In this document: positions 1-36,168 of the stretch, piece after piece | Layout: each line of letters begins with the position of its first letter | Position numbering within the stretch: position 1 is the stretch's first letter | Origin: Acidimicrobiia bacterium | Lineage (GTDB): Bacteria; Actinomycetota; Acidimicrobiia; Acidimicrobiales; JANYDT01 | Direction of reading: 5' to 3' | Assembly: GCA_025359845.1 (NCBI GenBank) | Contig: JANYDT010000009.1 | Span: 1 to 36,168, forward strand | Length of the DNA stretch: 36,168 nucleotides | Notes under the pieces: generated by a model | Database searches by the model: none | What the model was told of the DNA's origin: nothing | What the model saw: only the letters and a program-made list of their open reading frames with translations | Position numbers and translations under genes: made by a program

Positions 1-333
1 CCTTAGAACCAGCCGGGCATCGTGGGCCAAGTCGCTCGGCGGGGGAGGGTTCTGCGACCGGGATCGGCTGACGCCCGCCTGCACGTCACCGCCGGCACAG
101 AACCCCTCGCCCGCTCCGGAGAGCAGAATGGAGCCGACGGCCGGATCAGATTCGTAACGCCCGATCAGGTCGGGTACGGCGTCATACATCTCGGCGTGAA
201 GGGCGTTACGCCGCTCCGGCTGGTTGAGTTCGATGATGCCGACGCCACCGACGATCGAGGCGCGGACATAATCCGTGCCGGCATCGACGATCGTCCCGTT
301 ATCGAACGGGGGCGTGGGTGCGTTTGCGGTCAT
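1..333 (-). CDS. Enoyl-CoA hydratase/isomerase (crotonase) family, partial
   Basis: The first 111 codons of a crotonase-family gene that runs off the left edge of the window. The ATG at 333 has an AGGAG seven bases upstream. The translation shows the family's early strand-turn pattern (GIIELNQPERRNALHAEMY) near residues 32-50 and the first oxyanion-hole segment (GAGEGFCAGGDV) near residues 75-86. Members bind acyl-CoA thioesters and hydrate, isomerise or cleave them. The C-terminal half, with the second oxyanion-hole glycine and the catalytic acids, is outside the window, so the reaction cannot be assigned. It starts 31 bases after the stop of the APH-like gene on the same strand, so the two probably form one transcript. 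Confidence 0.85.
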   Translation of the reverse strand, partial: MTANAPTPPFDNGTIVDAGTDYVRASIVGGVGIIELNQPERRNALHAEMYDAVPDLIGRYESDPAVGSILLSGAGEGFCAGGDVQAGVSRSRSQNPPPPSDLAHDARLVLR

Positions 334-364
334 TTCACGTCTCCTGGTAGCGGAATCTGGCAAT

Positions 365-1756
365 TCAACGTAGTGGGGGCCACGTCCGGCGGCGCAGCGC
401 GCCCGACGCGTTGCGGGCCAAGAAGTCGTCGCGTTGCATCTGACGCCAGAGCCGCGCGACGTAGACGGAAACGTCGATAGCACCATGGCGCACGGCGCTC
501 ACCCAGTCCGCCCGGGCCGCAGACAACGACCCTGGGTCATGACCGAGGAGCTCGACCAACTCAGCGTATTCCTCCGCGGCCAGGCGGGCGCCGTCGGCGT
601 CGAGGGCCCGAGCGTGTCGGACGAGGCGAGCGGCGCCCTTCGCTCGGGCGACGGCCAACGGATCACCGGCTCGTTCCACGACCGTGCGCAACGTTTCGGC
701 GATGGCGTCGAGAGTGTCGGCGAGGGGCCCGTCGCCGGCACTTTCGTAGGTATGCGTCTCCAATGAGAAACCGGCGGCCTTGGCAAAGGCTTGGATCAGG
801 AGGCGGCGATGAAGAATGCCGTAAATCAACGAATTGGCGGCATCGCCACCGTGGCGGGCGACGTCAGCCAGCCGATGAGTGCCGATTCCGTTGGGTTGGC
901 CGGCGAGGCGCACTTCGGCCATCACGCGGTAGTACCAAACCCTTGCTTCGTCAATCGAAAAACCCGTCAGGTTCTCGTACTCCGCAAGGCGGTCGGGCAA
1001 ATGGGTAAAAGTATCTTGCACAGTGCGCAGCGAGAGCCAGGCAATGTCGTCCATCGGATCGCCAAAATGAGCCAGCTCCCAATCGACCACGGCGGTCACC
1101 CTCGCGTCGTGATACATGAAGTTGCCCGGACCGGTGTCGCCTTGCACAAGGACCGACCGTCCGTCGTAAGCGGGCACGTTGTCACGGAGCCAGTCCAGGC
1201 AAACTTCGAGAAAAGGATCGATCTGGCCGTCGGCGTTGGTCGCTCGCCGGCGGATGGTGGCCACCTCAATCAGCGCGTGTTCGGAGGGCGTCAGGACCGG
1301 ACCGAGCTCTGCGATGTGGAGCGTCTTTGGGTCGATGAGATGCAGGGCGGCGAGATTACGAATGAAGTCCTGGGCCACCGCCACCTGTTCGTCGGGATCG
1401 GCGATTCGGTAGAACCACGTTTCGCCTTGGACCCGCTCAGACAGTACGGCCTGGGCTTCGGGGTGGACGGCCAGAATGCGGGGGACGGTCACGCCCGTGC
1501 CGTAAAGCGCTCGGAAGATCTTGGCCTCAACCTGAAGGGGCCAGAAGATGGCAATGTCGGTAGCGGGGCGACGGTCGTAACGAAGGAACGTCTCTTGAGT
1601 GCGGGCGCCGGATTCGAGGTCGATGAACCAGGCTTCACGGTTGTTGCCCCCCGGCACCCGCCGGGAAGCGGTGACCGAGGATCTTGTCTCGCTCTCGATC
1701 CAGGCGATGATGTCGCTAGGCAGGCCCGTGGCCTCGGTTGGGGTGTCGACTGGCAA
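365..1756 (-). CDS. APH-like phosphotransferase family protein
   Basis: About 463 residues with the aminoglycoside phosphotransferase/ACAD10-type kinase fold. The catalytic loop is QGDTGPGN at residues 205-212 (Asp207 catalytic base, Asn212 metal ligand) and the DFG-equivalent is VVDWELAH with Asp225. The usual HGD is QGD here; from memory this variant occurs in a subgroup of the family. Such kinase-like proteins often sit with acyl-CoA catabolism genes in actinobacteria and may phosphorylate hydroxyacyl-CoAs; that substrate is inference. The last ~140 residues extend beyond the kinase core and contain helical alanine/arginine-rich segments. The frame stays open upstream, but upstream translation is a shadow of the divergent glycosyltransferase. 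I chose the TTG at 1756, four bases after AGGGAG; another TTG lies at 1786 without a ribosome site. Confidence 0.8.
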   Translation of the reverse strand: MPVDTPTEATGLPSDIIAWIESETRSSVTASRRVPGGNNREAWFIDLESGARTQETFLRYDRRPATDIAIFWPLQVEAKIFRALYGTGVTVPRILAVHPEAQAVLSERVQGETWFYRIADPDEQVAVAQDFIRNLAALHLIDPKTLHIAELGPVLTPSEHALIEVATIRRRATNADGQIDPFLEVCLDWLRDNVPAYDGRSVLVQGDTGPGNFMYHDARVTAVVDWELAHFGDPMDDIAWLSLRTVQDTFTHLPDRLAEYENLTGFSIDEARVWYYRVMAEVRLAGQPNGIGTHRLADVARHGGDAANSLIYGILHRRLLIQAFAKAAGFSLETHTYESAGDGPLADTLDAIAETLRTVVERAGDPLAVARAKGAARLVRHARALDADGARLAAEEYAELVELLGHDPGSLSAARADWVSAVRHGAIDVSVYVARLWRQMQRDDFLARNASGALRRRTWPPLR

Positions 1757-1801
1757 GGGGCTCCCTGGAAATATGGTGGATCCCAATTCTACTGTTAGGA
1801 A

Positions 1802-2509
1802 GTGCTGATCATCGAGATCGCAAACTTTTCCGTCGTGGCCTTGATTCCGTGCCGCAACGAAGCCGCCAGCATCGTCGCCGTAATCGAAGGACTTCGGGCT
1901 ATCGGCATCAATGAAATCGTCGTCGGCCTCGATCCGAAGAACACCGACGACACCGCAACGCTGGCCGAGCTGGCCGGGGCGACGGTGGTCAAAGCCGAGT
2001 CGAGTGGGTACGACGGACCCTGTCTCGCCTCCATCGATCACCTCCGGGCGATCGGATTCGCGGGGTGGGTATTGTTTCTCGACGCCGGCAACAAATACGT
2101 CATGGAGACCGTAGGAGCGTTGGTCGCCGGTTTCGACCCCACCGCCGACATCACCTTCGGTGTCCGCGACCGTCAGATGCGCTGGCATCAAAGGCTCGGC
2201 AACAACCTCTTTCATATTGTTTTGTATCTACGGTTTCGACACTGGGTCAACGATGTGAGTTCATTGCGCGTCGTGAAGATGTCAGTATTGGAGGAGTTGC
2301 AGCTTGAGGATCGACAATTCTCGCTGCCGTTTCAAACGATCGTGCACGCCCTCAAACTGCACAAAAAGATTCACTACACACCGATCCGTTGCACCCAGGA
2401 ACGAACCGGCACGTCGAAGGTATCAGGCGATGTACGAAACAGTCTGAAGGCGGCGCGCCAGATGGCCCTGAGCCTATTTCGGGCACCGAAGTTCGACCAG
2501 ATGGAGTAG
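1802..2509 (+). CDS. Family 2 glycosyltransferase (dolichol-phosphate-mannose synthase-like)
   Basis: 235 residues, about the size of a bare GT-A catalytic domain with no membrane anchor. PCRNEA at residues 16-21 is the nucleotide-sugar-binding start of GT2 enzymes. The metal-binding DxD site should be at FLDAGNKY, but the second Asp is Gly. Downstream are the acceptor-loop region (VNDVSSLRVV) and an RTGTSKVSG segment resembling the R-x-G-x-SK-x-SG of polyprenyl-phosphate glycosyltransferases. The likely role is transfer of a sugar from an NDP-sugar to a lipid carrier or cell-surface acceptor. The GTG at 1802 is the first start after an in-frame TAG. It diverges from the APH-like gene over only 45 bases. 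Confidence 0.78.
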   Translation: MLIIEIANFSVVALIPCRNEAASIVAVIEGLRAIGINEIVVGLDPKNTDDTATLAELAGATVVKAESSGYDGPCLASIDHLRAIGFAGWVLFLDAGNKYVMETVGALVAGFDPTADITFGVRDRQMRWHQRLGNNLFHIVLYLRFRHWVNDVSSLRVVKMSVLEELQLEDRQFSLPFQTIVHALKLHKKIHYTPIRCTQERTGTSKVSGDVRNSLKAARQMALSLFRAPKFDQME

Positions 2510-2511
2510 CC

Positions 2512-2546
2512 GGCCGCGGGCCCAGAGGTAGTCGGAGCCCGCCGCC
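2512..2546. terminator. Weak inverted repeat between convergent genes
   Basis: GGCCGCGGGC at 2512-2521 pairs, with one mismatch, with GCCCGCCGCC at 2537-2546 across a 15-base loop. It lies in the 44-base gap between the convergent glycosyltransferase and MaoC-like genes. No U-tract follows on either strand, so it is at best a weak terminator. Confidence 0.25.
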
Positions 2547-2553
2547 TCGCAAC

Positions 2554-3867
2554 TCAGGCTCTGCGCTTCTTCGCGCTTAGCTCGTTGTGACGGGCGAACA
2601 TTTCGGCCGCTTTGCGCTCCAAATCGGGGGGGACTGCCGGGAAACCGCCCAGGCCGCTTTCGCGTGAAGGCAGGCTGGCGGTGGCGGTACCGTAGGCGGT
2701 TTCGAGGTCGCGTTGGTTGACCATGTGCATCTCGAGTTCGACGAGATGGCGTCCGTTCTCGATCCGCTTACCCGCCACCTTTCCGGTGAGGAATTGGGTG
2801 TCGCCCTGGTAGTTGAACTTGCGGATCGAGTCTTCCAAACGCTCGATGCAGGCGTCGTCGCCGGCCCAGTCGGACACGTGGTGGTAGAACCAGGCTTGGC
2901 GCATGACGCCGTAGTCATAGGCCATCGGGTTACCAATCGCCTTTGCCCATTGCGAATCCCAATGCAGGCGCTGGGCCACGTCGTAAACGCCCTGCTCGTT
3001 CTTGACATAGAACGGGGCGATGCGCTTGCGGTTCTGGTAACCGAGCCGCGATGCCCGCAGTCCGTACGGCACGAAGCCATACCCACCGGCGTGGAAGGCA
3101 ATGATTTCGGTGACGGTCAACGGACCTTTGACCATGGGCTTCATCTCATCGCCAACGTTCACGTCCTCCCAGAAGCGCTTCTCGGCCCCGAGCGGCTTCT
3201 CCTGTTCGTAAACCGCATCGATGCGCTCGTAGTCGGCATCGGTGTAGTGCGTAGGTTCGATGTCCGCGTACTTGCCCTTGTCGCGCGAGGCATTGCGGGC
3301 CGTGAGCACACGAATGATGCGGTAGACGCCGACCACTTCGCCGCGCTGGTTGATGGCAACATCGCGGCGGATCTGGATGACCGAACGGCCGGCGAACTCC
3401 GACGACTTGGTTTCGAGGCTCTCTTCTCCATTGAAGGAGAACAAGCGATCGCCCGGTCGCAGCGGGCGGTACCAGTCCCATGTTCCGCCCGACACGAACA
3501 CGTGCACGCCGCGGAACAAGCTCTTGGTCTGCTTCTTGATCTCGTCGGAAATCGGATCACCCAGCATCGGCGTCTTGATATGACCAACCAGAGTTCCGTG
3601 CCCGATTTGCGACCCCCACCTCGTGGCGTCGCCGTAGTGTTCATCCGTATAGAGGGGATTGTCGTCGCCCACGCCCATCGCCCAGTTGCGAAGCGCATCG
3701 GGGGTTGCCACCGCATTCAGCTCCCGTTGCTTCGAAGCGGTATCGATGCCCAAGAGCAGTTCGGCCCGCTTGATGTCTGCGTCGGTGAGGTCGTGTTGTA
3801 TGGCCTTCTGGAATTCCTTTTCGAGTTCGGCGTCAACTTGGAAGGCTTTATGGGTCTCGGTGGCCAT
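2554..3867 (-). CDS. Double hot-dog MaoC-like acyl dehydratase
   Basis: 437 residues. The N-terminal hot-dog domain carries the hydratase-2-like signature GDDNPLYTDEHYG...RWGSQIGHGTL around residues 60-90, with the Asp and His expected for catalysis. A second hot-dog-like half starts near residue 215 (FWEDVNVGDEMKPMVKGPLTVTEI). This architecture belongs to MaoC/FAS1-type dehydratases that reversibly hydrate trans-2-enoyl-CoAs. I chose the ATG at 3867 because AAAGGAG lies nine bases upstream and the protein begins MATETHKAF; the longer open frame upstream lacks a ribosome site. It follows the acyl-CoA synthetase by 71 bases on the same strand, so activation of a carboxylic acid followed by enoyl-CoA hydration in one pathway is the likely context. 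Confidence 0.85.
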   Translation of the reverse strand: MATETHKAFQVDAELEKEFQKAIQHDLTDADIKRAELLLGIDTASKQRELNAVATPDALRNWAMGVGDDNPLYTDEHYGDATRWGSQIGHGTLVGHIKTPMLGDPISDEIKKQTKSLFRGVHVFVSGGTWDWYRPLRPGDRLFSFNGEESLETKSSEFAGRSVIQIRRDVAINQRGEVVGVYRIIRVLTARNASRDKGKYADIEPTHYTDADYERIDAVYEQEKPLGAEKRFWEDVNVGDEMKPMVKGPLTVTEIIAFHAGGYGFVPYGLRASRLGYQNRKRIAPFYVKNEQGVYDVAQRLHWDSQWAKAIGNPMAYDYGVMRQAWFYHHVSDWAGDDACIERLEDSIRKFNYQGDTQFLTGKVAGKRIENGRHLVELEMHMVNQRDLETAYGTATASLPSRESGLGGFPAVPPDLERKAAEMFARHNELSAKKRRA

Positions 3868-3938
3868 GGCTGGCGCTCCTTTGGGTGAGGTGATGGTTGG
3901 AGGGCGCCGCTGAACATCCTTGTTCCGGCGTGCGCTTC

Positions 3939-5489
3939 TCAGGCGGAATTCGTCATTGTCGCGTACTCGTCGCGTAGCTGGCGTTTGTACAACTTGCCGG
4001 CTTCTGTGCGAGGCAGTTGCAGCCGGAAGTCGACCGAGCGAGGACACTTGTAGCTGGCCAGCTTGGTCTTGCAGAAAGCGATGAGTTCGGCGGCCAGCGC
4101 GTCACCGGCCTCGACCCCGGGCGCGGCCAAGACGATGGCTTTGACCGATTCGCCCCAGTCGGCGTCAGGTATACCGATCACGGCGACGTCGGCCACGGCC
4201 GGATGACCGGTCAGGACGGCTTCGATTTCCATGGGATACACGTTGGTTCCGCCCGTGATGATCATGTCTTTGGCTCGATCGGAAATGAAGAGATAGCCAT
4301 CGGCGTCTAGGTGTCCGATATCGCCAATGGTGAATCGATTGCCGTTATGAGCCTTCTCCGTCTCGGCTGAGTCGTTGTGATAGGCGAACCCGACGCCGTT
4401 TTCGATGTAGATGTTGCCGACTTTTCCGGCCTCGAGTTCGTGCCCGTCGTCATCGAGGATTGACACTCGCACGCCCCGGATCGCTCGTCCTACCGTGCCC
4501 GGCTTCTCCAGCCAACGGTGGGGTTTCGCGATGGTGGCCGGACCCTCCATGCCGCCGTAGGTCTCCCACACGACCGGTCCCCACCAGTCCATCATTTTTT
4601 GCTTCACCTCGCGCGGGCACGGCGCCGCCGAATGGACGACGGAGTGGAGCGACGAAACGTCGTACTTGGTCCGAATTTCGGGGGCAAGACGAAGGAGGCG
4701 ACTGAACTGGGTGGGCACCATGTAGGCCGACCGAACCTTGTGGCGCTCGATGAGGCGCAGTGATTCTTCGGCGTCGAAGCGTTCCATGATCACCAGCGCG
4801 TGACCGACATGCAAGGCCCCGATGAAGTAGGCGTGGGAGCCCCCGTGAAACATGCCCGTCGAGATGAGCATCGGCCCATCAAAGGGGCGAAAGTCGAAAG
4901 CGCGGCCGAAGAGGGCGCCTTCGTTGGCCGCCTCTTCGGGGCTGCCCTTGGGGAGCGCGCGCCGAATACCCTTCGGCTTACCGGTGGTACCTGACGTGTA
5001 GACGAACAGTCCGCCCGGGATGCGCTCCTCAGGAATGGAAGTCGGGTATTGGCTCCGGATCGTGGCGAGTTCGGCGATGCCTTCAATCGGACCGACCGAA
5101 AAGATCGTGAGTTCGAGGCCGGTGGCGTCGAGTTCGGCCAGGGCGTTCGCGAAGGCGGCACCGATGACGAGCACACGCGTGCCCGAGTGCTCGATGATGG
5201 CGGCCAGTTCGATGGCGGTGAGGTGATTGTTGAGGGGAAGGAACAGCAGCCCGGATTCTTGACATGCGAGAGAAACTTCGACCATCGTCAGGCCGTTGGG
5301 CAGCAACGCAGCTACGGGGTCGCCGGCCTTGGCTCCGCTGGCCCGAAACAGGTGGACCAGCTGATGGGCGCCGTCGGCCAACTCCGAATAGGTGCGCGGA
5401 CCTTCGGGGGAGGCGACCACGGCGGGACTTTGCGGATGGTCTTCGGCGATCCACCAGAAGCCGAGTCTCTGGTTCCAGGCGTCGCTCAC
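3939..5489 (-). CDS. Acyl-CoA synthetase (AMP-forming, FadD-like)
   Basis: 516 residues, normal for the ANL superfamily. Motifs in order: P-loop-like YTSGTTGKPKG near residue 165, YGGMEG (A5) near residue 310, GDIGHLDADGYLFISDRAKDMI (A7/A8 hinge), GGTNVYPMEIE, and the C-terminal LPRTEAGKLYKRQLR with the adenylation lysine. It activates a carboxylic acid to acyl-AMP and then acyl-CoA in the cytoplasm; the substrate cannot be read from sequence. The start is GTG at 5489 with GGGAAG nine bases upstream. A FadR/FCD-type GntR gene ends 88 bases upstream on the same strand and a MaoC-like dehydratase follows, so this is probably a regulated fatty- or sterol-acid catabolic unit. Confidence 0.9.
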   Translation of the reverse strand: MSDAWNQRLGFWWIAEDHPQSPAVVASPEGPRTYSELADGAHQLVHLFRASGAKAGDPVAALLPNGLTMVEVSLACQESGLLFLPLNNHLTAIELAAIIEHSGTRVLVIGAAFANALAELDATGLELTIFSVGPIEGIAELATIRSQYPTSIPEERIPGGLFVYTSGTTGKPKGIRRALPKGSPEEAANEGALFGRAFDFRPFDGPMLISTGMFHGGSHAYFIGALHVGHALVIMERFDAEESLRLIERHKVRSAYMVPTQFSRLLRLAPEIRTKYDVSSLHSVVHSAAPCPREVKQKMMDWWGPVVWETYGGMEGPATIAKPHRWLEKPGTVGRAIRGVRVSILDDDGHELEAGKVGNIYIENGVGFAYHNDSAETEKAHNGNRFTIGDIGHLDADGYLFISDRAKDMIITGGTNVYPMEIEAVLTGHPAVADVAVIGIPDADWGESVKAIVLAAPGVEAGDALAAELIAFCKTKLASYKCPRSVDFRLQLPRTEAGKLYKRQLRDEYATMTNSA

Positions 5490-5527
5490 GTAGTTGTTCT
5501 TCCCGTTGTCATGTCGATTCTCAGTAA

Positions 5528-5556
5528 ATCTTAACCTACATTGGGAATGAACTCAA
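5528..5556 (-). promoter_or_regulatory. Candidate sigma-70 type promoter for the acyl-CoA synthetase
   Basis: On the minus strand, TTGAGT (5556-5551) and TAAGAT (5533-5528) are separated by exactly 17 bases in the AT-rich gap between the GntR gene and the synthetase. Transcription would start near 5521, about 30 bases before the GTG. The hexamers match consensus only partly; no clear FadR/FCD palindrome was found nearby. Confidence 0.4.
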
Positions 5557-5577
5557 TTTGGCACGATTGACGCCCAC

Positions 5578-6327
5578 TCAGCCCCCGTCGCTGTACATGT
5601 CGAGCAAGCGGGTGCCGTCTTGGTCAGAAATGGTGAAGGCCATTTGTTTGCGCCAGTGTTCCTGGGCCGCTTTGGCGTCGCGGGCCACGATGAGGTCGAT
5701 AAGTTTGCGATACGAGCGAACGGCGCGGCGCATTTTGGGCTGGTCGGATAGGAGCGTCGAGCGGTAGTAGTACCCCTGCACCAGTTCCTGAAGGAGCAAT
5801 GACAGGGTGGCCAACGTGTTGTTCGCCGATGTTTCGAGGATGGTCTCGTGAAATCGGGCCGCGGCGGTGCCAAACGCTTCCCTGTTGTTGGCCTCGGCCG
5901 CGTCGGATGCTCGCTCGACGGCGGCGCGTAGAGACTCGATGTCTCGGGCGGTATGCGTCAGGGCGAGATGGGCGACGACGGTCGGCTCGATGAATTGCCG
6001 GGCCAGATCAAAATCCGCGAGTGTCGTCTTCTGCAGTTGCAGGGCCATTGCCAGGCCTTGAGCCAGGGGCGCCACGCTGGGTTGGGTTACCACCGGACCA
6101 CCGCCGCGACCGCGTCGGATCTCGATCAAGCCTTGAGACTCGAGAACCCGCAATGCCTCCCGGAGCGTCGTGCGGGCGATGCCGAAGGTCGCCGTGAGAT
6201 CTTCTTCGGGCGGCAGGCGGTCGCCGATGGCGAGCTTGCCGCTGACGATCTGTCGGCGGAGGCGCTCGGCCACAATTTCATAAGTTTTGGGTACCCGGAT
6301 GGACTGGTCTTCGTCGAATGTGGTCAC
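5578..6327 (-). CDS. GntR-family transcriptional regulator, FadR/FCD subfamily
   Basis: 249 residues. The N-terminal winged helix spans about residues 14-80, with the GntR signature LPPEEDLTATFGIARTTLREALRVLESQGLIEIRRGRGG. The C-terminal all-helical FCD ligand domain follows (residues ~95-235), with acidic and histidine positions such as FHETILETSANNTL and AAQEHW that usually bind a metal and acyl-CoA or carboxylate effectors. The GTG start at 6327 has AAGGAT seven bases upstream. It probably represses the downstream synthetase-MaoC genes until a CoA-ester or acid is present; this comes from position and family, not from a recognised operator. Confidence 0.88.
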   Translation of the reverse strand: MTTFDEDQSIRVPKTYEIVAERLRRQIVSGKLAIGDRLPPEEDLTATFGIARTTLREALRVLESQGLIEIRRGRGGGPVVTQPSVAPLAQGLAMALQLQKTTLADFDLARQFIEPTVVAHLALTHTARDIESLRAAVERASDAAEANNREAFGTAAARFHETILETSANNTLATLSLLLQELVQGYYYRSTLLSDQPKMRRAVRSYRKLIDLIVARDAKAAQEHWRKQMAFTISDQDGTRLLDMYSDGG

Positions 6328-6435
6328 TTCGGTTATCCTTCGGGCTACGAGGTTCAGTGCGCGCGACGACCAGCATACGAGACCGCCGCCGGAATAACTG
6401 TTCTTTCACCTCATTACGCCCTTTCCGGGTGTCCC

Positions 6436-6852
6436 GTGCCTGAGGTGTGGTGCTTCGACCTTGACGGCTGCCTGGTCGACTCGATGGCCGGAACGCATCT
6501 CCGGCCGTTCGCTCGAGAGCTTCTGACCGAGCTGATCGCCCGAGATGTCGAGGTTCGCATCTGGTCGGCGGGCGGCGCGGAGTATTCGGAACGGGTTGCG
6601 GCGCGTGTGGGAATCGGTGATCTGATCAGCTCGTACCATTTCAAGGAACGCGGCGCTGACGGCAAGTGGGGCCTGCCACCGTTGCCCTCGGGGGCCGGCG
6701 TCGTGTGTGTCGATGACCAACCGGAAGGCGTTCCCGACCACGTTCGGACGATTCGAGTGTTTCCTTACCTCGGTCCTCGACCTCATGATCAGGCCCTAGC
6801 GAAGGTCCTCGCCCAACTCGACCCGAAGAGGCACGACCAACACAGGCCGTAA
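6436..6852 (+). CDS. Small HAD-superfamily hydrolase
   Basis: About 138 residues with all four HAD motifs. CFDLDGCLVDS at the N-terminus contains the nucleophile Asp and the +2 Asp, WSAGG is motif II, the Lys in YHFKERG is a motif III candidate, and VCVDDQPEG carries the acidic pair of motif IV. There is no cap insertion, so it is a compact phosphatase-like enzyme; the substrate is unknown. The GTG at 6436 is chosen because the HAD nucleophile then lies near residue 8; a second GTG lies at 6445 and neither has a clear ribosome site. It diverges from the GntR gene and ends 11 bases before a crotonase gene, with which it is probably co-transcribed. Confidence 0.72.
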   Translation: MPEVWCFDLDGCLVDSMAGTHLRPFARELLTELIARDVEVRIWSAGGAEYSERVAARVGIGDLISSYHFKERGADGKWGLPPLPSGAGVVCVDDQPEGVPDHVRTIRVFPYLGPRPHDQALAKVLAQLDPKRHDQHRP

Positions 6853-6863
6853 GGTCTCGGTCC

Positions 6864-7646
6864 ATGACCAACGCGTATGAGACCATCGAGTTCGACGTAA
6901 ACGAGCACGTCGCAACCATCACCCTCAACCGGCCCGATCGACTCAACTCTTTCACCGAGACGATGGCCAAGGAGATGAAGGAAGTGTGGGGATTTGTGCG
7001 CGATACCGACGACGTCCATGTCGCCGTGCTGCAGGCCAATGGAGACCGGGCGTTCTGCACTGGGATCGATATCAAAGAGGGTCGCTGGTGGGCGGATCAG
7101 AACGTCTGGAACCAAGTCGATCCGGGCGAAAGCCTCGGTCCCCGCCACAACAAGGTCTGGAAGCCGGTCGTTGCCGCCATTCACGGCATGTGCGCGGGCG
7201 GGGGTCAGTACTTCATAAACGAGTGCGACATCGTGATCTGCTCGACCGACGCGGTGTTCTTCGATCCGCACGCCAATGGGGGCATCGTGTCAGCTCTCGA
7301 ACCCATCGGCATGCTGCATCGCGGGGTTCCGTTGGGCGAAGTGCTGCGGTGGGCCCTGATGGGCACCGAAGAACGCATCACCGCCAGCACGGCCCTGCGG
7401 ATCGGCCTCGTGAGCGAAGTCGTGGAGCGCGCCGACCTTCGCTCTCGGGCCCGCAACATCGCCGATCAGATCGCGGCGCGCAACCCGATCGGCATCCAAG
7501 GCACTATTCGAGCCATCTGGGAGTCGTTGGACATGACGCCGTCGATGGGCCTGCAGAACGGATTGGCGTACACCCACATCGGCAACAAGCCGTCCGATGA
7601 TCGCAAGGGCGAGCCCCGCCGCAACGACCCCCCCGTGTTCCGGTAA
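6864..7646 (+). CDS. Enoyl-CoA hydratase/isomerase (crotonase) family protein
   Basis: 260 residues, the normal crotonase length. The CoA-binding and oxyanion-hole segments are clear: ATITLNRPDRLNSF near residue 20, RAFCTGIDIKE near residue 70, and HGMCAGGGQYF near residue 108. The segment that usually holds the hydratase glutamates reads DPHANGGIVSALEPIGM, without the common PEI/L-G pattern, so it may be an isomerase, hydrolase or other crotonase rather than a classical hydratase. It starts with ATG at 6864 after a weak AAGGT. It is distinct from the partial crotonase at the left window edge. It converges on the lipocalin-like gene with a 14-base gap. Confidence 0.88.
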   Translation: MTNAYETIEFDVNEHVATITLNRPDRLNSFTETMAKEMKEVWGFVRDTDDVHVAVLQANGDRAFCTGIDIKEGRWWADQNVWNQVDPGESLGPRHNKVWKPVVAAIHGMCAGGGQYFINECDIVICSTDAVFFDPHANGGIVSALEPIGMLHRGVPLGEVLRWALMGTEERITASTALRIGLVSEVVERADLRSRARNIADQIAARNPIGIQGTIRAIWESLDMTPSMGLQNGLAYTHIGNKPSDDRKGEPRRNDPPVFR

Positions 7647-7660
7647 ACGCGAGCTTCGAA

Positions 7661-8713
7661 CTACTTCGAGGCCCGCAGGGCCTGAACGAGACGGGAGAAG
7701 TGGGGGACGCGCCAACCGTCCTGGTCTTCGCCCCAGCCCACCTTTCCGTCGTATTCCCACCGGAAGAGTGCGTTGGCGCCGCTGCCGTGTTCGCACATGT
7801 GGCTGACTGCGAAGCCCTCAGCCTCCATCGATCGGCCCGACTCGTCGACCAGCACGACCTCCATATGTTCGCTCCAACCGGTGTCTTTATTCCGGTAATT
7901 TCGCATCGCGCTTTTGGTCTTATCGAGCCGGGTGAAGCTCCCGTCCTTGAGCAACCAGCCCATGTTCAAGGGCGACCACCCCTTGGCGTCGCCATCTTGG
8001 GGGCGCACGAAACTCAAGAACCCTGTCGACGCGTCGGTATGGCCGAAGATGTATTGGATCCGGCCGCGACCGCGCTCGCGTTCGATCTCTCGCCATCGCG
8101 GGCCACCCCGGTGCAACACGCTCGTCTCACCGCGAACGTACTCGGGCTTCTGGCTCGCCGCGTGGGCCCCTTCACGAGGGCCCCACGTACGATCGCGCAC
8201 CGAGAAGCAGTCGATGGCGATGCGTTCGCCGTGCAACGTGAGTATTCCCGTCATCCGGCCGAGCTGGTCGATATGAGGATTCGTCAGGCACGGCGCCTCA
8301 CCCGGGGTAAAGCGATGCGGCGGATGCACGCTGCGATGCTCGAATTCGATTCCAAAGTGGCGTTCGGCGTCTTGGTAGGTAACGTGGTAGTCCATCAAGG
8401 GTGTCAACATCTTTAGTTGATAGCCGCCTTGGGGAAACGCAATATTGCGAAGGTCCGGATCGGCCGGCATAGGCGCGTCTTCCACCTTCTTGTAGTACGC
8501 GAGTCGGCTCGGGTCGGCCCCCTTGTCGTCCCACACGAACACCCGCCAGGTCACCGTGGCCCGGTTCGGGTAGTACGCAGCATGAAGCCAGCCCCCGATT
8601 CGACGCTCGGCCACGTTGAAGGCCCACCAGTTCGTCTCCAGATCTAGTGGGTTGTCTGTCGGCTGGTGGTAGCCGTCGTCCTCCGCAGAGAACGGTGTGT
8701 CGCGGGTGATCAT
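7661..8713 (-). CDS. Uncharacterised protein, AttH/CrtC-like lipocalin fold (DUF7065/DUF7064 type)
   Basis: 350 residues, no signal peptide and no membrane helix. It has many Trp and aromatic residues in beta-rich stretches and the motif DCFSVRDRTWGPREG near residue 170, resembling the D-R-S/T-W-G-P-R of AttH/hydroxyneurosporene-synthase-like lipocalins. Family relatives are mostly uncharacterised; several sit in lipid or terpenoid gene clusters. The DUF assignment is from memory of the motif. ATG at 8713 is used; a TTG two codons upstream (8719) sits ten bases after GGAG and could be the true start. It is the last gene of the cyclase-CaiB-CaiB run and follows CaiB by 66 bases, so it may bind or modify the same hydrophobic substrate. 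Confidence 0.65.
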   Translation of the reverse strand: MITRDTPFSAEDDGYHQPTDNPLDLETNWWAFNVAERRIGGWLHAAYYPNRATVTWRVFVWDDKGADPSRLAYYKKVEDAPMPADPDLRNIAFPQGGYQLKMLTPLMDYHVTYQDAERHFGIEFEHRSVHPPHRFTPGEAPCLTNPHIDQLGRMTGILTLHGERIAIDCFSVRDRTWGPREGAHAASQKPEYVRGETSVLHRGGPRWREIERERGRGRIQYIFGHTDASTGFLSFVRPQDGDAKGWSPLNMGWLLKDGSFTRLDKTKSAMRNYRNKDTGWSEHMEVVLVDESGRSMEAEGFAVSHMCEHGSGANALFRWEYDGKVGWGEDQDGWRVPHFSRLVQALRASK

Positions 8714-8779
8714 GCCCAAGTTCTAGTGGCTCCGACGCGTTCATGTAGCAGGTGGGCGCGCCCGTGCGTGACCTTCTCG

Positions 8780-10006
8780 CTACATGAACGGGGGCGGAGG
8801 CGGGGGCGGGGGCACGGGCGGCTGAAGGTCTTCTTCGGTTAGGCCGAGTTCGTCGACAAAGACGGCCCGGTTGTGGGCCCCGAGCGCCGGCACGGCTCCG
8901 ACTGTCGAAGTCTGGCCGTCGAAGCGCAGCGGAGGGACGGGAAATCGCAATGGACCGAGGGCGCCGCCGTCGATCTCGGTCCACCCGCCGGTGGCTCGTA
9001 AATGGGGATCCTCAAACAGGTCGGCCGCTGAGTTCACGGGGGTGGACGGAATGCCGCGACGCTGCGCCTCCTCGGCGAAGGCCTGCTTCGAGTAGCGCAT
9101 TGTCAGTGATTCCACCCAGGCGTCGATGGCCTCGACGTAAGGAGCGCGATCGGCGGGAGTGCCTTTGAAGAGGTCGAGGGTAACTTCGGTGATGCCGGTC
9201 TCATCGCTGATCCATTCGGCCAGCGCGTCCCATTGCCAAGGGGTAAAAGCCACGATCGTGACGGCACCGTCCTTGGTCGCGTAGTGGCCCATCGGGGGCG
9301 TCGCCCGGCGCTTGCCGCGACGCTCCTGCCACGCGCCAGTGTCCATCACGTAAGCCGGACTGGCTTCCATACTGACGCTAAGCACCGCCTCCTGTTGGGA
9401 GATGTCGACCATCTGGCCCATTCCGGTGCGGCGCCTGACCCGGAGCGCGACGAGCGTGCCCACCGAGGCGTTCATCGCGCTGGTCATATCGGCCAGCCCA
9501 CCGGCCGGCGCCAGAGGGGCGCGATCGGCGTCGCCCACGCTGGGCAACGCGCCGCTTACCGCCCAGCCGACGAGATCGGAGCCGAGCCAGCGCCGCCTCG
9601 GCCCGCTGCGGCCAAAGGGAGTCACGGAGGTGAACACCAACCGCGGGTTGATTTGTCGGAGATCCTCGTAGCCCAAGCCCAACGCCTCGAGGCGCCCTAC
9701 CGGCTCGGTGCTCAGCACCACGTCGACCCGTTCGACCAGGCGCCGCAAAAGCTCTCGCCCCTGAGGCGACGAGAGGGCGAGAGTAACCGAGCGTTTCCCT
9801 GCCGCCATAGCGACGAAGTGGGTGCTGACCTCGCCGACCGGCGTCATCACGAGCGGCGGTACCCGGCGCGCCGGTCCGCCATCAGGAGGCTCGACCAGGA
9901 TCACGTCTGCGCCCAGATCGGCGAACATCCGCCCGGCATAGCTCAAGGCCTCACCGCCGCCGAGGTCGAGCACGCGCACCCCGCTCAGCATGGCCAAGCC
10001 GGTCAA
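8780..10006 (-). CDS. CaiB/BaiF-type class III CoA-transferase
   Basis: 408 residues with the Rossmann-like start (LSGVRVLDLGGGEALSYAGRMFADLGADVILVEPP) and the catalytic Asp region GGLADMTSAM; Asp173 aligns with the nucleophilic Asp of formyl-CoA transferase. It moves CoA between carboxylic acids through an enzyme-aspartyl-CoA intermediate. The TTG start at 10006 overlaps the TGA of the upstream CaiB gene (TTGA) and follows a GGCGGG-rich stretch, indicating translational coupling; an internal ATG lies at 9991. The C-terminus ends in a polyproline tail (PPVPPPPPPPPFM, residues 396-408), unusual for the family. Paired overlapping CaiB genes suggest a heteromeric transferase. Confidence 0.88.
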   Translation of the reverse strand: MTGLAMLSGVRVLDLGGGEALSYAGRMFADLGADVILVEPPDGGPARRVPPLVMTPVGEVSTHFVAMAAGKRSVTLALSSPQGRELLRRLVERVDVVLSTEPVGRLEALGLGYEDLRQINPRLVFTSVTPFGRSGPRRRWLGSDLVGWAVSGALPSVGDADRAPLAPAGGLADMTSAMNASVGTLVALRVRRRTGMGQMVDISQQEAVLSVSMEASPAYVMDTGAWQERRGKRRATPPMGHYATKDGAVTIVAFTPWQWDALAEWISDETGITEVTLDLFKGTPADRAPYVEAIDAWVESLTMRYSKQAFAEEAQRRGIPSTPVNSAADLFEDPHLRATGGWTEIDGGALGPLRFPVPPLRFDGQTSTVGAVPALGAHNRAVFVDELGLTEEDLQPPVPPPPPPPPFM

Positions 10007-11403
10007 GGCGAACCCGCCTCAATAGGGACGGCAGTTTCGGATACCGCGTTGAGACTGGCGGTCTCTTCGTCCAGTCGTTCCATGAACAGGCGGGCCGGGT
10101 CGAAGCCGGCCTTCGGCCACGGTAAGCGCATCACCTTGTCGATCCAGTGCAGGTACGGACGCTCCAAGCGCACGTCATCGCGGGCCATGGCATGAACCGT
10201 TCCCGATGCGATCAGTCCATCGATCTCGGGCCAGTCGAGGTCGAGGACGTCGCGAAGGATGTCGCGGCTGTGCTCACCCAGGGCCGGGGCGGCCCGTTTG
10301 AGCGCCGACGGCGTGTCCGACAAGACGACCGCAGGCCCGAAGACGAGTTCGGCGCCGAAGCGGGCGCTGGGGAGGACCCGAAAGAAGTCTCGGGCGGCCA
10401 ACTGCGCATCGCCCAACAGGTCCCAACAATCGAGCACAGGCGCGGCCGCGACTCCGGCCTGTTGGAGTTCGGCGGCGGCCTCCCAGTCGGTACGGGCACT
10501 GGTCCAGGCGGCGACGCGTTCATCGAGTTCCGTCTGATGCAATTCCCTTCCCGCGATGGTGCGGAAACGGTCATCGGCCACCAACCCCTCAAGCCCCTCG
10601 GCCCCGGACAGGCCCGACCACATCTCGTCATCTCGGACCGAGATCGCCACCCATCGGTCCTCGCCCCGCGACGGATAGACACCGTGCGGAGCCCGCCCAA
10701 CGTGGCGGTTGCCATTGTGGGTGGGACTCGTTGCCCGCAGGCCGAACTCCACGATCGCCGGGGTGATGCAGGCCAACGCCATATGGTATTGCGGCAACTC
10801 AATGTGGCAACCCTGGCCGGTCTGGTCGCGGCGCTCCAGCGCGGCGAGGATGCCCACGGTGCCAGCTTGGGCCGATACGTAGTCGGGGTACGCAAACCCG
10901 ACTTGAACCGGGTCGCGATCGGGCCACCCGATCATTCGGTCGATGCCGGAAATGGCCGAGAGGTTCTGGCCCCACGTGCGATACGAACGGTATGGACCGC
11001 TGTCGCCGAACGCGGTCATGCTGATGTAGATGATGTCGGGCTTGATGGCCCGAATGGCTTCGTAGCTGATCTTTAAACGGGGGAGCACATCGGCGCTGAG
11101 GTTGGTAATAAACACATCCGAAGCGGCCACCAGCTTGGCGAAGACGGCGTACCCGTCGGGACTGTCGATTTCGAGGCCGATGCTGCGCTTGCCCGCGGAG
11201 GCAAAGTTCTGAGCGGCCATCGTGTCTTGACGGATTTCGGGGTCGTAGTCGGGCGGCACCCATCCGGCCGCGCTGGCCCGCAGCGAGTCGGGGCGGCGGC
11301 GCGACTCGACCCTGATCACGTCGGCCCCGAACTCGGCCATGTGACGAGCGGCGACCGGCGCGGCGATCCCGGTGCCCAGCTCGACTACGCGGATTCCCGC
11401 CAG
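10003..11403 (-). CDS. CaiB/BaiF-type class III CoA-transferase with no ordinary start codon
   Basis: The reading frame encodes a full CaiB protein of about 466 residues. The conserved first strand and glycine loop (APLAGIRVVELGTGIAAP) lie upstream of the first ATG (11340), so starting there would delete the CoA-binding beta strand. Going further upstream, the frame offers only CTG at 11403 and ATT at 11427 before a TGA at 11469-11467. No ATG, GTG or TTG exists. The catalytic Asp is probably in YPDYVSAQAG. A GTG at 11470, directly after the cyclase stop, lies one frame away, so a one-base indel would restore a normal start. The end coordinate given is the CTG. The 3' end overlaps the next CaiB by four bases. 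Confidence 0.8.
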   Translation of the reverse strand: MAGIRVVELGTGIAAPVAARHMAEFGADVIRVESRRRPDSLRASAAGWVPPDYDPEIRQDTMAAQNFASAGKRSIGLEIDSPDGYAVFAKLVAASDVFITNLSADVLPRLKISYEAIRAIKPDIIYISMTAFGDSGPYRSYRTWGQNLSAISGIDRMIGWPDRDPVQVGFAYPDYVSAQAGTVGILAALERRDQTGQGCHIELPQYHMALACITPAIVEFGLRATSPTHNGNRHVGRAPHGVYPSRGEDRWVAISVRDDEMWSGLSGAEGLEGLVADDRFRTIAGRELHQTELDERVAAWTSARTDWEAAAELQQAGVAAAPVLDCWDLLGDAQLAARDFFRVLPSARFGAELVFGPAVVLSDTPSALKRAAPALGEHSRDILRDVLDLDWPEIDGLIASGTVHAMARDDVRLERPYLHWIDKVMRLPWPKAGFDPARLFMERLDEETASLNAVSETAVPIEAGSP

Positions 11404-11470
11404 CGGCGCTTCGGCGATGGTATTAATGACGGTGGCCGGAGAACGAAGTGGTGGCCCGAGGCGTCTTCAC

Positions 11471-12355
11471 TCAGATCACCGCCACGGGGTTGATTGGACT
11501 GCCGAGACCGCGATCGATTTTCAGCGGGGCGGCCACAAACAGGAACGGGCTCACGTGGGCGGCGGCGAGTTCGGCCAAGTCGAGGAGCTCCAGCATGTAG
11601 ATGCCATGGTCGCGCAGGAAGGTCTCGTGAACGTAAAGCGGATTGACTCCGGCCGCGACCGGCATCGGTTCGAGGGCGCTGTTGTCCATACCCACGAGCA
11701 CGGGGTCGTGGGCGGCCAGCCAGTCGGTGGCGCTCTCCGACAATCCGGGCTCCCCCTGATGAAAGGCCTTGTCGCCCGACTTGAACAGATCGAACCAGCC
11801 CGTGCGCACCAAGACCGCGTCACCGGCTTGAAGGGTCGTGGTGTGGGCCGCGAGGGCGAGTTCCAGGTCGGCGATCTCGATGAGTTCTCCGACGCGCCAC
11901 GTGCGGTTGGCGTCTTGGGTCACATCGAGAAGGATGCCGCGGGCGACGATCCCGCCCACATTGCCGATACTCAACCGGTTGGCACCACCCCGTCCGACTT
12001 CGGTGGAGGGGAAGTCGTTGTAGAGGTGGCCGTCCTTCCAGATGTGGGCCAATCCGTCCATGTGGCTGTGGGCGTGGGTGTGCAGCGTCAAGGTGTCCTC
12101 CGCCCGTCCTCGCCCATGGTCACTCGGATGCTGCACGGAGATCGAGACGTGCCACGTCGGGTTGCGTCCTCCGGTCAGCGCGCCGCGCTTACCGATCTCG
12201 CTACCGAGGGCGATCACCCGTCCTTGGGTCGGGATCTGAAGCGAAGCGATAACCCGATCAGGAGTCAGGTGATTGAGCGCGCCCACCTCGTCGTCGGCAC
12301 CCCACCGACCCCAGTTACCGATAGTTGGTCGCAGCCCGTCCGTGGATGTCGTCAC
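11471..12355 (-). CDS. Cyclase-family metal-dependent hydrolase (kynurenine formamidase-like)
   Basis: 294 residues of the putative cyclase family (PF04199 type). The metal-binding signature normally written HxGTHxDxPxH appears as LHTHAHSHMDGLAHIW near residue 92, keeping the spaced His/Asp/His ligands. Relatives hydrolyse amides or lactones, for example N-formylkynurenine or isatin. The GTG at 12355 follows no strong ribosome site. It is the first gene of a minus-strand operon with two CaiB CoA-transferases and a lipocalin-like protein, so opening or closing a cyclic substrate before CoA transfer is a reasonable inference. A 91-base gap separates it from the divergent MFS gene. Confidence 0.82.
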   Translation of the reverse strand: MTTSTDGLRPTIGNWGRWGADDEVGALNHLTPDRVIASLQIPTQGRVIALGSEIGKRGALTGGRNPTWHVSISVQHPSDHGRGRAEDTLTLHTHAHSHMDGLAHIWKDGHLYNDFPSTEVGRGGANRLSIGNVGGIVARGILLDVTQDANRTWRVGELIEIADLELALAAHTTTLQAGDAVLVRTGWFDLFKSGDKAFHQGEPGLSESATDWLAAHDPVLVGMDNSALEPMPVAAGVNPLYVHETFLRDHGIYMLELLDLAELAAAHVSPFLFVAAPLKIDRGLGSPINPVAVI

Positions 12356-12446
12356 CGGCGTACTCTAGAGTTTCCTGCTCTACCCAGCCCGACTGGCAAG
12401 CGCCGTCGGTTGGCCCCGTTGAGGGGCAGGCTGATAGCACGTAGCC

Positions 12447-13724
12447 GTGAACGCACGCCCGCCCATCAGACGTCCGTTCTACGGATGGGTGATTGTCGGC
12501 GCGTCGTTCGTGCAATTGATGGCTACCTCGGCGTTCGTGTTTTATGGCCTGTCCATCTACCTCCGTGTACTCAACCAGCGCCGCGGCTTTTCGATCACCG
12601 CCATGTCGTTTGCGACCGCCCTGTTTTGGATTTCGTCAGGTCTGGCTGGGCTGGTGGTGGCCAGACTCATCGCGCAAGTGGATCCCCGCTACCTGGTTGC
12701 GCTCGGCGCGGTGGGCTCGTCATTGTGCATAGCCGCCCTCGGGCGGGTGACTTCGCTTTGGCAGGTGTTCGTGGTCTACGCGCTCTTCGGCGCGTTCTAC
12801 ACGCCGACGGCCGTGCTCGTCACCAACACCCTGATCACACGGTGGTTTCACCGGCGCCGTTCGGTCGCGTTGTCGGTCGCTACGACGGGGTTGTCGATGG
12901 GTGGAATCCTGCTCACGCCGATCGCGTCGCATCTGTTGCGTTCGCATTCGATCTCTTCGGCGATGACCCGTATTGCCGTCATGCAGTTCGTCGGGGTAAT
13001 CGTGATCCCGCTGCTCCTGCTGCGACCATGGCCCGCAGCGATGGGGCTGGCCCCCGACGGCGCCGCGGTGGGGCCGGTGGCGGCCAATGCGACCGGCACC
13101 GCCGCGGTGGCCCCTGGTATCCCTTTCGACCAGGCCATCGCCACGCTGACCTTCGTGGCCATCACCGCGACTTTCGCCGTGGCGCTATTGGGCCAAGTGG
13201 GCGCAATTTCCCAAATCGTCAAGTTGGCTTCGGAAAGGGCCGACGAGGCGACCGCGGGCCGCATCGTCTCCGTACTGGCGGCCTTCAGTGTCGCCGGTCG
13301 CTTGCTTGGAGGGGCGATCGTCCAACGCAGCTCGACCCGTCGGTTCGCGTTCCTGGCTCTCTTTTTCCAAGCGACCGGCTTGCTGTTCATGTCGTTCGCC
13401 AACTCGCGTGCCGCGATCTTGGCCGCCGCGGCAGTGTTCGGGCTGGGCGTCGGGAACGTGTTGTTGTTACATCCGTTACTACTGGCCGAGCTGTTCGGAG
13501 TCAGGGACTACCCTCGCATTTACGGTCGGTCGCAGCTCGCCGTATCGATGTCGATTGCCGCCGGTCCGCTCTCGATGGGATGGCTCCGCGATCACGCCGG
13601 CGGTTACCGCACTTCGTATCTCGTGGCGTTCGCCATGTCGATCGTCGCCATATCGCTCTTCTTCCGCTTCGGGCGTCCGTCCGATGAGCTGCTGCGCGCC
13701 GCGGAACTATCGGTATCGGCGTGA
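12447..13724 (+). CDS. MFS transporter (monocarboxylate/OFA-like)
   Basis: 425 residues with about 12 hydrophobic segments split by a loop near residues 190-225 (alanine/glycine-rich, PDGAAVGPVAAN). The N-terminal RRPFYGWVIVGASFV pattern and the cytoplasmic RWFHRRRSVALSVATTG loop are typical of the monocarboxylate-porter/OFA branch of the major facilitator superfamily. It is an inner-membrane secondary carrier; direction and substrate are not readable. The GTG start is at 12447. The stop codon overlaps the GTG of the next CMD-like gene, which itself overlaps the selenocysteine-candidate gene, so the three are probably co-translated and the carrier may serve the substrate of those enzymes. Confidence 0.85.
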   Translation: MNARPPIRRPFYGWVIVGASFVQLMATSAFVFYGLSIYLRVLNQRRGFSITAMSFATALFWISSGLAGLVVARLIAQVDPRYLVALGAVGSSLCIAALGRVTSLWQVFVVYALFGAFYTPTAVLVTNTLITRWFHRRRSVALSVATTGLSMGGILLTPIASHLLRSHSISSAMTRIAVMQFVGVIVIPLLLLRPWPAAMGLAPDGAAVGPVAANATGTAAVAPGIPFDQAIATLTFVAITATFAVALLGQVGAISQIVKLASERADEATAGRIVSVLAAFSVAGRLLGGAIVQRSSTRRFAFLALFFQATGLLFMSFANSRAAILAAAAVFGLGVGNVLLLHPLLLAELFGVRDYPRIYGRSQLAVSMSIAAGPLSMGWLRDHAGGYRTSYLVAFAMSIVAISLFFRFGRPSDELLRAAELSVSA

Positions 13725-14206
13725 CTGCGCCCGGTACGATGGAGCCCGTGACCTCAGTAGCCGATCCCCGTGTGCAGGTACTGGCCCGTCACCACGATGT
13801 GGCCACCTATTTGGACGATGCCCACGAAGCGGCGTGGCAAGCCGTCGATCCCGTGCTGCTGGAGCTGTGCCGACTGCGGGTAGCCATGTTGTTGCGCAAC
13901 CCGGCCGCGCTCTCGCTGCGCACCCCTGCGGCCGTTGCTGCGGGACTGGGGGAGGCGAAGATCGCCCAGCTTCGGAACTGGCCCACGTCAACATTGTATG
14001 ACGAACGCGACCGTGCTTGTCTGGCGTTCTGCGAACAGTTCGTCATCGACGTGGCCAACCTCACCGATGAACAGGGAGCGGCCGTATCTGTCCATCTCGG
14101 ACCGCAGGGTCTGGCCGACTTCGTGAGCGCACTATTGACCATCGAACAACGCCAGCGCCTCAGCCTGGCCTGGCCCCTGCTTCTCGATCTGGAGGAAGTC
14201 GCATGA
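13721..14206 (+). CDS. Carboxymuconolactone decarboxylase/AhpD-like protein lacking the CxxC motif
   Basis: Up to 161 residues. The framework (LLELCRLRVAMLLRN...WPTSTLYDERDRACLAFCEQFVIDVANLTDEQ) matches the CMD/AhpD-like helical fold, but the position of the redox CxxC is filled by NPAA, so it cannot run thiol chemistry alone. A GTG at 13721 overlaps the MFS stop (GTGA); ATG 13739 and GTG 13748 are alternative starts. Its TGA overlaps the ATG of the following paralogue (ATGA). From memory, tandem CMD genes of this kind, one without and one with the cysteine pair, recur in actinobacteria, so a two-subunit enzyme is likely, with this protein as structural or substrate-binding partner. Confidence 0.78.
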   Translation: MTAPGTMEPVTSVADPRVQVLARHHDVATYLDDAHEAAWQAVDPVLLELCRLRVAMLLRNPAALSLRTPAAVAAGLGEAKIAQLRNWPTSTLYDERDRACLAFCEQFVIDVANLTDEQGAAVSVHLGPQGLADFVSALLTIEQRQRLSLAWPLLLDLEEVA

Positions 14207-14706
14207 CTATCGTACGTGACCGCCGCATTCCCGAAGGCGTGCGCGCCGCTCCTGCTCTCAGCAAGGCGTTGAACCGATGGCAAGCCGCAGCAATGCGCTT
14301 GTCGAATCTCGACCCCGTAACCACCGAACTGGTGCGGTTGCGTTGCGCGCACCATCACGACTGCAAAACGTGACTTTCGGTGCGCTTGGCAGTTGCCAGG
14401 CAACAGGGACTCGACGAGACAATGGCGGCGAAGGCCGATCGCTATGAGGCCAGCGACCTGAGCGAGCGCCACAAGGTCGCGCTCCGTCTTGCTGATGCGA
14501 TGATGACCCAGCCGGGCGCCATCGACGACTCGTTACGAACCCAAGTGCGGGCCCACTTCACCGAGGACGAGATCATCGAACTCACCCTCGACGTCATGAA
14601 GTGGAACGCCCAGAAGATCTCGGTGGCGCTGGGCACGGATTTCGAAGTCCGCCCCGGCCAACTCGCCGACCTGCATTTCGACGAAAAGGGTCACGGCACG
14701 TTCTGA
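14203..14706 (+). CDS. Candidate selenoprotein: AhpD/CMD-family protein with CxxU (in-frame TGA at 14371-14373)
   Basis: Read through one TGA, this is a 167-residue CMD/AhpD-like protein. Upstream of the TGA it reads DPVTTELVRLRCAHHHDCKT and downstream LSVRLAVARQQGLDE, then YEASDLSERHKVALRLADA and ELTLDVMKWNAQKISVALG. Both halves are in one frame and belong to one domain. The TGA (codon 57) is exactly at the second Cys of the family's CxxC redox site, with Cys54 retained. A stem-loop with a G-containing apical loop begins just after it. Known biology: selenocysteine often replaces a redox Cys and is decoded at UGA with a SECIS hairpin. Ordinary termination would leave a 56-residue fragment, and reinitiation at GTG 14380 a 108-residue piece without the active site. 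The ATG overlaps the preceding paralogue's stop. Alternatives are a sequencing substitution or a fresh nonsense mutation. Confidence 0.72.
14378..14406 (+). promoter_or_regulatory. Putative bacterial SECIS element
   Basis: Directly downstream of the in-frame TGA, GCTTGGC (14384-14390) pairs with GCCAGGC (14395-14401) as a 7-bp stem with one G-U pair around the four-base loop AGTT. The stem can be extended below by G-C and U-A pairs and then C-G, through small internal loops. The apical loop begins 18 bases after the TGA and has G in its second position. This fits the general bacterial SECIS rule as I remember it: a small apical loop with G in the first two bases, 16-37 bases from UGA. Folding was done by eye; energy was not calculated. 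Confidence 0.55.
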
Positions 14707-14728
14707 GCGGAGCTGAGCTGAGCTGAGG
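14704..14728. repeat. Short TGAGC tandem repeat
   Basis: Five near-perfect 5-base units (TGAGC, GGAGC, TGAGC, TGAGC, TGAGG) start at the stop codon of the CMD gene and fill the 24-base gap to the convergent DUF35 gene. No hairpin terminator is seen here. Confidence 0.6.
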
Positions 14729-14730
14729 GT

Positions 14731-15258
14731 TTACTCCGGGTAGCGCCACGGGCGTGCCGGTTGTATCGCTGACTCGTCGACAGTCCAATTGGGGATGGCG
14801 ATGCCGTCGCCGACCGGCGTGAAGACCATCCGCACCCGGGTGCCGATGCCGACGCTCGCGACGACATCCGGGGGAGCCAGAGTGCCTTCGGGTGTCACCA
14901 GGTTGGCGATCACGCGTAAGGCCTCATCCTCGCTGGGCACGCCCTTTTGCGTGTCCAGATCGACGAGCAGCACGAGATAGGGCGTGAACGCGCGAAACGC
15001 CGGTTGAATGGCGTGATGAACCTCGCCGTAGCTGTGAACCGTGCCGCGCCCCTCCACCTCGACCCAGTCGTATTCTCGGTCGCGCGTCCACGGACACGCC
15101 GTCGTGGGCGGATAACGCAGCAGCCCGGACTTGCGGCCTCGCTGCAGTCGGAAGACACCTTCCGCGCAGGACCGGAAGTAAGCGAGATTCTCGCTGTCCA
15201 CATCCTCGATCGCCAGGGGCATGCCCAGGTAGTCACCATTCACCATGACACTCACCAT
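14731..15258 (-). CDS. DUF35 OB-fold protein, acyl-CoA/thiolase partner with degenerate zinc ribbon
   Basis: About 175 residues. The C-terminal OB-fold is clear (EVEGRGTVHSYGEVHHAIQPAF...YLVLLVDLDTQ). The preceding rubredoxin-like zinc ribbon usually has two CxxC pairs. Here the first pair position reads LQRGRKSG and the second ACPWT, leaving one of four cysteines. DUF35 proteins bind thiolase-like Ltp enzymes, as in the ChsH2-Ltp2 steroid side-chain aldolase, and the gene overlaps the thiolase-like gene by a few bases, supporting a complex. The ATG at 15258 lies directly on the thiolase's last codons; ATG 15246 is an alternative, 12 bases after AAGGG. Confidence 0.82.
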   Translation of the reverse strand: MVSVMVNGDYLGMPLAIEDVDSENLAYFRSCAEGVFRLQRGRKSGLLRYPPTTACPWTRDREYDWVEVEGRGTVHSYGEVHHAIQPAFRAFTPYLVLLVDLDTQKGVPSEDEALRVIANLVTPEGTLAPPDVVASVGIGTRVRMVFTPVGDGIAIPNWTVDESAIQPARPWRYPE

Positions 15259-16502
15259 CCCTTCTGCAAGACCATGGCCGAAGTGGTGGCCGGAGTGGCC
15301 CACCCCAGGTTGGCGGTGAGTTCCGCCTTCTGCACTTGGCGGCATCCGCCCTCTCGGTAGTCGTAGGTGTGCGTCCGCCGCCCTTCGCTATCGACCGGAC
15401 ACGAGTCGTCGGCCTCATGGCGGAGTTGACGCACGTTCTCGATGACCATGCTCATGCCGTGCGTGTAGCCCTCGCACAAGTGCCCACCCGACGTGTTGTT
15501 CGGCCTCGCCCCGCCCAGCTCGATGATGCCGGAGGAGACATACTCACCCCCTTCGCCCTTCTTGCAGAATCCGTACTCCTCGAGCTGGAGCATCGCCGTG
15601 AACGTGAAGGCGTCGTAGGATCCGGTGATGTCGATCTCGTCGGGTCCGACGCCGGCGTTGGGCCACAGAATCTCCTTGGCGTAGTACCCGGCTACGCGAC
15701 TGATCGGCCCGTGCTGGTAGTGCATGTCGATACGAGGCTTGCTACAACGTCCGACCACACTGCGGATTTGCACCATGCGCTGGCGCATGTCGCGGGCCCG
15801 TTCGGTGGTCGTCACGATGATGCAAGTGGCGTTGTCGGTCTCCACGCAGCAGTCGAGCAGATGCAGCGGTTTGCAGACAATCCGGCTCGACACGACGTCA
15901 TCGACCGTGACGCGCTTGCGGTAATAGGCCTTGGGATTGTTCGAAGCGTGCTTCGAATGGGCCACTTTCACGCTTGCGACCTGCTCAGGAGTTGTGCCGT
16001 AGTCGTACATATGGCGCATGAAGGTCGGCGCGAACCATTGCCCCGCGCTGCTCCACCCATAGGTGCGGCCGTGCAGCGCGTCGCCGGTGATGGGAGCCGC
16101 CGCTCGCGCCCCCGTTCCGCCGATGCGCACTTGTGAGAACCCGTTCATTGATCGGAAGATAGCGACGGTCTTGCACATACCGGCCTCGATCACGCCGATG
16201 GCGATACCGACCAGGGCCTCGGTCGAAGAGCCACCCCCCAAACAGTCCATGTAGAAGTTGAGCCGGATGCCGAGGTCGCCGGCCACCATGGGCGAAGATG
16301 TCGAGTCGTTGCCGGTGTAGGAGAGCATCCCGTCGACATCGCTCGCATCGAGGCCGGCGTCGTCGAGCGCGTTGCCCATGGCCCACGTGGCCAGATTGCG
16401 GGTGGTCTCGTTCGAACCTCGTCGATACGTCGTCTCCCCGATACCGGCGATCGCGTACTTGTTGCGCAGAAAGGCCGGCGTGCTGCTGTCAATATCGTTC
16501 AT
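15252..16502 (-). CDS. Thiolase-like lipid-transfer protein (Ltp2/SCPx-type, probable retro-aldolase)
   Basis: 416 residues with thiolase-fold features: YAIAGIGETTYRRGS at the N-terminus, the nucleophile-elbow region DCLGGGSSTEAL where the usual catalytic Cys is Gly/Ser, a YDAFTFTAMLQLEEYGFC segment, and the C-terminal GGHLCEGYTHGM. Loss of the thiolase Cys with retention of the Tyr and His motifs is typical of Ltp2-like enzymes, which with a DUF35 protein cleave steroid side chains by retro-aldol reaction. That reaction is inferred by family and by the overlapping DUF35 gene. The ATG is at 16502. The 117-base gap upstream to the DUF385 gene could hold a promoter, but no clear hexamers were found. 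Confidence 0.85.
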   Translation of the reverse strand: MNDIDSSTPAFLRNKYAIAGIGETTYRRGSNETTRNLATWAMGNALDDAGLDASDVDGMLSYTGNDSTSSPMVAGDLGIRLNFYMDCLGGGSSTEALVGIAIGVIEAGMCKTVAIFRSMNGFSQVRIGGTGARAAAPITGDALHGRTYGWSSAGQWFAPTFMRHMYDYGTTPEQVASVKVAHSKHASNNPKAYYRKRVTVDDVVSSRIVCKPLHLLDCCVETDNATCIIVTTTERARDMRQRMVQIRSVVGRCSKPRIDMHYQHGPISRVAGYYAKEILWPNAGVGPDEIDITGSYDAFTFTAMLQLEEYGFCKKGEGGEYVSSGIIELGGARPNNTSGGHLCEGYTHGMSMVIENVRQLRHEADDSCPVDSEGRRTHTYDYREGGCRQVQKAELTANLGWATPATTSAMVLQKGW

Positions 16503-16619
16503 GCTGGCGTTGTCCGTTGAGTAATGGTTCGCGAGGGCACGCGTAGAGGCTACCGACCTAAGGCACGAAGTTGACAGTCGAGCGACCCGCCGCGGCCCGA
16601 TTTACTCAACCCGCGGTAC

Positions 16620-17099
16620 TCACTCAGCCGCACGGGTCTCCGGAAGGCGCACGAGTGGGATCTCCCGGGATGTCTTGTTTTGGTAGTCGTTGTACCACGC
16701 CCGGTCTTGCGTGAGTTGGGCCCACGGTTCGACGCGTTGCGCCCCCAGCAAGATCTCGGGAACCGACCAGAAGCTGTGCGTCTGGGCCCGGCACAGCACT
16801 TCGGGATTGGCGGTGCGATCCCTGAGGTTCACGAACCACGCGGGATGCTTCTCGTGACCCGCAAACGAGGCGACCACGATCCGATCTCCGTTCGCGTCGT
16901 TCCACACCGGTAGTGCGATCTTGTGCTCTGCTCCGGTCTTGCGTCCGACGGTGCGCAGAACGATGTGGTGCATGCCGGCCTGCACCCAGGCCGCGTCAAC
17001 GTTGGTCCCTTCCAACGCGGCGACGTGCTGCTTGGTCAATTCAATGATCTGCTGATGCGTCGGCGTGGCCCACGCCTGTTCGATCTTCTGGTCACTCAC
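16620..17099 (-). CDS. DUF385/Ddn-like deazaflavin (F420)-dependent nitroreductase family protein
   Basis: 159 residues of the split-beta-barrel family that includes mycobacterial Ddn. Recognisable stretches are LRTVGRKTGAEHKIALPVW, VASFAGHEKHPAWFVNLRDR and NPEVLCRAQTHSF, which shape the F420 pocket. Members reduce quinones or other electron-poor substrates with F420H2. The GTG at 17099 has no strong ribosome site. It stands between the thiolase-like gene and the broken EamA gene on the same strand. The nearby LLM-class oxidoreductase could also use F420 or FMN. Confidence 0.87.
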   Translation of the reverse strand: MSDQKIEQAWATPTHQQIIELTKQHVAALEGTNVDAAWVQAGMHHIVLRTVGRKTGAEHKIALPVWNDANGDRIVVASFAGHEKHPAWFVNLRDRTANPEVLCRAQTHSFWSVPEILLGAQRVEPWAQLTQDRAWYNDYQNKTSREIPLVRLPETRAAE

Positions 17100-17173
17100 G
17101 GCGTCTGTTCTAATGCACCTTCACGTCAGTAACAGGTGCGTTCGTGAGCGTCACCGATAACGGCGGGCAACAC

Positions 17174-18069
17174 TCAGCGATCGGCCCGTCCGGCCATCCA
17201 CGCCGCGCCCAAGATGATTGCGCAACCGACGATCTCAATCAGCCGCACGTGGTCATGACGCAAGACGACGCCTAACCCGAGGGCGATCACGGCCTCCACA
17301 TAGGTAATGATCGAACCTCGGGTCGCACCGACACGCGCCGCAAGCGTGACCATGGCCAGGAACGCCACGGCCGTCCCGAAAACTCCTAGAGACACCAGAA
17401 ACAGCGACGGCCGCCATCCGAAGTCGCTCTTGATGAGTCCGGGGATGCCAAATGGTGCGGTCAAGCCGACGGAGATCAGCTGACACCGCCAGAACACCGG
17501 AGTGGCTCCGTACTTCTGGGTCAGCGGGACCGACAGGTTGACGGCCACGCCGTACGACGCGATCGCGACGATAACAAGCAGGATGCCGATTGCGCTTGAC
17601 CGTCCGTCGCCCAACGAAGGCAGACCGATAAGCCCGATGCCCACGATGTCGGCGCCGAGGGCGAGGAGCTGATTGCGGCCGGGCAAGCGGCGCAGGAGGA
17701 TCGTGGCGACGATCGCCGCGAAGATCGGAATGCCGCCGTTCAACATGCCGGCCAGGCTGGACGAGATGTGTTGCTGCGCGATCGGGAACAGCGTCATGGG
17801 AAAGGCCAGCCAGGTGACGCTCACGGCGACGATTGGGGCCAGTCGGATCGATCGATCTTGGAACGGACCGAGCGGGAAAAACTGAGGGCGAGGAAACCGA
17901 AGAAAATTCGCCCGAAGGTGACCGCGGCGGGTGTGAACCCATTCAGGCTTTCGGCGATCTGAAGGAAGGACGCTCCCCAAATTAGTCCGGGCACCGCGAG
18001 CAGCAACCAGTCCGAGTTGGTGAACGCGTCTCGATGAGTGCCCTCGGCGGTGAGCGCGGTCGTGGACAC
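17174..18069 (-). pseudogene. EamA/DMT-family permease broken by a one-base frameshift
   Basis: Two overlapping frames together make one complete 10-helix EamA permease of about 298 residues. From GTG 18069 the first frame gives SDWLLLAVPGLIWGASF...GRIFFGFLALS and then degenerates. The other frame continues with FFPLGPFQDRS...VTWLAFPMTLFPIAQQHISSSL to the stop at 17174. The switch falls at a run of five A (17877-17881, five T in the coding sense). Six T would give an uninterrupted SFFP. A -1 ribosomal slip on the U-run would give the same protein. A homopolymer assembly error, a recent inactivation and programmed slippage are all possible. The intact protein would be a drug/metabolite exporter. 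Confidence 0.75.
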
Positions 18070-18131
18070 AGCGGGAGTTTGGCACCACGATCGCCGAGCC
18101 GGAGCCAAATTTCTCGGGGTAACCTTCGCGC

Positions 18132-19292
18132 ATGAAGGTCGGAGCATTTTTCTTCGGTGGTGTCGAGATGTCCGATGCGGGCGCCGGGCTCCCAAGTCCC
18201 ATGGACCGCCGCTACGACAACGCGGCGTGTTGGTCGGCCACTCTCAAGTACATCGAAACGGCAGTGGCCGCCGATCGGCTGGGCTTTGACAGCTTTTGGA
18301 CCACCGAGCATCATTTCCAATACGAGGGGTACGAAGTCATCCCCAACGGCATCCTGCTGAACACCTGGATCGCGGCGCGCACGCAGAAGCTGCGCCTCGG
18401 CACGATGTTCAACGTGGTGCCGCAATGGAACCCGCTGCGCCTCGCTGAAGACTTCGCCACCATGCACAACCTCTCGGGCGGTCGGGGCATTCTCGGTGTC
18501 GGTCGGGGCACCGTGCCGAGGGAGCTGCTGCACCTCAACCCCGATGAAGTGTCGGTCGGCTCGGCCGACAACCCCGATCAGGCGGCCGACGACGTGCGCA
18601 ACCGAGATTGGTTCGAGGAGGCCATGGAGGTCGTCCGCATCTCATTGCGACAAGACAAGTTTTCCTACACGGGCAAATACTTTCAAATACCGGTGCCGGG
18701 AATTGCCGATCGGGGTAGCACGGTGTCGCACCTCACGCTCATTCCCCGCCCGATTCATCCGTATGAGATTTGGCAGGCGGTTACGAGCCCTCCGACGGTG
18801 GAATACGTGCCGGTGGTCGATCACGGCGCCGTGTTCTGGAACCAGCATCCGACCTTCATCAGGCGTATGTGGGATCGCTACGGTGAGCTGCACGAGCTCC
18901 ATCACGGCCAAAACCTGGCCAGGGGAGCAAAGCGCACGCTGGTGGTGGCGGTACGGATCGAGGATACCCATGAAGCGGCCGTTCGCAGCGCCCGCAACGG
19001 CCATGACGAGTTCTGGAAGTTTCTCGGTCCGTACGGCTGGAGCCGGGGCTACATGGCCGAAGACGGCAAGCCGGCTAAACCCGGTCTGGTGCCGACCCTC
19101 GAAATGTCGATGGACCAGAAGATGTATCTGGTGGGCACGGCCGCCGATGTGGCCGAGCAAATCCAGTGGTACCGCGAGCAGTTGGGTCTCGACAACGTCA
19201 CGATTTTTCCTCACCTCATCGGTGACCCGTACGAGAAGGCGGTCGAACAAATGGGCCGCTTCATGCACGACGTCATGCCTCTCCTCCTCTAA
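18132..19292 (+). CDS. LLM-class (luciferase-like) flavin-dependent oxidoreductase
   Basis: 386 residues with the TIM-barrel luciferase-like pattern: MKVGAFFFGGVEM at the start, ADRLGFDSFWTTEHHF near residue 55, the beta-4 region KLRLGTMFNVVPQWNPLRLAED, and SGGRGILGVGRGTVPREL near residue 120. Members use FMNH2 or F420H2 for monooxygenation or reduction; an aldehyde, sterol or terpenoid substrate would fit the neighbourhood, but this is inference. The ATG at 18132 has only a weak upstream GGGGT. It diverges from the broken EamA gene (62-base gap) and is followed by the two-component system, with a 99-base gap containing the regulator repeats. Confidence 0.88.
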   Translation: MKVGAFFFGGVEMSDAGAGLPSPMDRRYDNAACWSATLKYIETAVAADRLGFDSFWTTEHHFQYEGYEVIPNGILLNTWIAARTQKLRLGTMFNVVPQWNPLRLAEDFATMHNLSGGRGILGVGRGTVPRELLHLNPDEVSVGSADNPDQAADDVRNRDWFEEAMEVVRISLRQDKFSYTGKYFQIPVPGIADRGSTVSHLTLIPRPIHPYEIWQAVTSPPTVEYVPVVDHGAVFWNQHPTFIRRMWDRYGELHELHHGQNLARGAKRTLVVAVRIEDTHEAAVRSARNGHDEFWKFLGPYGWSRGYMAEDGKPAKPGLVPTLEMSMDQKMYLVGTAADVAEQIQWYREQLGLDNVTIFPHLIGDPYEKAVEQMGRFMHDVMPLLL

Positions 19293-19320
19293 GACCTCCA
19301 GGAGAGCCGGTGCCGAGCTA

Positions 19321-19336
19321 TTCAGCGAATCTTCAG
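19321..19336 (+). promoter_or_regulatory. Direct-repeat site upstream of the response regulator
   Basis: TTCAGCGAATCTTCAG holds two TTCAG half-sites spaced 11 bases start to start, one helical turn, the usual arrangement for OmpR/PhoB-type dimers. It lies 55 bases before the response-regulator ATG. A copy with 14 of 16 bases identical lies upstream of the lysine-rich secreted protein at 21444-21459. Autoregulation by the adjacent response regulator is inferred. Confidence 0.5.
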
Positions 19337-19391
19337 GATCACTCGTCACGATACGGCTCAGTGGTTTCTATCTGTTCGACTTCGGAGTGTG

Positions 19392-20075
19392 ATGAAGGTT
19401 CTGCTCGTTGAAGACGAGCGGCGACTCGCCGCGTCGATTCGCAAGGGTCTACTGGACGACGGATTCCTCACCGAGATCGCAGGCGACGGCGAAGAAGGGC
19501 TGTGGTTGGCGTCTTCGCAGGCGTTTGACGTCATCGTCCTCGATATCATGTTGCCGAAGTTGAACGGCTTCGCCGTGTGTCGACGGCTTCGGGATCAATC
19601 GAACTGGACGCCAATCCTCATGTTGACCGCGAAAGATGGGGAATATGACATCGCCGAAGCCCTTGACACGGGGGCCGACGACTATTTGACCAAACCATTT
19701 TCTTTGGTGGTGTTGGCGGCGCGACTCCGAGCGCTCGCGCGTCGCGGCCAAGCCGAACGCACTCCGACCCTCGAACTCGATGATCTCAAGCTCGATCCGG
19801 CCAGCCATAGATGTCGGCGAGGCGAAGTGGATATCTCGCTAACTCCAAAAGAGTTCATGATCTTGGAGCTCCTCATGCGCCGAGTCGGTCGCGTCGTGAC
19901 GAAGAGCGAAATCTTGGCTCACGCCTGGGATTTCAGTTATGACGGCGATCCCAACATCGTAGAAGTCTTTCTATCGAGCCTCCGTCGCAAGATCGATACC
20001 TCCTCAGGGCGCAAGAACCTCAGAACCGTGCGCGGTGTCGGATACGAAATCGTTTCCGATCGGCCCCGTTCGTAG
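19392..20075 (+). CDS. OmpR/PhoB-family response regulator
   Basis: 227 residues from the ATG at 19392 (a GTG directly before it is an alternative; GGAG lies just upstream). The receiver domain has the acidic pocket VEDERR, phospho-acceptor Asp51 in VIVLDIMLP, Thr79 and Lys101 in YLTKPF. The C-terminal winged helix (about residues 125-222) has LTPKEFMILELLMRRVGRVVTKSEIL and the recognition segment IVEVFLSSLRRKID, ending in RTVRGVGYEI. It is phosphorylated by the histidine kinase that starts immediately after its stop codon. Probable targets are the two direct-repeat sites flanking the pair. Confidence 0.93.
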   Translation: MKVLLVEDERRLAASIRKGLLDDGFLTEIAGDGEEGLWLASSQAFDVIVLDIMLPKLNGFAVCRRLRDQSNWTPILMLTAKDGEYDIAEALDTGADDYLTKPFSLVVLAARLRALARRGQAERTPTLELDDLKLDPASHRCRRGEVDISLTPKEFMILELLMRRVGRVVTKSEILAHAWDFSYDGDPNIVEVFLSSLRRKIDTSSGRKNLRTVRGVGYEIVSDRPRS

Positions 20076-21437
20076 GTGCCGATGAGGCCGTTGTTCCGCG
20101 GCGCGGGGATTCGGGCGCGGATCGTGGCCGCCGCCACCATTGCGTTGGCCTTCGCCGTATTGGTGGGCGCCCTCTTCGTGCGGACGCAGCTGCGGGCCGT
20201 GCTTTACTCCTCCGCCGATGAGGAGGTCCTGAGTCATGCTCGCGACATCGCCGACCTCGTATCGACGGGCGACTTCGATCGCGTACTTCCGGTCGAGGGC
20301 AAAGAACCGGGCTGGGTGCAGATCGTCGACGAACAGGCACGGGTCGTGAGTTCGACAGCCAACATCGTGAAGATCGTCGAACCACTCGTCATTCTTAAGG
20401 GCCTGGCCGATGGCACGGTCCGCCACCTCGACGGTCTGGCCGTGGATAGCGGCAATCGCGTCACTGTGGCCGTCGTCGGAGCGGACAGCGGCGGACACCA
20501 CTATCGAGTGATTGCGGCTGGGGGGCTGGCCGTATTCGATGCCGTCGACAAGCGGATTTTGCGGGCCTTGTCCATCGCTTTTCCGGCGATGCTGGCCGTG
20601 GCCGCCTTAACCCAGTGGCTCGTGGCGTCACGCGCGCTGCGGCCAGTCGAAGCGATTCGCAAGGAGGTCGCAGCCATCTCTACCACCGACCTCAGTCGCC
20701 GCGTCCCTGAGCCCATCGCCGACGACGAAATCCGTCGGCTGGCGGTGACGATGAATTCTATGTTGGGACGATTGCAGACGTCGCTCGATCGACAGAGGCG
20801 GTTTATAGCCGACGCGAGCCACGAACTGCGCAGTCCGCTGGCATCGTTGCGAACGCAGGTGGAAGTCGCGGCCCGGACCGCCGATGCCAACCTTGCGCCC
20901 GCTCTTGAGGGTATGTTGGCCGAGCACGATCGGCTCAATAGCTTAGTCGCAGATCTCCTATTGCTGGCGCGCCAGGACAGTGACTCTGACCTTATCGGCG
21001 AGCCCGTCGATTTCGGCTATTTGGTCCGCCAGTCGATCAAGTCGCGGACCAGCGTGTTAGGGCTAAAGCGCGAAGTCATCGCCGACAATGTCTTGGTCCA
21101 CGGTAACGAGGCAGCCCTGGTTAGGGTTGTGCGCAATTTAGTTGACAATGCCGAGCGCCATGCCATATCTTTGGTCAGTATTCGAGTGTTCGCCGAGGCC
21201 GACGACGCGGTGTTGGAGGTACAAGACGATGGGCCGGGAGTGCCGCTCGATGAGCGCGAAGCGGTGTTTCAACGCTTTCACCGCCTCGATGACGCGCGGG
21301 CGGCTGACGCCGGCGGCAGCGGGCTTGGGCTCGCCATAGTACGGGAACTTCTGGGGCAGATGGGGGGAACCGTCGAAGTCGCGCCGTCCCAAAGCGGTGC
21401 CCGTTTCGTGGTCCGGTTGCCGCTTCTGCGCACTTGA
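20076..21437 (+). CDS. Sensor histidine kinase (HAMP, HisKA, HATPase_c)
   Basis: 453 residues. There are two membrane helices (about 14-35 and 161-184) around a ~125-residue extracytoplasmic sensor region. Then come HAMP (185-238), the dimerisation box RRFIADASHELRSPL with phospho-acceptor His249, N box RNLVDNAERHA (Asn354 and Asn358), G1 DDGPGV (384-389), an F-box-like VFQRFHR, and G2 GGSGLGLA (413-420). It is a classical inner-membrane kinase for the adjacent response regulator. The GTG at 20076 directly abuts the regulator's TAG; an ATG two codons later (20082) is an alternative. The signal sensed is unknown. Confidence 0.93.
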   Translation: MPMRPLFRGAGIRARIVAAATIALAFAVLVGALFVRTQLRAVLYSSADEEVLSHARDIADLVSTGDFDRVLPVEGKEPGWVQIVDEQARVVSSTANIVKIVEPLVILKGLADGTVRHLDGLAVDSGNRVTVAVVGADSGGHHYRVIAAGGLAVFDAVDKRILRALSIAFPAMLAVAALTQWLVASRALRPVEAIRKEVAAISTTDLSRRVPEPIADDEIRRLAVTMNSMLGRLQTSLDRQRRFIADASHELRSPLASLRTQVEVAARTADANLAPALEGMLAEHDRLNSLVADLLLLARQDSDSDLIGEPVDFGYLVRQSIKSRTSVLGLKREVIADNVLVHGNEAALVRVVRNLVDNAERHAISLVSIRVFAEADDAVLEVQDDGPGVPLDEREAVFQRFHRLDDARAADAGGSGLGLAIVRELLGQMGGTVEVAPSQSGARFVVRLPLLRT

Positions 21438-21443
21438 TGAATC

Positions 21444-21459
21444 TTCAGCCAATCTTAAG
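21444..21459 (+). promoter_or_regulatory. Direct-repeat site upstream of the lysine-rich secreted protein
   Basis: TTCAGCCAATCTTAAG matches the site upstream of the response regulator at 14 of 16 positions. With flanking bases it shows AATCTTCAG and AATCTTAAG spaced 11 bases apart. It lies 63 bases before the ATG of the small protein, suitable for activation by the adjacent OmpR-type regulator. Binding is inferred. Confidence 0.5.
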
Positions 21460-21522
21460 AACCGGGCTGACACACTCCAAACGTCAGACAGCCACCAGGG
21501 CTGACTTCACCGGAGGACAATC

Positions 21523-21759
21523 ATGACCAACATCACTTCCACCTCGAAGATTCGCCGAAGCTTGGCCGTCGCCGCAGTTGCCACCGTCGGGATCCTCGGC
21601 GTCGCCAATACCTCGGCCTTCGCCGCCCCCAAGGTCGCGGCCAAGACCACCAAGATGAAGCACGCGACGACCAAGATGAAGCACAAGACGACCAAGACGA
21701 AGGCCGCTACGGCCGTTACTGTCGCCGCCAAGACCCCGGTCGCCCCGGCGGCTCACTAA
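21523..21759 (+). CDS. Small secreted lysine/threonine-rich protein
   Basis: 78 residues with a strong ribosome site (GGAGG six bases before ATG 21523). Residues 1-34 form a Sec signal peptide: basic KIRR, a hydrophobic core, and AFA-A before the likely cleavage. The mature part is about 44 residues, nearly free of acidic residues, and built of repeats TTKMKHA-TTKMKHK-TTKTK (residues 42-60) followed by an Ala/Thr/Val/Pro tail. I do not recognise a family. In composition it recalls acid-shock-type (Asr-like) or cell-wall-binding basic peptides, but no homology is claimed. It sits directly after the two-component system, has its own regulator-like repeat and a strong terminator, and is probably a dedicated, highly expressed output of that system. 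Confidence 0.75.
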   Translation: MTNITSTSKIRRSLAVAAVATVGILGVANTSAFAAPKVAAKTTKMKHATTKMKHKTTKTKAATAVTVAAKTPVAPAAH

Positions 21760-21789
21760 CCTTCGCAGCCCTTTAGGGGGCTCGTAGTA

Positions 21790-23088
21790 TCAAGTGGGGG
21801 CCCTTTTTGGGGCCCCCACTTTGCGTTTCCCGACATCGTTGGCTGCGTCTGCGTAGGAGGCCTGATCGCGGTCGATCAGAGGGAGGCGCAGCACGAACCG
21901 GGCGAAGAGAGCGAAGCCGACGATACCGGCGGCGCTCACTCGCATGGCCGTGACCAATCCCACATGATCAGCGAACTTGGCCATTACGAACCCGCCGCCG
22001 GCCGCCCCCAAGAAGAACGACTGTATGTAGAGGGCCAGCGTTCGTCCTCGATATTCATCGGCTACTTGCATTTGGATGGCCGTGTTCAGGGTGGCCGTTG
22101 TGGCCACATGGGCCATGCCCGCGGCTCCGAGTCCGAGGCAGCCGAACAAGACGGTGTCGGTCGTAGACAGCGCGGCGATGCCTCCACCCCACAGCACCAT
22201 TGCGCCAAGAACAATCTGTGAACGGCGAACGCGCCGCGACAGCGAATTCATGGTCAACGCCGAAAGCAGCGCGCCGATCCCATACGCGCCGACGAGATAG
22301 CCGATGGCCTTGGGTTGATGGAAGCGGTCTCGAGCAAGGGCGGCCGCCAGCTGCAGCCACGAATAGCCGAGCGTGCACAAGACGAACATGACCAGCGGAG
22401 GAATCCGCAACGCGGGGCGACCAGCCACATAGCGCCATCCTCCTAGCAATTGTCGAAATGGAGACTCGGAGTTTTGTAAAATCGTGTTCGTTGTTCTCGC
22501 GATCGCGAGGCCCATCAACACCAAGATGAACGTGAGGGTGTTGGCCGCGAACGAAACACTGGGTCCTCCGGACTTAAGAACCCAGGCACCGAGGAAGGGC
22601 CCCACCGATCGAGCCACAGAGAACTGGAGCGAGTTCATTCGCACGGCACTGCCGAGGCTCTCTCTCGGAACCAGTTCGGCCACGATCGACTGCCAAACGG
22701 GTTGATTCAAGCCGCCGAAGAACCCGCCCAGGCCGACGAGCACAAGGATGGGGGTCACGACGTGATGGCCGCTCAGCCACAGCATCCACAATGCCAGGGC
22801 GGCGATCATCTGCGCCGACTGCGTGATCGACAGAAGGGTGCGGCTGGGGAACCGGTCGGCGATGGCGCCCGCGATCATGGTGCCCGCGACTCCGGGCAGC
22901 AACGCGATGAGGCTGGCCAGACCCAGCATAGAAAGAGATCGGGTGATGTCATAGACCACGAAGGGGACGGCGACCGACTGCATCCAACTGCCCGTGTTCG
23001 AAATTGTCGAGGCCGCCCACAGGATGGCAAAGTCGCGATGACGCAAAGCCTCGAACGTGCTCCCGGGCTTCAGCGACAAGCCCCTCAT
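21790..23088 (-). CDS. MFS exporter (DHA3/EntS-like)
   Basis: 432 residues with about 12 membrane segments. It opens with FEALRHRDFAILWAASTISNTGSWMQSVAVPFVVYDIT, the hallmark of the DHA3/enterobactin-exporter-like MFS branch, and has GAIADRFPSRTLLSITQ (loop 2-3) and LVPRESLGSAVRMNS. It is probably a proton-driven exporter of small molecules. The ATG at 23088 overlaps the upstream gene's TGA (ATGA), so I start there even though the frame is open further upstream. Its last ten codons contain the hairpin that terminates the convergent small gene. Confidence 0.85.
   Translation of the reverse strand: MRGLSLKPGSTFEALRHRDFAILWAASTISNTGSWMQSVAVPFVVYDITRSLSMLGLASLIALLPGVAGTMIAGAIADRFPSRTLLSITQSAQMIAALALWMLWLSGHHVVTPILVLVGLGGFFGGLNQPVWQSIVAELVPRESLGSAVRMNSLQFSVARSVGPFLGAWVLKSGGPSVSFAANTLTFILVLMGLAIARTTNTILQNSESPFRQLLGGWRYVAGRPALRIPPLVMFVLCTLGYSWLQLAAALARDRFHQPKAIGYLVGAYGIGALLSALTMNSLSRRVRRSQIVLGAMVLWGGGIAALSTTDTVLFGCLGLGAAGMAHVATTATLNTAIQMQVADEYRGRTLALYIQSFFLGAAGGGFVMAKFADHVGLVTAMRVSAAGIVGFALFARFVLRLPLIDRDQASYADAANDVGKRKVGAPKRAPT
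21792..21823 (+). terminator. Strong hairpin terminator
   Basis: AAGTGGGGGCCC (21792-21803) pairs perfectly with GGGCCCCCACTT (21810-21821) around a TTTTTG loop. It follows the small secreted gene by about 30 bases. The hairpin lies inside the last codons of the convergent MFS gene, whose TGA is at 21790-21792. The U-tract after the stem is short. Confidence 0.75.
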
Positions 23089-24506
23089 TGGGCTCTCGCG
23101 GCGTGGCGAAGAACTGATGCCGCGGCGTGCCATCCGCACATACCATGCACACCAGGACCAGGAGGGGTCGATTGGGAGCACAGCCAGACTTTGGGCCGGC
23201 GGGTGCGGTATTGATCGAAGGCCAGGCGCGGTCGAGCGATCGTTTGCCACGGGGTCATCGCGCCGCCAGCGATGTCGCCTCCGATGTAGTTGGCGTTGTA
23301 TGCCCCGTAATCGGCGGCGGTCGTGATTCGGCGGTGCACGACCAAGTCGCGCCAGCCCGGCGCAAACCGATCGAACTGGATCTCGATGCCATTTGGGGCG
23401 GCCTCGTCATCGCACCCATTGGGCACGTGTCGATAGGCCCAGATTACGTGATGTCCCTTCGGGGCCCGCGACGGATCGGCGACCACCGGCTGGGCCACGA
23501 TCACGAAAGGGTGGTCAGGAACGGAGCCGGTGGCGGTCGCCTTTTCGGACAGGGCAATCTCTTCGGCGGGCCCGCCCAGATGAACCGTACCGGCCGACCG
23601 AATGGCCGACGCAGTCCACGGCATCGGCCCCGACAGGAGCAGATCGAGCTTGGTGGCGGCCACTCCGTATTTCCAACGAGGCAGCGGTCGATCGGCCAAT
23701 TGGGCATATTGCCGGGGCGTCAGGTCGAGCAGCACAGCGTCGGCTTCGGGAAGCTCCGAAAGGGAATTCACGCCATGGTCGCAGACCAACTCGCCCCCGG
23801 CCTGTAGAACGACCGTCGCCAGCGCATCGACGATGGCTTGGCTCCCACCGACGGCGACCGGCATGCCGGCGTCATGTGCGGCGGCCGCGAGGGCGAGCCC
23901 CACACCGGCGGTCGTCGGGCTCGACAAAGGGGCGCCCGAATGGGCCGCGAATCCGATCAACAGGGCCTTGGCCTCACGAGTGGCGAAGCGGCGGACGAGG
24001 AGCACTGCCGGGAGGGCGGCGCGAAGACCGAACTGCGCCATGGCGAAAGGGTGCTCGACAGCGCCGCGCAGGACCGGTCCGAATGCGAGGTGCCGCACGT
24101 TTGTCCAATCGGCGGCCAGCGATCCGACGGTGGATCGCCAACGGGCGCCGTCCACGCCCAAAGCGGCGATCGTGGCGTCAATATCGCGATGGAAAAGCGC
24201 CGCCGTTCCGTCGTCGAAAGGATGGGCAAGCGGTATGGGTGGGTGGGCCCAGCGCAGCCCGTGAGCGCCGAGATCGAGGGCCTCGAAGGCCGGCGAGGAC
24301 GCCCCGAATGGGTGGACCGCGGAGCACACGTCGTACACGGCACCGTCAGCCAACGGCTTCGTCCGAGAGCCCCCGCCGATCGTGTCGGCCGCCTCGAACA
24401 CCGTCACCCTCCAGCCCTCTTGGGCGAGGCGGGCCGCCGCCGTCAGCCCATTCGGTCCTGCCCCGACCACCACCGCCGTTCGGTGGCGATGGCGGGCTCG
24501 ATTCAC
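23085..24506 (-). CDS. FAD-dependent oxidoreductase, phytoene desaturase (CrtI)-like
   Basis: 473 residues. The N-terminal dinucleotide fold VVVGAGPNGLTAAARLAQEGWRVTVFEAADTIGGGSRT (residues 11-48) binds FAD, and the C-terminal GPGVHGMCGWHAAASVL closes the flavin site as in the CrtI/NAD(P)-binding Rossmann family. Such proteins desaturate, isomerise or oxidise isoprenoids and other hydrophobic substrates. No phytoene synthase or other carotenoid gene is nearby, so the substrate is open. The GTG start at 24506 has no strong ribosome site. It overlaps the MFS exporter by ATGA and starts 29 bases after the VTT-domain gene's stop on the same strand. Confidence 0.87.
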   Translation of the reverse strand: MNRARHRHRTAVVVGAGPNGLTAAARLAQEGWRVTVFEAADTIGGGSRTKPLADGAVYDVCSAVHPFGASSPAFEALDLGAHGLRWAHPPIPLAHPFDDGTAALFHRDIDATIAALGVDGARWRSTVGSLAADWTNVRHLAFGPVLRGAVEHPFAMAQFGLRAALPAVLLVRRFATREAKALLIGFAAHSGAPLSSPTTAGVGLALAAAAHDAGMPVAVGGSQAIVDALATVVLQAGGELVCDHGVNSLSELPEADAVLLDLTPRQYAQLADRPLPRWKYGVAATKLDLLLSGPMPWTASAIRSAGTVHLGGPAEEIALSEKATATGSVPDHPFVIVAQPVVADPSRAPKGHHVIWAYRHVPNGCDDEAAPNGIEIQFDRFAPGWRDLVVHRRITTAADYGAYNANYIGGDIAGGAMTPWQTIARPRLAFDQYRTRRPKVWLCSQSTPPGPGVHGMCGWHAAASVLRHAARAQ

Positions 24507-24535
24507 TTGCGCACCGTATCGCCCATAGCACCCAC

Positions 24536-25198
24536 CTATACGCGGGTGTCGTCGTCGATCGCCCGGACTTTTTTGGCCTTGCCGCCTACGCCGGCGTTGA
24601 AAACGACGAAGATCACCGCGGCCAGGGAGACCGCCAGCAGATATTTGTTATAGCGCTCGTTGAACCTCAGGAACGCCTTGATGGGCCCGTCGATGGTGCT
24701 ACCGATGACCCGAATGGCGACCATCATCGAAACGGTGCCGGCGATATTCATCGCCCAAAATCGCGCTGGACGCATCCTCGACGCCCCGGCCAGGGCGCAC
24801 ACGAACGGCGACGGCGTCAAGAACACGATCGCGTCGCCGTACTTTTGAAACCATCCCTCCGTCTTCTCGATGATGACGCCGCCCCGGCCGAGGCTCTTAC
24901 GGAACAGCTCGAGAACCTTGTCGTTATAGAACCAGCCGGCCGCCCAATAGATCGGGTCGCTGGCCAAGTTCCGCAAGACCCCGATGATGACTTGGGGGAC
25001 GGCGCTGATCCGGTCGCGGGTCAGCAGTAGATAGCGGTACCGGCTGGACAGGGAGATGAGCAGCAAAGGGTGGTCGCGTAGCAAACGAGGCCCCGCGGCG
25101 GTGACGAACCAGCCCAGGATGTTGAGGCCGACGACCACGGTGATGAGCGTCGGAGCCAGCCAACGCGGCGGGCGGCGGCTGGAGAAAGCATCAGACAC
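24536..25198 (-). CDS. DedA/VTT-domain membrane protein
   Basis: 220 residues with N-terminal (LAPTLITVVVGLNILGWFV) and C-terminal (LLAVSLAAVIFVVFNAGVG) membrane helices. A central stretch, KTEGWFQKYGDAIVFLTPSPFVCALAGASRMRPARFWAMNIAGTV, matches the conserved half-helix and Pro-Gly/Ala region of VTT (SNARE-associated/DedA) proteins, which are linked to lipid scrambling and membrane homeostasis. The usual G-R-F/x-hP pattern is divergent, so subfamily is uncertain. The GTG at 25198 is selected because the frame upstream overlaps the promoter area of the divergent gene. Confidence 0.72.
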   Translation of the reverse strand: MSDAFSSRRPPRWLAPTLITVVVGLNILGWFVTAAGPRLLRDHPLLLISLSSRYRYLLLTRDRISAVPQVIIGVLRNLASDPIYWAAGWFYNDKVLELFRKSLGRGGVIIEKTEGWFQKYGDAIVFLTPSPFVCALAGASRMRPARFWAMNIAGTVSMMVAIRVIGSTIDGPIKAFLRFNERYNKYLLAVSLAAVIFVVFNAGVGGKAKKVRAIDDDTRV

Positions 25199-25337
25199 AC
25201 CAAGACGGTAGTGGGTGCCTGTGACCAGGCGCGCACCGCGCCGAGGACTCACGGCGTAACGTCTCGGCCATGTTGGCCATGAGGGCGCACCATCCTTTGA
25301 CCATCCCTCACCTGTTTCGTCGGGGCGTTGGCCCCGC

Positions 25338-26180
25338 GTGAGGCGTCGATGGCCGGTTCTGGTACCGGCCTTTCTTCTGTCCGCCGGACTCGGTTTCGGG
25401 GGCTCATACACCTACCGACATAACGCCGACGTTGCCACCGACACGGTTGCGCCGGGAGTGACCACGACTGCGCCCGATACGACGCTGGCTCCCGAGACTT
25501 CGTTACTTCAGATCCCAGACACGACGATCTCGCCCGACACGACCATCTCGCCCGGCCCGACCCTGGCGCCCGACACCACGCTCACTCCTGGTCTCGTCCC
25601 CGAATCGGTACCGACCCTCGGCCCCGACAATGGGGTGTTGCGGGCGCTGCCACAAGGCGTGGTCGGACGCCAGCAGATCGATCCTTCCAATGAGTGCGGT
25701 TCTTTGTCGCCTACGGGTGATGCGATCGACTGCGGCTCGTTCTCGGCCGAGGGACAGACCTTGCGATGGGTCAGTTACGCCGGCGATGGGGGAGCGCGAG
25801 TCGACGTTCTGGTGCCCGAGGGCGGTGACGGCGCGATCTGGGACGTCAAACTGCGTTCGGCCGGATTCGTCGACGCCCCAACCGTGCGCACCGGCACTGG
25901 CCTCGCGCCCCTTGTGCTGAGCGCCCAGCGCGGCGACGCGGCCCGAACTCTCGAAGTGGACGTGGTGGAAGGGGCCGATCCTGGTGTGTCTCTGCACCTC
26001 GCGCTGAAGTCCGGTCGGGTGAAGGTGTCCTCAGCCCGCCTTGACGCGTGGAACGGAGTGGCCCACGATGGCGATCCCGTGGGTTCGCCGAGCCAATTCG
26101 ATCACTGGGTGATCGAGCGCGCCGGCGGGGGTTGGCGGGTCACTTCCAGCGAAGCGGTCACGCCCGACGCGGTGCCGTAA
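25338..26180 (+). CDS. Membrane-anchored or secreted hypothetical protein with Thr/Pro-rich linker
   Basis: 280 residues. A basic MRRRW start and one hydrophobic helix (about residues 5-24) act as anchor or signal peptide. Residues ~33-92 are low complexity, built of repeats like PDTTLAPETS, PDTTISPDTT and APDTTLTPG, as in wall-spanning linkers of actinobacterial surface proteins. The C-terminal ~170 residues form a compact beta-rich domain with two Cys (SNECGSLS and AIDCGSFS) that could make a disulfide. No family recognised. The start is GTG at 25338; it diverges from the VTT gene over 139 bases. Confidence 0.72.
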   Translation: MRRRWPVLVPAFLLSAGLGFGGSYTYRHNADVATDTVAPGVTTTAPDTTLAPETSLLQIPDTTISPDTTISPGPTLAPDTTLTPGLVPESVPTLGPDNGVLRALPQGVVGRQQIDPSNECGSLSPTGDAIDCGSFSAEGQTLRWVSYAGDGGARVDVLVPEGGDGAIWDVKLRSAGFVDAPTVRTGTGLAPLVLSAQRGDAARTLEVDVVEGADPGVSLHLALKSGRVKVSSARLDAWNGVAHDGDPVGSPSQFDHWVIERAGGGWRVTSSEAVTPDAVP

Positions 26181-26231
26181 GGTCCCGGGACGACCCGTAA
26201 CAGGCCCACGGCGCGTCGGGGGGAGGGATCG

Positions 26232-26396
26232 TCAACTATGACCCTCATGGGTTTCAGGGAGAGTTGGTCGGACCCAATGACATCGCGACTGGCACGCTCG
26301 CAGCTGTTCGTCGGCGACGAGGCAATCCGGTCCGAATGCCAAAAGCTGACCGCAGCCGAGGCACTCGAGCCGATCGTTGGGCCGAATGTCGATCAC
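26232..26396 (-). CDS. Possible small zinc-ribbon-like ORF (54 codons)
   Basis: In the 294-base stretch between 26181 and 26474, which has no clear gene on the plus strand, a minus-strand frame from GTG 26396 to TGA 26232 reads LECLGCGQLLAFGPDC...RACQSRCHW. It has CxxC and two further Cys pairs, a zinc-ribbon-like pattern. No ribosome site is visible. The overlapping plus-strand frame (26238 onward, open into the winged-helix gene) is an equally possible N-terminal extension. Treat as a weak candidate; no promoter, RNA gene or hairpin was recognised in the stretch. Confidence 0.2.
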   Translation of the reverse strand: MIDIRPNDRLECLGCGQLLAFGPDCLVADEQLRACQSRCHWVRPTLPETHEGHS

Positions 26397-26474
26397 GAGG
26401 TCAAGTCTGGCAGCGGTTGCCCAGGCAAGATTCCAGATGGTCGAGACGACGCAGAAACGCTAGATTCGCGACCC

Positions 26475-27098
26475 ATGCACCATGCCGAATTTGTAGTCCT
26501 TCACAACGCCAAACTCAAAGGATTCGCTTCGGCCGAGGCACTCGTCCAAAGCAGCGGACTCCCGATTCCCGAAGTCGAGAAGGCGCTGGCTCAACTCGCG
26601 GATGTAGGCCATGTGATGTACCGGGAAGGGCGAATCAGCGGTTGGGCGGCCACGACCGCGGGGCGCGAGGCCCACAAGAGTCACCTCACCCAGGAACTGA
26701 CCGAATCGGGGCACGGGCCGGCCATCCGCGCCTGTTACGAAGAGTTTCTTGTTCATAACGCCGAGTTGTTGGCGGTGTGCACGGCATGGCAGGTGCGTGA
26801 CATCGAGAACAACGAGATGAACGATCACCTTGACTCCGACTACGACGACGGCGTGCGCGACCGGCTGGCCGGCTTGCACGTCGAGGTCGTGCCGATCTGT
26901 CGTGACTTAACCGGCCAACTGAGGCGATATAGCGCCTATGAGCCTCGCCTCGACGTGGCTCTTGGCAAGGTTCGTCAAGGTCTCAACGAGTGGTTCGCCC
27001 GGCCCATCATCGACAGCTATCACACAGTGTGGATGGAACTTCACGAAGATCTCCTCGCCACGTTGGCGATCAATCGAGCCAGCGAACCGCAGCTCTAA
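26475..27098 (+). CDS. Winged-helix DNA-binding-like protein, function unknown
   Basis: 207 residues from ATG 26475. Residues ~8-60 resemble a MarR/IclR-type winged helix: LKGFASAEALVQSSGLPIPEVEKALAQLADVGHVMYREGRISGWAATTAGREAH gives helix-turn-helix, recognition helix and a glycine wing. The remaining ~140 residues are helical and acidic (RDIENNEMNDHLDSDYDDGVRDRL) with no recognised ligand domain. It may be a regulator. The frame is open upstream to 26238, but the HTH starts naturally at this ATG. It lies 76 bases upstream of dapA on the same strand; no functional link is clear. Confidence 0.68.
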   Translation: MHHAEFVVLHNAKLKGFASAEALVQSSGLPIPEVEKALAQLADVGHVMYREGRISGWAATTAGREAHKSHLTQELTESGHGPAIRACYEEFLVHNAELLAVCTAWQVRDIENNEMNDHLDSDYDDGVRDRLAGLHVEVVPICRDLTGQLRRYSAYEPRLDVALGKVRQGLNEWFARPIIDSYHTVWMELHEDLLATLAINRASEPQL

Positions 27099-27174
27099 GG
27101 GGCCCGAATCGGCCGCAGGAGGCGATGGCCGAAACCGCAGGACAGCAGGGCGCCGATGCGCGACAATGAGAAGC

Positions 27175-28056
27175 ATGTCGCGCTTTGGTGAAGTCTTGAC
27201 GGCAATGGTCACCCCCTTCGACGCGGAGGGCAGACTCGACCTCGACGGAGCCCGAGATCTGGCCAAGTGGTTGGTGGCCCAAGGCAATGACGGGTTGGTG
27301 ATCGCCGGTACCACGGGAGAGGCCCCCACGCTGTCGGATGGTGAACAGCTCGATCTGATCAAAGCGGTCGTCGAGGCGGTAACCGTCCCAGTGATCGGGG
27401 GCGCCGGCTCCAACGACACACCCCATGCTCTGGCACTGACCCGTTCCATGAAGGGACTCGGTGTGGCCGCCGTACTGAGCGTCACTCCGTATTACAACCG
27501 CCCGAGCCAAGCGGGTATCGAAGCCCACTTCCGGGCCGTGGCCGGGGCCACTGAGCTACCCGTGATCGTGTACGACATTCCCATTCGGACGGGCCGCAAA
27601 ATCAACAACGACGTGATCCTGCGACTCGCTCGCGAATGCAGCAATGTCGTGGCCGTCAAGGACGCCGCCAACGACGTGGGCTCCTCGGCGAGACTGATGG
27701 CCGAAGCGCCCAGCGGATTTGAACTGATCAGCGGCAACGACGATCAGACCTTGCCGCTTCTGTCGATCGGCGGCACCGCCGTGATTGGCGTGGCCACCCA
27801 CTGGTGTGCGTCGGAGTGCAAAGAGATGATTGTCTCGTTCCGCAAGGGCGATGTCGATCGGGCCCGTCAGATCAACGCCCGACTCATCGACTCGTGGACG
27901 TTCGAAACGGGTGACCTCAATCCGAATCCCCAGCCGACCAAGGCAATGTTGCGGACCCTCGGCCTGGCCGTCGGGTACTGTCGGCCCCCCATGGATCAAG
28001 AACCGGCTGACCTCGAAGACCGTGCCCGCCAGGTGTATGCGGCGTTGAAAGGATGA
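27175..28056 (+). CDS. dapA: 4-hydroxy-tetrahydrodipicolinate synthase
   Basis: 293 residues, the standard DapA length. It condenses pyruvate with aspartate semialdehyde in lysine/diaminopimelate synthesis. The TIM-barrel active site is complete: GTTGE (Thr46-Thr47), TPYYNRP (Tyr107), YDIPIRTG (Tyr133 and Arg138) and the Schiff-base lysine in VAVKDA (Lys162), with GNDDQTL near residue 186. Two in-frame ATGs lie at 27166 and 27175; the second is used. The stop overlaps the RNase J start (ATGA), an arrangement common in actinobacteria, where dapA precedes the RNase J gene. Confidence 0.95.
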   Translation: MSRFGEVLTAMVTPFDAEGRLDLDGARDLAKWLVAQGNDGLVIAGTTGEAPTLSDGEQLDLIKAVVEAVTVPVIGGAGSNDTPHALALTRSMKGLGVAAVLSVTPYYNRPSQAGIEAHFRAVAGATELPVIVYDIPIRTGRKINNDVILRLARECSNVVAVKDAANDVGSSARLMAEAPSGFELISGNDDQTLPLLSIGGTAVIGVATHWCASECKEMIVSFRKGDVDRARQINARLIDSWTFETGDLNPNPQPTKAMLRTLGLAVGYCRPPMDQEPADLEDRARQVYAALKG

Positions 28057-29717
28057 GTCCCGGCGGGGTCCGCGTCGTTTTTCTGGGTGGGCTGGGGGAG
28101 ATCGGCCGGAACTGCATGGCGATCGAAATAGCCGAAAGAATCATGTTGGTCGACGTCGGCTTGATGTTTCCCGATCCCGACATGCCGGGCATCGACCTGG
28201 TTCTCCCCGATTTCACGTACTTGCGGGAGAACGCCGATCGCATCGAGGGGGCCATCCTTACCCACGGCCACGAAGATCACGTCGGTGGCCTTTCCTACTT
28301 GCTCCGGGAAGTTCCGCTCCCGCTCTACGGGTCCGAACTCACGTTACGGTTCGCTCGAGGCCGGATCGAAGAGGCCGGGCTCCTGGGCGCCACATCGTTC
28401 ACCACGGTTCGCGACGGTGAGCGGCGCCAAATCGGCCCCTTCGATGTGGAGTTCATACCCGTCGCCCATTCCGTACCTCATAGCTTCGGTGTGGCCTTTC
28501 ACACACCTGAAGGTGTCATCATCCATTCGGGCGACTTCAAGCTCGACCTGACACCCATAGACGGACGAACAACCGATCTCGCCCGCATCGGGGCGATCGC
28601 GAAGTCGGGTGGAGTACGGCTGCTCATGGCCGATTCCACGAACGCGGAAGAAGAGGGCTTCACCGACTCCGAGCGGTCGATCGGGCACGAGCTCCTTGAC
28701 ATTTTTCGCGATCAGCACGGCCGGCGCATCGTTATTGCTTGTTTCGCGTCACACATCCATCGCGTGCAGCAGGTCATCGAGGCGGCCATCAAATGTGGTC
28801 GAAAGGTCACCACTCTCGGCCGGTCGATGAAGCGCAACCTGCAGATCGCCCGCGAAATGGGGCTGATTACCCTTTCCGACAATGACGTGTTCGAAATCGA
28901 ACGCTTGGGTGATCACGATCCGGCCAAAGTATGCGTCATCTCGACCGGAAGTCAGGGCGAACCGATGTCGGCGCTTTCCCTCATGGCCAATGGAGACAAC
29001 CGGTTCGTCAAAATCGGCGAAGGCGATACCGTCATTTTGTCGTCGCACGCCATTCCGGGCAACGAGACCAACGTGGGACGGGTGATCAACCGCCTCACCC
29101 GCCTCGGAGCCGAAGTGATCCACTCCGGATTGGCCAAGGTCCACGTTTCGGGCCACGCCCGCCGCGGTGAATTGAAGACCCTACTTTCGATCGCCCAGCC
29201 TGAGTTTTTCATTCCGATCCACGGCGAGTATCGCCAAATGACCCATCACGCACGGCTGGCCATCGAGATGGGGGTTCCCGCCAACAATGTCTTGATCTGC
29301 GAAGATGGCGACTCGATCGTCCTTTCCAAAGAAGGTATTGAGTACGGCAAAGAGGTGCCGGCCGGCTACCTGTATGTCGACGGCATCGTGGGCGACGTCG
29401 GCCATGGCGTCCTTCGCGACCGGCGAGTCCTGTCCGAAGAGGGCGTGGTGATCGTCGTGGTCACCGTCGAGTTGCAGACGGGAGAAATCGTGACCGGTCC
29501 CGAAATCATCACCCGCGGCTGGGTCTACGCGCCCGAGGCCGAGACCCTGCTGGGGGAGGGCACCGAGGTAATCCGTAAGGCCCTCACCGAGTTCCTTTCG
29601 GAAAACAAGCCCGATCTCGAAGGCATGCGCCGCACAGTGCGCCAGGCGACGGGGCGCTTCGTAAACGAGCGAACGCGGCGCAAGCCGATGATTGTGCCTG
29701 TAGTCATGGAAGTGTGA
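28053..29717 (+). CDS. rnj: Ribonuclease J
   Basis: 554 residues, the usual RNase J length. The metallo-beta-lactamase core has the zinc motif HGHEDH at residues 71-76, then PVAHSVPHSFG, HSGDFKLD and MADSTNAE. The beta-CASP part has CFASHIHRVQQ, STGSQGEPMSAL, SSHAIPGNE and HVSGHARRGEL, followed by FIPIHGEYRQ. It is a 5'-3' exo- and endoribonuclease for mRNA decay and rRNA maturation in the cytoplasm. The ATG overlaps the dapA stop, so expression is coupled. It converges on the HisD-like gene with a 28-base gap; no clear terminator was found between them. Confidence 0.96.
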   Translation: MSPGGVRVVFLGGLGEIGRNCMAIEIAERIMLVDVGLMFPDPDMPGIDLVLPDFTYLRENADRIEGAILTHGHEDHVGGLSYLLREVPLPLYGSELTLRFARGRIEEAGLLGATSFTTVRDGERRQIGPFDVEFIPVAHSVPHSFGVAFHTPEGVIIHSGDFKLDLTPIDGRTTDLARIGAIAKSGGVRLLMADSTNAEEEGFTDSERSIGHELLDIFRDQHGRRIVIACFASHIHRVQQVIEAAIKCGRKVTTLGRSMKRNLQIAREMGLITLSDNDVFEIERLGDHDPAKVCVISTGSQGEPMSALSLMANGDNRFVKIGEGDTVILSSHAIPGNETNVGRVINRLTRLGAEVIHSGLAKVHVSGHARRGELKTLLSIAQPEFFIPIHGEYRQMTHHARLAIEMGVPANNVLICEDGDSIVLSKEGIEYGKEVPAGYLYVDGIVGDVGHGVLRDRRVLSEEGVVIVVVTVELQTGEIVTGPEIITRGWVYAPEAETLLGEGTEVIRKALTEFLSENKPDLEGMRRTVRQATGRFVNERTRRKPMIVPVVMEV

Positions 29718-29745
29718 GGCGGGTCGCCCCGGCTCGATTGCGTTT

Positions 29746-31107
29746 TCAGTGGCCGATGCCGACGCTTGGCCATCCCCCGACCCGTATGCGCTGAGCGTTG
29801 GCATGAGCCGGAAACCCTTCGTGGTCGGCCAGCGCGACGACCGAAGGGGCCATCGCCCGCATAGCTGCCTCATCGGCCCGGGCCACCGCCGTACGCTTGA
29901 GAAACGCTTCCACCGTTATACCGCTGGAGACGGCCGAGAAGCCACTGGTGGGCAACGAGGCAGGACAGCCGATCACAAAGTTGGCCGCGCTGATCGTGGT
30001 GTTTTGACCGAGCAAGATCTCCCCGGCGTTGGTCAAGAGATCGAGCAGGCACTGGCGGACGGTTGCATCCTCGATCGCGAGCTGCATGTGCTCGGGCCCG
30101 TAAGCGTTGGCCACTTCGGCGGCCTCTTCGAGACTACGCACGAGAACGGCGCCGCCATTGACTCCGAGCGCGGCACTCGCGGCGCCATGGCGAGCCGGGG
30201 GAAGCACCGCAATTTGACGGGCCAACTCTAGCTGCGTGGCCGCCAGCAGTGATGGCGACTGGGTAACCAAAAGTGTGGACGAGTCCGTTCCGTGCTCGGC
30301 TTCGTTCAGCAAATCGGCCGCGAGACGAACCGGGTCAGCCGAATCGTCGGCGATGATCATGGCCTCAGACGGACCAAGCAACATCATGGTGGCCGTTCCA
30401 TAGGACTGGGCGAGAACCTGAGCTGCGGTCACCGCCGGCGACCCCGGTCCGACCACCTTGACGCAACGCGGGATCGACTCGGTGCCGAACGCGACAGCCG
30501 CGACCCCGGCGGGTCCGTTCACGCGAAACACTTCGGTCAGGCCGAGTTCGTGGGCCACGACGAGGGTTGCGGCATCGACTTCGCGACGCCCGGGCACAGG
30601 CGGAGTAATCACCACGCGCCGCGGAACCCCGGCCACCACGCACGGCGTTCCGATCTGGGCGAGCACACTCGGATAGCTGGCTTTGCCGGACGGACAGAAC
30701 AAGCCGGCGCTGGCGATGGGAGTGACCTTTTCGCCTACGAAGAGACCGGGGGCTGACTCGAACCACCAGTCGGCGCAATTGCGTTCGAGGGCCTGTTCGT
30801 TGAATCGGCGCAACGCCGCAATCATTTCGCGGATCGCTCGCAACAAGTCTGGACTGACCTGCTGACGGGCGGCTTCGAACTCCGACGTGCTGCACCGGAG
30901 CTGATCGGGAGTGATATCGACGTGATCGAAGTCGCGCAACGCTCGGCACACGGCTTCATCGCCGTGTTCGCGGACGTCTTCGAGAATGCGCTCGATGGCC
31001 ACTCGCAGACCCGGATCGAAGATGGCGGCGGCGCCCCTTCCGGTGAGCGCCCGTCGAGCATCGGCGTCCATCTCCGACCACGTCATGACCCGCAACACGT
31101 CACTCAC
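29746..31107 (-). CDS. Histidinol dehydrogenase (HisD)-family protein, divergent
   Basis: 453 residues with the HisD fold throughout: SAGLFCPSGKASYPS (NAD loop), EAEHGTDSS, the catalytic pair Glu339-His340 in GPEHMQLA, LPTSGFSAVSSGITVEAFLKR and HEGFPAHANAQRIRV (His435). Aligned by eye to E. coli HisD, two of four zinc ligands differ: the Gln of QAEH is Glu269, and the Asp of GDY is Asn376. The NHVLPT motif reads PASLPT. It is probably a paralogue oxidising another amino- or hydroxy-alcohol. The GTG at 31107 has AGGAG six bases upstream. It is the last gene of an operon with an acyl-CoA dehydrogenase and an SDR, not with his genes. Confidence 0.82.
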   Translation of the reverse strand: MSDVLRVMTWSEMDADARRALTGRGAAAIFDPGLRVAIERILEDVREHGDEAVCRALRDFDHVDITPDQLRCSTSEFEAARQQVSPDLLRAIREMIAALRRFNEQALERNCADWWFESAPGLFVGEKVTPIASAGLFCPSGKASYPSVLAQIGTPCVVAGVPRRVVITPPVPGRREVDAATLVVAHELGLTEVFRVNGPAGVAAVAFGTESIPRCVKVVGPGSPAVTAAQVLAQSYGTATMMLLGPSEAMIIADDSADPVRLAADLLNEAEHGTDSSTLLVTQSPSLLAATQLELARQIAVLPPARHGAASAALGVNGGAVLVRSLEEAAEVANAYGPEHMQLAIEDATVRQCLLDLLTNAGEILLGQNTTISAANFVIGCPASLPTSGFSAVSSGITVEAFLKRTAVARADEAAMRAMAPSVVALADHEGFPAHANAQRIRVGGWPSVGIGH

Positions 31108-31153
31108 TCAATTCTCCTGGTTCCAGCCTCGACTCAACAAGGCGGCGCGCCGG

Positions 31154-31891
31154 TCATACATTGCGGCCGCCGTCGATAGTGATCAATCCGCCCGTGAGGA
31201 ACACCGCTTCGGGGGTAAGGAGATAGGACACGAGAGCAGCCAATTCTTCGGGTTGTCCGAACCGTCCTGCGGGAATGAGCGAACGCAGCTCCTCGGCCGT
31301 GGTGTCGTTCAGCAGGTACGGCTCGGTCATGCGGGTGGGGAAGTAGCCCGGAGCCACGCAGTGGACGGCTATCCCCTTCGGAGCCAGCTCCAACGTGAGC
31401 GATTTGGCCAAGCTGGTCACGGCCGCCTTCGAGGCGTTGTAGTCAACGAAATGAGCTTCGGGACGCAGCGCATTCACTGACGCGTTCAGCACCAGGACGC
31501 CGCCCTCGTTGGCCGCGATCAGGCTGCGGGCCACCTCGCGGGCCACAAGGAACGAACCGGTGACGTTGACATCGAGGACTCGGCGAAAGTGGGCCACGTC
31601 GAGTTCGGTGGCCGGCCGGGCCGCGCCATCGATGCCGGCGTTGACGAACGCCCCGTCAAGGCGTCGCAGGCGCAGCTTGCAGGCCGCCACTGCGGCAATT
31701 ACTTGGGCTTCGTCGGTGACATCGCACACGCTCCCGGGAATCCCACTGGCGGATACCCCTGCGGCCGTGGTGCCGAGCACCCACACTTGGGCCCCATCGG
31801 CGACGAGACGCCGAGCAGTCGCCAATCCGAGGCCAGATGTGCCGCCAGAGACGAGGTAGACGCGTCCGGTGTGATCGATCGAGAGGCCCAC
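31154..31891 (-). CDS. Short-chain dehydrogenase/reductase (SDR)
   Basis: 245 residues, a classical SDR. Cofactor motif SGGTSGLG at residues 15-22, NAG at 84-86, and the catalytic tetrad Asn109, Ser138, Tyr151 and Lys155 (YNASK). It ends with the usual FLTGGLITIDGG. It oxidises or reduces a hydroxy/keto group with NAD(P)(H), probably a 3-hydroxyacyl or steroid-type substrate given its neighbours. GTG 31891 is used: it lies 13 bases after the acyl-CoA dehydrogenase stop and places the Rossmann strand at the N-terminus. Upstream translation in this frame overlaps the dehydrogenase. Confidence 0.88.
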   Translation of the reverse strand: MGLSIDHTGRVYLVSGGTSGLGLATARRLVADGAQVWVLGTTAAGVSASGIPGSVCDVTDEAQVIAAVAACKLRLRRLDGAFVNAGIDGAARPATELDVAHFRRVLDVNVTGSFLVAREVARSLIAANEGGVLVLNASVNALRPEAHFVDYNASKAAVTSLAKSLTLELAPKGIAVHCVAPGYFPTRMTEPYLLNDTTAEELRSLIPAGRFGQPEELAALVSYLLTPEAVFLTGGLITIDGGRNV

Positions 31892-31904
31892 GACATGAGC
31901 GAGG

Positions 31905-33155
31905 TTAGTGCCTGGTGTTGCGCGGTATGTCTCGAAACGATCGGGTGCCATCATCGGAAGGCTCTTTCGGAAGCCCCAGCACCCGCTCGCCGAGAATGTT
32001 GCGCTGGATCTCGTCGGTGCCACCGGCAATCGATTGGGCCGGGACCGAAATCAAGATCTCGGTGATGACGCCATTCATGGGTCCGTCAGGTCCGGTCAGC
32101 GTCCCTGAGGCACCTGCGATCGAGCCGTGGACCCGTGCGCACGCTCGGGCGATCAAGCTTGTGTGCAGCTTGCCGAGCGAGCCTTCAGGGCCGGGCGGGC
32201 GACCGAGACGCCGCGCTGCGACCGCCCGCTGCGCAGTCCATTCGGCTGTCCTGGTCAAGCACAGCACGTTGGCGATGGCCTGGCGGACGCGGGGATCGTG
32301 GTTGACGCCCGCCGCCTGGGCTCGCTCGATGAGCAGGTCGGGGCGCCCGGCCCGCTGCGGATACCAGACGTAAGGCCTCATGATCTCGGCCGTCTCGACC
32401 TCAGCTTCGCGCCACGCCCGACCGGCGCGGGCCACGGAACTCGGCCGGCGGGTCGAAGCCAGTCGGCGTTCGTGCGCCAACGTCGCCAGCGCGACCGCCC
32501 ATCCATTGCCCACGTCGCCGATCACGTTGTCGATCGGCACGCGAGCATTGTCGAAGAACACTTCGTTGAACGATGCGTGCCCGTTCATTTGGCGCAAGGG
32601 GCGGACCTCGACGCCGGGCTGATGCATGTCGATGATCAGGTAGGTGATGCCGCGGTGCTTCGGTACGTCCCAATTGGTTCGGGCCAGCAGGATGCCGTAG
32701 TCGGCGTGATGGGCGCTGGTGTTCCAGACCTTCTGTCCGTTGATGATCCACGTGTCGCCGTCGCGTTCGGCCTGGGTTGTGAGTCCGGCCAGATCGGAAC
32801 CGCTGCCGGGCTCCGAGAACAACTGGCACCATTGGTGCTCGCCGGTGATGATCGGACGCAGAAACCGACGCTTCACGTCGCCGGACCCGTGTTCGAGGAT
32901 CGTCGGAGCGACGAGGCCCATACCTGATCCACTAGGCGTTCCGACCACGGAGGCGGTGCGGAACTCTTCCTCGACCACGCTCGCCAGCCCGACCGGCAGT
33001 CCCCGTCCGAACCACTCGGTGGGCCACGAAGGACAGCCCCACCCCGATGCGGCGAGCCGTTCCCGCCATTCCCGCAGGCTCAATTCGGGGTCCCATTCGG
33101 TGGCCAACCAGGCCCCCAAGTCGGTTCGTAACTGGTCGGCGGTCGGGGTGCTCAT
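31905..33155 (-). CDS. Acyl-CoA dehydrogenase (FadE family)
   Basis: 416 residues. The FAD/substrate strand CQLFSEPGSGSDLAGL (near residue 110) and INGQKVWNTSAHHADYGILLAR are diagnostic, and GGTDEIQRNILGERVLGLPKEP closes the FAD site near the C-terminus. It forms the 2,3-double bond of an acyl-CoA, passing electrons to ETF. The usual catalytic Glu before GT in the C-terminal loop is Gly, a variant common among actinobacterial FadE proteins of the sterol-side-chain type. The ATG is at 33155. First gene of a three-gene operon (ACAD-SDR-HisD-like), divergent from ftsK over 112 bases. Confidence 0.92.
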   Translation of the reverse strand: MSTPTADQLRTDLGAWLATEWDPELSLREWRERLAASGWGCPSWPTEWFGRGLPVGLASVVEEEFRTASVVGTPSGSGMGLVAPTILEHGSGDVKRRFLRPIITGEHQWCQLFSEPGSGSDLAGLTTQAERDGDTWIINGQKVWNTSAHHADYGILLARTNWDVPKHRGITYLIIDMHQPGVEVRPLRQMNGHASFNEVFFDNARVPIDNVIGDVGNGWAVALATLAHERRLASTRRPSSVARAGRAWREAEVETAEIMRPYVWYPQRAGRPDLLIERAQAAGVNHDPRVRQAIANVLCLTRTAEWTAQRAVAARRLGRPPGPEGSLGKLHTSLIARACARVHGSIAGASGTLTGPDGPMNGVITEILISVPAQSIAGGTDEIQRNILGERVLGLPKEPSDDGTRSFRDIPRNTRH

Positions 33156-33267
33156 TCTTTGATCGTACCGACCCCCGGCCGCCTCGACCGTCGGCCGTCA
33201 CGCCACGAAGGCCGCCAGAGTGGGCTGCCCGCAGGGGGTAACGCTGCAGTGGTACCGTTTTCGCACT

Positions 33268-35823
33268 GTGGCTTCGCCCCGTACTTCCCCACGGGCGGGT
33301 TCTCGGTCCAAGTCGCGCACCGCGACGCGAGCCGGCACCCGCCATCCTCGTCCTTCGGCGCGTCAGGCCGCGCCCAAGGGCTTTCTCGCTGAGACCCGCC
33401 AGTTTCTGGGCGAGCACTTGGGCAACCAGTCAGACGACGTGTGGGGGATCACGCTTATTGTCATAGGCACGTTGTGCGGGTTAGGGCTCGCCTTCGACGC
33501 AACCGGCCTCTTCGGGCGACTGGTTCGATTCTTCACGGGAGCCCTCCTTGGGGGCGCCCGATTCGCCGTACCGATCACCCTGCTGGCGCTCGGCTGGGTG
33601 ATGGTGCGCGGTCGGCCGCGGGAGAAGCCGATCCGAATCCTGATCGGCGCAGTGTTCTGCACGGTGGCCCTGGCCGGCCTGTTGCACTTGGCCTATGGAG
33701 CGCCGCGTTGGGGTACACCGATTGGGACGCTGCGCCACAAGGGTGGACTGATCGGAGCCGCCATCGCGGAGCCGTTAAAGGCGGCGACGGCCACCTGGGG
33801 CGCGGGTCTGCTGCTCACGACTATAGGCCTGCTCGGCGTCCTCATTCTCACCGGCACCCGGGTCCGTCACGCCCTCGACCGCGGCGCCAAAGGCGTGGAG
33901 CCGGCCAAACGGGCGGCCCGGCGCGGTTTCGACTCGCTTTGGACGCTCGGCTCCGATCCGGTGCTCGAATCGGAGGCAGCCCGGCGCCATCGGACGGCGC
34001 AGCCCGTGAACGACCGGCGGCTGCGGTCTCGTCCCCGAGCCGTATACGACGGCGTGAAGGAGGGGTTCGGAGCCTTTGACGACGAATCGTTGCTACCGGT
34101 CGAGGAGTACATCCCGGCGCGGGAACAACGCCCCGACAACGAAAAAAGGGCCGAAGCCGCGCCTCGTCGACCGGTCGAGGTCACCATGCCGCCGGAACCG
34201 GACTGGAAGGACGAGCAGCCCACCGTTCAAGACGTACCCATCCCGGGCATCCAGCGCAGTGTGCGTGGCGACGAACAACCCGACCCACTCGACCCCGCGG
34301 TCGTGCCCAAGATCGTCTGGAAACTGCCTCCCCGGGCTCTTCTCAAGAAGGGCAAGGCCCTCCAGATCGACAAGCGCGAGGTCGAAAGCGCGGGCCGGAC
34401 CCTCGAGGAAGCTCTCGCCGCGCATGGCGTCGAGACGCGACTGATGGGTATGACGGTCGGTCCGACCGTGACCCGCTTCGAACTCGAACTCGGCGCGGGA
34501 GTCAAGGTCGCAAAGGTGACGGCTTTGCACAAAGACATCGCCTACGCCATGGCCAGTGCCGACGTGCGTATTCTCGCGCCCATCCCCGGCAAGTCGGCCA
34601 TCGGCGTCGAAGTCCCTAACCGGACCCGTCAGCTCGTGGCCGTCGGCGACATCTTGTTCACACCTGAGGCCGAGAAGCACACGACTCCGCTATCGGTGGC
34701 CATCGGACGAGACATCGACGGCAAGCCGGTCATGATCGATTTGGCCAAAATGCCGCACGTATTGGTGGCCGGTACCACCGGATCGGGTAAGTCGAGTTGC
34801 ATCAATTCGCTCCTCACATCGATACTGATGCGCCAGACGCCCGAGGACGTACGCCTGATCTTGATCGACCCGAAGATGGTCGAATTGTCACAATACAACG
34901 GACTACCGCATTTGCTTACGCAAGTGGTGATCAACCCCAAAAAAGCTGCGAATGCTCTACAGTGGGCGGTGGAGGAGATGGAGCGCCGCTATGAACTCTT
35001 GGCGCAATTGGGCTTCCGCGACCTCGGAGGCTACAACGCGGCCGTCGAAAAGGGTGAGTTAAGTGACCCGTACGCCGATGATCCCGCCCACGGTCTGGGC
35101 GCCCCACCCGCGCCGATCTATCAGAAGCTCTCGGCCATACTGATCGTCGTCGACGAATTGGCCGACCTCATGATGGTGGCGGCCCGCGACGTGGAGGAGT
35201 CGATCTGTCGGATCGCCCAGAAAGCCCGTGCCGTAGGTATCCATTTAGTCATTGCCACGCAACGTCCTTCGGTCAACGTCATCACGGGACTCATAAAGGC
35301 CAACGTTCCGTCCCGGTTCGCCTTTGCCGTTTCGTCGCTGGTCGACTCGCGTGTCATTCTCGATCAACCGGGGGCGGAGCGATTGATCGGACAGGGTGAC
35401 ATGCTGATGCTCACCGTTTCTTCGAACGTGGCCCAGCGAGTACAGGGCAACTTCGTGAGCGAAGAGGAAGTAAGGGCGGTCGTCGGGTTCTGGCGTCGCC
35501 AAGTCGGCGCGCCGACCTATGTCGATGGCCTGTCCGACGATGCGGTGGCGCCTGGTGGCGCGATGGGCGTGGCCGGCGCTTCCGACGGCAGCGATGACGA
35601 CGATCTGCTCGACCAAGCGATGGAACTCGTGGTACGCAGTCAGCTCGGTTCGACATCAATGCTGCAGCGCAAGCTCCGGGTCGGTTTCGCCAGGGCCGGA
35701 AGGTTGATGGACCTGCTCGAACGGAAGGGCATAGTGGGCCCGTCGGAGGGCTCGAAGGCCCGAGCGGTGATGATGACGCCCGAGGAACTCGACGATTACC
35801 AGAAGCGCAAAGCAACCGTCTGA
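33268..35823 (+). CDS. ftsK: DNA translocase FtsK/SpoIIIE
   Basis: 851 residues from GTG 33268. The N-terminus is basic, followed by four hydrophobic helices (about residues 55-200) that anchor it at the division septum, and a ~150-residue charged linker. The motor has Walker A GTTGSGKSS, IDPKMVELSQYNGLPHLLT, Walker B LIVVDELADLM, and ATQRPSVNVITGLIKANVPSRFAFAVSS. The C-terminal gamma winged helix (QLGSTSMLQRKLRVGFARAGRLMDLLERKGIVG) recognises polar DNA motifs. It pumps DNA through the septum and activates dimer resolution. The upstream frame is open to 33220, but GTG 33268 precedes the first plausible basic N-terminus. A TACCGT at 33253-33258 could be a -10 element of a nearly leaderless transcript; weak. 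Confidence 0.95.
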   Translation: MASPRTSPRAGSRSKSRTATRAGTRHPRPSARQAAPKGFLAETRQFLGEHLGNQSDDVWGITLIVIGTLCGLGLAFDATGLFGRLVRFFTGALLGGARFAVPITLLALGWVMVRGRPREKPIRILIGAVFCTVALAGLLHLAYGAPRWGTPIGTLRHKGGLIGAAIAEPLKAATATWGAGLLLTTIGLLGVLILTGTRVRHALDRGAKGVEPAKRAARRGFDSLWTLGSDPVLESEAARRHRTAQPVNDRRLRSRPRAVYDGVKEGFGAFDDESLLPVEEYIPAREQRPDNEKRAEAAPRRPVEVTMPPEPDWKDEQPTVQDVPIPGIQRSVRGDEQPDPLDPAVVPKIVWKLPPRALLKKGKALQIDKREVESAGRTLEEALAAHGVETRLMGMTVGPTVTRFELELGAGVKVAKVTALHKDIAYAMASADVRILAPIPGKSAIGVEVPNRTRQLVAVGDILFTPEAEKHTTPLSVAIGRDIDGKPVMIDLAKMPHVLVAGTTGSGKSSCINSLLTSILMRQTPEDVRLILIDPKMVELSQYNGLPHLLTQVVINPKKAANALQWAVEEMERRYELLAQLGFRDLGGYNAAVEKGELSDPYADDPAHGLGAPPAPIYQKLSAILIVVDELADLMMVAARDVEESICRIAQKARAVGIHLVIATQRPSVNVITGLIKANVPSRFAFAVSSLVDSRVILDQPGAERLIGQGDMLMLTVSSNVAQRVQGNFVSEEEVRAVVGFWRRQVGAPTYVDGLSDDAVAPGGAMGVAGASDGSDDDDLLDQAMELVVRSQLGSTSMLQRKLRVGFARAGRLMDLLERKGIVGPSEGSKARAVMMTPEELDDYQKRKATV

Positions 35824-35945
35824 CACTGCTGGCGAGGGCCCGTAGCGTCGGCCGGAGCGAGGCTCGTAGGGTCGGCGACCGACACGGGTACGAAATCGCT
35901 GGAAATGACGGCGTGCCTTACTTCGTCGGTCCGTAGGCTTCGGCC

Positions 35946-36168
35946 ATGTCGACCACGCCGAACCCGGCCACACCGAAGCCAATGGCGGCGGACTCGAAGA
36001 ACTGGACCTGGGTGCTGCAACGGTCGTGCCCCGATTGCGGTTTCGACGCGCCCAACGTTGACCGCACCGCCGTGGGCCGCCTCACTCGCCAGAACGCCCT
36101 TCTGTGGCCGGCCCTCCTGCGATCGCCGCAGGCATCGCGGCGCCCGACCGACACTCAGTGGTCGGCCG
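35946..36168 (+). CDS. DinB-family protein, partial
   Basis: The first 74 codons of a plus-strand gene cut by the right window edge. The translation KNWTWVLQRSCPDCGFDAPNVDR...WPALL...RRPTDTQWSA is typical of the N-terminus of actinobacterial DinB/DinB_2 four-helix-bundle proteins, a metal-binding fold related to mycothiol-dependent enzymes. The CPDCGF Cys pair is visible, but the metal-binding His lies beyond the window. The ATG at 35946 has no clear ribosome site. The reverse-strand open frame over the same bases is a shadow. Confidence 0.75.
   Translation, partial: MSTTPNPATPKPMAADSKNWTWVLQRSCPDCGFDAPNVDRTAVGRLTRQNALLWPALLRSPQASRRPTDTQWSA

Follow-up and report, generated by a model that had tools for sequence, protein, structure and literature searches.

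The locus described here raises the question of how a TGA codon in the middle of a CMD/AhpD-family gene is read, and what kind of enzyme the gene would provide. In the window, which is the whole stretch of 36,168 nucleotides analysed, the span from ATG 14203 to TGA 14706 forms one frame in which codon 57 is the only internal TGA; this frame, proposed in a sequence-only reading as a complete CMD/AhpD protein, was confirmed by translation and by Pfam (Table 1). PF02627 (CMD) matched the product, CMD2-U, with 32.4 bits (gathering cut-off 23) over residues 17-76, a region that spans the TGA. In the frame translation, codon 57 lies in the context ...RCAHHHDCKT-U-LSVR..., with Cys54 retained, and relatives carry either Cys or TGA at the same codon, in agreement with the claim that the TGA replaces the second Cys in a CxxC motif. 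A gene caller halting at the TGA would start CMD2-U downstream of its active site. The part from GTG 14380 alone, a start that had been expected to lose the active site, gave no Pfam match at E 0.001. We consider it very probable (about 96%) that the codon-57 TGA is decoded as selenocysteine (Sec) in a CMD-fold redox protein. Sec insertion in the cell is what we infer from the Sec codon, the machinery, the SECIS and the conserved site, all of them found in the sequence.

Table 1. Features of the CMD1/CMD2-U locus, with coordinates in the window.
Feature	Coordinates	Strand	Description
MFS transporter	12447..13724	+	overlaps CMD1 start by GTGA
CMD1	13721..14206	+	redox-dead CMD-family partner; ATGA overlap with the start of CMD2-U; PF02627 24 bits, cut-off 23
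CMD2-U	14203..14706	+	predicted AhpD/CMD-family selenoprotein, 167 residues, Sec57, CxxU
In-frame TGA, predicted to be read as Sec	14371..14373	+	codon 57 of CMD2-U
Predicted bacterial SECIS apical stem-loop	14385..14400	+	6-bp stem 14385-14390/14395-14400, loop AGUU 14391-14394

The genome carrying CMD2-U, a draft of 4.69 Mb in 254 contigs with 93% completeness, possesses the complete set of Sec genes (selA, selB, selD and tRNA-Sec) that had been suggested as a check. The tRNA-Sec (68.3 bits, cut-off 47) has the anticodon TCA. The selA gene was detected with 382.5 bits over its frame, and selB (259.5 bits, cut-off 242.25) follows immediately after it on the same contig. The selD gene (G000:C50:4617-5555, L014/L055; 362.8 bits) has its own internal TGA at the catalytic Sec site (..SHGAGUACKLG..). 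Across genomes, a selA match at E 0.001 was present in 31 of the 32 with a one-TGA CMD match versus 57 of the 116 others (Fisher p 1.3e-7), in sets compiled manually, with the TGA position verified for the matches with loci only and with some of the counted selA matches partial. The exception without a selA match, G001, is 78% complete and has a tRNA-Sec (67.3 bits).

Two further CMD/AhpD genes of the source genome also have TGA at the second Cys, which makes three of its fourteen CMD matches in total. One encodes CHYU (G000:C117:4660-4842, L142) and the other CFYU (G000:C56:10024-10257, L144), both with a His four residues downstream, like classic AhpD; they are probable further selenoproteins of the same genome. 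More distant CMD proteins from the same order are CxxU as well (L028, L032, L033, L035, L038, L042, L043 and L045), with hairpin-like folds downstream of the TGA, and CMD selenoproteins seem to be abundant in this bacterial order.

CMD2-U matches at E 1e-6 were found in 52 of the 148 genomes searched, the source genome being among the 148. Thirty loci were inspected, including that of the window; a single TGA was present in twenty-one, in every case at the second Cys, and CxxC in nine. The eight best-scoring relatives of CMD2-U, with 44-58% identity, all possess the TGA. Scans of genome and viral contig sets with the single CMD2-U protein gave no close relatives, and an alignment scan then gave 78 related loci out of 172 pattern matches, a biased sample as one peptide pattern was used. 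At least five of the eight best-scoring relatives are also among these 78 loci, so that the sets overlap. The 78 loci belong mainly to Acidimicrobiales and other Actinomycetota, and also to Chloroflexi (Dehalococcoidia, Tepidiformaceae). Some of them are titled Bifidobacterium breve, names which look wrong: in the tree L064 groups with Acidimicrobiales, and L090, L091, L093, L094 and L131 group with other actinobacterial MAGs.

At the codon-57 position, TGA is present in 35 of the 78 related loci and Cys (TGC/TGT) in 40, and the site is absent from three. L130, L132 and L133, whose matches lack the CxxC region or motif, were left out of the site count and of the tree. The match in L130, from Rhodococcus, covers residues 65-146, all beyond the active site, and this locus is possibly a broken or frameshifted copy. 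The alignment of homologues proposed earlier thus has Cys members with Cys at codon 57 and other genomes with TGA there. All 35 TGA-bearing loci share the codon; their matched regions are free of any other stop and continue for at least 88 codons past the TGA. The argument that the placement of the TGA is beyond chance is borne out by these loci, and in place of random disruptions the close relatives with TGA have no other stops in the match. Identity to CMD2-U before and after the TGA is 54/58% in L017, 61/58% in L018, 55/49% in L022 and 51/44% in L023, being somewhat lower past the TGA than ahead of it in the last three. The tree of the related loci, built with a quick method and accompanied by long-branch warnings, needs three Sec/Cys changes and cannot separate gain from loss.

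Downstream of the TGA, a hairpin of the bacterial SECIS type is predicted. The bSECIS model describes a loop of 3-9 nt with a G in the first two places, a stem of 4-16 bp, a distance of 16-37 nt from the UGA and an MFE of at most -7.5 (PMC13188914). The CMD2-U hairpin, with 17 nt between UGA and loop and an MFE of -14.9 kcal/mol over the 42 nt that follow the UGA, agrees with this model. Taken alone it does not reach significance (z -1.43; an equally good fold is seen in 16 of 200 shuffles), and Rfam at gathering thresholds gave zero matches on the whole window. Because single-sequence folding z-scores were mostly weak, the case for the hairpin is built on covariation and a control with Cys sequences.

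Covariation was evaluated with five measures on a set of 36 sequences (32 distinct) against 500 shuffles. In the stem, paired cells amount to 90.1% (shuffled mean 74.9), double changes occur in 40 cells (13.0 in the shuffled sets), spread over four of the six pairs, and the covariation score is 0.570 (0.242 shuffled; 0.077-0.278 in versions with a slid partner); each of these values was reached by none of the 500 shuffles. The same is true for four of the five measures altogether, and sliding the partner lowers all five; for the fifth measure, the number of pairs changed on both sides, 323 of the 500 shuffles attained the observed value of 4. The control with Cys sequences matters because the hairpin sits within coding sequence. 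All six stem pairs were found in 20 of the 32 distinct TGA sequences versus none of the 40 Cys sequences at the corresponding position, and at least five pairs in 25 of the 32 versus 3 of the 40. Seven of the 32 distinct rows, from Chloroflexi, lose two of the six pairs; judged by eye, their stem would be formed in a register shifted by one base.

The TGA is one base away from TGC/TGT and the source is a draft assembly of 254 contigs, from which one might suspect an ordinary Cys CMD gene hit by a nonsense mutation or misread in sequencing; nevertheless, this has a negligible probability, since the sequence remains protein-like past the TGA, the same-codon TGA is present in 35 related loci and in the eight best-scoring relatives (at least five of the eight shared with the set of 78 related loci), and its recurrence together with the covarying SECIS refutes mutation or error. 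Read error is excluded in practice because other genomes carry the same TGA, and given the TGA recurrence, the lack of other stops and the SECIS, we discarded sequencing error, pseudogene and chance stop. Just as improbable is an altered code, in which TGA would specify a different amino acid or be passed by general readthrough. The frame of CMD2-U is open under any reading of TGA; however, the full Sec machinery is present in the genome, TGA also terminates both the CMD2-U gene and the upstream CMD1 gene, relatives without TGA have Cys at this position in 40 of the 40 loci that possess the site, and the hairpin accompanies the TGA members.

With the TGA taken as a Sec codon, the residues around it bear on the chemistry. 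Glu at -15 and Cys at -3 from the Sec/Cys position are present in all 75 loci with the site, and the +4 residue is Arg in 74 of them and Leu in one. Thr is found directly ahead of Sec in 34 of the 35 Sec loci, and Arg-Ile/Leu/Val ahead of Cys in 37 of the 40 Cys loci. According to the available text of PMC3141380, the relay of AhpD consists of Glu, Cys, His/Tyr, Cys and His, and the +4 residue in AhpD and PA0269 is the relay His. The full AhpD relay site was not found in the CMD2-U family, in which Glu and Cys/Sec are kept, the relay His is replaced by Arg or, in one locus, by Leu, and Thr occupies the His/Tyr position in 34 of the 35 Sec loci. As Arg replaces the relay His, the chemistry may differ from that of AhpD, and AhpD-like chemistry of CMD2-U is therefore uncertain. 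By structural model, of modest confidence, CMD2-U would have an AhpD-like fold: the model of the Sec domain, with Sec entered as Cys (pLDDT 74), matches the AhpD-like PA0269 and Atu0492, which are also matched by sequence. The model of a natural Sec fusion, described below (pLDDT 72, pTM 0.78), weakly matches single AhpD domains (best E 6.3e-3) and Sestrin2.

We propose that CMD2-U acts as a CxxU-type thiol/selenol oxidoreductase with the AhpD/CMD fold, in which Sec57 would take over from the second Cys of AhpD; Glu42 occupies the position of the relay Glu and Arg61 that of the relay His. The protein would most likely reduce a hydroperoxide or a similar oxidant. The oxidant would oxidise Sec57, the oxidised Sec57 and Cys54 would then form a selenylsulfide, and a cellular thiol reductant would open it. 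Peroxidase-type chemistry is somewhat favoured by us, and the substrate and the reductant named here are those that we infer.

The conserved unit at this locus is the CMD1/CMD2-U pair, of which CMD1 was absent from the sequence-only reading. CMD1 does not possess the CxxC/U motif; in nine CMD1 sequences inspected by eye, the second active-site Cys/Sec is present in none and the first Cys in six. CMD1 lies upstream of the Sec gene in eight of eight ortholog loci. A CMD1 profile detected a partner beside or fused to the CMD2 gene in 73 of the 78 related loci, 49 of them split and 24 in the same open frame, which is the script rule for 'fused'; the profile was made from nine sequences, so that at least five loci (L074, L075, L077, L082 and L085) match by construction. 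Some partner matches of the fused class are weak (L113, L116 and L118, at E 2e-3 to 1e-2), and L126 and L127, scored as partnerless by the script, yet have a diverged first domain visible by eye. Most of the fusions (22) are Cys proteins and two are Sec fusions (L065 and L066); the dead domain comes first in them.

The partner pairing and the natural fusions argue for one functional unit, and the fusions suggest a two-part enzyme. CMD1, translated just ahead of CMD2-U and ATGA-coupled to it, would most likely form a heteromer with CMD2-U and shape or regulate its site. We regard the formation of a CMD1-CMD2 complex as likely, on account of gene pairing and fusion. The opposite reading accepts the selenoprotein and takes CMD1 and CMD2-U as mere neighbours, not as one enzyme. 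It appears unlikely, as the partner recurs in 73 of 78 loci and shares the frame in 24, the Sec fusions L065 and L066 included, and the pairing of CMD1 and CMD2 persists in varied surroundings.

The sequence-only reading had also placed CMD2-U in a transporter operon. An MFS gene is present upstream, but the immediate upstream neighbour of CMD2-U is CMD1, and the MFS gene comes before CMD1; the MFS gene and the pair are probably in the same operon here. MFS homologues with 23-27% identity adjoin the pair in nine of nine Chloroflexi loci, downstream and on the other strand: L061, L067-L073 and L076 have one or two MFS genes downstream, from about 3573 on, on the minus strand. No MFS was found at E 0.001 in the other 69 related loci, with flanks of 3 kb or less. 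A link to transport is possible; MFS genes are common.

The comparison of 21 window genes with eight ortholog stretches, some of which end close to the pair at a contig edge, revealed no conserved third gene. Only CMD1 and CMD2 recur, the sole further match being a weak one of a distant window gene, in L048. Clustering of mechanically picked neighbour ORFs, with the two largest clusters containing 51 and 30 loci, missed the MFS gene of the window, a longer overlapping frame being picked instead. Between 11300 and 14800, the promoter scan detected no promoter-like sites (shuffled mean 0.5) and the terminator scan one terminator-like site (shuffled mean 2.2). The intervals 8780-11340 and 14731-16502 contain genes for two family III CoA-transferases, an OB-fold ChsH2-like protein and a thiolase-like protein. 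The region around the pair is suggestive of acyl-CoA catabolism.

These surroundings would fit a CMD-type enzyme of catabolism, such as a decarboxylase or a dehalogenase, with Sec in a non-peroxidase step and a substrate perhaps imported by the neighbouring MFS carrier. Besides the CoA-transferases, the thiolase-like and the OB-fold ChsH2-like proteins and the MFS carrier, this reading can call on the MFS genes adjoining the pair in all nine Chloroflexi loci, on the debrominase Bmp8 among the solved relatives, and on the replacement of the relay His by Arg. However, of the tested window neighbours only CMD1 recurs in the eight ortholog stretches, apart from the weak match in L048, the 69 other loci have no MFS match within the scope given above, and CxxC/CxxU suits redox chemistry. 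We consider a catabolic role of the pair doubtful.

Taken as a redox selenoprotein, CMD2-U belongs to a kind that is already known. The sequence-only reading pointed to AhpD-like selenoproteins from environmental surveys, and the Sargasso Sea survey of 2005 indeed contains CxxU selenoproteins, 27 AhpD-like and 4 CMD-domain sequences, according to the accessible text of PMC1088965. CxxU AhpD-like/CMD selenoproteins are also listed in reviews of 2022 and 2026, and a Geobacter CMD protein is among selenoprotein predictions, as given in the available portions of PMC9312934, PMC13188914 (Table 1) and PMC1242214. The earlier proposal of a new selenoprotein has to be toned down, the CxxU CMD/AhpD kind being known since 2005; CMD2-U, of the two-part subfamily, passes no NCBIfam model. 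Similar to CMD2-U, the Sargasso CMD/AhpD-like selenoproteins have PF02627/COG2128, CxxU, a bacterial SECIS and Cys homologues. The available part of PMC1088965 mentions no redox-dead partner for them, whereas CMD2-U has CMD1. Some Sargasso sequences may belong to the CMD2-U subfamily.

No NCBIfam model reaches its cut-off for CMD2-U or for the Sec fusion L065; other subfamily members were compared with NCBIfam by E-values only. The best match of CMD2-U is NF053654, the YciW-related (seleno)protein, with 47.3 bits against a cut-off of 310 and coverage of model positions 60-160 of 179 only; nine of nine members of alignment A2 match this model at E 0.01. NF041047, the GSU3128 family (seleno)protein, is a CxxU selenoprotein family described as 'distant AhpD homolog' (PMC13188914). 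All nine A2 members match it weakly, and CMD2-U scores 23.1 bits, below the cut-off of 110. With TIGR01926, a peroxidase-related model that includes AhpD-like selenoproteins, CMD2-U scores 19.5 bits, below the cut-off of 81.8. M. tuberculosis AhpD and P. aeruginosa PA0269 share with CMD2-U the helical fold, the Glu and the CxxC helix-hairpin, and the top structure matches of the CMD2-U model include PA0269-type entries. CMD2-U differs from both in having Sec for the second Cys, Arg for the relay His, Thr for the relay His/Tyr, and a separate redox-dead partner.

No two-part CMD unit is named in the available part of Table 1 of PMC13188914, nor by title in the literature searches, and among titles and the starts of abstracts no selenoprotein paper was found for Acidimicrobiia. 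The locus adds a well-supported bacterial selenoprotein subfamily, whose Sec/Cys and split/fused variants are natural pairs in which the benefit of selenium and the role of the dead partner in an AhpD-type enzyme can be tested.

A comparable layout among known proteins is that of Sestrin2, which pairs an active AhpD-like domain with a modified one that lost the motif, according to the accessible text of PMC4674687. Human Sestrin2 matched the fused model at E 0.019, with TM 0.47 and rmsd 16, values too weak to rely on, and homology to Sestrins was rejected, the fused model having no match with an E-value of 0.001 or lower. The order in Sestrin2 is reversed relative to the fusions, with the active domain first, and it has no Sec, whereas CMD1 and CMD2-U are split genes in the window. 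Nothing in the comparison points to a common descent of the pairing, and the likeness of the active-plus-dead layout is an analogy. Tentatively, the pair may represent a two-part selenoenzyme, hitherto undescribed, that occurs in Acidimicrobiales and in some Chloroflexi, with coupled pairs and fusions and with Cys and Sec versions in one family, in which the pseudoenzyme CMD1 would be the obligate partner, tuning or sensing for the Sec-bearing CMD2, as a bacterial analogue of the Sestrin layout.
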